A stretch of DNA of 64,000 bases from Bacteroidaceae bacterium (GTDB lineage Bacteria; Bacteroidota; Bacteroidia; Bacteroidales; Bacteroidaceae). The position numbers and the translations under genes are program-made. The stretch lies in NCBI GenBank assembly GCA_017547385.1, contig JAFYPU010000007.1, positions 44,613 to 108,612 of the forward strand, given 5' to 3'. Position 1 is the stretch's first letter; every line of letters begins with the position of its first letter. Under the pieces are notes generated by a model. That model was not told the DNA's origin and ran no database searches. It saw nothing but the letters and a program-made list of their open reading frames with translations. Below are positions 1-64,000 of this stretch, piece by piece.

Positions 1-2
1 AG

Positions 3-77
3 TATGTTTACGTCATCACCGCACTCGACCGTCTGCATAACGAATCAAAACCGGTCAAGAAGAAAGTGAAACTCTGA
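3..77 (+). CDS. C-terminal end of a GHL10-type glycosyl hydrolase (partial)
   Basis: An open frame enters from the left edge and stops at 75-77. It encodes 24 residues, beginning YVYVITALDRLHNES and ending in a lysine-rich tail. The pattern V-T-A-L-D-R-x-x-N-E-S is the last strand of the fibronectin-III-like domain that closes many Bacteroidales family-10-like (GHL10, DUF187) lipoproteins. The full GHL10 protein on the minus strand near 12 kb has the comparable segment VTAVDAYGNES. Only the tail is visible, so the family call is an inference. Confidence 0.55.
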   Translation, partial: YVYVITALDRLHNESKPVKKKVKL

Positions 78-184
78 CAAGCACAAGCCGCATTTCGTAT
101 CCGTGGCACAAAAAAACATTGATTTCATCGAAGAAAACAGGAAAACATTCAATAAATTTCCACCCAGCTTTTACCATTTAACAC

Positions 185-2611
185 ATGAAGGTTCTGAAAT
201 TCGGTGGTTCCTCTGTGGGAACCGCACAAAGCATAGCCAACGTCAAACAAATCGTTGAAGCCACCCCCCACCCTGCCGTCATCGTTGTGTCCGCACTCGG
301 AGGTGTTACCGACCAACTGCTGACACTCTCGCAGAAAGCGGCAGCCGGTGATGAAACATACCGAGAAATCACTGAAGCCCTGGCCGAACGTCATCACAAC
401 ATGGTGGCAGATGCCATTGTCCCTTCCCGACAAGCACAAGCCCATGCGCAAATCGAAGCCCTCATGAACGAATTGCGCAGCATTTTGCACGGTGTTTTTC
501 TCATACAAGACTTAACCGTCAAGACGGCAGACGCCATTGTTTCTTATGGTGAAAGACTGTCTTCCGTCATCCTTGCCGCACTTCTTGAAAAGGCTCAACA
601 CGTTGATGCAAGGCAATTCATAAAAACCACACGCTCTGCCGACAAGCACGTGGTGGACTTTGAAACTACTAACCATTTGGTGCAAAAATCATTGCGCCAC
701 ATCGATGGCATCACTGTGCTGGGCGGATTTATTGCATCAGATGCTCAAACCGGCGTAACCACCCATTTGGGTCGCGGTGGCTCCGACTATACGGCAGCCA
801 TCATTGCTGCAGCCCTTGAAGCCGAAGCGCTCGAAATATGGACAGATGTTGATGGATTCATGACGGCTGACCCACGTATTATTCCTACGGCATACACCAT
901 CGACGAACTGAGCTACGATGAAGCCATGGAACTTTGCAACTTCGGAGCAAAGGTGGTCTATCCTCCGACCATCTATCCCGTCTGCGTAAAGAACATTCCC
1001 ATTTTTATTAAAAATACATTCAACCCCTCCGGTAGCGGTAGCGTTATTCGCAAAGACATTGCTCCCACAACACGTCCCATCCGAGGCATTTCATCGGTCA
1101 ATTGCATGAGTCTGGTAACCGTCAGCGGACTTTCAATGGTGGGAGTCATCGGCGTGAACCGACGCATCTTCACCACATTGGCCGGCGGCGGCATCAGTGT
1201 TTTCATGGTAGCGCAAACTTCTTCAGAGACGAGCACCAGCATGTGCGTAACACCCGAAGATGGTGCCCGTGCTTGTCAATTGCTCGATGCCGAGTTTGCC
1301 AAAGAGATTGAAGACGGAGCCATGTTTCCGGCCCAATTACAGGAAGGCCTGGCCAGTGTGGGAGTGGTGGGCGAACGCATGAAGCACATCCCGGGGATTG
1401 CCGGCAAACTTTTCAGTGTGCTGGGACGTAACGGTATCAGCGTTTGCGCTGTGGCACTCGGTGCGCTGGAAATGAACATAAGCCTTGTCATCGAGCAATC
1501 ACAGCTGCGCAAGGCATTGAATGTGCTTCACGACAGTTTCTTCCTCAGTGAATACCAAGAGCTCAACCTGTTTGTTTGTGGAACAGGCACTGTGGGCAAC
1601 AAACTGATTGAACAGATAGCAGCACAACGCGAACTGCTGATGCGCGAACGTGGGCTGAAGATAAATCTGCTGGGCGTTTCAGGACGCACCAAAGCCGTTT
1701 ACAATCGCACTGGCATCGATCCGAAAAATTATCGCGAGGCCATGAAAATCGGGGTAGACGGAGGCATCGACCGCATGGTGCAGGAGATTATCGACATGAA
1801 CCCGTTCAACAGCGTATTCGTGGATTGCACGGCCTCTCCCGAGGTAGCCGAGAAATACGAAACACTTCTCCGCCACAACGTTTCGGTGGTAGCAGCCAAC
1901 AAGATTGCTGCCTCGGGGTCATTCGAATCCTATCAACAACTCAAACAGACGGCACGCGAACGTGGCGTGAAGTATCTTTTCGAAACCAACGTGGGAGCCG
2001 GACTCCCCGTTATCAACACCATCAACGACCTCACCGGCTCGGGCGACCGCATCCTGCGCATCCAAGCCGTTTTGAGCGGCACGCTCAATTATGTATTCAA
2101 CACTTTATCAGCCGACATCTCCCTGAGCCAAGCCGTACGCATGGCACAGGAAAACGGATACAGCGAACCCGACCCACGCATAGACCTCTCAGGAAAAGAC
2201 GTGATACGCAAACTCACCATCTTGGCACGCGAAAGCGGATACCAGGTTGAGACCGACGAAGTGGAAGCTCGCTTGTTTATTCCTGAAGAACTCTTTGCCG
2301 GAACGTTAGATGAATTCTGGGAAAAACTTCCGGCACTGGACGATTTTTTCGAGAAAGAACGCCGTCGGTTGGTGAGCGAAGACAAATGCTGGCGATTTGT
2401 GGCCGAATGGAACAACGGCAAAGGAAGCGTCGGATTGTGCGAAATAGAACGTGGGCATCCCTTCTACGCACTTGAAGGTAGCAACAACATAGTTTGCCTT
2501 ACCACCGAACGATACAAAGAATACCCTATGCTCATTCAGGGATATGGCGCAGGAGCTGATGTTACTGCTGCCGGAGTTTTTGCGGACATTATGCGAGTTG
2601 CAAACATTTAG
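185..2611 (+). CDS. thrA: Bifunctional aspartokinase / homoserine dehydrogenase
   Basis: The 808-residue product catalyses two steps of the aspartate pathway to threonine and methionine: phosphorylation of aspartate and reduction of aspartate semialdehyde to homoserine. The aspartokinase half starts at once with KFGGSSVG (residues 5-12). Paired ACT domains lie at roughly 315-455 and suggest feedback control by threonine. The homoserine dehydrogenase half begins with the nucleotide-binding GTGTVGNKLIEQ segment near 465 and runs to the end. Length and order match ThrA/MetL fusions. The start ATG follows an AT-rich gap without an obvious ribosome site, normal for this phylum. No homoserine kinase or threonine synthase gene follows; a nucleotidyltransferase does, so the threonine pathway is not completed here. 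Confidence 0.95.
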   Translation: MKVLKFGGSSVGTAQSIANVKQIVEATPHPAVIVVSALGGVTDQLLTLSQKAAAGDETYREITEALAERHHNMVADAIVPSRQAQAHAQIEALMNELRSILHGVFLIQDLTVKTADAIVSYGERLSSVILAALLEKAQHVDARQFIKTTRSADKHVVDFETTNHLVQKSLRHIDGITVLGGFIASDAQTGVTTHLGRGGSDYTAAIIAAALEAEALEIWTDVDGFMTADPRIIPTAYTIDELSYDEAMELCNFGAKVVYPPTIYPVCVKNIPIFIKNTFNPSGSGSVIRKDIAPTTRPIRGISSVNCMSLVTVSGLSMVGVIGVNRRIFTTLAGGGISVFMVAQTSSETSTSMCVTPEDGARACQLLDAEFAKEIEDGAMFPAQLQEGLASVGVVGERMKHIPGIAGKLFSVLGRNGISVCAVALGALEMNISLVIEQSQLRKALNVLHDSFFLSEYQELNLFVCGTGTVGNKLIEQIAAQRELLMRERGLKINLLGVSGRTKAVYNRTGIDPKNYREAMKIGVDGGIDRMVQEIIDMNPFNSVFVDCTASPEVAEKYETLLRHNVSVVAANKIAASGSFESYQQLKQTARERGVKYLFETNVGAGLPVINTINDLTGSGDRILRIQAVLSGTLNYVFNTLSADISLSQAVRMAQENGYSEPDPRIDLSGKDVIRKLTILARESGYQVETDEVEARLFIPEELFAGTLDEFWEKLPALDDFFEKERRRLVSEDKCWRFVAEWNNGKGSVGLCEIERGHPFYALEGSNNIVCLTTERYKEYPMLIQGYGAGADVTAAGVFADIMRVANI

Positions 2612-2782
2612 CAACATTTTTTTACTAAAACAATACGTGGCTTCCACCTTTTTTCGTAAGTTTGCTACGTCTTCAGACTTTTACGAGAAAAGCCTATGAA
2701 AGTCTGCAGTCCCTCACCGCAAAGTTCCAAGAGCGAGCGGTAATTATGAAAAGCAATTCTAACCATTTTAAAACCTGATAAA

Positions 2783-3694
2783 ATGAAACCTACACTTTTT
2801 CTCCTCGCAGCAGGAATGGGTAGCCGCTATGGCGGTCTGAAGCAGCTGGACGGCGTAGGCCCTCACGGCGAAACCATCATGGACTATTCAATTTACGATG
2901 CCATCAATGCCGGTTTTGGAAAGCTCGTTTTCGTTATCCGCAAGGATTTTGAAGAAGACTTCCGTCGCATCGTTCTTTCCAAGTATGAAGGACACATTCC
3001 TTGCGAACTCGTGTTCCAAGCCCTTGATGCGCTTCCCGAAGGATTCACCTGCCCGGCTGATCGCACAAAACCCTGGGGAACCAACCACGCTGTCATGATG
3101 GGCAAGAGCGTCATCAATGAACCGTTTGCCGTTATCAACTGCGACGATTTCTATGATCGCGATGCATTCAAGGTGATGGGTAAGTTCCTTTCCGAACTTC
3201 CCGAAGGAAGCACCGGCAAATACGCCATGGTGGGCTTCCGTGTGGACAACACACTTTCTGAAAGCGGAACCGTGAGCCGCGGTGTGTGCGAAAACGACGA
3301 AAACCACCACTTAAAGAGTGTGGTAGAGCGCACAAAAATCCAGCGCATGGACGGACAGGTGAAATACCTCGATGAAAACGAAGAATGGGTGGCTATCCCC
3401 GACACAACTCCCGTATCCATGAACTTCTGGGGCTTTACCCCCGACTACTTCGCCCACAGCGATGAATTCTTCAAGAACTTCCTGAGCGACCCGAAGAACA
3501 TGGAAAACCTTAAGAGCGAGTTCTTCATTCCTCTCATGGTGGACAAACTCATCAACGACGGCACTGCCACCTGCGAAGTACTTGACACAACCTCCAAGTG
3601 GTTCGGCGTAACTTATCCCGAAGACCGTCCGGATGTTGTTGCCAAGTTGCAAAAACTCGCCGATGATGGTATCTATCCCGAAAAGATGTTCTAA
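2783..3694 (+). CDS. Sugar-phosphate nucleotidyltransferase-like protein
   Basis: This 303-residue protein opens with the NTP-transferase signature LLAAGMGSRYGGLKQLD (residues 6-22), where the glycine-rich turn and the lysine bind the nucleotide phosphates. INCDDFYD (about residues 117-124) is the metal-binding acidic motif of the same fold. It belongs to the RmlA/GalU-like superfamily and probably transfers a nucleotidyl group to a sugar phosphate; the real substrate cannot be read from sequence. It stands alone between thrA and a strong terminator. The leader contains a TAAGTTTG -7 box at 2657-2664 and a hairpin at about 2676-2706 (arms AGACTTT and AAAGTCT). Confidence 0.8.
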   Translation: MKPTLFLLAAGMGSRYGGLKQLDGVGPHGETIMDYSIYDAINAGFGKLVFVIRKDFEEDFRRIVLSKYEGHIPCELVFQALDALPEGFTCPADRTKPWGTNHAVMMGKSVINEPFAVINCDDFYDRDAFKVMGKFLSELPEGSTGKYAMVGFRVDNTLSESGTVSRGVCENDENHHLKSVVERTKIQRMDGQVKYLDENEEWVAIPDTTPVSMNFWGFTPDYFAHSDEFFKNFLSDPKNMENLKSEFFIPLMVDKLINDGTATCEVLDTTSKWFGVTYPEDRPDVVAKLQKLADDGIYPEKMF

Positions 3695-3740
3695 AAATCT
3701 TGAGCAAATCGTTCAAAACTTTTCATAGAACACACAAATA

Positions 3741-3790
3741 AAGCACCGCCCTGCTCACATTTCCATGTTGCAGGGCGGTGCTTGTTTATA
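3741..3790 (+). terminator. Rho-independent terminator after the nucleotidyltransferase gene
   Basis: A perfect 14-bp stem, AAGCACCGCCCTGC at 3741-3754 paired with 3770-3783, is followed by a T-containing tract. It lies 46 bp past the stop codon at 3694. Confidence 0.85.
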
Positions 3791-3794
3791 CAAA

Positions 3795-3826
3795 GAAAAA
3801 AGATGAACTCCGCATGAAGTTCATCT
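3795..3826 (-). terminator. Terminator of the tRNA-Lys transcript
   Basis: On the minus strand a 9-bp stem (arms 3801-3809 and 3818-3826) is followed by a run of six T residues (A-run 3795-3800 on the plus strand), directly after the 3' end of the tRNA. Confidence 0.8.
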
Positions 3827-3831
3827 TTCCG

Positions 3832-3904
3832 TGATTCGCTTGGGGTTCGAACCCAAGACCCCAACATTAAAAGTGTTGTGCTCTACCAGCTGAGCTAGCG
3901 AATC
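3832..3904 (-). tRNA. tRNA-Lys (anticodon TTT)
   Basis: Read on the minus strand the sequence folds as a cloverleaf. The acceptor arms GATTCGC and GCGAATC close it. The D-arm contains AGCTCAGCTGGTAGAGC, and the anticodon stem-loop is CAACACTTTTAATGTTG with TTT in the loop. The T-arm holds GGTTCGAACCC. Position 73 is A and the CCA end is not encoded. It has its own promoter (3931-3962) and terminator. Confidence 0.95.
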
Positions 3905-3930
3905 AAACCTTTATTGCTGTTAAGCGAGTG

Positions 3931-3962
3931 CAAAGGTAGGCATATTCACTGTTACAACCAAA
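3931..3962 (-). promoter_or_regulatory. Bacteroidota-type promoter of tRNA-Lys
   Basis: On the minus strand TTTG (3959-3962) and TACCTTTG (3931-3938) are separated by 20 bp. This matches the -33/-7 consensus of the primary sigma factor of this phylum and lies 27 bp upstream of the tRNA. Confidence 0.8.
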
Positions 3963-4181
3963 CTTTTTCTACACTTTTTTGCTATCCCACCGTTTTCACA
4001 CCCCATTTGGAGGATTCTTCCTGCGTCATTCTTTTCTCTGCCGGTGATGTTCGTTTCGGCTTCAGGGCGGCAGAAACAGCAAAAACCTTATGATTTGCTT
4101 GCGCTTGCGCTCTGCTTGCAGCTACAGTTGACAACTTTGTTCGCAGAAGTGAGGTCTGGGTTCGGAAAATGCTTAAACAAG

Positions 4182-4213
4182 TTTGGCTTTTCACTCGCCT
4201 TGCACTAACTTTG
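4182..4213 (+). promoter_or_regulatory. Promoter of alaS
   Basis: TTTG at 4182-4185, a 20-bp spacer and TAACTTTG at 4206-4213 form a full match to the Bacteroidota consensus, 27 bp before the alaS start. A 22-bp stretch (4194-4215) covering the -7 box is identical to one upstream of the radical SAM gene at 38210-38231. Of the gap 3695-4239, the rest holds the tRNA unit; 3963-4181 shows nothing else I can support. Confidence 0.85.
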
Positions 4214-4239
4214 CCGACAAAAATTTAATAATATAATAT

Positions 4240-6870
4240 ATGATGACAGCTAACGAAATACGCGAGTCGTATAAGAAATTCTTCGAATCGCAAGGACACT
4301 TGGTGGTTCCCTCAGCCCCGATGGTAATAAAGGACGACCCCACCTTGATGTTCACAAACGCCGGTATGAATCAATTCAAGGACATTATCCTTGGCAACCG
4401 CGAGCCAAAGAGTCGCCGCCAAGCGGATTCACAAAAGTGTCTTCGCGTCAGCGGAAAACACAACGACTTGGAGGAAGTGGGCCACGACACTTACCATCAC
4501 ACTATGTTCGAGATGTTGGGCAACTGGAGCTTTGGCGATTATTTCAAGAAAGAAGCTATTAAATGGGCATACCAATACTTGGTTGAGGTATTGGGCATCA
4601 ATCCCAAGGATCTCTATGTAACTGTTTTTGAAGGCTCTCCCGAAGAGGGCATCGGCCGCGACGACGAAGCCGCAAGCTATTGGGCAGAATACTTCCCTGC
4701 CGACCACATCATCAACGGCAACAAGCACGATAATTTCTGGGAGATGGGCGACACCGGTCCCTGCGGTCCGTGTTCGGAAATCCACATCGACAGTCGCACT
4801 GACGAGGAAAAAGCTGCCGTGCCCGGTGCTTCACTTGTCAACAAGGACAATCCGCAAGTCATCGAGATTTGGAACCTTGTGTTCATGCAATACAACCGCA
4901 AGGCCGACGGCTCACTCGAACCGCTCCCCGCGAAGGTCATTGACACAGGCATGGGCTTCGAACGCTTGGTGCGCGTGATGCAAGGCAAGAACTCCAACTA
5001 CGACACCGATGTGTTCCAACCCATCATTCGTAAAATAGGAGAACTCTCAGGCTACACCTATGGCAAGGACGAAAAGGTGGACATCGCCATGCGTGTCATC
5101 GCCGACCACCTGCGTGCCATCGCTTTCAGCATTGCCGATGGTCAACTTCCCGGAAATGCCAAAGCCGGTTACGTCATCCGCCGCATTTTGCGCCGTGCCG
5201 TGCGCTACGCTTACACTTTCCTGGGTCGCCGCGAAGCCTTCATGTATCTGCTCATCCCCACCCTCGTCAGCGAGATGGGCGAAGCCTATCCCGAACTCCC
5301 GGCACAACAGAAACTCATTTCTCGCGTGATGCAGGAGGAGGAAGAATCGTTCCTCCGCACCTTGGCCACCGGCATTTCGTTGCTCGAAAGCGTGATTGCC
5401 GAGACCAAAGCAGCCGGAAGCACCGTGGTAAATGGCCAGAAAGCCTTCACATTGTTCGACACCTATGGCTTCCCCCTCGACCTCACGCAGCTCATTTGCA
5501 GCGAGCAGGGTCTCACAGTTGACGAAGAAGGTTTCAACACCGAGATGCAGAAGCAGAAAGAACGTGCCCGCAATGCAGCGTCTGTGGAAACGGGCGACTG
5601 GGTGGTACTGGCCGAAGGCGAAACACAGTTCAAGGGTTGGGACTTCACCGAATACACTTGCCGCATTTTGCGCTACCGCAAGATGCAACAGAAGAAGCAG
5701 ACTTACTATGAATTGGTGCTCGACACTACGCCTTTCTACGGCGAAATGGGTGGCCAGGTAGGCGACAAGGGTGTTTTGGTGAACGAACAGGAAACTGTGG
5801 AAATCTTTGACACAAAACACGAAAACAATCTGCCCATTCACCTGACCAAGCAACTGCCGGCCAATCCCGCAGCCGAATTTATGGCTTGTGTGGACGTGGA
5901 AGCTCGCCGTGCTTGTGAAGCCAACCACACCGCGACCCACTTGCTCGACCAAGCCTTGCGCGAAGTGCTCGGCACGCATGTCGAACAGAAAGGCTCGCTC
6001 GTAACGCCCGAATATCTGCGCTTCGACTTTTCCCACTTCCAGAAGGTAACTCCCGAAGAACTGCGCGAAGTGGCACGCATCGTGAACGGCCGCATCCGCG
6101 AGGACATCGCCCTTCAGGACCATCGCGACATCCCCATCGAGGAAGCCAAGGAATTGGGTGCCATTGCCCTTTTCGGTGAGAAATACGGCGACCGCGTTCG
6201 CGTGGTGCAATTCGGCGAAAGCGTAGAGTTCTGCGGCGGTTGCCATGCTGCCAGCACCGGCCGCATCGGCTTCATCCGCATTCTTTCCGAAAGCAGTGTA
6301 GCCGCCGGCGTACGCCGCATCGAAGCCATCACAGGCCATGCTGCAGAAGAGAGCCTCTATGCACAAGAAGACATGATGCAGATGGTGAAAGAATTCTTCA
6401 ACAATTCGAAAGACCTCACCGCAGCCATACGTCGCTTCGTCGAGGAGAACGAAAACCTCAAGAAGCAGGTGGACGGCTTCGTCAAGGAGCGTGTTCGCAG
6501 TCTGCGCGACCGCCTCATCCAGTCGGCCCTCACCGTAGGCGAAGTGAAACTCGTGAAAGGCATCATTCCCGTAGACATTGCTCCCGAAGCCGTGAAAGAT
6601 CTCGCTTTCCAAATTGGCAATACGCTCCCCGAAAAGATGGTGTGCGTGCTCGGCAGCCACAATGACGACAAGCCCCTGCTCACCGTCATGCTCAGCAAGG
6701 ACATGGTGGAGACCGGCGGTCTGCATGCCGGCAACATGGTGCGCGAAGCCGCCAAGCTCATCAAGGGCGGCGGCGGTGGTGCTCCCCACTTTGCCACAGC
6801 CGGTGGTAAGGACTGCAACGGCCTGGACGAAGCTGTCAACAAGGTAGTGGAACTCGCCGGATTGGCATAA
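4240..6870 (+). CDS. alaS: Alanyl-tRNA synthetase
   Basis: The 876-residue enzyme charges tRNA-Ala. The class II catalytic core occupies about residues 1-460. It includes [15 protein letters not shown] and the [13 protein letters not shown] loop that binds ATP and alanine. The editing domain has the zinc-ligand pattern [11 protein letters not shown] with a later FCGGCHAA. The C-Ala domain ends in RVGGGGG-type glycines, here [15 protein letters not shown]. Two ATGs lie side by side (4240 and 4243); either may be used. Length is normal for the family. A long antisense frame under this gene is a codon-bias shadow. Confidence 0.97.
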
Positions 6871-6910
6871 CAATTCTGTAAACACACTTCCAACTGTCTG
6901 AAATAGGAAA

Positions 6911-6939
6911 GGCGACCCCCCTCGTAGGTCGCCTTTTTT
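6911..6939 (+). terminator. Terminator of alaS
   Basis: Stem GGCGACC (6911-6917) with GGTCGCC (6927-6933), followed by six T residues, 40 bp past the alaS stop codon. Confidence 0.9.
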
Positions 6940-6958
6940 ATGTATTCGGCATATACAA

Positions 6959-7025
6959 AAATTCGCAAGGCGTTCAGAAAATTCTGCAGTGCTTGTAGAA
7001 AATTCTGAACGCCTTGCGGATTTTT
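6959..7025. repeat. 21-bp-period palindromic array, copy 1
   Basis: Three units start at 6965, 6986 and 7007, exactly 21 bp apart. Cores are GCAAGGCGTT, GCAGTGCTTG and GAACGCCTTG, joined by AGAAAATTCT-like spacers. The outer units are perfect inverted copies over 16 bp (6964-6979 and 7003-7018), so the whole array can also form a hairpin. It sits between the alaS terminator and the promoter of the 6S-like RNA. Confidence 0.85.
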
Positions 7026-7055
7026 GCACAGAGCATGCACAAAACAAAAGATAGT

Positions 7056-7088
7056 TTTGTTTAATTTTCAGATAAAAGACTAAATTTG
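7056..7088 (+). promoter_or_regulatory. Promoter of the 6S-like RNA
   Basis: TTTG at 7056-7059, a 21-bp spacer and TAAATTTG at 7081-7088. A start of transcription near 7092-7095 is expected. No protein start lies within 300 bp downstream, which fits an RNA gene. Confidence 0.75.
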
Positions 7089-7091
7089 CGG

Positions 7092-7321
7092 CAAACCAAG
7101 AAAACAAATGCCTATGGTATAAACAAATCGACCCAACAAGACATACAAACTGAGCGTTAGCTTTTGTTTCTGTTACCCGAAATCTGGAAAATTTCATAGC
7201 CTAATAGGAAACTTAAGTCATAACGCCCGCGCTCTATAGGCGTGGGCTTGACTGTATTCCATTAGGCAGGTATTCCAGAACCTCGGGTAAGGAATGTGAA
7301 AGTCGGCTTCGCGCCCTTTTT
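7092..7321 (+). ncRNA. ssrS: Probable 6S RNA (rod-shaped structured RNA)
   Basis: Nested complementary segments fold the region into one long interrupted rod. They are 7173-7180 with 7283-7290 (TTACCCGA/TCGGGTAA), 7183-7189 with 7273-7279 (TCTGGAA/TTCCAGA), 7200-7205 with 7261-7266 (CCTAAT/ATTAGG), 7207-7210 with 7257-7260, and a terminal hairpin 7225-7231 with 7241-7247. An asymmetric open bubble lies between the second and third helices. A weak outer helix ends just before a five-T run at 7317-7321. Size and shape match 6S RNA, which binds RNA polymerase holoenzyme as a promoter mimic. From memory, the Bacteroidales-1 RNA motif has been proposed to be this phylum's 6S RNA. The 5' end is uncertain: the core starts near 7150 while the promoter predicts about 7092. 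Confidence 0.72.
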
Positions 7322-7399
7322 GTATCCCTCTTCCGCGTTTCATCTACCATTACCCAAGCCTATGAAGCCGAGGCAAAATTTTCTAAAACTTTTCATCTT

Positions 7400-9199
7400 A
7401 TGAGAAACTCATTCCTTAGAAAATGGCTACCCACATTGTTTATGTTTGCCATCCTCGGCATTTTTGCCGCCTGCTCCGAAGACATTTCAGATGAAATCGC
7501 CATAGACCCGAATAAGGAAGTACCCGATCCTGCCGGCACTGTACAACTTTCGATGCGTAATTCCGATAATGGACAAACTGAATTAGACCAAATATACATC
7601 GAGAATGAGAACTTCCGTGGTCATGAAGGAGCTCACTATTTCACTTCTCTTGGACCGGTAAACGGATTAGGAAATGTGGCTCACATCCCTACGAGTGGAT
7701 GGGCTTCGAGTGTTGCCGTCGTCCCCGGACATGGATATGTTGCTTATTCCGCCGGCGATTCTTATTGGGGTATACCCCAAAGATGGTATCGCATATATGT
7801 AACCGACTATATCGTTAGTACATCCGGCGGCATCATCGGCGCAAAAGTGAAATACCAAGCCCCATTTAAAGGAAGCGACGAAGTCATCGACCTCGGCATG
7901 AAGGAAATAACCTTGAATACGAAGGGCGACACTATCGCCCTGCCTTTCAAAAACAGCGGAGTCATCTTGTTTCATGCCTCCACAGACTGTCCACAACTCA
8001 GCGTAGCGAAGATGTCTACCTACGATCATTCTTTCCTTACCAACGGCATAGTCATCACTTCCGAAGCCAACAACTCAGATACTCCCGTAGAGGGCACTGT
8101 TACACTGACCACACTGCACGGAAAGAAAACTACGCTTAAAGTTATCATTGCCGGCGCGAAGCCTTTTATTGAGTTAGAGCAAGAGAAAGCGAAAGTTTCT
8201 GCAGCACAACAAACCAGCGATATAGCATTTACCACCAACATCTCGGCCGACGAACTCACCATCAGCGGTGCTCCGACTTGGTGTAAAGCTGAATTAATCA
8301 GCAATGAGAAGAATAATGCAGCCCAAAAGAATGCTGTAAAATTCATCGGAAGCCGTGCAATCAACCAAGAAGAAGCCACATTAGCGGCCTCCGGAGTTTC
8401 AAACATAAAGCTCAGATTGACATTCAGCGAGAACGAAAGTCAGAAGGACCGTTCGGCCAATATCACCATCAAGAGCAAGGATGGCAAGACATCTGTTCAA
8501 CTTCCCATCGTGCAAGAAGGTGTTGTCCTCGAAGTCAAGAGAAATAAAATAGGATTTGAAAGATTTCCAGCATATACGATTATCACTCTCAACACCACGG
8601 TCAAGAATTGGGAAGCAGAGAGTTCTGAGGATTGGTGCAGCTTATCCAAATCTGGGAATCAACTCTTTATCGACGTAGAAGCCACTACCATCGACCGAAC
8701 GGCCATCATTAGTTTCAAAGGCTTTGACACCAAAATCACCGTACGCCAAAGCAAATATGCCGTAGGCGATGAATTCAGTGAAGATGGAGTAGAAGGAATC
8801 GTAGGATATATTGGTGACAGTGTGCGTTATGTTTGCAAGAAATTGCCTGAATGTGTTTGGAGTTACAAAAATGAGGGAGTCGGTGCAACAAGTACTACAG
8901 ACGGAGAATATAATATGGCACAAATTAAAAAAATTCCATATTGGGAAGAGGACTATATTGCATTTTTAGCTTGTGATAGACTTAACAACAACAAAGTTTC
9001 TGGTTGGTATCTACCCGCAGTTGAAGAATTAAGATTGATACGCACATCTCACAGCTATTTTCAAGAAGACTTGTGGTCTTCCACCGAATTAGAGGAAAGT
9101 GTAAATAGCGCTTACTGTGTTGACCTGCGACGTGGTGGTGCTGTATCCTGGAGATTCAAGAATGAAATGCGTACTATAATAGCCATACACAAATTTTAA
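7400..9199 (+). CDS. Surface lipoprotein with BACON-like domains and a DUF1566/FISUMP-like C-terminus
   Basis: The 599-residue product has a lipoprotein signal: a hydrophobic stretch and then GIFAACSED, with Cys25 as the lipidated residue. After an N-terminal region of unknown fold come at least two BACON-like (Ig-type, carbohydrate-linked) repeats. They can be seen as W-C-x-A/S segments (APTWCKAEL, SEDWCSLSKSG), each followed by an R-x-A-x-I-x-F/I strand and an I-V-Q-E/V-R-Q-S type end. The last 130 residues contain GWYLPAVEELRLI and WSSTE, the pattern of the DUF1566/FISUMP fold. It is probably exposed on the outer membrane; no enzyme motif is seen. Start ATG at 7400 follows the structured RNA gene. 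It has its own terminator, so it is a single-gene unit. Confidence 0.8.
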   Translation: MRNSFLRKWLPTLFMFAILGIFAACSEDISDEIAIDPNKEVPDPAGTVQLSMRNSDNGQTELDQIYIENENFRGHEGAHYFTSLGPVNGLGNVAHIPTSGWASSVAVVPGHGYVAYSAGDSYWGIPQRWYRIYVTDYIVSTSGGIIGAKVKYQAPFKGSDEVIDLGMKEITLNTKGDTIALPFKNSGVILFHASTDCPQLSVAKMSTYDHSFLTNGIVITSEANNSDTPVEGTVTLTTLHGKKTTLKVIIAGAKPFIELEQEKAKVSAAQQTSDIAFTTNISADELTISGAPTWCKAELISNEKNNAAQKNAVKFIGSRAINQEEATLAASGVSNIKLRLTFSENESQKDRSANITIKSKDGKTSVQLPIVQEGVVLEVKRNKIGFERFPAYTIITLNTTVKNWEAESSEDWCSLSKSGNQLFIDVEATTIDRTAIISFKGFDTKITVRQSKYAVGDEFSEDGVEGIVGYIGDSVRYVCKKLPECVWSYKNEGVGATSTTDGEYNMAQIKKIPYWEEDYIAFLACDRLNNNKVSGWYLPAVEELRLIRTSHSYFQEDLWSSTELEESVNSAYCVDLRRGGAVSWRFKNEMRTIIAIHKF

Positions 9200-9260
9200 A
9201 TTCCTCAAGAGAATTGTGAGAAGTTGAAAAATACAGTCCCCAACCATCATCATCCATTCA

Positions 9261-9287
9261 GGCGACCCTCGCGAGGGTCGCCTTTTT
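9261..9287 (+). terminator. Terminator of the BACON lipoprotein gene
   Basis: Perfect 11-bp stem with no separate loop bases (9261-9271 with 9272-9282; the innermost bases must open), followed by five T residues. Confidence 0.88.
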
Positions 9288-9313
9288 ATGTTCTCAAAGC
9301 ATTTTCATTCTTC

Positions 9314-9443
9314 GCAAGGCACTTCACAAACAATCACAAGGCTTTCAACCAAATTCTGAAAGCCTCGCAGCTAAACTGGCAAGGCCTGCCAGAAAATTGG
9401 CAAGCCGTGCCAAAAAAGTGGCAGGCCTTGCCAGTTTTGCTGA
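9314..9443. repeat. 21-bp-period palindromic array, copy 2 (six units)
   Basis: Units start at about 9314, 9336, 9358, 9379, 9400 and 9421; spacing is 22, 22, then 21 bp. Cores are GCAAGGCACTTC, ACAAGGCTTTC, GAAAGCCTCGC, GCAAGGCCTGCC, GCAAGCCGTGCC and GCAGGCCTTGCC. The last three are near-perfect palindromes. This is the longest array of the family in the window. A 76-codon frame through it merely translates the repeat. Confidence 0.82.
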
Positions 9444-9505
9444 AATGGGAGTAAAAAGTTAACGTCGGGCTACGAAATCTTTCGTTATTGAGCTAATGAA
9501 TTTCT

Positions 9506-9549
9506 CCGGCTTACCGCTTGCGAAAAACTGCGATGCGATGACTCACGCC
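9506..9549. repeat. Left 44-bp direct repeat of the R-M island
   Basis: The 44 bp are identical to 11796-11839 except at one position (A at 9527, G at 11817). Read on the minus strand the copy still encodes the end of the GHL10 protein (RGVSHRIAVFRKR, stop at 9511-9513), detached from its gene. It marks the left boundary of the restriction-modification insert. Confidence 0.9.
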
Positions 9550-9729
9550 TCGCAGCAAAAGTAATTTCCCCATAATCGGTAGTATTAATGTAAACCTGCC
9601 GGTCATAATAACCAGCGATGGCATTTTGTCGCAAAAAGGTGCAACGAAGCCGCTACAAAACGAACGCGACGCAAATTGTACCCTGCAAATGCCAAAAGTC
9701 CTGTTATTTTCACTAATTTTACAGGCGCG

Positions 9730-10944
9730 ATGAATGCCAAGACATTAAAAATAGTTCCGAAGATAAAATATGGCGACGAGCGACTTGCTTTGCTCTCCCA
9801 CTATATGCACACTCGCGACATGGTCGCAGGAGATTGCTACCGAAACGAAGCGGAAGCGTTATTGTGCAAGGGGCAACCCATGACGGACGCGGAAGTATCT
9901 ATTGCCTGCGAACCCGTGGTGCAGTATAACCTTTTTCCCGAATTTTACTCCGTGCCGTTTCCGCCGTCGCTGGAACAGTCTGTACCATTCATTGACCTTT
10001 TTGCCGGTATTGGCGGCATACGCCTACCGTTTGACGAATTAGGCTACAACTGCGTATTCACTTCCGAATGGGACGCGAAAGCCTGCCAAACATACTTCGC
10101 CAACTTTGGTATATATCCCTTTGGCGACATCACAAAGATACCCGCCGAGCGTATCCCTGCTCACAAACTGCTGCTAGCAGGCTTCCCGTGTCAGGCGTTC
10201 TCAATTATGGGCAAGATGAAAGGATTTGAAGACACGCGTGGCACAATGTTTTTTGAGATCGAGCGCATATTGAAGCACCACTGCCCGCCCTACATACTGC
10301 TTGAAAACGTAAAGCAACTCGTAGGACACGACGGCGGACGTACTTTCAAAGTCATCCTTGAGCACTTGGATGCTCTGGGTTATTTCGTGAAGTGGAAAGT
10401 GCTCAACGCGCTTGATTTCGGACTGCCGCAGAAGCGTGAGCGTGTCATCATCGTGGGCTTTACCGACAAGGCCGACTACGAGCGGTTCAACTTTGATTTC
10501 ACGCCACAAAAGCACGACCTTGCCGCTATCCTTGAAGACGAAGCAAACATTGACAAGACGCTTTACGCTTCCGACCACATCATTGCGCGGCGCAGAGAGC
10601 AGACATTAGGCAAGAAAGTGTTTTACCCCTCCATTTGGCATGAGAATAAGGCTGGCAATGTGTCCGTACTTGACTATTCTTGTGCATTGCGAACGGGGGC
10701 TTCATATAACTACCTGCTTGTGAACGGCGTGCGCCGACCCACATCCCGTGAACTCCTGCGCCTGCAAGGTTTCCCCGAAGAGTTCAGAATTACAGTTACC
10801 CACCAAGACATACGCCGACAAACGGGAAACTCCGTGGCTGTTCCGATGATACGAATGGTGGCACGCAAGATAGACAACATCATAAAAAGCAAAGAAAATG
10901 AAGCATCCACGTTTACGCGACTCAAAACGGCTCCTTACGCTTGA
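9730..10944 (+). CDS. DNA (cytosine-5) methyltransferase of a type II R-M system
   Basis: The 404-residue enzyme methylates carbon 5 of cytosine in an unknown target. Motifs appear in the canonical order. FIDLFAGIGG (about residues 87-96) binds AdoMet. GFPCQAFS holds the catalytic cysteine (about residue 154). ENVK supplies the catalytic glutamate, and QKRERVIIVGF is motif VIII. RELLRLQGFPEEF and QTGNSVAVP are motifs IX and X. The stretch between VIII and IX is the target-recognition domain. An in-frame TTG at 9676 would add 18 residues unlike the family; I prefer ATG 9730. The gene overlaps the next by 47 bp, so the two are translated together. It protects the host against the partner nuclease. 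Confidence 0.93.
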   Translation: MNAKTLKIVPKIKYGDERLALLSHYMHTRDMVAGDCYRNEAEALLCKGQPMTDAEVSIACEPVVQYNLFPEFYSVPFPPSLEQSVPFIDLFAGIGGIRLPFDELGYNCVFTSEWDAKACQTYFANFGIYPFGDITKIPAERIPAHKLLLAGFPCQAFSIMGKMKGFEDTRGTMFFEIERILKHHCPPYILLENVKQLVGHDGGRTFKVILEHLDALGYFVKWKVLNALDFGLPQKRERVIIVGFTDKADYERFNFDFTPQKHDLAAILEDEANIDKTLYASDHIIARRREQTLGKKVFYPSIWHENKAGNVSVLDYSCALRTGASYNYLLVNGVRRPTSRELLRLQGFPEEFRITVTHQDIRRQTGNSVAVPMIRMVARKIDNIIKSKENEASTFTRLKTAPYA

Positions 10945-11632
10945 ACCATACGCATTGAACGAAATACCCGAAAGCATCATCCGCAAAGTAGGACGCAGAC
11001 TTGTCTATATGCTCTGTATCGGTCGCACCGACCTAACGGGCGACGATTGGGGTAACGTCTTTGCTGATGCCGTTGGCGGCAAACACTTGCAGTCGCCTGT
11101 AGGTATTGCCGATGTTACTTTTGAGAAAATGGCTTGGTCAATGAAGACCGTCAAGAAGACCAACCCTCACCAAGACGGCACAGCACTACGACTCATCAGC
11201 GGACGTTGCTCGCCCGACTATTCCTATGGCATCACCGACCCGCACGAGGACATACAGAAAACGGGGCGTGCCGTGCTGAATATCTGGAATGAGCGCGTAA
11301 ACATCGCCTACGACCACTTCAACCCCGTGCGCACCTCTGTGCTTGTGCGCTCTAATGACCTCTTGACCTACACGCTCTTCGAAGAAGAGAACCACCGATA
11401 CACCACCAATGCTTATCATTGGGAAGAGAACCGCAATGGCAACCTAATTGGTGTAGACATTGAGACGGGCGAAACGCGTTTCACTTGGCAACCCCATGGC
11501 TCACAATTCACCATCCATACGCGCACACCGAAAAACGCCGTCAAGTTCCGCATACGCCGGCCGCCCGTACTGAGTATGGAAGCCACGCTGAAACAGATAA
11601 ACTTCAGCGAGGATTGGATAGAGATTCTCTAA
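10898..11632 (+). CDS. Probable type II restriction endonuclease (partner of the C5 methyltransferase)
   Basis: I do not recognise the 244-residue sequence by family. Its position is the main evidence: it overlaps the end of the methyltransferase gene by 47 bp on the same strand, and nothing else lies in the repeat-bounded unit before a terminator. Residues 56-90 contain GKHLQSPVGIADVTFEKMAWSMKTVK. An acidic residue followed by a strand with S-x-K resembles the PD-(D/E)xK nuclease core (candidate D68, E72 and K79 or K82), but this is a guess from spacing. No signal peptide or membrane segment is visible. Alternative: a Vsr-like or accessory protein, less likely given the size. Confidence 0.62.
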   Translation: MKHPRLRDSKRLLTLEPYALNEIPESIIRKVGRRLVYMLCIGRTDLTGDDWGNVFADAVGGKHLQSPVGIADVTFEKMAWSMKTVKKTNPHQDGTALRLISGRCSPDYSYGITDPHEDIQKTGRAVLNIWNERVNIAYDHFNPVRTSVLVRSNDLLTYTLFEEENHRYTTNAYHWEENRNGNLIGVDIETGETRFTWQPHGSQFTIHTRTPKNAVKFRIRRPPVLSMEATLKQINFSEDWIEIL

Positions 11633-11659
11633 TAGCAACGCACATATATTATATATAAA

Positions 11660-11688
11660 GGCAGCACTTGCGGAAGTGCTGCCTTTTT
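11660..11688 (+). terminator. Terminator of the R-M operon
   Basis: Perfect 10-bp stem GGCAGCACTT/AAGTGCTGCC (11660-11669, 11674-11683) with a GCGG loop and five T residues, 27 bp past the restriction gene. Confidence 0.9.
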
Positions 11689-11795
11689 CGTCTGCAACAA
11701 AAGATAAAGGACGATAAAGCAAGGTAAGAGTAAACAGGAATTAAAAAGCTGCACATGGCCGCTAATTCTTTCACTATCGAATTTCACATTGTTTA

Positions 11796-11839
11796 CCGGC
11801 TTACCGCTTGCGAAAAGCTGCGATGCGATGACTCACGCC
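11796..11839. repeat. Right 44-bp direct repeat of the R-M island
   Basis: Second copy of the repeat at 9506-9549 (43 of 44 identical). It spans the stop codon (11801-11803) and last 12 codons of the minus-strand GHL10 gene, so this copy is the functional gene end. Confidence 0.9.
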
Positions 11840-13531
11840 ACGACGCCCGAGGGTGCGCACCACATAGAAACCGGGAGCCAAATGCCACACTGAAAGCGCA
11901 GTCTGCATGGGGCAGGTCATCACATGGCGTTCCTGCACATCGGTGATGAGCAGATAATCGGCATCGGCCGCTGTCTCGGGCAGCCGGAAGGTGTCTGCCA
12001 CTTCGGGATATTGCTCCGCAAGCAATGTAGCCGCTATGGTGGTCCATTGCGGAGCGCTTTCGTTGCCATAAGCATCGACAGCCGTAACGGCATAAGGTGC
12101 ATGAAGCAATGCGGGAAGTGCCGGTGCATAGCGGTATTCGGTGGATGTAACGCGCTCTGCCACTGCAGTCATGCCGGAAGTGCTGTCAGCAATATGTTCG
12201 CTGCGACGATAAATGTTGTAATACACCGGCGTATCTTCATTGTCGCGAGCCGCTGTCCAGCGCAAGGTCAAAGAACGTTCTTCCAAGCACAACGATAGTT
12301 GGGGAGCCGTGGGAGCAATGCTGTCTCTCCACGTCATGGGCGGCACACGCGAGGGGAGCGCATAGAAATCTTCAGCCACAAAATCGTAAAGTCCTTTCAC
12401 ATTGTCCGTGAGGAAGCGGCTGCGGAAGAAAGCTTGGCCGCCGATGCCCGTGGCACGGACAAAGTTGAGCTGACGTTGCACCACAGAGAGCGGCCAGTTC
12501 TTTTCGTTCTTGTGCAAGAAGTAGATGCCCAGCCCCGGCACCACGGGCTTTCCTGCAGAACGCTCCTGCCAATCGAGCACAAAGGGATAGAAATGCTTGC
12601 CATCGAAATACATCATCGGGAAGAGCATGTCCATCAGCCCGCTCTGCAACCAGCCGGCGGCATCCTGGTGCACGGCATCACGGGCGTTCCATCCATAACT
12701 GCTCTGACGCGGTGTGTCGGCATATTTTCCCACAGGCGAACAGCTCAACTTCACCCAGGGACGCACGGCACGCACAGCCTCGCCAATGGCACGTACGCAG
12801 CGAGTAACATTGTCGCGTCGCCATTCGGCCTTGTTGCGACCGGCACCATATTTGCGGTATGTCTTAGTGTCGTTAAAGGGGATTCCGCTTTCGGGATAGC
12901 GGATGTAATCCAGATGAATGCCGTCCACATCATATCGCTCCACAATTTCACGACAGATGGAGGCAATGTAGGCAGCTGTGCCCGGCACACCGGGATCCAT
13001 CATCCATTGGTCGCCGCAGCGCTGACAGAGTTCGGGATGCTGACGCGGCAGCGAGCGATTGCCCAAACGCTTCTCCACGTTCACTTTGCAAATAGGGAAA
13101 GCCACCACCCAGGCATGCAGTTCCATGCCGCGTTTGTGGCATTCCTCCACAGCGAAGGCCAACGGGTCGTAGGCCGGTGCCACGCCTGGTGTTCCTGTGA
13201 AAGCACCGTCCCAAGGCTCGATGGCAGACGGATAAGCCGTAGTGGAACGGATGCGAGCCTGGAAGAGCACGGTGTTGACCCCAGCGCGTTGCAAATCATC
13301 GAGGATGGAACACAGCTCAGCTTTCTGCCGTTGTGCCCCCTCCGCTCCCGTTTGCGGCTTTGTAGGCCAATCCAATCCACTGAGTGTGGTGAGCCAGACG
13401 GCACGCACTTCATAACGTGGAGCTTCGGAAAGGAAAATCGGGGTAGCACAGAAAGAAGTTTGTGCTCGCACCACGAAACAACCGAGAGACAACAAGAGAA
13501 CGAAAAAAAGTCGATGGAAAAGATATTTCAT
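11801..13531 (-). CDS. GHL10-type glycosyl hydrolase with a T9SS-type C-terminal signal
   Basis: A secreted protein of 576 residues from the preferred start MKYLFHRLFF; an upstream ATG at 13552 is possible but spoils the signal peptide. The signal ends near VVRAQ. The GHL10 (DUF187, family-10-like hydrolase) barrel spans about residues 30-370. It is marked by EVRAVWLTTLSGLDWP, DVDGIHLDYIRYPE and YDFVAEDF. A fibronectin-III-like domain follows to about 505. The last 65 residues end in LAPGFYVVRTLGRRGVSH and a basic tail, the pattern of a T9SS type A sorting domain. Members act on cell-wall or storage glycans; the substrate is unknown here. It ends the four-gene minus-strand run that begins with the acyltransferase, and its 3' end is the insertion point of the R-M island. 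Confidence 0.83.
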   Translation of the reverse strand: MKYLFHRLFFVLLLSLGCFVVRAQTSFCATPIFLSEAPRYEVRAVWLTTLSGLDWPTKPQTGAEGAQRQKAELCSILDDLQRAGVNTVLFQARIRSTTAYPSAIEPWDGAFTGTPGVAPAYDPLAFAVEECHKRGMELHAWVVAFPICKVNVEKRLGNRSLPRQHPELCQRCGDQWMMDPGVPGTAAYIASICREIVERYDVDGIHLDYIRYPESGIPFNDTKTYRKYGAGRNKAEWRRDNVTRCVRAIGEAVRAVRPWVKLSCSPVGKYADTPRQSSYGWNARDAVHQDAAGWLQSGLMDMLFPMMYFDGKHFYPFVLDWQERSAGKPVVPGLGIYFLHKNEKNWPLSVVQRQLNFVRATGIGGQAFFRSRFLTDNVKGLYDFVAEDFYALPSRVPPMTWRDSIAPTAPQLSLCLEERSLTLRWTAARDNEDTPVYYNIYRRSEHIADSTSGMTAVAERVTSTEYRYAPALPALLHAPYAVTAVDAYGNESAPQWTTIAATLLAEQYPEVADTFRLPETAADADYLLITDVQERHVMTCPMQTALSVWHLAPGFYVVRTLGRRGVSHRIAAFRKR

Positions 13532-13557
13532 AAGACACTGAGTGATGTACAATGATT

Positions 13558-14499
13558 TTACAATTCTTCATAGAGTGAGAGCAAAGCCGAACGCGGAATG
13601 CCGCGACGCACAGCCTCGTCCAAATCTTTTCGGGCAGCCCCTTTCGCGCCACAACGTAGCAACACCGAGGCGCGGCGCACATAGAGGTCGGCCTGTTCGG
13701 GCGCAAGGAGAATAGCGGTGTCGTAGTCCACACGTGCAACCTCGAAGCGACCAAACCCGGCTTCAAGGTCGGCTCGCAACACCAGCGCCTGCACTTCTTC
13801 AGGATGCGCCTGCAACAACACGTTCAACCTGTCGAGTGCTTCCTGCGGTCGGCCATCCTTCTCGTCTGCGATGGAGAGCAACAAGGAAGCACTTACATTT
13901 TCCGGTGAAAGCCGCAGCACTTCTTCCAAGTCCGCTTTCGCAGCCCGATAGAGTCTTTCTTTCATACTGATGGCCGCTCGCAAAAACAGCAGTTCCTTGC
14001 GGTCGAGGCTCGTCGGCGAGGCTGTCATCAGCACATCCATGTCGGCACGGGCCAATCGTGCATTGCCTTGTTCAAGATAGCAAGTGGCGCGATCAAAACG
14101 CACTTCATGACGCTCCGGGTGGACTTTCAAAATCTCCGTAAACACTTTCACAGCCTCCGCATAGTCAGCCCGAGCCATGGATATGCGTCCTAGATTGTGG
14201 CGCACCACTACAGCAGAAGCGGCATCGGGAAAAAGTGTCAGCGCACGCTGAAAAAGTTTCTCAGCCTCAACTAGGGAATCACGGCTCAGGGCATTGAAAC
14301 CACGCACCATGCAATCGCGCCATTCGGCAGAGTCGGCCGAAGTGCGCCAGGCAGAGACCGGAATATCTTGCTCGTTGGCTCCCCTGGCTCTCACGCTTCC
14401 GCCGGCACCCAAATCAATGATGGTTTGTGCCGAGAGTGCGTACGATGTCAAGAAAGCGCACAGCAGAAACACATATTTCAACAAACAATTCTTACACAT
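13558..14499 (-). CDS. Secreted TPR-repeat protein
   Basis: 313 residues from ATG 14499, which gives a clean signal peptide (MCKNCLLKYVFLLCAFLTSY then ALSAQ). A longer frame upstream has no signal and is rejected. From about residue 70 the chain is a series of tetratricopeptide repeats of 34 residues, for example LVEAEKLFQRALTLFPDAAS and YAEAVKVFTEILKVHPE. Such repeats form protein-binding helical arrays. It lies 11 bp after the symporter gene and about 26 bp before the GHL10 gene, clearly one operon. A periplasmic scaffold for the neighbouring enzyme is an inference. Confidence 0.8.
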   Translation of the reverse strand: MCKNCLLKYVFLLCAFLTSYALSAQTIIDLGAGGSVRARGANEQDIPVSAWRTSADSAEWRDCMVRGFNALSRDSLVEAEKLFQRALTLFPDAASAVVVRHNLGRISMARADYAEAVKVFTEILKVHPERHEVRFDRATCYLEQGNARLARADMDVLMTASPTSLDRKELLFLRAAISMKERLYRAAKADLEEVLRLSPENVSASLLLSIADEKDGRPQEALDRLNVLLQAHPEEVQALVLRADLEAGFGRFEVARVDYDTAILLAPEQADLYVRRASVLLRCGAKGAARKDLDEAVRRGIPRSALLSLYEEL

Positions 14500-14510
14500 A
14501 CATTTTATAT

Positions 14511-15986
14511 TTATAAGGAAGGGCTTACCGCTTTCATACGCCCTTTTCCCAACGACAAGCACCAAAGCCCCAACATCGTGAGAGCCCCGTTGAGCAACAG
14601 CAACTCATAGCCGAAAGTGTAGCCCCAAAGGCGTGGACTTGCATAGTCCAACAAAGCACACACCAACGGAGCGGCCAAAGCCACAAACGGCACATAGACA
14701 TCGCGAACGGCACGTCGCGAAAACAGACCATAAGCATAGAGTCCCAGCAACGGCCCATAGGTGTAGGAAACCATGACATAAATGGTGTCGATAAGGCTTC
14801 CGCCGGCAGCGGCATGGAACACCAACATGCACACATAAAACACAGCCAGCACGGCCAGGTGAACCCAACATCGCAAACGCTCTGCCTGAACCGGCGGATA
14901 GCGGCGTTCCACATCAAGCATGTCGATGCAAGCGGTGGTTGTGAGACTTGTGATGGCCGAATCGGCACTCGAAAAAGCCGCAGCCACTACTCCGATGGTG
15001 AACGGCACCACCACAATTGTTCCCAAAGCACCTGAAGCCACCAACATGGGCATCAGTTCGTCGCCCGAAGCCGGTAGCGTTATGCCGCGGGCGGCACAAA
15101 AGCTATAAAGCAAAACGCCCAAAGCCAACAACAAAAGGTTGAGCGGCAGAAAGCAGGCTCCGTATGCGCACATTTCTTTCTGAGCATCGCGCAGGCTTCG
15201 GCAAGTTAAATTCTTCTGCATCATGTCCTGGTCCAAGCCGGTCATGACAATCACCACGAAGATGCCGCTCACGAACTGTCGCCAGAAGTTTTGCGGTGAA
15301 GCCATGTCCCACTCGAACACGCGACTCATTTCACTCTGCCGAACGATTTGAAACAAGCCGACAGCATCAGTCTGCAAAGAATCTGCCACAGCCCAAAACA
15401 TGAATACCGGCGACAATAACAGACAAAGCGTTTGCAGCACATCGGTACGCACCAGCACATGCATCCCTCCTTTGTGCGTATATCCCCATATCAGCAGCAA
15501 CACAGCGGCTGCCATCCACGGAAACGGTATTCCCAACGCTGTTCCCACAAAGTGATGCAATACTGCACAAACAAGGGAGAGGCGTGCCGTTGCACCCAAC
15601 ATTTTTCCTACCATAAAGCATGCAGCACCGGTGCGACGGCTTTTCGAACCATAGCGCAGGCCTAAGTAAGAATAGATACTGGTCAGCCGCAACTTGTAAT
15701 ACAATGGCAGCAAAACAAAAGCCACTACCAAATATCCTACAAAGAAGCCGGCACACATCTGCAAGTAGGTCATGTGTGTGGAAGTCGCCCAACCGGGCAC
15801 CGAAACGAAGGATACACCCGACAGACTTGCCCCCACCATTCCGACGGCCACCATCGGCCAGGGCGAAGACCGCTCGGCACGAAAAAAAGCATCGTTGCCC
15901 GAACGCCCGCTCCAACGATGGGAAAACGCAAGCAGCAGCAAAAAATAGGCAGCCAGCGTAACAAGCATCAGTGTGGCTGTAGACAT
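14511..15986 (-). CDS. Sodium:solute symporter (SSS family)
   Basis: The 491-residue integral inner-membrane protein has about 12-13 hydrophobic helices. It carries SSS family landmarks: GASLSGVSFVSVPGWA in the first helix pair, LRYGSKSRRTGAACFMVGK, the central TGLDQDMMQKNLTCRSLRDA, and AAFSSADSAITSLTTTAC, whose S-S-x-D-S lines the sodium site. It imports an organic solute with Na+. The substrate is not readable; linkage with a secreted GHL10 hydrolase suggests a sugar or sugar acid. A TATCTTTG -7 box (minus strand, 16032-16039) lies upstream. Confidence 0.87.
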   Translation of the reverse strand: MSTATLMLVTLAAYFLLLLAFSHRWSGRSGNDAFFRAERSSPWPMVAVGMVGASLSGVSFVSVPGWATSTHMTYLQMCAGFFVGYLVVAFVLLPLYYKLRLTSIYSYLGLRYGSKSRRTGAACFMVGKMLGATARLSLVCAVLHHFVGTALGIPFPWMAAAVLLLIWGYTHKGGMHVLVRTDVLQTLCLLLSPVFMFWAVADSLQTDAVGLFQIVRQSEMSRVFEWDMASPQNFWRQFVSGIFVVIVMTGLDQDMMQKNLTCRSLRDAQKEMCAYGACFLPLNLLLLALGVLLYSFCAARGITLPASGDELMPMLVASGALGTIVVVPFTIGVVAAAFSSADSAITSLTTTACIDMLDVERRYPPVQAERLRCWVHLAVLAVFYVCMLVFHAAAGGSLIDTIYVMVSYTYGPLLGLYAYGLFSRRAVRDVYVPFVALAAPLVCALLDYASPRLWGYTFGYELLLLNGALTMLGLWCLSLGKGRMKAVSPSL

Positions 15987-16031
15987 TTTTCTAAATCAAA
16001 CAGGCAGAATGGCATCTGCCTTTTATGGTTG

Positions 16032-16039
16032 CAAAGATA
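16032..16039 (-). promoter_or_regulatory. -7 box of the symporter-TPR-GHL10 operon
   Basis: TATCTTTG on the minus strand, about 46 bp from the symporter start. No clear -33 TTTG is present at the right distance. A short hairpin (GGCAGA/TCTGCC, 16003-16020) follows in the leader. Confidence 0.5.
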
Positions 16040-16103
16040 GCACTTTCAGGATGCTTCGGGCACTCTCCAATGGTGTTTAACCTTTGTTTGAAAGCACAAG
16101 CCG

Positions 16104-17282
16104 CTATCGTTTTCCTGCCAACAGCTTGTGTAAAGAGGGACAAAGCCTGTGCAAAATTTCATTGAGCAACACACAGAATATCACCGCCATCACGACAACT
16201 GCCAAATAACGAAACGTGAGTCCACCCGGAGTATCAATGAGCAGGAACTGCTTTGTCCAACGATCGCAAGCTGAAAGGATTTCCACGGTATGGGCTGCAT
16301 ATATCACAAAAACACTGCCCGACAACACGGCAGGGAAACGCCACCGCCGACGCGCCGAGAGCGAAGTTGCCACATTGATGGCCAAAACCATCTCTGCCAA
16401 GATGAACAACAACTGCCAAGTGGCGGAAAAGAAAGCCGGCATCTGCACAAACTGATTGACCACCAACATGAGGGCCACCATGAAGGCTGAAATCCGATAA
16501 TACGGTCGGCATATTTCCACAAGGTTGCGACCGATCAACGAGCCCCATGCGCCCAAGCTGAAAAACAGAGCAGCACTGACCGAAAGGCCGTGCACAGGCA
16601 TCCACACCGACAGCACATAACACAGTGTCAGCAACAACAAGAAGCGCCAACGCAAACGACGTAACAGCCACCCAATGAGGGGAGACAGCAATGCCAGCAC
16701 CATCAGTTCGCGCACAAACCACAACGGCACATCCACGGGGGCCGTCAGCCCTTCCATCGGAAAGCCAAACCAATTGTGCGTGTCGCGACCGATGGAATGA
16801 CTGTCCCAAAACACGCTCCAACCGCCCTTCTGCCGAACATAGAAACTAAATTTCTCAAAAGCATTCTCCAACGTCAGAACCTCCCAGCGCGTTCGCAAGA
16901 ACTGCACCACAAGGGTAATGATGTTCCACAAAAAATATGGGAGTGCCAAGGAGAACAATCTTCGGTGCAACTTCGAGAAATAAACTTCGCGCGAAAAACG
17001 AGCAACGCCCTTGAAAAACAATCGGCCGGAAATGAGGAAAAATGCAGGCACGGCCACAGCCGGCAACCATTGCGACAGCAACGAGCGCAACAGCCGGCAG
17101 CACTCCACCCACAGAGGATGAACTCCCTCGATGGCAGAGGGCGTAAGTGCTCCCACTCCGTAAGCATGGATGAACACCACCCCGACGGCCATCGGAAAGC
17201 GCAACCAATCGATGGCCTGCGATTCCACTTTGTCCAAACGCTTGCCATTTTTCCCGAAAGGCTTTTCTGCTTTTTTGCTCAT
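16104..17282 (-). CDS. Acyltransferase family 3 membrane protein
   Basis: 392 residues from ATG 17282 (MSKKAEKPFG). A frame with 32 more residues exists upstream but is basic and unlike the family. After a charged N-terminus the chain has about ten membrane helices. The first contains IDWLRFPMAVGVVFIHAYGV, the family 3 signature R-(x)n-H with the likely catalytic His. Such enzymes O-acetylate surface polysaccharides or lipids at the inner membrane, and the acceptor is unknown. It is followed by the symporter operon with a 117-bp gap. Confidence 0.82.
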   Translation of the reverse strand: MSKKAEKPFGKNGKRLDKVESQAIDWLRFPMAVGVVFIHAYGVGALTPSAIEGVHPLWVECCRLLRSLLSQWLPAVAVPAFFLISGRLFFKGVARFSREVYFSKLHRRLFSLALPYFLWNIITLVVQFLRTRWEVLTLENAFEKFSFYVRQKGGWSVFWDSHSIGRDTHNWFGFPMEGLTAPVDVPLWFVRELMVLALLSPLIGWLLRRLRWRFLLLLTLCYVLSVWMPVHGLSVSAALFFSLGAWGSLIGRNLVEICRPYYRISAFMVALMLVVNQFVQMPAFFSATWQLLFILAEMVLAINVATSLSARRRWRFPAVLSGSVFVIYAAHTVEILSACDRWTKQFLLIDTPGGLTFRYLAVVVMAVIFCVLLNEILHRLCPSLHKLLAGKR

Positions 17283-17402
17283 CTTTATCGTTTTTTCTGC
17301 AAACTTCTTTCCTTTTTTATCTCTCAAAAAAGGGAAGTTCGTGCCGAAGCTCCGAACCTCCCAGATATGTTTATGCACGCATCAAAGCGTCATGCATCTC
17401 GC

Positions 17403-17858
17403 TTAACCGATGGTAAGCAAAACAGTGCCCTCCATCACGCTGTCGCCGGGGGCTACACAAATGCCGGTAACGCTTCCGTCGCTTTCTGCCGTGATGTTGT
17501 TCTCCATCTTCATGGCTTCAAGAACAAGCACCGTGTCGCCTTTCTTCACTGCCTGGCCGGCTGCCACAAGCACCTTGGTAACCACACCGGGCAGGGGTGC
17601 TTTGACAGGATTGCCGGCACCGGGACCGGCTGCGGGAGCCGCAGGTGCAGCGGCAGGAACAGGAGTTGCAGGAGCCGCTGCGGGAGTTGCTCCCTCGATG
17701 GGTGCTTGCGTGGGAAGATCTGCCTCAACCAGTGAACTGCCCTGCATTTCCACTTCAAAGGGAATGCCGTTCACCTCCACTTTGGCCTTATTGCCAACGA
17801 TGCTGTCTATGGTTACGTCATACTGCGCACCGTTCACTTTATACTTGTATTGTTTCAT
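17403..17858 (-). CDS. Biotin carboxyl carrier protein of an acyl-CoA (de)carboxylase
   Basis: The 151-residue protein carries biotin on Lys117 in the canonical EAMKMEN motif. Residues 1-45 form a small N-terminal domain and 50-82 an Ala/Pro-rich flexible linker that lets the biotin arm swing. The C-terminal 70 residues are the biotinyl domain (PLPGVVTKVLVAAGQAVKKGD). It is the third gene after the carboxyltransferase and the small subunit, so the three work as one complex, probably methylmalonyl-CoA decarboxylase or propionyl-CoA carboxylase of the succinate-propionate route. Confidence 0.9.
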   Translation of the reverse strand: MKQYKYKVNGAQYDVTIDSIVGNKAKVEVNGIPFEVEMQGSSLVEADLPTQAPIEGATPAAAPATPVPAAAPAAPAAGPGAGNPVKAPLPGVVTKVLVAAGQAVKKGDTVLVLEAMKMENNITAESDGSVTGICVAPGDSVMEGTVLLTIG

Positions 17859-17907
17859 AATTTCTTGGATTTGTTTCAGATAAATTCAAACCGCTTCGCG
17901 AATTACC

Positions 17908-18171
17908 TTAGAGGCGGTTCATGAGGTCGGCCGGGGTTGCCCAAGCGTTGGACTGCGACGTCAAAGTGATAACACCGGGTTCGTCGTCGTGCACAACCTC
18001 CACTTCGTTTTCGATAAGTGCCAAAGCAATGACTGCTGCATAGGCCGGCATTTCCGCCTCCGTTACCAGAGGAGATGTGCCGTCGATAGTGATACCGGCA
18101 ATGGTGCCGAGTTTCTCGTCAAGGCGGATGCTCAGTTCCTTACCGTCGATGGTATATTTGAATGTCTTCAT
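17908..18171 (-). CDS. Small subunit-like protein of the acyl-CoA carboxylase cluster
   Basis: I do not recognise a named family. The 87-residue product starts MKTFKYTIDGKELSIRLDEK, which resembles the first 20 residues of the neighbouring biotin carrier (MKQYKYKVNGAQYDVTIDS), so it may be a duplicated N-terminal domain without a biotin site. It contains AAVIALALIENEVEVVHDDE and no membrane segment, arguing against an OadG-type pump subunit. It lies between the carboxyltransferase (12 bp away) and the carrier (49 bp), and probably assembles with them. Confidence 0.7.
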   Translation of the reverse strand: MKTFKYTIDGKELSIRLDEKLGTIAGITIDGTSPLVTEAEMPAYAAVIALALIENEVEVVHDDEPGVITLTSQSNAWATPADLMNRL

Positions 18172-18183
18172 AGGATTTTCGAC

Positions 18184-19737
18184 TTAGAGAGGCACATTGC
18201 CATGTTTCTTTGCGGGGCGCACTTCGCGCTTGTTCTCAAGTTGAGCAAGGGCACGGCAAATGCGGAAACGCGTGTTGCGCGGCTCGATCACGTCGTCGAT
18301 ATAACCATACTCGGCAGCCTTGTAGGGATTCGTGAAGAGGTCGTTGTACTCCTTCTCTTTCTGAGCGAGGAATGCCTTGGAGTCGGCTTGCTCTTTCGCT
18401 TCCTTGGCACTGAGGATGGCCACTGCGCCACTGGCACCCATCACGGCGATTTCGGCTGAGGGCCATGCGTAATTGAGGTCGGCTTTGAGCTGCTTGCAAC
18501 CCATCACGATGTGGCTTCCGCCATAACTCTTGCGAAGCGTAACCGTAACTTTGGGCACTGTAGCTTCGCCGTAGGCATAAAGGAGCTTGGCACCGTGGCT
18601 GATCACCGCATTGTATTCCTGTCCGGTGCCCGGCAAGAAGCCCGGCACATCCACGAGGCTCACGATGGGAATGTTGAAAGCATCGCAGAAACGCACGAAG
18701 CGAGCGGCTTTGCGACTGGCATTACAATCGAGCACGCCGGCGTAAACACTGGGTTGGTTGGCCACAATACCCACACTCTGTCCGTTGAAACGGGCGAAGC
18801 CGATGATGATGTTACGAGCAAAGTTGCGCTGCACTTCCAAGAATTCTCCATTGTCGACAACAGCACCAATGACTTTATACATGTCATAGGCCATATTGGG
18901 ATTGTCGGGAATAATTTCGTTCAAGCTGTCCTCCTTGCGATCGATGGGGTCGTTGCAAACGAGACGGGGAGCCTGTTCACGGTTGTTCTGAGGCATGAAG
19001 CCGAGGAGTTTACGGATAAGGCCGGCAAACTCTTCTTCGGTTTTGGCAGTGAAATGACAAACACCACTCTTCGAACTATGAACACCGGCACCGCCGAGTT
19101 CTTCCTGACTCACGTCTTCACCGGTTACGGTCTTCACCACCTTCGGACCTGTGAGGAACATATAGCTGATTCCCTCCAGCATCACCACAAAGTCGGTAAG
19201 GGCGGGCGAATAGACCGCTCCACCGGCACAAGGTCCGCAGATACCGCTGATTTGCGGCACCACACCGGAAGCCTCGATGTTGCGCTGGAAGATATTTCCG
19301 AATCCTGCCAGGGAGTTGATACCCTCCTGGATGCGTGCTCCACCCGAGTCGTTCAGACCGATGCAAGGCGCACCCATCTTCATGCTTTGGTCCATCACTT
19401 TGCAAATCTTCTCTGCCATTGTTTCAGAGAGCGAACCGCCATTCACGGTGAAGTCCTGAGCAAATACATACACCAGACGGCCGTCGATGGTACCGCTTCC
19501 GCATACCACGCCATCGCCCAAAAATTGTTTCTTCTCCATGCCGAAATTGTGGCAACGGTGGAGCTTGAACATATCCATCTCTTCAAAGGAACCCTTATCC
19601 AAGAGAAGGTCGATGCGTTCGCGTGCCGTGGCTTTGCCCTTGGCATGCTGTTTCTCGATAGCCACTTCACCACCGCCCAAACGAGCTTTGGCACGAAGTT
19701 CTACGAGTTGTTTGATTTTCTTAAGTTGTTCACTCAT
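18184..19737 (-). CDS. mmdA: Acyl-CoA carboxylase carboxyltransferase / methylmalonyl-CoA decarboxylase alpha subunit
   Basis: The 517-residue enzyme moves CO2 between biotin and an acyl-CoA, usually propionyl/methylmalonyl-CoA. Two crotonase-like halves are clear. The N half has ATARERIDLLLDKGSFEE, GGSLSETMAEKI and SGGARIQEGI. The C half has PIVSLVDVPGFLPGTGQE and the oxyanion segment YGGSHIVMG. Length is typical. It leads a three-gene operon with its own promoter. No Na+-pump beta subunit (OadB-like) is nearby, so whether it runs as a decarboxylase pump or a soluble carboxylase is open; the symbol is tentative. Confidence 0.9.
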   Translation of the reverse strand: MSEQLKKIKQLVELRAKARLGGGEVAIEKQHAKGKATARERIDLLLDKGSFEEMDMFKLHRCHNFGMEKKQFLGDGVVCGSGTIDGRLVYVFAQDFTVNGGSLSETMAEKICKVMDQSMKMGAPCIGLNDSGGARIQEGINSLAGFGNIFQRNIEASGVVPQISGICGPCAGGAVYSPALTDFVVMLEGISYMFLTGPKVVKTVTGEDVSQEELGGAGVHSSKSGVCHFTAKTEEEFAGLIRKLLGFMPQNNREQAPRLVCNDPIDRKEDSLNEIIPDNPNMAYDMYKVIGAVVDNGEFLEVQRNFARNIIIGFARFNGQSVGIVANQPSVYAGVLDCNASRKAARFVRFCDAFNIPIVSLVDVPGFLPGTGQEYNAVISHGAKLLYAYGEATVPKVTVTLRKSYGGSHIVMGCKQLKADLNYAWPSAEIAVMGASGAVAILSAKEAKEQADSKAFLAQKEKEYNDLFTNPYKAAEYGYIDDVIEPRNTRFRICRALAQLENKREVRPAKKHGNVPL

Positions 19738-19791
19738 AGCGTATAAGTGTTTTTATGATTTTGCGTAAAGAGATTTCATGTTTTGAGAAGC

Positions 19792-19823
19792 CAAAGGTAA
19801 TAGTTCAAGATGTAACTACCAAA
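19792..19823 (-). promoter_or_regulatory. Promoter of the carboxylase operon
   Basis: On the minus strand TTTG (19820-19823), a 20-bp spacer and TACCTTTG (19792-19799), about 55 bp before the carboxyltransferase start. A full consensus match. Confidence 0.85.
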
Positions 19824-20031
19824 TTTACACGGAATTTTTGATGAACGGACAAGGCTTTTCTCTTCTGAAATGCAGTATAAAGACACAAAAACAAGTTGCA
19901 CATAAAGACTGCTTTTGTGCATCTTTAATTCTAAAAAGGGCTTGAGTTTTTTTGTCTACAGAGGAGAAAAGCCGAAACAATGTTGGTTTCATCCCCCTGC
20001 ACCATGGACCGAAAACCACTTCGAAGGAGGA

Positions 20032-20104
20032 AAAATCTGCAGTGCTTGCAGAAATTTCCGCAGTGCTTGTTGAAAAATCTGCAAGCACTGCAGATTTCCA
20101 TCCT
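20032..20104. repeat. 21-bp-period palindromic array, copy 3
   Basis: Three units start at 20039, 20060 and 20081, each 21 bp apart: GCAGTGCTTGC, GCAGTGCTTGT and the inverted GCAAGCACTGC. AAATCTGCAG at the start and CTGCAGATTT at the end make the outer arms complementary. It fills the gap between the carboxylase promoter and the GH31 terminator. The rest of 19824-20170 shows only short AT-rich sequence. Confidence 0.85.
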
Positions 20105-20171
20105 TCGCATCAGTTGACAGACAAACACCGAGTAAAATCTACAATGCCCTATGGGTAGCTGTTTTCAAACG

Positions 20172-20210
20172 AAAAAAATCCGTCGCAACCGAAAAACGAT
20201 TGCGACGGAT
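20172..20210 (-). terminator. Terminator of the GH31 gene
   Basis: On the minus strand an 11-bp stem (arms 20200-20210 and 20178-20188) is followed by a run of T residues (A-run 20172-20178 on the plus strand), about 30 bp past the stop codon. Confidence 0.9.
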
Positions 20211-20241
20211 GGGGTGATTATTTCTCAATGTCGAGAATATA

Positions 20242-23200
20242 TCAGAATGTGACGGTTCCAAGGTTTCGGTCAACCAAAATACCATCGATGGCCTTGAGGT
20301 TGAACTTACCGGCACGCTTAGCTTTGAACTTTATCACGAAGAGTTCGTGATCGCCCTCATCGAGCAGGAAGTTGTTGCCTCGATTCACAAAGGTAGGATA
20401 GAGAGCCTTTTGACCGTTAGAGTGCAAGCGGTCATACGTGAGGTTCACCATCTCTTTCATACCAAGGAGTTCGATGCCTGCATACTCGAATTCCTGCGTA
20501 TCATAAGGCAACGCGAAACTCAGGGCATTGACAGCGTGAAGTGCCTTTCCGCTCACCTTCACTTCCACCACATCGCCGGCTTTGAAGGTCTTGACCGAGG
20601 GAGTGAGCACAAGGCTTCCACTCACCTTGTCGTTGGAAGCGCGAACACCGCCATCGAGTTCAGTGGTTACGACAGAGATGTCGTAAGCATCGATAAGGCC
20701 GTTGGCGTTCACGTCGCCGATGCTGACGTAATCGAAGTCGCCATCACCCTTGCGCAGACCCGTGTAGTTCATGTAGGAAGTAAGGTCGTTGTCATCCAGA
20801 CGTTTGTCGCGGTTAATGTCGCCCTGAAGCACACTCTCGGTATCGGCCACTTTGAACACGTACATCTCATGGCCTGAACCGAAGTTACCCACAGCCTCGC
20901 TCACAGAAATCTTGATGTAGCGTGCGGTCGGGTTGCCGGCAAATGTGTGCGTAACCATCGCACCAAGACGCGGCCATTCGAAAGCCACAGGCTCACTCCA
21001 AGTCTGCTTATCGGAGCTATAGGAAATTGTACCCTTGAGGATGGTTCCGTTGCCTCCGTCTTCACGGTGATAATAATCGAAGCGGTCGAGCTGGTTAAGA
21101 CTGCGCAAATCTATAACCATATCGAAGGGAACTGCCTCTCCCTTGCCCCACTTCGTATGCCAACCGCTCTTCATGTCAAAGTCGAACAGTTTGTTCACGG
21201 TCTGGCCGGGTTGATCTTCGCAAGTAACGGTGGCCTTGATACCCTGGATGGCAAATTCCAGCGGATTGCTCTTGGTAGTGGCGGTAGCCGATGCCCATTG
21301 TGAATATCCATCTTTATTGACTGCACGCACCTTGAAGGTATATTCGGTTTCGGGAGTAAGACCATCGAAATTTAGTGTGCAATCCTTGATCGTACTATAG
21401 AGCATTCCGCCGAACTCCACTTCATAGAAGTCCGCGCCTTCCACCTTCTCCCAAACGGGAGCCACCTCATAGGCCTGCACGCCAGCATCGGGGAAAGACA
21501 CCTTGGGAGCTGTCAGCGAACCGGTGGTGAGACGCAAATGATCGGTCGGAGAATATACAAAGCCATCGACAACAACCTGCACATCCATTGCCGTAACATC
21601 ATACTTGGCCAGGCGAATTACAAGCTGTGGATTCTTCTTCACGCTCACTTTGGCCATATCGCTGCCGGCAGTGGCGAAACGATTCAACTCGGGAGCCTCA
21701 TCATAATAGTAGAAGTTGTGATTTGTCTCGAGTGCTTCAAGAGAAGCTACAGACTTGAGAGTAATTTTCTTCTTACCCATCTTCACCACCACTTTCTTGG
21801 GAGCAGCAGTAACATTAATGCGGAGGTCAGTGAGTTTCTCAGCGTTGAAGCCATCGAAGTTACCGGTGGTGGCACCGATGTTTACGGTCAAGCGATTTTT
21901 CTCTACCTCGGTGGAAAGCGGAGTGAGCGTGTTGCGACCGCTGAGATACTCCTGCGTTTTTCCGTCGTCATCGTATTCGTTGAACGAAGTGCCTTCTTCC
22001 GCATAAATCTCGTAAGCGCGATAGTTGTTCTTCACTTCCGCAGGATTGTTGTGGGGATGCGTCATCGGGATGATGGCATCTGCCTTCACGAACAAAGGTA
22101 GTTTCCAAATGGGACAATCGTAGTTATTGATGATACAACCACCTTCATAAATATCACCGTTGAAGTAGTCAATCCAGCGACCTTCGGGCAGATAAATGCC
22201 ATTGCGGATGTCGTTGCCCTGCTTGTCCATCTGCGTTTCCTTATATATGGGAGCCACGAGGAAAGAAGGACCGAAGAGGAACTGATACTGCGTTTTTGTG
22301 CCAAGTGTATAGTCGTTGGGATAATCCAAGAACATGGCGCGAATGATGGGCTTACCATCTACAGCTTCGCGAGCCACAGAATATGCATACGGCATCAACT
22401 CTGCTTTCATCTTCATGTACCAACGGTTAATGCTGGTGGCCGGTTCGCCCAAAGCTTCGGGGTATTTGGGATTGGCACCCCAACCATCCATATTCAGTTC
22501 CATGGGAGTGAAGGTCTTCCACTGGTAGTCGCGAACATTCACAGGGATATTCTTACCACCGAAAATACCGTCCATATCATTGGTGATATTGGGCTGACCA
22601 GACAGACCCGAACCGATGAAAGTCGGGATGTGGAAGCGAATGTATTCCCAATCGCCTCCGGTTTGGTCTCCACTCCAGATACCGGCATAACGCTGCGTTC
22701 CGGCCCATCCGTCAAGGGAGATAATGAAAGGACGAGCATTTCCGCCATAATACGGCATAATTTCGCCGACATCAGCTACACCATTCAGACCAAAGCTGTA
22801 ACCTGCTCCGACCCATGCTACGTCGGTTTTCAAAACACGTACACCGGCATCGCGCACTTCCTTGACAATGTCACGCTGTAGCAAAGCCTCCACGCCTTCT
22901 TTCGGATGCAGGTCGCTCTGTGTCCAAAGACCGATTTCCACTCCCTTGGAACGAGCATAATCGCCGAATTCCTTGAGGTTCTGAATGTTTCCGTCGAGTG
23001 TTCCGGTTTGGCCATAGCCTGCGCCATAACCATCGTTGGGAAGGAACCAGCCCAAAGGCATATCATTGCGAGCATAACGGTCGATAGCGGCACGGGCAGA
23101 GAACTGATAATTGTTATTCTCGCCGTTCAGACTTTCGCGGATGCCACCATTGTCCTTTTGGCTTTCATTGTAGCGTTTTCCGTCCTCATAGAGCATAAAT

Positions 23201-24099
23201 CCTGTTTCGGACTCTGTCCAATAGTCGCGGTTGTAAGCATTGAGGTGGCCCATATAGAAACCGAACTTTGGCAGCAAGACGGGATTTCCCGTAAGTTGAT
23301 AAAAATCGTTGAGCAGACCTACAGGTGTTTCGTTCACCATGACAAAAGCATCGAGATAACTCTCGGAATGGCTCAACACCACTTTGCCTTTTTCTGCTGC
23401 ACCAAAATCGTAGCGACCGGGTTTGAAAGTATGCCACATCACACCGTAGCCGGCTGTACTCCAATAGAAGGGTGTGGGTGAAGCCACTCCACCGTCCACC
23501 CAGTTGTTGGTGTTTTCGATGGCGATGGCTTTTCCTTTGTGCGAGAAGCGTCCGTTCTGCACACCACCTCCATAGAAGTATTCGCCATCTTGTTCCTTCA
23601 ACGTGAGCACTACTTTCTTGCCATCGAACACCTTGGCTGCGATTTCTTCCAGCACTACGCGGTTTTCTTGTATGTCGGTTACGGTCATCAGTCCCGTTTG
23701 TTTGTCAAAGCTGACACGAATTCGAGCCGTACTCACTTCATATGCAACTCCTTGGTCTGCCACTTCCACACCTCCGGGGAAACGACGAGCTGCGTTCACC
23801 AGGATTTGAGCCGGCGGAGTTGCCTTGGGGTCGCGCAAGATTCCCCCGTCATTGTCCTGGAACATACGGAAAATGTTTTCACCATAAAAGTCGAGCGTCA
23901 GGCATTGGTTTTGCGCCAACTTCACTTCCACTGTAGTGGGATTGATCTTGCTGACCCCCACAATGGCTACGCCGTCTTCGGCCACACGCACAATGCCCTG
24001 CTGAAAGGGGACGGCAGACACTGGCACTGACGCCGGAGCCAACAAAGCCAACCCTAAAGCTGCGCATGCGCTGTGCTTTTTCGAAAAAACTTTCTTCAT
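20242..24099 (-). CDS. Multidomain GH31 glycoside hydrolase with FN3, F5/8C, dockerin-like and cohesin-like modules
   Basis: The 1285-residue exported enzyme hydrolyses alpha-linked sugars outside or on the cell. The signal peptide ends near residue 29 (ASVPVSA). The N-terminal beta domain spans about 35-250 and the GH31 barrel about 260-600. RVLKTDVAW gives the nucleophile Asp426, and GIWSGDQTGGDW gives the probable acid/base Asp478. Beta domains reach about 850. Then come FN3 (864-945), a discoidin-like F5/8 type C domain (946-1086), a dockerin-like pair of calcium loops (GDINRDKRLDDND and GDVNANGLIDAYD, 1092-1146) and a cohesin-like beta domain (about 1155-1285). The substrate (glucoside, xyloside or galactoside) is not decided. 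It is a single gene with its own terminator. Confidence 0.88.
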   Translation of the reverse strand: MKKVFSKKHSACAALGLALLAPASVPVSAVPFQQGIVRVAEDGVAIVGVSKINPTTVEVKLAQNQCLTLDFYGENIFRMFQDNDGGILRDPKATPPAQILVNAARRFPGGVEVADQGVAYEVSTARIRVSFDKQTGLMTVTDIQENRVVLEEIAAKVFDGKKVVLTLKEQDGEYFYGGGVQNGRFSHKGKAIAIENTNNWVDGGVASPTPFYWSTAGYGVMWHTFKPGRYDFGAAEKGKVVLSHSESYLDAFVMVNETPVGLLNDFYQLTGNPVLLPKFGFYMGHLNAYNRDYWTESETGFMLYEDGKRYNESQKDNGGIRESLNGENNNYQFSARAAIDRYARNDMPLGWFLPNDGYGAGYGQTGTLDGNIQNLKEFGDYARSKGVEIGLWTQSDLHPKEGVEALLQRDIVKEVRDAGVRVLKTDVAWVGAGYSFGLNGVADVGEIMPYYGGNARPFIISLDGWAGTQRYAGIWSGDQTGGDWEYIRFHIPTFIGSGLSGQPNITNDMDGIFGGKNIPVNVRDYQWKTFTPMELNMDGWGANPKYPEALGEPATSINRWYMKMKAELMPYAYSVAREAVDGKPIIRAMFLDYPNDYTLGTKTQYQFLFGPSFLVAPIYKETQMDKQGNDIRNGIYLPEGRWIDYFNGDIYEGGCIINNYDCPIWKLPLFVKADAIIPMTHPHNNPAEVKNNYRAYEIYAEEGTSFNEYDDDGKTQEYLSGRNTLTPLSTEVEKNRLTVNIGATTGNFDGFNAEKLTDLRINVTAAPKKVVVKMGKKKITLKSVASLEALETNHNFYYYDEAPELNRFATAGSDMAKVSVKKNPQLVIRLAKYDVTAMDVQVVVDGFVYSPTDHLRLTTGSLTAPKVSFPDAGVQAYEVAPVWEKVEGADFYEVEFGGMLYSTIKDCTLNFDGLTPETEYTFKVRAVNKDGYSQWASATATTKSNPLEFAIQGIKATVTCEDQPGQTVNKLFDFDMKSGWHTKWGKGEAVPFDMVIDLRSLNQLDRFDYYHREDGGNGTILKGTISYSSDKQTWSEPVAFEWPRLGAMVTHTFAGNPTARYIKISVSEAVGNFGSGHEMYVFKVADTESVLQGDINRDKRLDDNDLTSYMNYTGLRKGDGDFDYVSIGDVNANGLIDAYDISVVTTELDGGVRASNDKVSGSLVLTPSVKTFKAGDVVEVKVSGKALHAVNALSFALPYDTQEFEYAGIELLGMKEMVNLTYDRLHSNGQKALYPTFVNRGNNFLLDEGDHELFVIKFKAKRAGKFNLKAIDGILVDRNLGTVTF

Positions 24100-24211
24100 A
24101 GTCGGTAATTTATTGTTTGGTTATATGTTTTTTTCGGCGGCACGCACCCCTTGAAACTAAGGAGTGCATAATTCGCGGTAAAGGTAAACAAAAAAAGCCG
24201 ATGAACGGCTA

Positions 24212-24280
24212 AAAAATCTGCAAGGCGTTTAGAAATTTCTACAAGCACTGCAGAAAATTCTGCAAGCACTGCGCAAAAGC
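24212..24280. repeat. 21-bp-period palindromic array, copy 4
   Basis: Units start at 24220 (GCAAGGCGTTT), 24241 (ACAAGCACTGC) and 24262 (GCAAGCACTGC), spaced 21 bp with AGAAATTTCT/AGAAAATTCT linkers. It lies between the GH31 start and the terminator of the barrel protein gene. The remaining 24100-24397 holds a weak TACCTTTA box and no gene. Confidence 0.82.
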
Positions 24281-24397
24281 GAAGAAAGCCCATAAGGTTT
24301 TTTACATTTAACCAAGCCGTAATCGCATGAGATAAAGCAAATTCTAAACACCTTACAAACTTTCACCCAAAACAAACACCCGATGAGAAACACAAAC

Positions 24398-24436
24398 AAA
24401 AAAATCCGGTAAGCCATACCACTACGGCCTACCGGA
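24398..24436 (-). terminator. Terminator of the large outer-membrane barrel gene
   Basis: On the minus strand a stem TCCGGTAGGCC/GGCTTACCGGA (24426-24436 with 24405-24415, one bulge) is followed by seven T residues. Confidence 0.85.
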
Positions 24437-24478
24437 AGAACGAAGTTTAAAAAAGATGATTATCTCATTGGCTCAACC

Positions 24479-27400
24479 TCAGAACATCATGGGACGGCCA
24501 CCGCCGGGACGCATGCCACCTCCCTGACCACCACGACCGCTGCCACCACCGGCAGCAGTGCCTCCCGACTTTCCACCGGGGAAAATATTCAACTTGTAGA
24601 GGAAGTGCAACATGATGTAAGAATTGATGGCGTTGCTCCAAGAGTCGCGGCGCATTTGTGCGTTGATGGTGCGACTCACATTGCTCTGCTTATGCAGAAT
24701 ATCGTAGAACTTAAGGCTGATGGTGGCCGCGTTGTTCTTAAGGAAACTCTGCGATATCTGAGCATTCCAAAGCAACTCATTGGTATTCATCGAAGCCTCC
24801 GAGTAACCACGGCGTGAACTCATACGAATATCGGTTGAGATGCTCATATTCCAAGCAAAGTTGAAGTTGGCATTCGCACCGTAAGAGAAATTCCATGTAT
24901 CCATGTTCGCATTTTTCTGAAGCTTGCTGCGAGCATGCTGATAGTTGAACGAGCCGAACACACCCACATCAAACCAAGAGCCACGGTAAGCAGCATTCAA
25001 GTTCTCGCCCAGCGTTACAGTGCGGGTTATGCTCTTTTGCACATCAGCTGCAGCGAAGATGGCGTCATAATCGGTGGCAGAAGCTCGCAACACGGAAGAC
25101 ATGCGACGCAAATTCACGGCCGAACCTCCTCTGTCGAACACCGAAACGTAACCCACCGAATTGTCATATCTCAAATTGGTAAAGGTAGAAATGGTGAAGA
25201 GTTTGTCATATCCCAAACCGGTGTTAAACATGAAGTGCCCTTGCGTGTTCCAATTTCCATCGATGTTCTCGGGACGTGTATAACGCACACCCGTAGTTTC
25301 ATCATAGACCATCATGTTGCTCACCGAATTGGAGGTTTGCGAGAAATTGATGCCACCACCTATGCCTTGCTGACGGTCGGGGTTATACCCATTGTATCGA
25401 GCATAGAAAGAGTTTGTCCATGAAGGTTCAAGGCCGGGATTACCCATTGAAACGCTCAGCGGATCGCTATCGTCCACCACGGCGAGAAGGTTTGTCATGG
25501 ACGGCTGCGAGGACGAACCGCGGTAACGAAGATCCAACTGGCTGGTTTTGGAGAAACGGAAGCGCAGACGAACTTGCGGCGACACTTTGAAAACATCGCG
25601 CACCACGACTGTATCCAGCTGATTGGGACGCAGATATTCCATCTCGGTGCGTTGCGGATTGAAATCAAGACCTGCATTAAAGCGGATAAGCTCCGTATTG
25701 TAGCGCACGCCGATGTTGGCCTTGTGGTCCTGATAGCGATAAGTGGCATACTGACTGTTACGATCATCGCGCACTGCAGCCAAAACTTCAGCTTCGGTGG
25801 GAATTTTTCCGATGGGCGGATAATTGTAGCGATCTCCCCAATCACCGTATTGGGCATCCACTTCATCAAGATTGTAAAGCGAACGATTGCTGTCTGTGTA
25901 GCGGTAAGCGTATTCGTAACGCGCTTCAGCAAACCAGTTCTTGGCAAAAGGTTCGGCATAGCTCAATCGCAGACTGTAGTTCCAGTTTGTGGAAGGATTG
26001 CTGCTGTATTGATTGAGATAATCGAAGGCTTTTCCGTTTGTGTTCTTGAAGTATGTAATATCCGAAATGCTGAAGGAAGTACTTCTGCTATCGGTGTAGC
26101 CTGCCGAAGCTCTGAAAGAGAGGTTTCGTCCGAGGCTTCCGAAGCGTCTGGTTACCGTCAAGTTTCCACTCACACCATTGCTGCGACTTTCGCCCAGCGA
26201 CAGGCGTTCGTTGCGGTTCACTGCGATGGCTTCAACATTGGGATTCAGTGTTTCTGCAAAGATGCTATCAAGCGGATCGACCATTCCTTCGATGGCGTAA
26301 GGGTCGTCATCAAAAGTGCCCGTGCGGCTCTCACTTTCGTTGCGACTGCTGCTGTGTGTGAAACGTGGGCGGAACATGATGGTTGTCATGCTGTCAGGAT
26401 TCCACGTCAGACGCAGATTGGCACTTACATTGGTGGAGGATGAACCACTCTTGCTCCAGCTGTTGCTGAACGAGCTGCGTGTACTTCCACCTGTGAGGAA
26501 AGTTTCTGAAGATGAGGTATTCAGAACGTCCGTACTAATGTGCGAATACCACACATTGCCGCCCAATTCCAAGCGTCCGCCTTCATTTTTTTTCTTTCCG
26601 TTTTCCCAACTAAAATCAAGGCCTGCGGTTTTGTTGGAGACCAATCCTCCGCCACCGCCCCAGCCACGCGGACTTCCAAAACCGCGGTCGCCGGTATTGT
26701 TGGCCGAGCCGAAAGCTGTGATACGGCTGTTATCGGTGAAGCGCGAGGCAAAAATCTTTCCGGTGTAGCGGTCGTGCGTTCCGTATCCCAGGTCCACGTT
26801 TGAAATCCATGATTCGTTGAGTTCGCGCTTGGTAGCAATGTCGAGCACAGTGGTTTCCTCGCCATCGTCTATGCCGGTCATCTCTGTGTAGTCGCTCTTT
26901 TTATCGTACGCTTTTATCTTTGAAACGAGGTCCGTGGGAAGATTCTTCATGGCCGTCTTGGTATCGCCTTTGAAGAAATCTTTTCCGTTAATGAGAAACT
27001 CTGTTACGGTTTTACCGTTCCATTTGATGGTTCCGTCGTCCGACACTTCAACACCCGGGAGCTGCTTCACAAGTGCCTCGAGTGTTGAACCGACCGGCAC
27101 GCGATAGGCTGAAGCATTGAAAACGGTAGTATCCTCTTTCTGTTCCACTTTTGAAGCCGTAACGGATACCACGGCCGAGCCCAAAGCTATATCGTTGGAT
27201 TTCAGCAATAGTTTTCCCACGTTCAAGGTGTCGGGAGTTTCATCCGAGAGTTGCACAATGAGATTGGTGGTCTTAAATCCGATGCATGACACACGCAGGG
27301 TAAGTTTTCCCTGCTGCGATGTGCGAAGTTTGAAATTACCCTTTTCATCGGTATTCACGCCGCTCAGCATTGTGGTGTCGCGCATCAGGCGCACCGTTGC

Positions 27401-27520
27401 AAATTCTATGCCTTCGCTGTTACGTTCGTTGGCCACAGAGCCGGTGATGAGAGTTGTCTGAGCCTGAAGAACCGTGATGGTTGTCAAGGCCATAAAAATG
27501 ATAGCACAGATTCGTTTCAT
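24479..27520 (-). CDS. Outer-membrane beta-barrel protein with CarboxypepD_reg-like and plug-like N-terminus
   Basis: The 1013-residue protein has a signal peptide (MKRICAIIFMALTTITVLQA). It then has an 80-residue CarboxypepD_reg-like (DUF4480-type) beta domain (ITGSVANERNSEGIEFATVRL). A TonB-receptor-like plug segment (VPVGSTLEALVKQLPGVEVSDDGTIKWNGK) follows, and then a long beta-barrel of the OMP_b-brl_3 type. A classical SusC SLXXK/TonB box is not clear and no SusD partner follows, so a dedicated glycan importer is unlikely. The end is odd: after the last strand (MLHFLYKLNIF) comes a tail of about 30 Gly, Arg and Met residues. Possible roles are uptake or surface assembly; none is proved. 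Confidence 0.82.
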   Translation of the reverse strand: MKRICAIIFMALTTITVLQAQTTLITGSVANERNSEGIEFATVRLMRDTTMLSGVNTDEKGNFKLRTSQQGKLTLRVSCIGFKTTNLIVQLSDETPDTLNVGKLLLKSNDIALGSAVVSVTASKVEQKEDTTVFNASAYRVPVGSTLEALVKQLPGVEVSDDGTIKWNGKTVTEFLINGKDFFKGDTKTAMKNLPTDLVSKIKAYDKKSDYTEMTGIDDGEETTVLDIATKRELNESWISNVDLGYGTHDRYTGKIFASRFTDNSRITAFGSANNTGDRGFGSPRGWGGGGGLVSNKTAGLDFSWENGKKKNEGGRLELGGNVWYSHISTDVLNTSSSETFLTGGSTRSSFSNSWSKSGSSSTNVSANLRLTWNPDSMTTIMFRPRFTHSSSRNESESRTGTFDDDPYAIEGMVDPLDSIFAETLNPNVEAIAVNRNERLSLGESRSNGVSGNLTVTRRFGSLGRNLSFRASAGYTDSRSTSFSISDITYFKNTNGKAFDYLNQYSSNPSTNWNYSLRLSYAEPFAKNWFAEARYEYAYRYTDSNRSLYNLDEVDAQYGDWGDRYNYPPIGKIPTEAEVLAAVRDDRNSQYATYRYQDHKANIGVRYNTELIRFNAGLDFNPQRTEMEYLRPNQLDTVVVRDVFKVSPQVRLRFRFSKTSQLDLRYRGSSSQPSMTNLLAVVDDSDPLSVSMGNPGLEPSWTNSFYARYNGYNPDRQQGIGGGINFSQTSNSVSNMMVYDETTGVRYTRPENIDGNWNTQGHFMFNTGLGYDKLFTISTFTNLRYDNSVGYVSVFDRGGSAVNLRRMSSVLRASATDYDAIFAAADVQKSITRTVTLGENLNAAYRGSWFDVGVFGSFNYQHARSKLQKNANMDTWNFSYGANANFNFAWNMSISTDIRMSSRRGYSEASMNTNELLWNAQISQSFLKNNAATISLKFYDILHKQSNVSRTINAQMRRDSWSNAINSYIMLHFLYKLNIFPGGKSGGTAAGGGSGRGGQGGGMRPGGGRPMMF

Positions 27521-27656
27521 TTCGACTGCTTATATATTATATAATGTGTGTTGGTTGCGTTTCGTTTTTCTATGACACAAATTTCCGCATAAGGTTTAAT
27601 GACAACCTCACCACAATGCCGAAAATTATCAATGCACCACATTTTCAGGACAAACA

Positions 27657-27688
27657 TTGAGGGCGAAAGAAAAAACACCGTATATTTG
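27657..27688 (+). promoter_or_regulatory. Promoter of the ATPase-DUF4435 operon
   Basis: TTG (27657-27659), a 21-bp spacer and TATATTTG (27681-27688), about 70 bp before the ATPase start ATG at 27757. Confidence 0.75.
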
Positions 27689-27756
27689 CCTTGAAGCCTC
27701 ACACATGGTTTCGGAAACGGATTATACATTATTATATATACAACACACGTAGCACT

Positions 27757-28581
27757 ATGACGAAGTTGGCAAATCGCATCGCGAAGATTGAAATCAGCAG
27801 TTTATGGAGCGGGCACAAGCACATCGTATGGGAATTGCGCCCCGGCGTAAACGTGCTCAGCGGTAAGAACGGCGAGGGCAAGAGCACCATCCTCAACAAA
27901 CTCGTACAGTTCCTTGAGACAGCCCCCACCACCGGCGAAATTCGCGGCACACGCTTGGGAGTGAAGATAGACTTTGAGCCAAGCGATGCCACCGGCATTC
28001 GCTATGACATCATCCGCAGTTTCGACCGCCAATTGGTGCGTGGCGACGGTCTTGACAAGCTTACCGACGTGCGTGTGAACACCGAACTCGATTGGCAAAT
28101 CTATTTGCTGCAACGCCGATACCTTGACTACCAAGTGAATGTGGGCAACCGAATGATTGCACTGCTCACCGGAGGCGACCCCGAGGCCGGCGAACGCGCC
28201 CGAGAGGCTGCGCAAGCCAAGACACGCTTTCAAGACCTCGTGGACGAACTCTTCAGCGAAACCGGTAAGCGCATCGACCGTTCGTGTAACGAAATCCGGT
28301 TTGAGCAATATGGAGAAAAGCTTTCGCCCTACCTGCTTTCGAGCGGCGAAAAGCAAATCCTGCTCATCTTGCTCACAGCCCTGACCGAGGACATGCAGCC
28401 CTATGTCATCTTCATGGACGAGCCGGAAGCCAGTCTGCACTTTGAATGGCAGCAGAAACTCATCCGAATGGTGTGCGAACTGAACCCGAATGCACAGGTT
28501 GTGCTCACCACCCACTCGCCGGCTGTCATCATGGACGGATGGACGGACGTCGTAACCGAAGTGTCTGAAATCACATTTTAA
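27757..28581 (+). CDS. Compact ABC-type AAA ATPase, paired with a DUF4435 protein (PARIS AriA-like)
   Basis: The 274-residue cytoplasmic ATPase starts at ATG 27757 (MTKLANRIAK); an earlier TTG is not credible. Walker A is GKNGEGKST (36-44), the ABC signature LLSSGEKQI lies near residue 195, Walker B is YVIFMDEPEASL near 220, and the His switch is LTTHSPAVI near 250. This set is typical of AAA_15/AAA_21 OLD- and SMC-like ATPases. It lacks the long coiled-coil insertion of larger relatives. The stop is 6 bp from the next gene, a DUF4435 protein, so they form one operon. ATPase plus DUF4435 is the architecture of the PARIS defence system (AriA/AriB). A housekeeping role is not excluded. Confidence 0.8.
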   Translation: MTKLANRIAKIEISSLWSGHKHIVWELRPGVNVLSGKNGEGKSTILNKLVQFLETAPTTGEIRGTRLGVKIDFEPSDATGIRYDIIRSFDRQLVRGDGLDKLTDVRVNTELDWQIYLLQRRYLDYQVNVGNRMIALLTGGDPEAGERAREAAQAKTRFQDLVDELFSETGKRIDRSCNEIRFEQYGEKLSPYLLSSGEKQILLILLTALTEDMQPYVIFMDEPEASLHFEWQQKLIRMVCELNPNAQVVLTTHSPAVIMDGWTDVVTEVSEITF

Positions 28582-28587
28582 GAAGCC

Positions 28588-33946
<5,359 letters not shown>

Positions 33947-33980
33947 GTAGCGGTTTCGCAATTACACTCATACGTTTCAC

Positions 33981-34018
33981 AGCAGCCTCAACACCTCTGG
34001 TGTCGGGGCTGCTTTTTC
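33981..34018 (+). terminator. Terminator of the GH2 gene
   Basis: Stem AGCAGCC (33981-33987) with GGCTGCT (34007-34013), then a five-T run, 34 bp past the stop codon. Confidence 0.85.
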
Positions 34019-34096
34019 TTGCTCTCCTCACGGCAACAAAAGCCAATCGAAAAGACGAAAATCCGGAATGCAGCACATTCTCTTCAACTTAGAGGC

Positions 34097-34133
34097 AAAA
34101 AAAATGAGAACACCTCCAAAGAAGTATTCTCAT
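34097..34133 (-). terminator. Terminator of the TetR-family gene
   Basis: On the minus strand a 7-bp stem ATGAGAA/TTCTCAT (34127-34133, 34104-34110) is followed by seven T residues. Confidence 0.75.
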
Positions 34134-34167
34134 GACTAAAGAATATCACACCGATACACTTTGCAAT

Positions 34168-34812
34168 TTATGCAAGGTCCTTGGCTTTTTGCTTCTTGAA
34201 AAACTCGTCCATCAAGACCGCACCGCGTGGAGTGGCACAACCTCGCAGATAAACCAACACAAAATTATAAAAGATGTCAGGCAAGGAATGTTTTTTCAAG
34301 AGGTCCTCCGTACGTCCCATGTCCACATGCGAGGAAAATATGTCATAGACGATTTCATAATTAACATCCTCGCGCAACAACCCTTCCTGCACACAGCGTT
34401 GCAGGAAATCACGGGCACGTTGCGAGGTAGCGGCTCGCCGCTCTTCCACAAATCTCAAAATTTCCGGATATCGCGCAATGTCAAGTATGAATTGCGGTGA
34501 GATATTTTGCAAACGTTGCAACTTGAAAGCAAAATCATTCATGATAACTTCCAACAGATTGTCTGCTTCGCTCATAACCTTTTGCATCCGCACCATATGC
34601 TGTTGTTCCATTTCGGTAAAGCAAGCTTTCAACAAGGCCTCCTTGTCCGAAAACAGTTGATACAACGTGCGCTTGCTCATTGTAAGTTCATGAGCTATAT
34701 CGTCCATTGTTACGGCTTTGATGCCTCGCGTCATAAAGGCCTTCAAAGCTACTTCAATAATCTGACGGCACACTTCATCATGACGAGCGGCCAGAAGAGA
34801 ACTCTCCTTCAT
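34168..34812 (-). CDS. TetR/AcrR-family transcriptional regulator
   Basis: The 214-residue protein has a TetR-type helix-turn-helix at residues about 15-60. AVTMDDIAHELTMSKRTLYQLFSDKEALLKACF contains the usual T-x-x-x-I-A and S-x-x-x-L-Y-x-x-F-x-x-K-E-x-L pattern. The C-terminal helices form a ligand pocket of unknown specificity. It is divergent from the small outer-membrane protein gene at 35079, with 266 bp between, so it may control that gene or itself. No operator palindrome stood out. Confidence 0.88.
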   Translation of the reverse strand: MKESSLLAARHDEVCRQIIEVALKAFMTRGIKAVTMDDIAHELTMSKRTLYQLFSDKEALLKACFTEMEQQHMVRMQKVMSEADNLLEVIMNDFAFKLQRLQNISPQFILDIARYPEILRFVEERRAATSQRARDFLQRCVQEGLLREDVNYEIVYDIFSSHVDMGRTEDLLKKHSLPDIFYNFVLVYLRGCATPRGAVLMDEFFKKQKAKDLA

Positions 34813-35078
34813 ATATAGACAAGTTTAATCGCAGCCCCACTCATTCCACTCATAACGGAGAAAAGCACAAGGAGCAAGCAAAAATAAGAAGAAAAACTTT
34901 TTGCTTCGGCAAAGTTTCTTAAAAAGTTGCCGCATTCTCAGCAAAATTGCTCTTAAGCCTCTAAAAAACATTAACACGGCATACATTCCGGTGCGCAAAG
35001 TATACAGGATTTTTCCGAAGCCCTATATTTGCAGCAGAACACAACAACTAAAGTTTAACCTATCAAACACAAAAAAAC

Positions 35079-35564
35079 ATGAAACAATGGATGATTGTCA
35101 TTGCACTGGTCTTAACTGCTATCACGGCTGATGCACAACGCACCAAGCACGCATTGGGTGCCCACTTTGGAGGTTCAACCATGGACATGGAATACCAATA
35201 TCACTTCACCGACCGCAATTTTCTGGACGTAACAGCCGGTGTTTTCGATTTGGGCGACGGTCTGACGGCACAAGCCGTTTACAATTGGAACATTCGTCAG
35301 TGGAATGACTGGACACCACGCTTTGCCACTTGGAAATGGTGGGGAGGTGTCGGTGGAGGCGTAGGTTTTTACAACCACGGAGACCATGAGGGCATGATGC
35401 TCGGGCCGGTGGGCCTACTCGGCTTTGGTTTCACGCTAAACGACATTCCGCTGACCATCGGTCTGGATTACCGCCCCATGGTAGCCTTCGTGCTGGGAGA
35501 CAACTCCGATCTCATTGACTCCGGCTTCAAGAATGTAGGTGTAACACTGACCTATCGTTTCTAA
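35079..35564 (+). CDS. Small outer-membrane beta-barrel protein
   Basis: The 161-residue protein has a signal peptide (MKQWMIVIALVLTAITADA). It continues with alternating polar and aromatic strands (YQYHFTDRNFLDVTAGVF, GLDYRPMVAF) and ends VGVTLTYRF, the C-terminal aromatic signature read by the BAM complex. An 8-strand barrel would fit the length. No family name can be assigned. A TATATTTG -7 box lies at 35024-35031, and a strong hairpin follows the gene. Confidence 0.72.
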   Translation: MKQWMIVIALVLTAITADAQRTKHALGAHFGGSTMDMEYQYHFTDRNFLDVTAGVFDLGDGLTAQAVYNWNIRQWNDWTPRFATWKWWGGVGGGVGFYNHGDHEGMMLGPVGLLGFGFTLNDIPLTIGLDYRPMVAFVLGDNSDLIDSGFKNVGVTLTYRF

Positions 35565-35588
35565 CATAGCCCTACACTGAAAGGAAAA

Positions 35589-35625
35589 ATGTGCATGCCA
35601 AACTCAAAAAGCAAGGCATGCACAT
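35589..35625 (+). terminator. Terminator of the small outer-membrane protein gene
   Basis: Perfect 11-bp stem ATGTGCATGCC/GGCATGCACAT (35589-35599, 35615-35625), 25 bp after the stop; the T tract is weak. Confidence 0.7.
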
Positions 35626-35692
35626 ACTTATTATAGGCCTTAAATAACTACTTTTGTACCGAAATTTACAACACAAATCAAAATTCTCCATT

Positions 35693-37993
35693 ATGGTAAA
35701 GATAACCAAAGAAGCTGCTCTCTTGTATCACTCTCAGGGCAAGCCGGGAAAGATTGAAGTAGTTCCCACCAAACCATATCGCACACAGACCGACCTGAGT
35801 TTGGCCTACTCGCCCGGAGTGGCCGAGCCGTGTCTTGAAATTCAAAAAAATCCGGACGATGCCTATAAGTACACCAACAAAGGTAACCTTGTGGCCGTTA
35901 TCAGCAACGGTACTGCAGTGCTCGGATTGGGCGACATCGGTGCCATGAGCGGTAAACCCGTGATGGAAGGCAAATCGCTGCTTTTCAAAATCTATGCCGG
36001 AGTGGATGCTTTCGACATCGAAGTAAACGAAAAGGACCCCGAAAAATTCATACAAGCCGTTAAAGCCATTGCTCCCACTTTTGGTGGTATCAACCTTGAA
36101 GACATCAAAGCACCCGAGTGTTTTGAAATTGAACGCAGACTGAAGGCAGAACTCGACATACCTGTGATGCACGATGACCAGCACGGCACAGCCATCATCT
36201 CGGCTGCCGGACTGATCAATGCTCTGCATGTGGCCGGAAAGAAAATAGAAGAAGCACGCATCGTGGTGAACGGAGCCGGTGCAGCGGCCATCTCATGCAC
36301 CAAACTCTATTGTTCATTGGGAGCGCGGCATGAAAACATTGTGATGCTTGATTCACGGGGTGTGATCACTAAGGACAGGACCAATCTCACGGAACAGAAA
36401 GCTGAGTTTGCCACCCATCGCACAGACATCAACACTTTGGAGGAAGCCATGCGCGATGCCGATGTGTTTGTGGGTCTATCAAAGGGAAATATCCTGACCC
36501 AAGACATGGTTCGTTCTATGGCTGAGCATCCCATCATCTTCGCGCTGGCCAACCCGACCCCCGAAATATCATACGAAGATGCCATGGCTGCACGTCCGGA
36601 CGTGCTGATGAGCACCGGTCGCACCGACTATCCCAACCAAATCAACAATGTTATCGGATTTCCATATATCTTCCGAGGTGCACTCGATACTGCAGCCTCT
36701 GCCATCAACGAAGAAATGAAAATGGCTGCCGTACGCGCCATTGCCGATTTGGCACGCCGTCCGGTGCCCGACATTGTTAACCGTGCTTACCATGTGCGCA
36801 ACTTTACTTTCGGCCCCGATTATTTCATTCCCAAACCTGTTGACCCACGCCTCATCACCGAAGTGAGCATGGCTGTGGCAAAAGCCGCTATCGAAAGTGG
36901 AGTGGCGCGCAAACAAATCACCGATTGGAAAGCTTACCGCCAACATCTGCGTGAACTGATGGGGCAAGAAAGCAAGTTCACACAGAATCTTTACGAAACA
37001 GCACGCACATCACCCAAACGTGTAGTCTTTGCCGAAGGTACACACCCACACATGCTCGAAGCAGCCATCCGTGCCAAAGACGAAGGTATCTGCCGACCCA
37101 TTTTGTTGGGCAACGACGAACAAATACGAAACATGGCGAAAGAGATGGATTTGAGTTTGGAAGGAGTGGAAGTGCTCAATTTGCGCAACGAAAGCCAAAG
37201 CAGCACACGTCGACGCTATGCCGAAATATTGGCTAAAAAGAAGCAGCGCGAAGGATACACTCTGCAAGAAGCCATCGACAAGATGTACGAACGCAACTAT
37301 TTTGGCATGATGATGGTAGAGACTGGCGATGCCGATGCATTCATCACTGGTCTTTATACAAAATACTCTAACACCATCAAGGTAGCCAAGGAGGTTATCG
37401 GCATCCGGCCAGAATACAAACATTTCGGCACGATGCACTTAATCAACTCAAAGAAAGGTATCTTTTTTATCGCTGACACACTCATCAACCGCCACCCTAA
37501 CCGTGAGGCCCTGCTTGACATCGCCAAGTTATCAGCAGCCACTGTTCGCTTCTTCAACCGTACTCCGGTAGTTGCCATGCTGTCGTATTCAAACTTTGGC
37601 ACCGATGCTCAAGGTAGCCCGGCCGTGGTACATGAAGTGGTGGAAGAAATGCAGAACCAATTCCCCGACCTTGCTATTGACGGTGAGATGCAGGTAAACT
37701 TTGCCCTTGACCGCGATTTGCGCGACGATAAGTATCCTTTTACCCGTTTGAAAGGTTTGGATGTGAACACACTGATATTCCCTAACCTCACTTCTGCCAA
37801 TTCAAGCTACAAGATGTTCAAATCTATGGTGGGTGAAAGCGACGTTCTTGGACCTATACAAATGGGACTCAACAAGCCGATTCACTTCACCGACTTTGAA
37901 AGTTCTGTACGCGACATCGTAAACATTACGGCAGTGGCTGTTATCGATGCCATTGTGGAAGAGAAAAAGCGCGAAGGAAAATCGCTTTTCTAA
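35693..37993 (+). CDS. maeB: NADP-type malic enzyme with phosphotransacetylase-like C-terminal domain
   Basis: 766 residues from ATG 35693 ([13 protein letters not shown]); an upstream TTG is rejected. The enzyme oxidatively decarboxylates malate to pyruvate. The malic N-terminal domain has [11 protein letters not shown], and the metal and catalytic region has [12 protein letters not shown] Rossmann domain follows ([16 protein letters not shown]). From about residue 430 to the end lies a PTA-like domain, which in MaeB enzymes is regulatory and senses acetyl-CoA or acetyl phosphate. Length is usual. A TACTTTTG box lies at 35649-35656 without a clear -33. Confidence 0.94.
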
Positions 37994-38014
37994 TCTCGAC
38001 ACTAACAATCTCAA

Positions 38015-38054
38015 AAAGGCGCGACAAGAAAGTATCTTTTTTGCCGCGCTCTTT
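38015..38054 (+). terminator. Possible terminator of maeB
   Basis: Arms AAAGGCGCGACAA (38015-38027) and TTGCCGCGCTCTTT (38041-38054) pair with one mismatch and one bulge, 22 bp after the stop codon. The T tract is short. Confidence 0.55.
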
Positions 38055-38198
38055 GTTTCGCTCACCTTAGGCATTTTGGCGGAAGCCCAAGTTAGGCGAC
38101 GGCTCGGCATGAAATAATGTGCAAATGAGAGGAAAGGAAACTTGTTTCTTTCCCGAGTGTAACCATTATTATGTAAAAACAAAAACCAAGGCTTTTGT

Positions 38199-38229
38199 TT
38201 TGTCCTGCTCTCGCCTTGCACTAACTTTG
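38199..38229 (+). promoter_or_regulatory. Promoter of the radical SAM-tilS operon
   Basis: TTTG (38199-38202), a 19-bp spacer and TAACTTTG (38222-38229), 29 bp before the start. It shares 22 identical bases (38210-38231) with the alaS promoter. Confidence 0.85.
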
Positions 38230-38258
38230 CCAACAGGAAAACAAAAGAGAAAAAGAAT

Positions 38259-39035
38259 ATGGCAACCATCTTGTTCCCATCCCCCATCTTCGGGCCGGTA
38301 CGTAGTAGGCGACTAGGCATTTCGCTTGGAATCAATCTCATGCCGGCTGACGGCAAACTTTGTACATTCGATTGTGTGTATTGCGAATGTGGTTTCAATG
38401 CGGCTCATCGCCCCACCCAATCACGCCCCACTCGTGAAGAGGTGGCACAAGCCCTTGAGAGTAAATTGCAACAAATGCGACAAGAAGGCGAACTGCCCGA
38501 CGTGCTTACCTTTGCCGGAAATGGCGAGCCAACCGGACACCCCCAATTTGCCGAAATCATTGATGATACCCTGCGTTTGCGTGATGCGTTCTGTCCTTCG
38601 GCCAAAGTTAGTGTGCTCAGCAATGCAACATTCGTAGCACGTCCCAAAGTGAAAGAAGCTTTGCTAAAGGTAGACAACAACATTCTGAAACTCGACACCG
38701 TCGATTCGAAATACATCACATTGGTCAATCGCCCGACAGGGACATACGACATAACCAACATCGTGAAAAGTATCGGTGAATTCGGTAAAAATTGTATCGT
38801 ACAAACCATGTTCATGAAAGGCGAGAGCAACGGCCAAAGTGTCGACAACACCGACGATAAGTATGTTCTGCCTTGGTTGGAAGCCGTCAAAAAAATCGGG
38901 CCCAAGCAAGTGATGATTTACACCATCGATCGCGAAACACCGGACCACGGTTTGCGAAAGGCTTCTCCCGAAGAATTGAATCGCATCGTTGCATTGATTG
39001 AGGCAAGCGGCATCCCGGCTTCTGCCTCTTACTGA
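38259..39035 (+). CDS. Radical SAM protein (COG0731-like)
   Basis: The 258-residue enzyme has the cluster-binding motif CTFDCVYC (C-x3-C-x2-C, Cys35, Cys39 and Cys42), which holds a 4Fe-4S cluster for S-adenosylmethionine cleavage. FAGNGEPTGHP is the SAM-binding G-G-E-P-like motif. N-terminal FGPVRSRRLGISLGIN is typical of the COG0731 (TYW1-related) group, and no second cluster is visible. The reaction is unknown; a role in tRNA or metabolite modification is possible, since it precedes tilS by 28 bp and probably shares its transcript. Confidence 0.85.
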   Translation: MATILFPSPIFGPVRSRRLGISLGINLMPADGKLCTFDCVYCECGFNAAHRPTQSRPTREEVAQALESKLQQMRQEGELPDVLTFAGNGEPTGHPQFAEIIDDTLRLRDAFCPSAKVSVLSNATFVARPKVKEALLKVDNNILKLDTVDSKYITLVNRPTGTYDITNIVKSIGEFGKNCIVQTMFMKGESNGQSVDNTDDKYVLPWLEAVKKIGPKQVMIYTIDRETPDHGLRKASPEELNRIVALIEASGIPASASY

Positions 39036-39063
39036 TTCACATCATACCATTGATTTGAGATAC

Positions 39064-40431
39064 ATGAAAAAGGACGGTTTCATCACACAAAAAGTATTGC
39101 ACACCATCCATGCAGCCATGCCCGAAACGACAAATCGTCGCGTGCTTGTGGCCTTGAGTGGCGGTGCAGACTCAATGTGCCTGCTCACAGCCCTCATCCG
39201 TTTGGGATATCAGGTGGAAGCCGCCCACTGCAATTTTCACTTACGTGGCATTCACTCCGATTGTGATGCAGAATTTGTGCAACACCAATGTGCAAGATTT
39301 AACACACCCTTACATCTCACAGACTTCGACACACAAGCTGAAGCCAAACAACAAGGCGAAAGCATCGAAATGGCAGCACGCCGTCTGCGTTATGCTTGGT
39401 TTGAGGAAGTGATGCACAACACCGACATTCAAGTTCTTTGTGTTGCTCACCACCTCAATGACAATGTGGAAACAGCTCTGCTGAACTTAATTCGTGGCAC
39501 CGGCATACGTGGGCTGATCGGAATGTCAGTCCGTAACAAACACATTGTGCGTCCCATGCTGACGTTAACACGACAGGAAGTGGAATCTTTTTTGAAGGAA
39601 CAAGCCATCGAGTTTGTTACAGACCATACCAATACAGACACACGCTTCCGACGCAACAAAATACGCCACGAGGTGCTCCCCATGTTGCGCAGCCTCAATC
39701 CTTCGGTCGATCAGGCCATTGCCGACACGATGCAACATTTGTCAGGAACGGCTTGTTTAGCTGAATACGCCGTCAATCATTTACGCAACATCCTTTGCAA
39801 AGATGTTGACAAGGGCATCGACATTGACAAAACAACATTACTGAGTCTTCCGTTCCCCACAGAAGGCCGGCAAGCGCTTCTTCACGAGTTATTGGCACCT
39901 TATCAATTTTCTCCCGTTTTATCGGACATTTTTGCCGGTTTCAGTAAAGAGCCGGGCAGCATATTTGAGAGCCGGGACTACATTGCCACCCACACGGCCA
40001 AAGGGCTAAGCATACGTATGAAGCCAAAGCATTGTCCTCCCCTTGCTCTTCCCTTTAACGATACGGTCTTACTGCCCAATGGAACACTCTTGCAAACACA
40101 ATGTTTGGCACGCACAGAATTGCCCGAAATACCACGAAGTGCAGATACGGCTTGTCTTGATGCCGACAAAGTGAAAGAAACCTTGCATTGTCGCAGTATT
40201 CAAGAGGGCGATCGTTTCCGACCTTTTGGGATGCGCGGCAGCAAACTTGTGAGCGATTATCTCACAGACCGCAAGCGCTCACGCATTGAAAAGATGGCGA
40301 CATGTGTGGTATGTGATGGCTCACAAATTGTTTGGCTCATCGGAGAACGCCCCGACGACCGTTATGCCATCACTTCGAACACACGCAACATTCTCCTCAT
40401 AAAAGCGAAGAAAGCCGAAAGCACCGAATAA
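39064..40431 (+). CDS. tilS: tRNA(Ile)-lysidine synthase
   Basis: The 455-residue enzyme attaches lysine to C34 of tRNA-Ile(CAU), changing its decoding to AUA. The N-type ATP-pyrophosphatase loop ALSGGADSMCLL is at residues 32-43. HCNFHLRG, AARRLRYAWFEE and AHHLNDNVETALLNLIRGTG are the other family blocks. The C-terminal substrate-binding domain (DRFRPFGMRGSKLVSDYL) is present. I chose ATG 39064 (MKKDGFITQK) over a frame that starts inside the previous gene. Essential in nearly all bacteria. Confidence 0.94.
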   Translation: MKKDGFITQKVLHTIHAAMPETTNRRVLVALSGGADSMCLLTALIRLGYQVEAAHCNFHLRGIHSDCDAEFVQHQCARFNTPLHLTDFDTQAEAKQQGESIEMAARRLRYAWFEEVMHNTDIQVLCVAHHLNDNVETALLNLIRGTGIRGLIGMSVRNKHIVRPMLTLTRQEVESFLKEQAIEFVTDHTNTDTRFRRNKIRHEVLPMLRSLNPSVDQAIADTMQHLSGTACLAEYAVNHLRNILCKDVDKGIDIDKTTLLSLPFPTEGRQALLHELLAPYQFSPVLSDIFAGFSKEPGSIFESRDYIATHTAKGLSIRMKPKHCPPLALPFNDTVLLPNGTLLQTQCLARTELPEIPRSADTACLDADKVKETLHCRSIQEGDRFRPFGMRGSKLVSDYLTDRKRSRIEKMATCVVCDGSQIVWLIGERPDDRYAITSNTRNILLIKAKKAESTE

Positions 40432-40475
40432 ATCCAAGATTTAGCAATCACAGCACTCATAAAAACACATCGCTT

Positions 40476-40838
40476 ATGAAGTCCACCTTGTTTCTCCTTT
40501 TGACAAGTGCCACATGGATATTTCTCTCCTGTTCACCCGAAGACCGTTCTGACGAGCAGCCTTTCCCGCCCTCTGTCGAAACATTGGCGCCACTCACACA
40601 AGGAGACACAATAACCTTGCAAGGGCATATCAAAACTTCGCCTAATAGCCGCATCACGCAACGAGGCTTTCGTTATGGTGATGAGACCTTGCGGAACAAT
40701 ATCCTCTCAACTGACAGTTCCGACATCTTTACGGCAGCCATCGACACGCTGAAACCAGGAACTTATCATGTTTCAGCTTATGCCACCAACGGAATGGGCA
40801 CAAGCTATGGCGACACATTGCGTTTTGTCGTTGAATAA
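40476..40838 (+). CDS. Small lipoprotein
   Basis: 120 residues from ATG 40476. The signal MKSTLFLLLTSATWIFLSC ends in a lipobox with Cys19. The rest is a single beta-sandwich-like domain (TLQGHIKTSPNSRITQRGF, AIDTLKPGTYHVSAYATNG), close to fibronectin-III-like modules of Bacteroidales lipoproteins. It lies 44 bp after tilS and may be in the same operon. Function unknown. Beyond it, 40839-41034 holds only an imperfect hairpin (40856-40863 with 40894-40901). Confidence 0.75.
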   Translation: MKSTLFLLLTSATWIFLSCSPEDRSDEQPFPPSVETLAPLTQGDTITLQGHIKTSPNSRITQRGFRYGDETLRNNILSTDSSDIFTAAIDTLKPGTYHVSAYATNGMGTSYGDTLRFVVE

Positions 40839-41034
40839 AGAAACGAGAGCAGTTTTCAACGTGGATGCAGCATAGACATCCTTCAAAAGATTTCACGTTG
40901 ACACTTCAACGCACATTCTATGCTCTATTACGCCGAAATATTCCCATTCCTTACACTTTTCCGACAGCAATGGCCACTCGCCTTGCCAACTCCGGCTTTC
41001 CTCGGAATTAGCCATTCGGAAAAGCACATACAAG

Positions 41035-41066
41035 TTTGGCACTTCGCACACCTTACACTATCTTTG
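41035..41066 (+). promoter_or_regulatory. Promoter of the CNNM/CBS protein gene
   Basis: TTTG (41035-41038), a 20-bp spacer and TATCTTTG (41059-41066). It predicts a leader of about 110 bases before the start at 41182. Confidence 0.82.
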
Positions 41067-41181
41067 CATCCAAAATGAACCGATAAGCACACAGTTGCAC
41101 AATCGGAGCCTTGCACAAGTTTGTTCCAACCAACAACGAGACTAAACAGCGCAAGGATTTGTCTAACTAAATTATTTCATA

Positions 41182-42225
41182 ATGGGGCTTTTACTCCTCT
41201 ATTTCTTCACAGCTCTCAGCGTATCATTCTTGTGCTCAATTCTTGAAGCTGTGCTTCTCTCCACACCGATGTCTTTCATCACGATGAAAGAACAGGAAGG
41301 AAACAAGTCGGCTGGATTATTGAAGAAGTACAAGTTGGAAAACGAGAAACCTTTGGCTGCCATTCTTTCACTCAACACCATAGCTCACACCATCGGTGCA
41401 GCCGGCGTTGGAGCACAAAGTAACATTGTGTTTGGCGACGAATACTTTGCCGTTACATCCGCCATTCTCACATTGCTCATCCTTGTTGTTACCGAAATCA
41501 TTCCCAAGACCATCGGTGCCAACTATTGGCGTCAGTTGGCCATCACGGCAGTCCGCATCATTCACGTTTTGGTGCTTATCACCTATCCGTTGGTCATCAT
41601 GTCCGAGTGGATTACACGCCTTGTTTCGCCTCGCAAACAAACCGTGTCTGTGAGCCGTGAAGAAGTGTCGGCCATGGTAACAGTGGGAGCAGAGGAAGGT
41701 GTGCTGGAGAAAAAAGAAAACCGCATGATTCAGAACCTGCTGAAACTCGACGACATCACAGCTCGCGACATCATGACACCCAGTTCGGTGGTCGAAATGG
41801 CAGAAGAGAGCATGACGCTTAAGGAATTCTATCAACATGCCGACTACAGAACTTATTCACGCATCCCCATATACAACGAAGAAAACGACGATTACATCAA
41901 AGGATATGTGCTAAAACAAACCATCTTGGAGAAACTTTCCGAAGACAAATTCAACATGCGTCTCTCAGACATCAGTCGCCCCATTCTCACATTCCAAGAA
42001 ACCGACTCTGTCTCGGACATTTGGGAAACGCTGTTGGCAAAGAAAGAGCACATCTCCATCATCATCGACGAATACGGATGTTTTCGCGGTATCGTATCCA
42101 TGGAAGATGTGATTGAAACCATGCTCGGCACTGAAATCGTTGACGAAAAAGACACAGTAACCGATATGCAAGAGTTGGCCCGCGAACGTTGGCAGGAGCA
42201 ACAAGAAAGCCGACAAGAGAAATAA
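41182..42225 (+). CDS. CNNM/DUF21 membrane protein with paired CBS domains (hemolysin-C family)
   Basis: The 347-residue protein has three to four membrane helices in the DUF21 (CNNM) domain (residues 1-185). It includes LNTIAHTIGAAGVGAQ and VVTEIIPKTIGANYW, which carry the conserved ion-path residues. A CBS pair follows (about 200-325: DIMTPSSVVEMAEES and EYGCFRGIVSMEDVIETMLG), which binds adenylates or Mg-ATP. The C-terminal CorC_HlyC domain found in many relatives is missing; the protein ends in a charged tail. Probably a Mg2+ or divalent cation transporter or sensor. Confidence 0.87.
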   Translation: MGLLLLYFFTALSVSFLCSILEAVLLSTPMSFITMKEQEGNKSAGLLKKYKLENEKPLAAILSLNTIAHTIGAAGVGAQSNIVFGDEYFAVTSAILTLLILVVTEIIPKTIGANYWRQLAITAVRIIHVLVLITYPLVIMSEWITRLVSPRKQTVSVSREEVSAMVTVGAEEGVLEKKENRMIQNLLKLDDITARDIMTPSSVVEMAEESMTLKEFYQHADYRTYSRIPIYNEENDDYIKGYVLKQTILEKLSEDKFNMRLSDISRPILTFQETDSVSDIWETLLAKKEHISIIIDEYGCFRGIVSMEDVIETMLGTEIVDEKDTVTDMQELARERWQEQQESRQEK

Positions 42226-42432
42226 GTTTAAGGCCAACTTTTGATTGTTTCTTCATACCCCCTGCCTCGCTCAACCTTCATCTACGGGGCAGTTGTCTTC
42301 GGTCTGTCTGTCCGTTTGTTAATTCTTACACCATGCGTTTTATTCTGCTTGCCATCTTGCAAGTTCTCAAACCGCTTTGGGGAGTTTTCTTTCTACGTTT
42401 TCGAGTATTTCGATAAGCACTATCGTTAAGTT

Positions 42433-42512
42433 ATCATGCGGATGAAACGTTTGTTTCATCCGCATGATAAGAATGTTTCATCCGCATGGAATATTCATTT
42501 CATCCGCATGAT
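42433..42512. repeat. 22-bp-period array of TTTCATCCGCATGAT units
   Basis: Three direct units of TTTCATCCGCATG(AT) start at 42454, 42476 and 42498, 22 bp apart. An inverted unit (ATCATGCGGATGAAA, 42433-42447) pairs with the first over 15 bp with a 6-base loop. Spacers of 7-9 bp differ. It borders the 3' end of the truncated methylase. The rest of 42226-42432 has no gene I can support. Confidence 0.9.
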
Positions 42513-42515
42513 AAT

Positions 42516-42950
42516 TCAACGATACGGCCTTTCAAAAGAAACGGAAAGCCGTTTTATTGTCTTCCAAATGGCCTTTCGATAACAATTAAGGGACAAGTTC
42601 TGTGAAATTCTCGCACTTCTTATGTTTGCTGCAGCATAAATAAAGAATACAAAAAGGAAGAATCGGATGCCGCGTGCCTGGTAAAAGTCGAGGATATTGG
42701 CGAAGATGCTGAAGGGCGGATTATCGACCACCACGCAGCCCTCGGGGTAGTCGTAGTGTTCGTAGTCTCCGCCGGGATAGAATGGGCGGACGATGGGCAC
42801 ATCGTCTGCGATGTTGTATGCCTCTCGCACATGCTTGAGCACAACGTCATACACTTCCGGCGGCGTGTAGCAGTCGTCGGTGGTCTTCTTTGGCTTGAAT
42901 TTCTCAACAAAGCCGTCGTAGTCGTTGAATTTTTCTTCTTTTTTACCCAT
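42516..42950 (-). pseudogene. Truncated phage-type adenine DNA methyltransferase
   Basis: Residues 1-100 match phage adenine-N6 methylases of Bacteroidales prophages in type: KTTDDCYTPPEVYD, FVRP-like VRPFYPGGDYEHYDY, and the catalytic NPPF tetrad (77-80). After GIRFFLF (about residue 100) the sequence changes to a hydrophobic and then basic tail without family resemblance, ending beside the 22-bp array. The second half of the enzyme is therefore lost. ATG 42950 looks authentic. Probably inactive. Confidence 0.75.
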
Positions 42951-42961
42951 GGTGTTTGAGT

Positions 42962-43183
42962 TTAGTTGTTGTTGTTGTGTTTGTGTCTGTATCTGGTTAA
43001 GGCATCCTTTTTGGAGTAGGCATACACCTCTACACCTTTGATGATAAACTTCGCCAAAGGACGATGGGGTGGTTTTATGGGCTTGATGTCCCTCTTCCTC
43101 TCTGGTTCTTGTGCGTAATAGGGAAGGTCAACGGATAGCATTGCAGCAGCGGCGGCAAGCATGAAAATTCCTCTTTTGCTCAT
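42962..43183 (-). CDS. Small phage-like protein of unknown function
   Basis: 73 residues from ATG 43183 (MSKRGIFMLAAAAAMLSVDL). The frame extends 20 codons further up but that part is A-rich leader. It has a short hydrophobic N-terminus, then a basic segment (KFIIKGVEVYAYSKKDALTR) and a poly-Asn end (HKHNNNN) encoded by simple GTT repeats. It lies 11 bp before the methylase remnant, so it belongs to the same prophage fragment. Confidence 0.5.
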   Translation of the reverse strand: MSKRGIFMLAAAAAMLSVDLPYYAQEPERKRDIKPIKPPHRPLAKFIIKGVEVYAYSKKDALTRYRHKHNNNN

Positions 43184-43270
43184 CTTTTTGTTTTTTTTGC
43201 CCAAAACACTTGCAAGTGTCGTGGGGAGGTTGTAGTTTTGCAAACAAGTTATGTGAAAAGTAGCTTAGAT

Positions 43271-43313
43271 CCGCAAGAACCAGAGGACCCGTTAAGAAGG
43301 TCGGTTCTTGCGG
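43271..43313 (-). terminator. Strong hairpin at the end of the phage head gene remnant
   Basis: Arms CCGCAAGAACC (43271-43281) and GGTTCTTGCGG (43303-43313) pair perfectly over 11 bp. The stop codon of the head-gene frame (43292-43294) lies in the loop. No long T-run follows on the minus strand; on the plus strand TTTCTTATTTTT follows, so it may work better in that direction. Confidence 0.6.
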
Positions 43314-44319
43314 TTTCTTATTTTTCTGATGTGATATGGCTGTTCAAATCCTCTAAGGTGCTCTTCCAATTTGACAAGCCACCAATTATCGTCGTATTCA
43401 ATCTCATAAACCTGGTAGCATCTCACATGACGCTTTTTTTTCTTCATTACATTTCGTTGATTTCTCTCCAGGGACATATCTTTACCTTCGCCCATTTTGC
43501 TGTCTGTTTTATATTTGAGTAAATGTGGATTATTCCACACAAACATCGCGGCACGGATTTCCTCCATGGATTTACAATGAACAAGAAGGCGATCAAGACT
43601 CTTAGAACTGCGAAGAAGCCTTTGTGTTCTTAGATTTCTAAAAACGGCAAGTTCCTTGCTCTTGAAAACAGCTTTGTCTGACAATATCCGCCTGCGCTCA
43701 TAATTTAGCACATCGTAATTACGGCAATTATCCAAGAGCTTTTCCACGCAATTATCTGCAATACGACATTTGTAGCAATTTTGCATCCCGGCATTAAACC
43801 ACCCCATCATCCGGCTTGTGATAGTTCCCTTCTTCCTGTTGAACCCACAGCTTGCGCAATTCTTGGGGAAGTACGGGTGCGACTTGTCGAAGATCTGCCC
43901 CGTCTTGGCAGGGTTGCCACGGAGTCCGCGCTGCGGCTTTTCATCGTCGGCATCATCGGGGAGGTCGGTGATGGGTTCGTCGGTGGCCTCGAGCGAGCAC
44001 TTGCAGTTCCAGCGGTCGCCCGGGCGGTGCTTGTTCCAGAACGGATCGTCGATGGGGCGCGTCAGCTTCATCGCCCAGAAGCGGCGGTGTTGTATTCCGT
44101 TCGCAGCCACGGACCGACATCGTGCGATGCGATACCTTCCACCTCATTCTTCCATTGGTAGAACGGCTTCAGCTTGCCCGCGTCATCCGTGAGCAAGGCC
44201 GCCATCCTCTCGGCCATGGAGTGCACCTTGAAGGCCGCAAACACACCGTTGCTCTGACGATGATAAGCCTGCACAACATCATTCTTCCGGCAACCAAAGG
44301 ACATTGCGACTACAACCAA
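43292..44319 (-). pseudogene. Frameshifted phage head-morphogenesis (Mu gpF-like) gene with a variable C-terminal domain
   Basis: Two frames form one broken gene. The upstream frame (44319 to about 44083) reads FAAFKVHSMAERMAALLTDD and ends WLRTEYNTA. The downstream frame (to 43292) resumes HRRFWAMKLTRPIDDPFW and RPGDRWNCKCSLEATDEP, the C-terminal half of the Mu gpF-like minor head domain. The residues normally between them are missing and the phase changes. The bases GGCGGTG at 44083-44089 suit both flanks, pointing to a deletion at microhomology. Beyond come a Cys-rich linker (NCASCGF, NCYKCRIADNC) and a basic C-terminal domain (VYEIEYDDNWWLVKLEEH, QPYHIRKIR) that recalls phage-borne nuclease-like tails, uncertain. 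Confidence 0.7.
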
Positions 44320-44371
44320 TATGGCATAGCACGTACGAATTTATCATGAACCAAAAGAAGACAAAGCAACA

Positions 44372-44407
44372 ATAAATCCCCACTCCATTAATGGAGCAGG
44401 GATTTAT
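44372..44407 (-). terminator. Terminator of the exported protein gene at 44516
   Basis: ATAAATCCC (44372-44380) pairs with GGGATTTAT (44399-44407) and CTCCAT with ATGGAG inside, with a T-rich continuation on the minus strand. The sequence is closely related to the rplQ terminator at 47338-47372. Confidence 0.75.
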
Positions 44408-44515
44408 CATAACAAAAAGATAGTTATTATCCAATCTAAAGAACTTCTTCCGTTGAAGAAACTGCTTCTGTTGAGACTTTCAAAACTGATGCAGTTAAAG
44501 GAAACAGCGCAACGC

Positions 44516-45637
44516 TTATTCCACTTTCATATACTTTCCTTTCAGCGCTCTGTAACCTTGAATGCCGTCGGCATTATAGACAAACACCTTGGAATGGTCG
44601 GCATACCACAAATTGCCCTTGGCATCGATAAACATCTCGCCGTCGTAGCTATTATTGAAATAGCGGTCGGAAGCACCCGGCCACGCTTTCGGCTCAAGGA
44701 TGTCGGTTTGCAGATTTTTGCTCTTCTTGATGGTGCGATTGTCCACAAGCGAAGCACCATATTCCAAGAAACGGCTTTGCCAATCGCCACCTGTCAGCGC
44801 GAATGCCTTTGTGCCACGGCAAACAAATCTGATAAATTTCAAATCGGACGAGCCCGTGGAAGCCACCTTGGAGAAGCCCGGCACACTGACCATCAGGCTG
44901 TCCATCGCAACAATTGCACCGCCCCGACCATCGTAAGCAAGGAAGCCAAACTCATCATAGCTGTCCGTGTCTCCCGCTATGAATATCTCCGAATAATCCG
45001 CCGGGTCAGTATAGCGCTCGGGGCGCGTTCCGGGGCGATACCTGGTGCTTCTCTTAACGGTGTCAACAGCCAATGTGCTGAAACTCACCATGCCGTCTGT
45101 ACCTATTATATAGATTTGTCCGCCCGACACCACTCCGCTGTAAGCCGATGCCATCCACAGAGGCTGCGGTTTCCCACAATCAAGGTCATAGCACACCGTA
45201 TGGCTGCCAGGGCCGCCCAACAGCAAATGCCGACCGTCCGGTGTGAGTTCCATCCATCTCGGGCTGACACGGTCTGACTTGTAAATAGGGCCGCTGTTCG
45301 TGCTGTTAAACAACCCCTTGCCGGCAATATAATAATAAAGCGTTGTGGCATCACCGGCAATACCCAATATCTTACCGGAGAAAGGGTTCGTGTCGTCCTC
45401 GGACTTGAGCACCACCTTTGTTTCACCCGTAACCTTGTCAACGGCAAAGACATTATCGCCGCTGTTGATATAGAGCGTAGAATTGGTCTCGGCAAATCCG
45501 CACACCTCATTATAAGCCGGAAGTTGCAGCACGGCATATTTACCACTCGGCTTCACAGGTGCAGCCTTAGGTTTGGTTTGCCCCACAACAATAACGGCAA
45601 ACATCAAGAAGACTGAAAGCATTGCGATTCTTTTCAT
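44516..45637 (-). CDS. Exported beta-propeller-like protein of unknown function
   Basis: 373 residues from ATG 45637, giving a signal peptide (MKRIAMLSVFLMFAVIVVGQ); a frame 23 codons longer is rejected. The body is all-beta with repeated strand-turn blocks such as NSGDNVFAVDKVTGETKVVL, SRDGRHLLL-like TPDGRHLLLGGPGSHTVCYD and DAKGNLWYADHSKVFVYNADG, which suggest a WD40- or YVTN-like propeller. No catalytic motif is visible. A TATATTTG -7 box (minus, 45664-45671) lies upstream. It is a single gene between a terminator and a repeat-bearing gap. Confidence 0.7.
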   Translation of the reverse strand: MKRIAMLSVFLMFAVIVVGQTKPKAAPVKPSGKYAVLQLPAYNEVCGFAETNSTLYINSGDNVFAVDKVTGETKVVLKSEDDTNPFSGKILGIAGDATTLYYYIAGKGLFNSTNSGPIYKSDRVSPRWMELTPDGRHLLLGGPGSHTVCYDLDCGKPQPLWMASAYSGVVSGGQIYIIGTDGMVSFSTLAVDTVKRSTRYRPGTRPERYTDPADYSEIFIAGDTDSYDEFGFLAYDGRGGAIVAMDSLMVSVPGFSKVASTGSSDLKFIRFVCRGTKAFALTGGDWQSRFLEYGASLVDNRTIKKSKNLQTDILEPKAWPGASDRYFNNSYDGEMFIDAKGNLWYADHSKVFVYNADGIQGYRALKGKYMKVE

Positions 45638-45663
45638 AACAAACGTTTTAAAATGTGAAAGTG

Positions 45664-45671
45664 CAAATATA
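45664..45671 (-). promoter_or_regulatory. -7 box upstream of the propeller-like gene
   Basis: TATATTTG on the minus strand, 26 bp from the start codon; the nearest TTTG is 24 bp further up, slightly too far for the consensus. Confidence 0.5.
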
Positions 45672-45790
45672 AAGCATATAATGGAAAACAGAAGACAAAA
45701 AGGCAAAAATCAGCCACCTACGCTAACCTTCTGCACTTTTTGCAAGCTTTTCGGAGAATGAAGAAGGCACGCGCCATCAGTTTCACCGCA

Positions 45791-45896
45791 TGACACTCGA
45801 GTATCAAGCGCGAGACACTCGAGTATCAAGTGCGTGAGACTCGAGTGTCAAGTGCGTGAGACTCGAGTGTCAAGCCGAGATACTGCAGTGTCAAGG
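45791..45896. repeat. 22-bp-period array with CTCGAG-centred palindromes
   Basis: Five units start at 45792, 45814, 45836, 45858 and 45879. Each holds a 16-bp palindrome-like core (GACACTCGAGTATCAA, GAGACTCGAGTGTCAA; the last has CTGCAG in place of CTCGAG) and a GTGCGT-like 5-6-bp spacer. The array lies in the 435-bp gap between two minus-strand genes. The rest of that gap (45897-46072) shows no gene. Confidence 0.9.
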
Positions 45897-46072
45897 CGTG
45901 AGAAAACTTCAAAAGCGTATTTTGAACATTCCGAACACAGAATGGCAACAATGTTGGCGATGGTAAAACCGGTAGAAAGTGCTTAAGAGGGAATGCCGCG
46001 ACCAACACCATTGTGTTCGGACAGATTGCCGGCACGTCTGCGGACATTTCGCTAAACCTTAAACTGCTCTCC

Positions 46073-46675
46073 TCACTCCTGCCCTTCCAGCTCTTCTATC
46101 TGCTGCAGTAGTTCGTCGGTGGTGCGAAGCGTTTTGCGGAATTGATAGATGCCTATGCTTCCACCCACCAAGAAACCAATGGCGCCACCGATGAGCACAG
46201 CATGGAGGAGCTCGCCTTGGTACACTTGAAACTTCTCATATACAAACCACGGCACATATACAAGCAAGAAGGGGATGCCAATGCCATACGTCCATCTGAG
46301 CGTTAGGCGTTTGAATTTCAAGGTGGCTTTTCGCACTTCTACCAAACTCCCTTCCATGAAATCTTTGAGGGGGAACTGGTGATACATGTAATAATTGTAG
46401 CCTATCGCGAGAGCAAAAAATGCAACTGAGAAGAGGCAGAAATGCATGGATATGGGAGAGATTCTGGGCAACACCCAGAGGAAGAAGGGTATCATCAGGA
46501 TGCACACAAGGCTTTCCAGCACTAGTTGTCTGCGCAGCTTATGGGCTTTCTCCTTCATCGACCGGCGTATCAGGCGTTCGTTGACAATGGTTTCCTGCTC
46601 CAACTTTTTAGTGAGCAGTTCCAGTTGTGCTTTCATTTCTCGCAGTTCGTTTGAGTCAATATAGTTAGTCATCAT
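46073..46675 (-). CDS. Membrane protein encoded after an ECF sigma factor
   Basis: The 200-residue protein starts with a coiled-coil-like helix (LREMKAQLELLTKKLEQETI). It has about four membrane segments in two pairs (about 55-100 and 130-180) and a short charged tail (TTDELLQQIEELEGQE). No family is recognised. It starts 11 bp after the ECF sigma gene, so it is the usual place of an anti-sigma or sigma-controlled partner, but no zinc or FecR-type anti-sigma domain is visible. The start may be at either of two adjacent ATGs. Confidence 0.65.
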   Translation of the reverse strand: MMTNYIDSNELREMKAQLELLTKKLEQETIVNERLIRRSMKEKAHKLRRQLVLESLVCILMIPFFLWVLPRISPISMHFCLFSVAFFALAIGYNYYMYHQFPLKDFMEGSLVEVRKATLKFKRLTLRWTYGIGIPFLLVYVPWFVYEKFQVYQGELLHAVLIGGAIGFLVGGSIGIYQFRKTLRTTDELLQQIEELEGQE

Positions 46676-46686
46676 GGGGCAGAGAG

Positions 46687-47166
46687 TTATTGGTTCGACA
46701 TTTTCTTGAGTTCTTCTTTGATGCGGTAGAGGTGCACCGACACGTTCTTCACCGTGATGCCCACGATGGCGGCAATCTCCTCATAAGGCATACCTTCGAG
46801 CCAGAGCAACACAATGGCGCGGTCAAAGGGTTTCAGTTGATGGATGCGCTGATAGAGCATCTGAATTTGGCGCGTATCTTCATCGCGGTCGTTGAAGAGG
46901 TCAATGCCCATATCCAAAGGGATACTCGCCGTGCGTTTCTTCTTCCGCTCCTGCGAGATGCAAGTGTTAAAGCTCACACGCCATATCCACGTAGCCGGCC
47001 GGCTCTCGCCCTTGAAATCTCGGAAGCCACGCCACAGGTTGATAAGCACTTCCTGAAAAAGGTCGTTCACTTCATCAGAGTCCTTTGAGAACATGAAACA
47101 CACCGTGTAGATGGTGCTCCTGTGCTTGCGCACCATTTGTTCAAAATCCTGTTCCAATGTATTCAT
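46687..47166 (-). CDS. ECF-type RNA polymerase sigma factor
   Basis: The 159-residue protein has sigma region 2 (FMFSKDSDEVNDLFQEVLINLWRGF, with the ATWIWRVSFNTCIS helix) and region 4 (LPFDR-like LKPFDRAIVLLWLEGMPYEEI, then the helix-turn-helix IAAIVGITVKNVSVHLYRIKEELKK). Only regions 2 and 4 are present, as in group 4 (ECF) factors. It directs RNA polymerase to a small stress or envelope regulon and likely its own operon. TAGTTTTG lies upstream on the minus strand (47223-47230). Confidence 0.9.
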   Translation of the reverse strand: MNTLEQDFEQMVRKHRSTIYTVCFMFSKDSDEVNDLFQEVLINLWRGFRDFKGESRPATWIWRVSFNTCISQERKKKRTASIPLDMGIDLFNDRDEDTRQIQMLYQRIHQLKPFDRAIVLLWLEGMPYEEIAAIVGITVKNVSVHLYRIKEELKKMSNQ

Positions 47167-47337
47167 TGTTTCATTCGTATTAAAAAGAGTGTTTTCTGCC
47201 CATTAGACGCAGCTTGGGGGCACAAAACTACAAAATTTCAGCATTTATTTCAGTGGGAAACTTCTATTACTCAAATGCAGCACATTTTGCGCACCATGCT
47301 CACACACCTCCACTATGCACACCACAACCGCCCTAAT

Positions 47338-47372
47338 ACAAAAAATCCCCACACCAATCGGTGCAGGGATTT
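47338..47372 (-). terminator. Terminator of the ribosomal protein cluster (after rplQ)
   Basis: On the minus strand GGGATTT-like arms (47366-47372 with 47343-47349, extended by the CACC/GGTG pairs inside) are followed by an A-run on the plus strand (47338-47345), that is a T-run in the transcript. It lies 23 bp past rplQ. Confidence 0.88.
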
Positions 47373-47394
47373 ATCTTCAATAAGAATTGTTGGA

Positions 47395-47883
47395 TTAAGC
47401 CTCAGTAGCTTCAGCTGCGGGAGTCTCTGTAGCAGGAGCTTCAGCAACGGGAGCTTCAGCAGCAGCTGCAGACTTCTTAGAACGGCGTGTGCGAGTAGCC
47501 TTCTTCACAGTCTTAGCCATGTTTTCATTGTAGTCAACCAACTCAATGAAGCACATAGCAGCAGCATCGCTGGCACGGAAACCGGTCTTGATGATGCGAG
47601 TGTAACCACCGGGACGATCTGCCACCTTGGTAGCAACTTCCTTGAACAACTCAGTTACGGCATATTTGTCCTGCAAGTAGCTGAACACAACACGACGAGA
47701 GTTGGTGGTATCATTCTTACACTTTGTGATCAGGGGCTCAACGTACTTCTTCAAAGCCTTGGCCTTGGCAACAGTCGTAGTGATTCTTTTGTGCTTAATC
47801 AAAGAGCAAGCCATATTTGAAAGCATGGCCGCGCGATGAGAAGCAGTACGACTGAGATGATTGAATTTCTTATTATGTCTCAT
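47395..47883 (-). CDS. rplQ: 50S ribosomal protein L17
   Basis: 162 residues. [20 protein letters not shown] is the conserved L17 start, followed by the rRNA-binding core to about residue 120. The last 40 residues are an Ala/Glu/Pro-rich tail ([20 protein letters not shown]) that E. coli L17 lacks and that is common in this phylum. It is the last gene of the S10-spc-alpha cluster, 5 bp after rpoA. Confidence 0.95.
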
Positions 47884-47888
47884 TTTCT

Positions 47889-48881
47889 TTATTCTTTATC
47901 TAATTTGTATTTTGAGATATCAGTTCCAAACGAAAGATTCAGACCCTCGAGCAAATCATCAAGCTCAGTGAGCGATTTCTTACCGAAGTTGCGGAACTTG
48001 AGCAGGTCATTCTTGTTGAACTGCACAAGATCACCCAGTGTTTCAACATCAGCCGCCTTCAAGCAGTTGAGAGCGCGAACCGAAAGATTCATCTCTACCA
48101 ACTTGGTGCGGAGCAACTGACGCATGTGCAGCACTTCCTCATCAAACTCTTCGTTCTCGATATTGGCAGAATCGTCCATCGTGATCTTTTCATCAGAGAA
48201 AAGGGCGAAGTGATGAATAAGGATTTTGGCTGCCTCCTTCAGGGCATCCTTCGGGTGAATGGAACCGTCCGTAGTGATCTCTAACACCAGTTTGTCGTAG
48301 TCGGTTTTCTGCTCTACACGGAAAGGCTCTACGGCATACTTTACATTACGGATGGGGGTGTAAATAGAATCGATAGGAATTGTATTGACATCTTCGCAGA
48401 AATCGCGGTTTTCATCAGCAGGCACGTATCCACGTCCCTTGTTGATGGAAAGCTCAATCTGCATGGTTGCCTTTGAATCTAAATGACAAATCACTAATTC
48501 AGGATTTAACACTTCAAATCCAGTGAGATATTTGTTGATATCACCGGCCTTGAACTCTGTTGAGTTTGAGATGGTGATGGCAACTTTCTCTGTCTCGAAT
48601 TCTTCTACTAACTGTCTGAAGCGCACTTGCTTCAGGTTGAGGATAATGTTGGTAACGTCTTCCCGAACTCCGGGTACAGAAGCGAACTCGTGCTCCACAC
48701 CGTCAATCTTGATGGTGTTGATGGCGAAACCTTCCAACGAGGAAAGCAGGATGCGACGCAAAGCATTACCTATGGTAGTGCCGAAGCCCGGCTCCAAAGG
48801 ACGGAATTCAAACTTTCCGAACTTGGAGTCGCTCTCCAACATTATCACCTTATCAGGTTTTTGAAATGCTAATATCGCCAT
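47889..48881 (-). CDS. rpoA: RNA polymerase alpha subunit
   Basis: 330 residues. The N-terminal domain starts polymerase assembly ([20 protein letters not shown], about residues 33-52). A linker of about 20 residues leads to the C-terminal DNA-binding domain ([20 protein letters not shown] and [15 protein letters not shown], two helix-hairpin-helix segments). Length and position between rpsD and rplQ are standard. Confidence 0.97.
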
Positions 48882-48891
48882 GAATTAATTA

Positions 48892-49497
48892 TTATTTAGA
48901 GTACAACTCGACAATCAATTGTTCTTTAATGTTCTCAGGAATGTCAGCACGCTCAGGCTTGTGCAACAACTTACCGGACTTAGTGGCTTCGTCCCACTCA
49001 ATCCAAGGATACTTGCTGTGATTGAAACCTGCGAGAGCATCTGCGATAACTTCCAAAGACTTTGAACGCTCGCGAACGCTGACAATCTGACCGGGCTTAA
49101 CGCTGAATGAAGCAATGTTCACCACTTTGCCATCCACACAGATGTGCTTGTGGTTCACAAGCTGACGCGCAGCGGCACGAGTAGGAGCAATACCCAAACG
49201 ATAAACAACGTTGTCCAAACGGCACTCCAAATTCTGAAGCAGGATTTCACCAGTAATACCGCTGGCAGAAGCTGCCTTCTCGAACATGTTGCGGAATTGC
49301 TTTTCAAGTACACCATAAGTGTATTTAGCTTTCTGCTTTTCAGCCAACATGATGCCATATTCAGATGTCTTGCGACGGCGGTTGTTGCCATGTTGTCCGG
49401 GAGGATAGTTACGCTTTGAGAGAACTTTGTCTGCTCCAAAGATTGCCTCACCAAACTTACGAGCAATGCGAGACTTAGGTCCAATATATCTTGCCAT
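48892..49497 (-). CDS. rpsD: 30S ribosomal protein S4
   Basis: 201 residues. [17 protein letters not shown] begins the protein, and the S4 RNA-binding motif is [20 protein letters not shown]. The N-terminal region has no cysteine cluster, so this is the zinc-free form. S4 nucleates 30S assembly on 16S rRNA and in many bacteria represses its own operon. Confidence 0.97.
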
Positions 49498-49526
49498 AAT
49501 TCTGTTTTTTTCTTTTCAACAATACA

Positions 49527-49916
49527 TTATACTCTTCTTCTCTTCGGAGGACGGCAACCGTTGTGGGGAAGCGGAGTTACGTCGATAATCTCTGTTACTT
49601 CAATTCCAGAACCATGTACGGCACGGATAGCAGATTCGCGACCATTTCCGGGACCCTTAACGTAAGCCTTTACCTTGCGGAGACCAAGATCAAAAGCTAC
49701 CTTGGCACAATCCTGAGCAGCCATCTGAGCAGCGTAAGGAGTGTTCTTCTTTGAACCACGGAAGCCCATCTTACCGGCAGAAGACCAAGAGATCACTTGA
49801 CCTTCACCATTGGCCAAAGACACAATGATATTATTGAAAGAACTGTGAACATGCAATTGTCCGACAGCATCAATCTTTACGTTTCTTTTCTTAGTTGAAA
49901 CTGATTTCTTTGCCAT
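49527..49916 (-). CDS. rpsK: 30S ribosomal protein S11
   Basis: 129 residues with the S11 hallmark [20 protein letters not shown] and the basic end [10 protein letters not shown]. It lies on the 30S platform near the mRNA exit. It is 10 bp after rpsM. Confidence 0.97.
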
Positions 49917-49925
49917 ATCTATTTA

Positions 49926-50306
49926 TTATTTAGTCGCTTTTTTCTTGTTTGCAACAGTCTTCTTCTTACCCTTGCGAGTGCGGGCATTGTTCTTTGTGCT
50001 CTGACCACGAACGGGCAAACCGATACGGTGGCGAACACCACGATAGCAACCGATGTCCATCAGACGCTTAATGTTAAGCTGGATTTCTGTACGAAGATCA
50101 CCTTCAACCTTGTACTCTGCACCAATCACCTCACGGATTTTGGCAGCCTGATCGTCTGTCCAGTCCTTAACTTTGATATCTTTATCAATGCCGGCCTTAT
50201 CAAGGATTTTAGCCGAACTACTGCGACCTATACCATAGATATAAGTCAAAGCGATCTCGCCTCGCTTGTTCTGAGGCAAATCTACACCAACAATTCTTAT
50301 TGCCAT
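49926..50306 (-). CDS. rpsM: 30S ribosomal protein S13
   Basis: 126 residues. [20 protein letters not shown] begins it, the helix-hairpin-helix is [16 protein letters not shown], and the conserved [20 protein letters not shown] lies near the end. S13 contacts 16S rRNA and the 50S in an inter-subunit bridge. A lysine-rich tail follows. Confidence 0.97.
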
Positions 50307-50333
50307 ATGCTTATTGTGTTTTGCTTATCTTGA

Positions 50334-50450
50334 TTAACCCTGACGCAATTTGTACTTGGGATTCTTCTTGTTGATTAAATACAAGCGACCCTTACGGCGT
50401 ACAATCTTGCAATCTGCAGTGCGTTTCTTCAAAGATGCTCTTGTTTTCAT
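50334..50450 (-). CDS. rpmJ: 50S ribosomal protein L36
   Basis: A 38-residue protein ([20 protein letters not shown] to NPKYKLRQG) between infA and rpsM, the normal L36 place. The zinc ligands of the C+ form (three Cys and one His) are reduced to a single Cys14, so this is the zinc-independent version. It stabilises 23S rRNA helices in the 50S subunit. Confidence 0.93.
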
Positions 50451-50463
50451 ATTATCTTTATTT

Positions 50464-50682
50464 TTATTTGTATCGGAATACGATTCTGCCTTTTGAGAGG
50501 TCGTAAGGACTCATTTCCACTTTTACCTTATCGCCAGGCAATATCTTAATGTAATGCATTCGCATTTTTCCCGAGATGTGAGCCGTTATTTCATGCCCAT
50601 TCTCCAATTCTACGCGGAACATTGCATTGCTCAAAGCTTCTACAATCGTTCCATCTTGCTCTATAGCGGTTTGCTTTGCCAT
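50464..50682 (-). CDS. infA: Translation initiation factor IF-1
   Basis: 72 residues forming one OB-fold domain. [20 protein letters not shown] begins it and it ends in [21 protein letters not shown]-1 blocks the A site of the 30S subunit during initiation. It starts 1 bp after the map stop, so the two are coupled. Confidence 0.96.
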
Positions 50683-50683
50683 A

Positions 50684-51478
50684 TTAATATAAATGTCCTT
50701 CTATTTCTTCAATCTGTTCAAAGGTTGAGAGGATATCAGCCTTTCCTTTATGAATAGCAATGGTGTGTTCAAAATGAGCAGCACATCGCCCATCACAAGT
50801 CTCTACCGTCCAACGGTCATCCAACATTCGAAGTTTGGGACTTCCGAGCGTAATCATCGGCTCGATTGCGATGCAAAGCCCGTTGCGAAGCTGTTTTCCC
50901 GTTCCTCTTGTTCCATAATTTGGCACTTGAGGATCTTCGTGCATTTCTTTACCGATGCCATGACCAACAAACTCACGTACCACTCCGTAACCCTGCTTTT
51001 CGCAGTGATGCTGAACTGCATATCCGATATCACCAATGCGGCGACCGGGGAGTGCTTGTTCGATGGCCTTATAAAGAGACTCTTTTGTAGCCTTTAGCAA
51101 CTTCTTGGTTTCTTCTTTGACCTCGCCTACACAGAATGTATAACAAGAATCACCACAAAAACCATCTATCAAGGTTCCGCAATCAACCGATACAATGTCA
51201 CCATCTTGCAAAATGGTATCATCGGGAATTCCGTGAACTACTACTTGATTGACCGAAGTGCAAATCGAAGCGGGGAAAGGAGAACCATAAGGATTGGGAT
51301 ATCCCTTGAAAGTCGGTACGGCTTTATGGTCTCTGATAAACTGCTCTGCCAAATTATCCAACTCTTTGGTGGTAACACCCGGACGGATGATCTTGGCTAT
51401 TTCTGCTAAAGTCGAACTCACTAACAAGTTGGCTTTTCGCAGCAGCTCAATCTCTTCCTCTGTTTTCAGATATAACAT
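50684..51478 (-). CDS. map: Methionine aminopeptidase, type I
   Basis: The 264-residue enzyme removes the initiator methionine from new proteins. The five metal ligands are in place: [16 protein letters not shown] (two Asp), [13 protein letters not shown] (His), AIEPMITLG (Glu) and [11 protein letters not shown] (Glu). Between secY and infA, the usual site in this phylum. Confidence 0.95.
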
Positions 51479-51488
51479 CTACTTCTCA

Positions 51489-52835
51489 TTAATATGCTGC
51501 TACGTTACCGGAACGAGCGCGCACATGACCGGAGTTGAGCAAACCGTCATAATGTCTCACCAACAAGTGGCTCTCAACCTGCTGAATGGTGTCGAGAACA
51601 ACACCAACCAAAATCAGCAATGAAGTACCTCCAAAGAATTGAGCAAAATTCTGCTTCACTCCGAAGAGGCCTGCGAAAGCCGGCATGATTGCAATAAGTG
51701 CAATGAAAAGTGCGCCGGGGAAGACAAGACGTGTCATCACAGTATCCAAGAAATCGGCTGTATTCTTTCCTGGCTTGATACCAGGGATGAAACCATTGTT
51801 ACGCTTCATATCTTCTGCCATCTGAACAGGGTTCAAGGTGATAGCTGTGTAGAAGTAAGTGAATGCAACAATTAAGAACACAAACACAATGTTATAGAGA
51901 ACACTTGTGTGATCAAGGAACTGAGAAAGGAACCAACTGCTACCATCACCTGCCAATTGTGCAAGCACAAGAGGAATAAACATGATGGCTTGAGCAAAGA
52001 TGATAGGCATCACATTGGCTGCAAAAAGTTTCAAAGGAATGTACTGACGAGCACCGCCCAAAGTACGACCACCTTCAACACGCTTTGCATATTGTACCGG
52101 TACACGGCGAACTGCTTTCACCAGAATGATAGCCAAAGCCATAACTGCCAACAAAGCCAAAATCTCGAACAAGAACTTGATAAGTCCACCACCATCTGCA
52201 CTATAGAGAGCAGAAGTGAGTTCTTCAATAATAGCACTCGGCATACGAGCAATGATACCAATCATGATGATCAAAGAAACACCATTACCAATACCCTTGT
52301 CTGTAATACGTTCACCCAACCAAAGGATAAACATGCTACCTGCGGCTAAGATAATCGTAGAAGAGAACATAAACCAGAAGCCGTCTCCCACCAAGAAAGC
52401 ACCGGCACCAGCCGTTTGAGCTTTCAAGTTGATGAGGTAAGTCGGAGCTTGAAACAACAAGATGGCGATTGTCAACCAACGTGTGTACTGATTAATCTTT
52501 CGACGTCCGCTCTCACCTTCTCTCTGCATTTTTTGGAAATACGGCACGGCAACAGCCAAAAGCTGTATCACAATGGATGCAGAGATGTAGGGCATGATTC
52601 CCAACGCGAAGATAGACGCATTTGAGAAAGCACCTCCTGAGAACATATTCAACAAGGACATCAAGCCATCACTCGTTTGAGCTTGCAATTGTTGGAGTGC
52701 ATTGGGATCTATACCGGGCAATACCACAAATGAGCCAAAACGATAAATAGCTACAAAAAGGAGAGTGATGAGGATTCGAGTTCTCAAATCCTCAATTCTC
52801 CAGATGTTCTTGATTGTTTCGATTATTTTCTTCAT
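51489..52835 (-). CDS. secY: Protein translocase subunit SecY
   Basis: 448 residues with ten membrane helices forming the protein-conducting channel. Landmarks are RILITLLFVAIYRFGSFVVLPG in helix 1, GIMPYISASIVIQLL in helix 2, and cytoplasmic loops with GNGVSLII and RVPVQYAKRV. It lies between rplO and map. Confidence 0.97.
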   Translation of the reverse strand: MKKIIETIKNIWRIEDLRTRILITLLFVAIYRFGSFVVLPGIDPNALQQLQAQTSDGLMSLLNMFSGGAFSNASIFALGIMPYISASIVIQLLAVAVPYFQKMQREGESGRRKINQYTRWLTIAILLFQAPTYLINLKAQTAGAGAFLVGDGFWFMFSSTIILAAGSMFILWLGERITDKGIGNGVSLIIMIGIIARMPSAIIEELTSALYSADGGGLIKFLFEILALLAVMALAIILVKAVRRVPVQYAKRVEGGRTLGGARQYIPLKLFAANVMPIIFAQAIMFIPLVLAQLAGDGSSWFLSQFLDHTSVLYNIVFVFLIVAFTYFYTAITLNPVQMAEDMKRNNGFIPGIKPGKNTADFLDTVMTRLVFPGALFIALIAIMPAFAGLFGVKQNFAQFFGGTSLLILVGVVLDTIQQVESHLLVRHYDGLLNSGHVRARSGNVAAY

Positions 52836-52848
52836 CGAAATTCAATGT

Positions 52849-53295
52849 TTAGAGTTTTGTTACAGTTCCACCTACAGCAACGATAGCAGCCTCTGCAGTC
52901 TTAGAGAAAGCATGTGCTGTAACGTCAACCTTCTTTGTAAGTGTTCCTGTGCCCAAAATTTTCACTTTTTGATTTGCAGAAACAAATCCTGCTGCAATGA
53001 GTTCCTCCATTCCGATTTTTTCGAGGTTCTTTGCTTCAGCCAATGCCTGCAAAGTGTCAATATTGATAGCCTTATATTCAACGCGGTTGATGTTCTTGAA
53101 ACCGAACTTAGGCAAACGACGCTGCAAGGGCATCTGTCCACCTTCAAATCCGATCTTCTTGCTATAACCTGAGCGCTGCTTTGCACCTTTGTGACCGCGA
53201 GTTGAAGTTCCACCCAATCCAGAACCGGGTCCACGACCGATTCTTTTGCGAGTCTTTACAGAACCTGCGGCAGGCTTTAATGTATGTAATTTCAT
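52849..53295 (-). CDS. rplO: 50S ribosomal protein L15
   Basis: 148 residues. The N-terminal Gly/Arg-rich extension (RIGRGPGSGLGGTSTRGHKG) threads into 23S rRNA, and the folded C-terminal domain follows (ALAEAKNLEKIGMEELIAAG). Late-assembly 50S protein, 20 bp after rpmD. Confidence 0.96.
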   Translation of the reverse strand: MKLHTLKPAAGSVKTRKRIGRGPGSGLGGTSTRGHKGAKQRSGYSKKIGFEGGQMPLQRRLPKFGFKNINRVEYKAINIDTLQALAEAKNLEKIGMEELIAAGFVSANQKVKILGTGTLTKKVDVTAHAFSKTAEAAIVAVGGTVTKL

Positions 53296-53315
53296 TGTTC
53301 GTCTTTTAGAAATGA

Positions 53316-53492
53316 TTATTCTACGATAGTTACCAAATGATGTACCTTGCGAATCATACCTTGGAGAACAGCAGTGTCCTCTTTCTCTACTGTATGATAC
53401 AACTTTTTCAGACCGAGTGCATCAAGTGTTCTCTTCTGGTCAATGGAAGCTCCAATTCGGCTCCGGATTTGCTTAATCTTTATTGTTGCCAT
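53316..53492 (-). CDS. rpmD: 50S ribosomal protein L30
   Basis: 58 residues: MATIKIKQIRSRIGASIDQK begins it, and the centre LDALGLKKLYHTVEKEDTAV and end VRK-type MIRKVHHLVTIVE are L30-like. The coding frame lies in the 200-bp gap between rpsE and rplO, where L30 is always found. Confidence 0.94.
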   Translation of the reverse strand: MATIKIKQIRSRIGASIDQKRTLDALGLKKLYHTVEKEDTAVLQGMIRKVHHLVTIVE

Positions 53493-53497
53493 AAGAA

Positions 53498-54004
53498 TTA
53501 TCCTCTAAATACTTTTTCCATTGAAATTCCACGATGTTCAGCCACTGTGCGAGCATCACGCATTTCGCTCAGAGCGAGAATGGTTGCCTTCACAAGGTTA
53601 TGAGGGTTGGAAGAACCCTTTGACTTGGCCAAAACGTCCTTAATACCTACGCTCTCGAGCACGGCACGCATAGCACCACCTGCCACAACTCCGGTACCTT
53701 CAGAAGCAGGCAAAATCAGCACATCTGCACCACCGAACTTCGCAGCTTGGCCGTGAGGCACTGTACCTTTGATAACAGGAACCTTAATGAGATTTTTCTT
53801 AGCAGCTTCTACACCCTTAGCAATAGCAGCGGTAACTTCACCGGCTTTACCCAAGCCACATCCGATTACGCCTTTGCCATCACCTACCACTACGATAGCA
53901 GCGAAAGTGAAAGTGCGACCACCCTTTGTAACCTTAGTTACACGATTGATAGCAACGAGTCTATCCTTTAATTCTTCACTATTAACAATTACTCTGTTTG
54001 CCAT
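53498..54004 (-). CDS. rpsE: 30S ribosomal protein S5
   Basis: 168 residues from ATG 54004 ([19 protein letters not shown]). A second ATG two codons earlier (54010) overlaps the rplR stop. The double-stranded RNA-binding N domain and the [16 protein letters not shown]-like C domain are intact. S5 helps control decoding accuracy. Confidence 0.95.
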
Positions 54005-54009
54005 AATCA

Positions 54010-54354
54010 TTAGAATTTAAGTCCACCTTTACGTGCGCCTTCGGCAACTTCCTTTACTCGTCCGTGATAAAGATAACCGTTACGATCGAACACCACCTTA
54101 GTGATGCCGGCTTCCAACGCCTTCTTTGCTACGGCTTCGCCCACCTTAGCAGCTTGTTCCTTTTTGGGCATAGCTTCGAAACCCAAAGAAGAGGCAGCCA
54201 CCAGTGTAGAGGCAGTTTCGTCATTGATAATCTGAACGTAGATCTGCTTGTTGCTTCTGAATACGCTCATACGGGGACACTCGGTAGTTCCTGAGATTTT
54301 ATTACGAACCCGATATTTAATCTTAATGCGTCTTTGTTCTTTTTTCGTCGTCAT
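54010..54354 (-). CDS. rplR: 50S ribosomal protein L18
   Basis: 114 residues. The N-terminal basic arm ([20 protein letters not shown]) and the core with [19 protein letters not shown] and [20 protein letters not shown] are typical. It binds 5S rRNA together with L5. Confidence 0.96.
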
Positions 54355-54372
54355 AATCTTATTCTATTAAAA

Positions 54373-54942
54373 TTACTTAGCACCTGCAGACTTACCAGAC
54401 TTTCTTCTGATCTGTTCGCCCACGAAGAGAATACCCTTACCCTTGTAAGGCTCAGGCTTACGGAAAGAACGAATCTTAGCACAAACCATACCCAAGAGTT
54501 GCTTGTCGCAAGACTCAAGGCAGATATACGGGTTTTTATTTCTTTCAGACTTCGTTTCAACCTTGATCTCTTTCGGCAGTTGAATGAAAATGCTGTGTGT
54601 GTAGCCCAATGAGAATTCCATCAGGTTGCCTTGATTAGACACGCGGTAACCCACACCCACGAGTTCAAGCTCTTTCTTGTAACCTTCGGAAACACCAACA
54701 ACCATGTTGTTCACCAAAGATCTGTACAGACCGTGATAAGCCTGCTTCTGCTTCTGCTCAACACTTTCATTCTCTTCGTTGATAGAGAATACGATTTCAT
54801 TGTTTTCGATTGAAACAGAGATAGAAGGATCAATAGCTTGAGACAACTCACCCTTCGGTCCTTTTACAGACACTACATTATCCTTCAGCGTAACTGTTAC
54901 TCCTGCAGGGATGTTAATCGGCAACTTACCTATTCTAGACAT
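54373..54942 (-). CDS. rplF: 50S ribosomal protein L6
   Basis: 189 residues from ATG 54942 (MSRIGKLPINIPAGVTVTLK). A frame ten codons longer overlaps rpsH and is not conserved in type. Two L6 repeats lie in tandem, and the signature PEPYKGKGILFVGEQIRRKSGKSAG is near the end. It stands near the factor-binding site. Confidence 0.95.
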   Translation of the reverse strand: MSRIGKLPINIPAGVTVTLKDNVVSVKGPKGELSQAIDPSISVSIENNEIVFSINEENESVEQKQKQAYHGLYRSLVNNMVVGVSEGYKKELELVGVGYRVSNQGNLMEFSLGYTHSIFIQLPKEIKVETKSERNKNPYICLESCDKQLLGMVCAKIRSFRKPEPYKGKGILFVGEQIRRKSGKSAGAK

Positions 54943-54956
54943 ATTGTTCCTCCTAA

Positions 54957-55352
54957 TTAATATACAAAGCAAAGAACTTCACCACCGATTTTGAGGTCAG
55001 CAGCTTCTTTGTCTGTCATTACACCTTTAGATGTGGAAAGGATAGCGATACCCAAACCATTGATAACTCTCGGCATTTCACGATAGCCTGTATACTTACG
55101 CATACCAGGCTTCGAAATTCTGGAAAGGCTCTTGATAGCGCTCACCTTGGTCTGAGGGTGATATTTCAGCGCAATCTTGATTGTACCCTGAGGGCCGTCC
55201 TCAACAAACTTGTAGTTGAGAATGTAACCCTTCTCGAAAAGGATCTTTGTGATGTCCTTTTTCAAATTTGAAGCGGGCACTTCTACCACACGATGCTTTG
55301 CCTGAATGGCATTGCGCAACCGCGTCAAATAATCTGCTATAGGATCTGTCAT
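54957..55352 (-). CDS. rpsH: 30S ribosomal protein S8
   Basis: 131 residues. MTDPIADYLTRLRNAIQAKH begins it, and the C-terminal GLGIAILSTSKGVMTDKEA is the conserved S8 block that binds helix 21 of 16S rRNA. S8 represses the spc operon in some bacteria. Confidence 0.97.
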   Translation of the reverse strand: MTDPIADYLTRLRNAIQAKHRVVEVPASNLKKDITKILFEKGYILNYKFVEDGPQGTIKIALKYHPQTKVSAIKSLSRISKPGMRKYTGYREMPRVINGLGIAILSTSKGVMTDKEAADLKIGGEVLCFVY

Positions 55353-55406
55353 AATATAAAATTATTAATTAATCGGGCCAACCCCGACAATATTAAATAA
55401 AACTTT

Positions 55407-55709
55407 TTACCAACTTGCTTTCTTTACTCCGGGAATCAATCCGCTGGAAGCCATCTCACGGAATTGGATACGAGAGAGACCGAACAAACGGATATATCCT
55501 TTGGGACGACCAGTCAGTTTGCAACGGTTGTGCAAACGGATAGGATTTGCGTTGCGGGGAATCTCCTGGAGTTTGCGGGCTGCTTCGTAAGCTTCCACGG
55601 GGTCAGAAGACTTATTTACAATTTCCTTCAACGCTGCACGCTTGGCTGCATACTTGGCGACTAATTTGGCTCTCTTCACTTCGCGAGCCTTCATCGATTC
55701 TTTTGCCAT
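55407..55709 (-). CDS. rpsN: 30S ribosomal protein S14
   Basis: 100 residues, the long zinc-free form: a single Cys in [15 protein letters not shown] replaces the four-Cys motif of the short S14. The end is [11 protein letters not shown]. Gap 55353-55406 to rpsH is AT-rich without other signal. Confidence 0.96.
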
Positions 55710-55715
55710 ATCGTA

Positions 55716-56273
55716 TTAATTGTTTTTAGCGTTTTTAAAGGGCAAACCGAATTCTTTGAGCAGAGCATAACCTTCTTCGTCTGTCGGAGCAGAAGTTACG
55801 AAGGTGATGTTCATACCGAGGATACGATCAATTGCATCGATATTGATTTCGGGGAAGATAATCTGTTCTTGGATACCAAGTGTATAGTTGCCTCTTCCGT
55901 CAAACTTGCTTTCAATACCCTTGAAGTCGCGAATACGGGGCAGAGCCACGCGTACCAACTTCTCCAAGAATTCGTACATACGCTCACGACGCAATGTTAC
56001 CATAACGCCAATAGGCATTTTCTTACGCAACTTGAAGTTTGAAACGTCCTTCTTTGAAACTGTTGCAACGGCTTTCTGACCGGTGATGGCAGAAATTTCG
56101 TTGATAGCCACATCGATGATTTTCTTATCGGCTGTAGCCATACCCAGTCCCTGATTGATAACAATCTTCTTGAGGACGGGAATCTGCATAGATGAAGAAT
56201 AGTTGAATTGCTTCATCAAAGCCGGAGCAATTCTCTCGGCATATTCTTTCTTAAGACTTGCAGTATTACTCAT
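55716..56273 (-). CDS. rplE: 50S ribosomal protein L5
   Basis: 185 residues. [19 protein letters not shown], the central loop [20 protein letters not shown] and the end are typical of L5, which links 5S rRNA to the central protuberance. Its ATG overlaps the stop of rplX by one base. Confidence 0.97.
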
Positions 56274-56593
56274 TACTTAATCTCCTCTCCAGATTTTTTA
56301 GCATAGCGAACTAAGCGACCTTCTTCGTTTCTCTTGCGACCGATACGAGTGGGTTTTCCTGTTTTGGGGTCAACCACGTTCAGGTTTGAGATATGAATAG
56401 GTGCTTCCATTTTTACAATACCACCCTGAGGGTTCTTTGCATTAGGCTTTTGGCTTTTTGACACAAAGTTCACACCCTCAACGATAGCACGCTTCTTTTC
56501 AACAAGGACCTTAACCACCTTACCGGTCTTTCCCTTGTCTTCACCTGCGTTCACATACACAGTGTCGCCTTTTTTGATATGTAACTTACTCAT
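56273..56593 (-). CDS. rplX: 50S ribosomal protein L24
   Basis: 106 residues with the KOW motif in [20 protein letters not shown] and [14 protein letters not shown]24 starts 50S assembly at the 5' end of 23S rRNA. Confidence 0.96.
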
Positions 56594-56615
56594 CAGTTTT
56601 TACTTTACTATGTGA

Positions 56616-56981
56616 TTAGAGCACTTCGGGCGCGAGGGATACGACTTTCATGTTTACTGCACGCAGTTCACGCGCAACAGGGCCGAAGATACGGCTACCT
56701 CTCAACTCTCCGGCGTTGTTAAGCAGAACACATGCGTTATCATCAAAACGGATGTATGAGCCATCTGCACGACGGATTTCCTTCTTTGTGCGAACAATCA
56801 AAGCCTTTGATACGGTGCCTTTTTTAATATCACTTGACGGGATTACGTTCTTCACAGAAACGACAATCACATCACCTACAGAAGCATAACGTCTCTTTGT
56901 TCCACCCAGAACACGGATGCAGAGGGCTTCACGAGCACCGCTATTATCTGCTACGGTCAATCTTGATTCTGTCTGTATCAT
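56616..56981 (-). CDS. rplN: 50S ribosomal protein L14
   Basis: 121 residues. [20 protein letters not shown] is the invariant start, and [18 protein letters not shown] and [18 protein letters not shown] complete the L14 fold. It forms a bridge to the 30S subunit. Confidence 0.97.
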
Positions 56982-56982
56982 A

Positions 56983-57240
56983 TTACTTCGCTCTTTCTAC
57001 GATTTCTACTACTCTCCAACGCTTCGTCTTGCTGAGGGGACGAGTTTCCATGATCAGCACGGTATCACCGACATTGCAGTCGTTCTTTTCGTCATGAACA
57101 TGGTACTTTTTGGTCTTGGAGACGAACTTACCGTATATGGGGTGTTTTTCCTTAAACTTTGCAGCAACCACGATGGTCTTTTCCATTTTGTTGCTAACAA
57201 CAACACCTTGTCTTGTCTTTCTTAAGTTTCTTACTTCCAT
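56983..57240 (-). CDS. rpsQ: 30S ribosomal protein S17
   Basis: 85 residues with the OB-fold motif [20 protein letters not shown] and the conserved [20 protein letters not shown]. It binds 16S rRNA early in 30S assembly. One bp separates it from rplN. Confidence 0.97.
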
Positions 57241-57249
57241 CTGAACCGC

Positions 57250-57444
57250 TTATTTATTAAGTTCATTTTCTCTCAACACAGTCTTCATCTTAGCGATGGT
57301 ACGACGCTGTTCCTTAATCTGTGCAGGATTTTCCAAGGGAGAGATGCTGTGGTTAAGCAGCATCTGGTTATACTTGGCTACTTCTGCGTTGGTACGCTCT
57401 GCCAATTCGTTAACCGGAATCTGTCTGATTTCTGCAATTTTCAT
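57250..57444 (-). CDS. rpmC: 50S ribosomal protein L29
   Basis: A 64-residue two-helix protein (MKIAEIRQIPVNELAERTN; IKEQRRTIAKMKTVLRENEL). It surrounds the peptide exit tunnel and helps dock trigger factor and SRP. It starts 2 bp after rplP. Confidence 0.95.
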   Translation of the reverse strand: MKIAEIRQIPVNELAERTNAEVAKYNQMLLNHSISPLENPAQIKEQRRTIAKMKTVLRENELNK

Positions 57445-57446
57445 AA

Positions 57447-57872
57447 TTAGGCGTTTTTGTCGTAATCGTGTCTAACAATAAACTTAGTTGTTACAGGAAG
57501 CTTCTGGGCTGCCAGGCGGAGAGCCTCTTTGGCAACTTCAAAAGGAACTCCTTCGATCTCGAAAATAATACGGCCGGGAGTAATGGGGAACACATATCCT
57601 ACGGGATCACCCTTACCTTTACCCATACGCACATCAGCAGGCTTCTTGGTGATAGGTTTGTCCGGGAAAATGCGAATCCAGCTCTGACCTTCACGCTGCA
57701 TATAACGTGTCATGGCCACACGGGCAGCTTCAATCTGACGTCCTGTGATCCAGTGTGTGTCGAGACTCTTTATGCCGAAGCTACCGAAAGCCAATTGGTT
57801 GCCGCGCTGTGCGTTACCTTTGCAACGGCCTTTTTGCGGTCTTCTGTATTTTGTTCTTTTCGGTTGTAACAT
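57447..57872 (-). CDS. rplP: 50S ribosomal protein L16
   Basis: 141 residues. [20 protein letters not shown] begins it; [20 protein letters not shown] and the loop [12 protein letters not shown] are the L16 signatures. It organises the A-site region of the peptidyl-transferase centre. Confidence 0.97.
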
Positions 57873-57884
57873 AATACTCTAAAA

Positions 57885-58610
57885 TTAACGGTTGTTATTT
57901 CTCTTGCCGCGGAACTTACGACCATTGTTTCCAAATCCGCCACGGGTTTCCTTCTCCGGTGTGAAGTTGGGGGTCAAGTCGCGCTTGCCATACACTTCAC
58001 CACGACAAATCCAAACCTTAATACCGAGCAGACCCACCTTAGTGAGAGCTTCAGTCTGGCAGTAGTCGATATCAGCACGGAAAGTGTGCAACGGAGTACG
58101 TCCTTCCTTGAACATCTCAGAACGGGCGATTTCAGCACCGTTGAGACGACCTGAGATTTGCACCTTGATACCTTCCGCACCCATACGCATAGTGTTGGCG
58201 ATGGCCATCTTGATGGCACGGCGATAAGCAATCTTACCTTCCACCTGACGGGCGATGCTCTTACCAACGATGGTTGCATCCAAATCAGGCTTCTTCACTT
58301 CGAAGATGTTAATCTGAACATCCTTGTCAGTGATCTTCTTCAACTCTTCTTTGAGCTTATCAACTTCCTGACCACCCTTACCGATGATGATGCCCGGGCG
58401 AGACGTGCAAACGGTAATAGTAATCAGTTTCGGAGTACGCTCGATAACTATGCGGGAAACGCTGGCTTTGGCCAAACGCGCATCGAGATATTTTCTGATT
58501 TTGCTATCCTCAAGCAAGTTATCACCGAAGTTTGAACCTCCAAACCAGTTGGATTCCCAACCACGGATGATACCAAGTCTGTTACTTATCGGATTTACTT
58601 TTTGTCCCAT
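57885..58610 (-). CDS. rpsC: 30S ribosomal protein S3
   Basis: 241 residues. [20 protein letters not shown] begins it, the KH motif is [17 protein letters not shown], and the C domain contains [22 protein letters not shown] basic Gly/Asn-rich tail of about 20 residues extends beyond the E. coli end. S3 lines the mRNA entry. Confidence 0.97.
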
Positions 58611-58620
58611 ACTTTGCTAA

Positions 58621-59019
58621 TTAATCGTTTGTTTTTGTTCCAACGAACAAAGTTACATGGTTTGAACGCTTACGAATTCTGTAACCACGGCCTTGGGGTG
58701 CCGGACGCATACGCTTCAGCGTTACGCCTTCGTCCACGTAAGCTACAGTAACATACAATTCGCCATCTTCTGCCTTACGCTCGTTTTTCTGTTCCCAGTT
58801 AGCGATAGCAGAACGCAGCAACTTCTCAACCTTTTCGGAAGCTGCCTTCTTTGAGAAGTGCAGAGTTCCGAGAGCGCGGTTAACCTCCATGCCGCGAATC
58901 ATATCTACGACATAGCGCATCTTACGCGGAGAAGAGGGGACATTTTGCAGTTTAGCAAAATATTGGGTTTTCAGGGCTTCTTTTCTTTTTTCAGCCGCTA
59001 ATCTTTTTCTTGCTCCCAT
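58621..59019 (-). CDS. rplV: 50S ribosomal protein L22
   Basis: 132 residues. The core [20 protein letters not shown] and the tunnel-lining beta hairpin [20 protein letters not shown] are intact. Macrolide resistance changes occur in this loop in other species; none can be judged here. Gap 59020-59059 to rpsS holds only a short AT-rich leader. Confidence 0.96.
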
Positions 59020-59059
59020 TATTTGTTTTTATTTATATTACAGGATTGGAGTTGCCTGT

Positions 59060-59329
59060 TTACTTTTTCTTGTTACCTGCATGGCCACCGAACTTACGAG
59101 TCGGAGCAAATTCTCCGAGCTTGTGTCCTACCATGTTTTCAGTAACGTAAACAGGAATAAACTTGTTACCATTGTGAACCGCAACAGTGTGTCCCACGAA
59201 GTCGGGGGAAATCATTGAGGCACGAGCCCATGTTTTCACCACATTCTTCTTGCCGCTTTCGTTCATAGCAAGAATCTTCTTTTCCAAAGAGACAGCGATG
59301 TACGGACCTTTTTTTAATGAACGACTCAT
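59060..59329 (-). CDS. rpsS: 30S ribosomal protein S19
   Basis: 89 residues. [20 protein letters not shown] begins it and [20 protein letters not shown] is the conserved end. S19 sits in the 30S head beside S13. Confidence 0.97.
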
Positions 59330-59353
59330 ATAATGTTTATTCTTTAGTGCTTA

Positions 59354-60178
59354 TTACTTCTTACGTCTTTCGATAATGTACTTGCTTGAATGCTTCTTCG
59401 GAGCTCTAGTCTTCAAGCCCTTAGCATACAGACCTGTACGTGAACGCGGGTGTCCACCGCTCTGACGGCCTTCACCACCACCCATCGGGTGATCCACAGG
59501 GTTCATAACAACACCACGGTTGTGAGGACGACGACCCAACCAGCGAGAGCGACCGGCCTTACCGGAGCATTCAAGTGCGTGGTCAGAGTTACCAACACTA
59601 CCTACAGTTGCTTTACATGCACTAAGAATTTGGCGAGTTTCACCGGAAGGCAACTTCACAACACAGTACTTACCTTCACGAGAAGTGAGCTGTGCAAAGT
59701 TACCGGCCGAACGAACGAGCAGAGCACCCTGACCGGGACGAAGCTCGATGTTGTGAATCACAGTACCCACGGGAATGTTCTGCAAAGGAAGTGCATTTCC
59801 GATTTCGGGAGCTGCGTCAGCACCGGACATCAACTTGTCGCCAACTTTCAATCCATTAGGAGCGATAATATAACGCTTTTCACCATCCGCATAGAAGAGC
59901 AATGCGATACGAGCCGAACGGTTGGGATCGTACTCAATGGTCTTCACTGTTGCGGGAACACCGTCTTTCTCACGCTTGAAGTCGATGAAGCGGAACTTTC
60001 TCTTGTGGCCGCCGCCAAGATAACGCATAGTCATCTTACCGACATTGTTACGACCACCCGATACGCGCTTACCGCAAACGAGAGATTTTTCTGGTACGGA
60101 TGCAGTAATTTCTTCGAACGTACCAATAATCTTGTGTCTCTGCCCCGGTGTCGTGGGCTTAAATTTACGTACTGCCAT
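59354..60178 (-). CDS. rplB: 50S ribosomal protein L2
   Basis: 274 residues. The central SH3-like and OB domains are intact. The catalytic-centre loop ([20 protein letters not shown]) carries the conserved histidine needed for peptidyl transfer. The end is [17 protein letters not shown]. Confidence 0.98.
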
Positions 60179-60185
60179 TTTTTAT

Positions 60186-60476
60186 TTAGATATTGCTATA
60201 GAAATCGATAGTTTCGCCTTCCTGAAGCGTTACGATAGCCTTCTTGAAAGCGTTGGTACGACCCTTAATCATACCTGAACGAGTATAGCGAGACTTGTTC
60301 TTGCCGGCATACTTGATAGTATTCACTGCAACAACTTTCACACCATACAACTCTTCCACTTCATTCTTAATCTGAAGCTTGTTTGCATCAGGACGCACAA
60401 CGAAGCCGAACTTGTTCTGCTTCTCTGTCATTGCGGTCATCTTCTCAGTGACCAGGGGTTTGATGATATATGCCAT
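60186..60476 (-). CDS. rplW: 50S ribosomal protein L23
   Basis: 96 residues: MAYIIKPLVTEKMTAMTEKQ, then FVVRPDANKLQIKNEVEELY. It is the docking site of trigger factor and SRP at the tunnel exit. It lies 7 bp before rplB. Confidence 0.96.
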   Translation of the reverse strand: MAYIIKPLVTEKMTAMTEKQNKFGFVVRPDANKLQIKNEVEELYGVKVVAVNTIKYAGKNKSRYTRSGMIKGRTNAFKKAIVTLQEGETIDFYSNI

Positions 60477-60490
60477 GATTGCTATGTATC

Positions 60491-61120
60491 TTATTTGGTT
60501 AAGACAGCTTCAATAGCATTCAACGCATTTTCGGTTACAACCATCACACCGGCATTCAACACACCATAAGTATTGATGTCCGATGCAATTGCAACCTGCG
60601 CACGTTGGATATTGCGAGCTGACAAATATACATTTTTATTAGCCTCCGGCAACACCATAAGCACCTTCTTGTCGGAAATTTTAAGATTATTTACGATTTC
60701 CACGAAAGCTTTGGTCTTCGGAGCGTCCAAGTTGAAGTCTTCGAGAACAATGAGAGAACCTTCCTGAGCCTTGTAGCTGAGAGCGCTACGACGAGCCAAA
60801 GCGTTCACTTTCTTATTGATCTTGAAGCGATAGTCACGAGGCTTGGGACCAAACACGCGAGCACCACCCACCAACACGGGAGAGTTGATATCACCGCGAC
60901 GTGCTCCACCGCCACCCTTCTGACGACCGAGCTTGCGAGTAGAACCGCTCATTTCACTTCTTTCCTTCGCCTTGGCAGTGCCTTGACGCCGAGCAGCCAA
61001 ATACTGCTTCACAGAAAGGTAGATTGCATGGTTGTTGGGCTCAATGCCAAAAACAGACTCGTTCAGAACCACCTTGCGGCCGGTATCTTCACCTTTGATA
61101 TTGAATACACTGAGTTCCAT
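60491..61120 (-). CDS. rplD: 50S ribosomal protein L4
   Basis: 209 residues. The long loop [20 protein letters not shown] and [20 protein letters not shown] reach into the exit tunnel. In gamma-proteobacteria L4 represses the S10 operon; whether it does so here is unknown, but the leader upstream of rplC is a candidate site. Its ATG overlaps the rplC stop by one base. Confidence 0.97.
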
Positions 61121-61737
61121 TACTTTTCAATTATAACGATTGAACCATTGCAACCCGCTACAGAACCCTTAATCAAAAGAAGGTTATGTTCGGGAATCAC
61201 CTTTAACACTTTGAGATTCTGCGTTGTAACACGAGCGTTACCCATGTGTCCACCCATGCGCAAACCCTTAAACACCTTAGCAGGGTAAGAGCAGGCACCG
61301 ATTGAACCCGGCTTACGCAGACGGTCGTCCTGACCGTGAGTGGTCTGACCCACACCACCAAAACCGTGGCGCTTTACAACACCCTGGAAACCCTTACCCT
61401 TAGAAGTACCTACAACGTCCACATATTCAGCGTCGTTGAAAAGCTCTACGGTAAGAACGTCACCCAGGTTCAGCTCCTGGTCAAAACCCTTGAACTCGGC
61501 CAAGTGGCGCTTGGGAGTAACTCCGGCTTTCTTGAAGTGTCCCATCAAAGGAGCAGAAGTGTTCTTCTCCTTTGCATCCTGGAAGCCTACCTGCACAGCA
61601 GCATAGCCATCCTTTTCAACACTTTTGATCTGAGTTACCACGCAAGGACCTACTTCGATAACAGTGCACGGCACGTTTTTGCCGTCGGCACTGAAAACGG
61701 ATGTCATTCCGATTTTCTTTCCTAATAATCCTGGCAT
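61120..61737 (-). CDS. rplC: 50S ribosomal protein L3
   Basis: 205 residues. [20 protein letters not shown] begins it and the conserved [20 protein letters not shown] loop reaches the peptidyl-transferase centre. It is the first gene of this cluster. The S10 gene (rpsJ), which normally precedes it, is not found in the 514 bp upstream. Confidence 0.97.
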
Positions 61738-61888
61738 TTCAGTTTTATTTTATGAATAAATTAATTTGTTTGTCTCTTTCCGTAGCCCACAGTCGCGATT
61801 TTGCAACATCCCGACATGGGGCGGAGGGTTATCACTAACCTTGATTTTCACTAATAATAAAGCAGTTGTCTTACGTTTCCTACTTTTC
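61738..61888 (-). promoter_or_regulatory. Structured 5' leader of the rplC operon
   Basis: About 150 bases of leader are predicted from the promoter at 61895-61925. On the minus strand it contains a small hairpin GGTTAGTGATAACC (61827-61840). A longer stem pairs GCCCCATGTCG (61812-61822) with the segment at 61785-61795 (CGACTGTGGGC). The long paired region before the first gene is consistent with an autoregulatory ribosomal-protein site, not proven. The rest of 61926-62072 shows no gene. Confidence 0.5.
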
Positions 61889-61894
61889 GGGTTG

Positions 61895-61925
61895 CAAAGG
61901 TACTAACTTTTGCTTAACTGACAAA
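61895..61925 (-). promoter_or_regulatory. Promoter of the ribosomal protein cluster
   Basis: On the minus strand TTTG (61922-61925), a 19-bp spacer and TACCTTTG (61895-61902). The only full consensus promoter I found ahead of the 29-gene run. Confidence 0.82.
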
Positions 61926-62072
61926 CATTTGCTGCTCTTTTTTCTTTTTTTTCGTCAAGCAAAAACAAATTTCCGGAGCCTGTTGCATTTTTCCTATTAC
62001 ACAAAACCCAAACAACGCCCTGCCATGCAGTCATAAGCTGCAGGCACACAAGATCTCTTTTTGCAAACACAC

Positions 62073-62122
62073 AAAAATCTGCAAGGCGTTTTAAAAAAAA
62101 GAGAACGCTAAACGCAAAAAGA
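62073..62122. repeat. 21-bp-type palindromic array, copy 6 (degenerate)
   Basis: A unit with AAATCTGCAAGGCGTTTT (core at 62081) is followed about 22 bp later by GAACGCTAAACGC. It has the same AAATCTGCAAGGCGTT core as copies 1 and 4 but a decayed partner. It sits between rplC and the antiporter gene. The stretch 62123-62251 shows no gene. Confidence 0.6.
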
Positions 62123-62251
62123 GGGGCCGCACGCTTCTTTAGCAAGAAAAATCCGTTTCAAGCATTTACGGCAAGTCATTATGACAGAGATACGCCAATA
62201 ATGGCAAAAGAACTGTCCTCAAAAAAATTAGAGAGCAAAGGCCGGTGAGGA

Positions 62252-63703
62252 CTATTGTTGCGCAACGGTTTGTGCTTTCCGCACAATTTTATACCCCGTT
62301 GCCACCATCAGCATGCTGATCAAAGGACACATATAATTAAATACGCAATAGGGCAAATAGGTCCACGTGCTGACACCCAGCACCGTGGCTTGCGTCATGC
62401 CGCAACTATTCCACGGGATGAGCGGCGAAGTTACCGTTACGGCATCTTCAGTGGTGCGACTCAGCAACCGCGCTTCGTAACCTCCATCATGGTAAACCGG
62501 ACGGAACATGTTGCCGGTGAGAATGATTGAAATGTATTGGTCAGCCGTTGCCAAGTTCAGAAAAAGTCCCGACCCGATGGTCGATGCCACCAAACCCACC
62601 GCACGGCGAGCTCCTCTCACAAACACACGCGTCACGCCTTCCAGAAAACCACCGGCCATCATGCAACCACCAAAGCACATGGCGCACAAAATCAGCCAGA
62701 TGGTATCCATCATGCCGGCCATGCCTCGCGTCGACACCAAATCATCAAGTTCTTCATACCCCATCGAAAGGTGCGTTTCGCCCAACACCGTTTGCATAAC
62801 ACCTTTCACCATGGTTTGCCAACCACCACCGGGTACATCCACCACTTCGCGCAACACTTCTGCTTGAAACATCAGGCCATAGACCACAGCCATCAGCACG
62901 CCGGCAAAAAGCGTGATGAGCGAAGGCACTCTGCGATAGATGAGATAACCGGTTACCAGAGGCACAATCATTGCCAAGGGGGAGACATAAAACTTGGAAC
63001 GCAGCACCTCCGAATAAAAACGAATTTGGTCATCACCCGCTCCGTCGTGGCCGAAACCCACCACCAAATACACCACCATCGCAATTACCATTGCCGGCAG
63101 CGTGGTGTATAACATATAACGTATGTGCGTAAACAGGCGTACGCCCACCGACGACGAAGCCAACACCGTGGTATCCGACAGGGGCGACATCTTGTCGCCA
63201 AAATACGCACCTGAGATGATGGCACCTGCCACCCAGCCTTCGTGAAAGCCTTGCGCCTGCCCCACCCCAAGCAAAGCCACTCCGATGGTGGCAATGGTGG
63301 TCCACGAACTTCCGGTCATCACCGAAACCAAAGCACACACCACACAAGTGCAGAACAAGAACAACGAGGGATGAATAATATCTATACCGTAACAAATCAT
63401 CGTCGGAACAATGCCGCTCACCATCCACATACCCGACAACGCGCCTATCAGCAACAGGATGAACATGGCAGTAGCCACTCGCTTCACATTCTTCTCGATA
63501 ACCTCTTCAAAAGCCTGCCACGACACCCCATAACGCCACATCCCAATGCAGATACACACCGCAGCTGCCACAAGCAGACACACCTGACTGCCGCCCGACA
63601 GGGCTGCATCGCCAAACAAGCTGATAGTTACACCCAGCATGGCGACCAAGACCAACAGAGGAACAAACGAAATGAGAGCTGAGGGAGCTGATTTTCTTTT
63701 CAT
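62252..63703 (-). CDS. NhaC-family Na+/H+ antiporter
   Basis: 483 residues from ATG 63703 (MKRKSAPSALISFVPLLVLV); a frame twelve codons longer lacks support. About 11-12 membrane helices are present. It shows NhaC-family blocks: VMTGSSWTTIATIGVALLGV, AGAIISGAYFGDKMSPLSDT (the D-K-M-S-P-x-S-D motif) and PLIPWNSCGMTQATVLGVS. It exchanges sodium (or malate/lactate ions in some relatives) for protons at the inner membrane. Single gene with its own promoter. Confidence 0.9.
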   Translation of the reverse strand: MKRKSAPSALISFVPLLVLVAMLGVTISLFGDAALSGGSQVCLLVAAAVCICIGMWRYGVSWQAFEEVIEKNVKRVATAMFILLLIGALSGMWMVSGIVPTMICYGIDIIHPSLFLFCTCVVCALVSVMTGSSWTTIATIGVALLGVGQAQGFHEGWVAGAIISGAYFGDKMSPLSDTTVLASSSVGVRLFTHIRYMLYTTLPAMVIAMVVYLVVGFGHDGAGDDQIRFYSEVLRSKFYVSPLAMIVPLVTGYLIYRRVPSLITLFAGVLMAVVYGLMFQAEVLREVVDVPGGGWQTMVKGVMQTVLGETHLSMGYEELDDLVSTRGMAGMMDTIWLILCAMCFGGCMMAGGFLEGVTRVFVRGARRAVGLVASTIGSGLFLNLATADQYISIILTGNMFRPVYHDGGYEARLLSRTTEDAVTVTSPLIPWNSCGMTQATVLGVSTWTYLPYCVFNYMCPLISMLMVATGYKIVRKAQTVAQQ

Positions 63704-63727
63704 ATAGATATTTACGTTTTGGGCACG

Positions 63728-63758
63728 CAAAGGTAGCATTTATGAAGCAGTCCACCAA
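63728..63758 (-). promoter_or_regulatory. Promoter of the antiporter gene
   Basis: On the minus strand TTG (63756-63758), a 20-bp spacer and TACCTTTG (63728-63735), 24 bp before the start codon. The -33 box is a partial match. Confidence 0.7.
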
Positions 63759-63860
63759 GTACAGCCACTCACAACGAACAGAAAGCCAAACACCTTTTAC
63801 ACCAATTACCACCCTCAAAAGCCCCACAAGAAGCCTCATCCCCACTTACGCAAAAAAAGC

Positions 63861-64000
63861 TGTTGTGTACTAAATAAGTTGACACAATTAAAAAAAGTTA
63901 TGTCACGCTTAATTAGTAATTCATTGCGATTGGAAATCGTGAGGGCCTGCTACTATGGTCATCTAAAGAAGACGGAAATTTGTAAGAAATATGGTGTGTC
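63861..64000 (+). mobile_element. Left end of an insertion sequence (cut by the window edge)
   Basis: A likely terminal repeat (TGTTGTGTACTAAATAAGTT, 63861-63880) precedes a transposase-like reading frame. TG start and frame position fit IS3-family-type elements, but the right end is outside the window. Confidence 0.6.
63900..64000 (+). CDS. Transposase N-terminal helix-turn-helix (partial)
   Basis: ATG 63900 opens a frame of 33 visible codons: MSRLISNSLRLEIVRAC and then YYGHLKKTEICKKYGVS. The sequence looks like the helix-turn-helix_Tnp_1/HTH_28 domain at the start of IS3-type OrfA proteins. The frame continues past the window edge, so family and integrity cannot be judged. Confidence 0.65.
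   Translation, partial: MSRLISNSLRLEIVRACYYGHLKKTEICKKYGV

What the first reader, a model, noticed from the sequence alone, without database searches (positions are those of the whole stretch)
9314..9443. Six dispersed intergenic arrays share a palindromic core repeated every 21 bp
At 6959-7025, 9314-9443, 20032-20104, 24212-24280, 29648-29697 and (degenerate) 62073-62122 the same layout recurs. An 11-bp core of the type GCAAGNNNTTGC or GCAGTGCTTGC is joined by AGAAAATTCT-like 10-bp spacers, with unit starts 21 bp apart. Counted directly: 6965/6986/7007, 20039/20060/20081, 24220/24241/24262, 29655/29676, 9358/9379/9400/9421. Twenty-one bp is two helical turns, so successive cores face the same side of the DNA. 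Every copy is outside genes, several next to terminators. They look neither like CRISPR nor like ordinary transposon ends. They could be binding arrays for a nucleoid or replication protein, REP-like mobile hairpins, or transcript-end structures.
Basis: partly seen in the sequence, partly recalled or inferred. Interest (0 to 1): 0.78.

Follow-up and report, generated by a model that had tools for sequence, protein, structure and literature searches.

The report
Intergenic repeat arrays, fixed 21-bp pitch
Gut bacteria of one genus carry many short repeat arrays between their genes; different species use quite different letters but the same exact 21-base (two-helical-turn) spacing, which hints at an unknown DNA-level ruler or repeat-copying machinery.

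Summary
The window's arrays belong to a genome-wide family: 309 unit hits against 0 in the reversed control. In 651 kb of this genome 186 of 189 core distances of 11-59 bp are exactly 21 or 42. The element is intergenic: usually three 11-bp cores, the outer two mostly complementary, in TpA-free A-tract linkers (TpA in 10 of 325, against 50% in background), with fading 21-bp phasing in the flanks and, in a minority, a tag 44 bp out on one side.

Only 2 of 58 genomes of the genus carry this sequence, but congeners carry other core families with the same pitch (free-gap searches). Terminators, CRISPR and RAYT-driven REPs are not supported. Most likely these are BIME/PINSR-like intergenic repeats acting at DNA level, spread by an unidentified route, with the two-turn register set by a bound protein or by the copying mechanism. 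A replichore bias in orientation is suggestive only. Dyad symmetry is clear in the home family and visible in some others, but not shown for all. Function is inferred, not shown.

The parts
6955..7026 (.). Array type A-b-a (cores 6965-6975, 6986-6996, 7007-7017) with A/T-rich flanks; downstream of alaS
   Evidence: folds as one hairpin, z -10.4 against shuffles; identical in sister G008 downstream of alaS
9314..9437 (.). Array of a variant type: cores 9358, 9379, 9400, 9421; degenerate paired stretch 9335-9369 to its left
   Evidence: z -8.3 for 9350-9437
20030..20100 (.). Array type b-b-B (cores 20039, 20060, 20081)
   Evidence: z -8.5
24212..24280 (.). Array type A-B-B (cores 24220, 24241, 24262); outer cores not complementary
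   Evidence: does not fold better than shuffles, z -0.4
29648..29697 (.). Two-core array b-B (cores 29655, 29676)
   Evidence: perfect hairpin, z -9.9
29708..29731 (-). Directional tag GCTTACACTTTGCAAGAAAAACGG, 44 bp outside the 29655 array
   Evidence: contig C32:74320-74343 minus
62081..62091 (+). Single A core with degenerate continuation

Best explanation
The arrays are a lineage-amplified family of intergenic palindromic repeats, BIME- or PINSR-like in kind, that act or are maintained at the level of DNA rather than as transcript ends. Shown: genome-wide dispersal, intergenic placement, exact 21-bp pitch, complementarity of the outer cores, TpA-free linkers, presence at most comparable orthologous gaps while core type and central orientation change, and the same pitch with other cores in congeners. 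Inferred: (i) each family arises and spreads over the chromosome by an unidentified copying or transposition route; (ii) the pitch of two helical turns is held because a protein docks on successive units on one face of the DNA, or because the copying machinery measures two turns; (iii) the central unit inverts by exchange between the complementary outer cores.
For: Hit numbers and controls; rigid pitch; core1-core3 complementarity 8.67 of 11 against 7.01 shuffled, z 10.7, linkers z 9.7; linkers TpA-free, ATAT 0 of 325; placement independent of transcription direction; 25 of 34 comparable gaps occupied in both sister species, 8 with the same core string, centre direction kept in 17 of 26 pairs, orthologous arms more alike than shuffled pairs; three further core families at period 21 or 42 when the gap is left free; period 21 the commonest intergenic tandem period in 8 of 14 genomes sampled.
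Against: No protein, transposase or copying enzyme identified. Within one family all copies inherit the founder's spacing, so only the number of families is independent evidence. 43 of 169 elements have no pair of complementary cores. A-tract linkers are not universal: the linkers of G015/G017 contain CG. A crude dyad score of the congeners' repeat units beats shuffles (<=0.05) in only 9 of 71 overlapping rows. G004, G061 and the small G001 sample have no period-21 array. Some arrays are 22 bp.
Confidence: 0.5

Rival explanations
1. Purely selfish hairpin elements (REP- or PATE-like), moved as single strands by an unrecognised nuclease-transposase; the pitch is the founder's and has no function.
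For: Lineage-specific amplification, 309 and 198 hits against 0-2 in 56 congeners; occupancy differs at 9 of 34 comparable gaps by my finder; strong hairpins; some orientation bias with GC skew.
Against: The one Y1 transposase gene found in G000 and in G008 has no array within about 1.4-2.4 kb and, by eye, the two proteins are not close orthologues. G032 has arrays but no Y1 match; G004 has two Y1 matches but no array in 400 kb. Unrelated families share one pitch. No clean empty site or target duplication seen.
Confidence: 0.27
2. RNA structures at transcript ends: terminators or 3'-end stabilisers.
For: Long hairpins with A and T tracts at their feet; median distance to gene 3' ends 84 bp against 213 bp to 5' ends; the pattern scan lists terminator-like sites inside the 9314 array on both strands.
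Against: As frequent in divergent gaps, which have no transcript end, as gaps in general; 24212-24280 does not fold; 43 of 169 elements lack complementary cores; two of the window's arrays follow an ordinary terminator.
Confidence: 0.08
3. A replication-oriented chromosome signal (KOPS-like polarity), the one-sided tag giving the direction.
For: In one search the tag lies at exactly 44 bp on one side in 22 of 64 elements and on both sides in none; in four long stretches 29 of 36 tagged elements agree with the sign of contig-wide GC skew (p 0.0003).
Against: With 22 more stretches and local skew, 40 of 64 tags (p 0.06) and 104 of 170 centres (p 0.004) agree; contig predictions were right in 10 of 17; the two species share descent, so p values are optimistic; most elements have no recognisable tag.
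Confidence: 0.08

Closest known systems
[quoted passage not shown] section 3.4 read in full)
   Same: Intergenic, non-coding, 177-184 copies per genome, limited to one clade of a Bacteroidales genus, about three quarters of sites shared between strains, no terminal inverted repeats.
   Different: 188 bp; its consensus is in a figure that is not held, so pitch and cores could not be compared. No array structure is described in the section read.
REP/BIME repeats (PMC3733652, PMC6006769; passages read)
   Same: Extragenic palindromes in high copy, in regularly spaced groups of both orientations; species-specific sequences.
   Different: No GTAG/CGTC foot in the consensus, no array beside the Y1 genes, three short cores per element at a 21-bp pitch instead of 20-40-bp REP units.
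ERIC / intergenic repeat units (recalled; named in papers listed)
   Same: About 126 bp, intergenic, imperfect central palindrome (size of ERIC from recall).
   Different: ERIC is not known to me as a 21-bp array; sequences were not compared.
Helix-phased A-tracts of bacterial genomes (PMC4132750; only the start of its abstract in the listing)
   Same: A/T tracts in step with the helix; congeners G004, G015, G017, G032 and G062 show peaks near 10.5, 31 and 52 bp in intergenic DNA.
   Different: In G000/G008 the half-odd peaks are absent (-0.005 and 0.006) and the pitch is two turns, with cores between the tracts.

Membership tests
REP/BIME mobilised by RAYT | GT[AG]G (or CGTC) tetranucleotide at the hairpin foot | tested here: not met
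   Foot consensus is AAAAATCT / AGATTTTT (logo; one search list)
REP/BIME mobilised by RAYT | RAYT gene flanked by the repeats | tested here: not met
   No array in L065 (3.3 kb round the G000 gene) or 5 kb round the G008 gene; G032 carries arrays without a Y1 match
REP/BIME mobilised by RAYT | High-copy extragenic palindromes in alternating, regularly spaced groups | tested here: met
PINSR | Sequence identity to the 188-bp consensus | not testable with these tools
   Consensus only in a figure
PINSR | Intergenic, clade-limited, over 100 copies, most sites shared between relatives | tested here: met
CRISPR | Direct repeats separated by unique spacers | tested here: not met
   11-bp cores in both orientations; linkers are shared across loci
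MITE | Terminal inverted repeats and target duplication | tested here: inconclusive
   Tag at 44 bp on one side only, no outer symmetry beyond about 33 bp from the centre apart from A/T tracts; no clean empty site to show a duplication
Intrinsic terminators | Located at gene 3' ends | tested here: not met
   Context equals background of gaps >=200 bp
Rfam RNA families | Match at gathering score | tested here: not met
   Only a tRNA in the window
BIME as protein-binding site | Binding of gyrase, IHF or another protein | not testable with these tools
   Needs binding experiments

The most novel reading that the evidence does not exclude
The conserved object is a ruler, not a sequence: this genus repeatedly builds and amplifies intergenic arrays with wholly different cores but two helical turns apart, because one dedicated machinery (a unit-stacking nucleoid protein, or an enzyme copying 21-nt steps) measures geometry. 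That would be a class of bacterial repeat defined by its pitch, with core families turning over between clades.
Probability: 0.32. Interest if true: 0.85.

Novelty: new variant of a known kind. Interest (0 to 1): 0.65.

Why it matters
Dispersed intergenic palindromes have long been argued to be selfish or functional. Here several core families in one genus differ in letters but share one exact pitch. That separates what is constrained (geometry; in one lineage also complementarity and A-tracts) from what is free (letters), and makes the question directly testable by changing pitch with letters kept, and letters with pitch kept. It is also a handle for finding a DNA-binding or DNA-copying machinery not yet described in gut Bacteroidales.

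Tried and rejected
Terminators and mRNA ends: not supported by gene context. RAYT/IS200 as the agent: not supported. Replication-oriented signal: strong on four long stretches with contig-wide skew, weaker with 22 more stretches and local skew; contig predictions right in 10 of 17, two of the seven failures at skew near zero; kept as suggestive. Phage origin: 0 exact matches of AGAAAWTTCTRCAAGCACTGC in viral contigs. Pairing of the outer arms: none. Clean empty sites: not obtained; of the 9 gaps called empty in G008, at least one (C9 25862) keeps recognisable outer A cores in the alignment, so 9 is an upper figure. Families outside the genus: 41 kb from four order-level relatives, too little to judge. 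Same-locus comparison of different core families at the alaS downstream gap: only G062 and G008 could be read; G062 seems to have an array of its own letters there, one locus, judged by eye, not counted. Coding control: 21 bp is also the commonest distance of repeated 11-mers in G000 coding DNA (148 pairs, 506,825 k-mers) but about 20 times rarer per k-mer than in intergenic DNA (402, 70,016); as 21 is a multiple of 3, some congener arrays may be coding repeats missed by my predictor (the GC-rich 42-bp array of G017, looks so). Reversed-pattern controls gave 21 and 10 matches over the 58 genomes, 0 in G032 and G065 and 1 in G081.

Full report
Setting. The window lies in a 2.35-Mb assembly (G000, 34 contigs, 86.5% complete). 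Ten proteins next to the window's arrays were scanned: alaS, a BACON-domain protein, a C5 cytosine methylase, a carboxyl transferase, GH31, an outer-membrane barrel, DUF4435, GH2, ribosomal L3 and a Na+/H+ antiporter; no common function.

Observation. The arrays are as described. The 21-bp unit AGAAAATTCTGCAAGCACTGC with up to 3 mismatches occurs 156 + 153 times in G000, its reversed control 0 + 0. In C9 (220 kb), C26 (180 kb) and the window, core pairs 21 bp apart number 59, 48 and 10, and no other spacing below 42 exceeds 3 in any of them. With cores of <=1 mismatch, 186 of 189 distances of 11-59 bp in 651 kb of G000 and 140 of 147 in 640 kb of G008 are 21 or 42.

Anatomy. A first listing gave 68 candidate arrays (a few are chance hits), 51 of them with three cores. 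A scan for three-core elements in 27 stretches (1,291,000 bases) of G000 and G008 gave 170. Core 1 and core 3 are complementary beyond what shuffling gives (8.67 of 11 against 7.01, z 10.7), and so are the two linkers (z 9.7); core 1-2, core 2-3 and the outer variable arms are not. 104 of 169 elements have at least 9 of 11 pairs between core 1 and core 3; 43 of 169 have no such pair among any two cores. The B unit also reads as a 17-bp dyad (6 + 5 + 6) plus a 4-bp A/T linker with covariation inside the unit; the A unit does not. Stem letters change in concert (TCT..AGA, 247 units; GTG..CAC, 19). All-A/T linkers number 161 of 170 and 164 of 170; 10 of these 325 contain TpA against 50% of 21,998 A/T tetramers in other intergenic DNA; AAAT, AATT and ATTT are all common and ATAT occurs 0 times. 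That points to DNA shape, though descent from few founders is an alternative. A/T tracts recur at about -27, -49 and -70 outside the cores (51 elements). Scanning 150 bp on each side of 64 elements, the tag CTGACACTTTG (<=2 mismatches) lies at exactly 44 bp on one side in 22, on both sides in none, with a few hits at other distances. Tag plus A-tract: 40 matches in G000, 33 in G008, 0 in the reversed control.

Placement. 166 of 170 elements lie outside predicted genes (own predictor). Of 159 with both neighbours, 48, 44, 41 and 26 are in >>, <<, <> and >< gaps; gaps of >=200 bp number 86, 107, 87 and 52. 126 of 266 gaps of 250-1500 bp, 26 of 116 of 150-250 bp and 3 of 195 of 60-150 bp hold an element. 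In 64 elements of the first sample the median distance to a gene's 3' end is 84 bp and to a 5' end 213 bp.

Orientation. In four long stretches 29 of 36 tags agree with the sign of contig-wide GC skew. With 22 more stretches and skew taken locally, 104 of 170 centres (p 0.004) and 40 of 64 tags (p 0.06) agree; of 17 contig predictions 10 were right. Sister species share descent, so these p values are optimistic. I treat this as a lead.

Between sisters. Collinear blocks of G000 and G008 are 68-92% identical, mostly 78-87%. Of 61 three-core elements in C9 and C26, 34 could be compared; 25 have an element in the same G008 gap, 8 with the same core string; the centre keeps its direction in 17 of 26 pairs. 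At C26 61370 and 88799 the centre is inverted between kept outer cores. Nine gaps have no element by my finder, but at least one of these keeps outer A cores. Eight G008 elements had no listed counterpart and were not examined. In 26 orthologous pairs outer arms are 0.50 and 0.51 identical against 0.35 and 0.34 shuffled, cores 0.77-0.80 against 0.63-0.68: copies are inherited in place and cores change less than arms.

Distribution. Of 58 genomes of the genus held, G000 and G008 have 309 and 198 unit hits and the other 56 have 0-2. The two are each other's closest relatives by alaS (93%; next 83%). A 28-base exact pattern in the genome collection hit 11 stretches of the G008 assembly and one contig filed as Ruminococcus from another roe deer colon sample, probably mis-binned; records very near the window may be left out there.

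Same pitch, other letters. Congeners' intergenic DNA showed arrays of quite different cores. Three further patterns were searched in the 58 genomes with the gap left free. CCATSSSATGG twice, gap 4-20: only G015 (66 places) and G017 (36); 34 and 34 were listed, all with gap 10, i.e. period 21; control 0. GGAGATTT twice, gap 3-33: G032 36 matches, 33 at period 21, 2 at 22, 1 at 41; G065 14, 12 at 21 and 2 at 22; G066 3 of 3 at 21; six matches in five other genomes, two of them at 21. GTTTGCTG twice, gap 4-34: G081 35 matches, 23 at 21 and 12 at 42; eight matches in seven other genomes, two at 42 and none at 21. Other candidates from samples only: CGACGCCTCGT (G062), TTACAAAGTTTGTAA and TATCTTGCTGATA (G036), AAACCAAGCTTGGTTT and TACCTCTGAGGTA (G067). 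In a tandem-repeat count of sampled intergenic DNA, periods 12-60, period 21 is commonest in G000 (53 of 70), G008 (47 of 62), G032 (8 of 21), G015 (4 of 7), G036 (4 of 6), G064 (4 of 4), G067 (3 of 6) and G062 (3 of 9); tied in G017 (2 of 5) and G065 (1 of 2); 1 of 8 in G081 (4 at 20 or 22, 2 at 42); 0 in G004 (of 16), G061 (of 11) and G001 (of 1). Not every such repeat is a palindrome: a crude dyad score of the units beats shuffles at <=0.05 in 9 of 71 overlapping rows, while G015/G017 (CCAT...ATGG) and G081 (GTTTG...CAAAC) show a dyad by eye. Copies in a family inherit their spacing, so the weight lies in the number of families, at least four, that share it. The G015 and home elements also share, by eye, the layout of about three kept cores with degenerate ones in phase outside.

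Phasing background. A/T-tract autocorrelation in intergenic DNA has peaks at 10.5, 31.5... (mean 0.028-0.050) in G004, G015, G017, G032 and G062; in G000 and G008 these are absent (-0.005, 0.006) while multiples of 21 peak (0.083, 0.070). After masking every found element with 80 bp on each side, multiples of 21 still peak in G000 (0.053, 0.053, 0.045, 0.063, 0.037 near 21-105), part of the 84-85 peak probably due to an unrelated 85-bp repeat. So further weak or different arrays exist.

Mechanism. To be explained together: strict two-turn pitch across families, complementarity of outer cores, freedom of the centre's direction, placement independent of transcription, turnover of letters. A DNA-level array under a geometric constraint explains them best; a selfish element alone explains amplification but not the shared pitch; an RNA role explains neither the placement nor the unpaired elements. 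What imposes the geometry is unknown.

Known kinds. PINSR (PMC4755523, section 3.4 read) is the nearest published case in the order; 188 is close to 9 x 21, but I could not see its sequence. REP/BIME (PMC3733652, PMC6006769; passages read) share the general design but tested hallmarks fail. My nine paper searches (open-access library) listed no report that I recognised as a 21-bp pitch of intergenic arrays in Bacteroidales; I looked into PMC3733652, PMC6006769, PMC5771137 and PMC2267715 by passages and PMC4755523 by outline, passages and one section, and saw the others as listings only.

Noticed in passing
window 45792-45903: Intergenic 22-bp array of perfect dyads (GACACTCGAGTGTC plus an 8-bp linker, about five copies), same idea with other letters and one base longer pitch; folds with z -8.8.
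   Followed up: partly
window 42434-42511: A second 22-bp tandem array, core CATCCGCATG.
   Followed up: no
L035 / C9 96231-96336 and L046 / C26 88884-88987: A separate intergenic repeat of about 85 bp (GCGAGCGGAGAATGAAGCGAAAC...) that ends in the same TGACACTTTG tag and is sometimes in tandem; 11-mers of such a repeat are also frequent in G008.
   Followed up: no
L065 1160-1400: The single Y1 transposase gene of G000 is flanked by its own large nested inverted repeat, not seen elsewhere in the G000 sample; one of its 14-mers occurs once in the G008 C9 sample.
   Followed up: partly
window 3-12679 against L130; 47399-61942 against L161: Intergenic DNA downstream of alaS is nearly identical between G000 and G008, and the ribosomal-protein region is 93.7% identical, above most other blocks.
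   Followed up: no
L169 and L168 (G036): Runs of an 8-bp phrase (AGTAAACA / AGTAGACG) in intergenic DNA, a different short-period repeat; G062 shows 16/24/32-bp distances as well.
   Followed up: no
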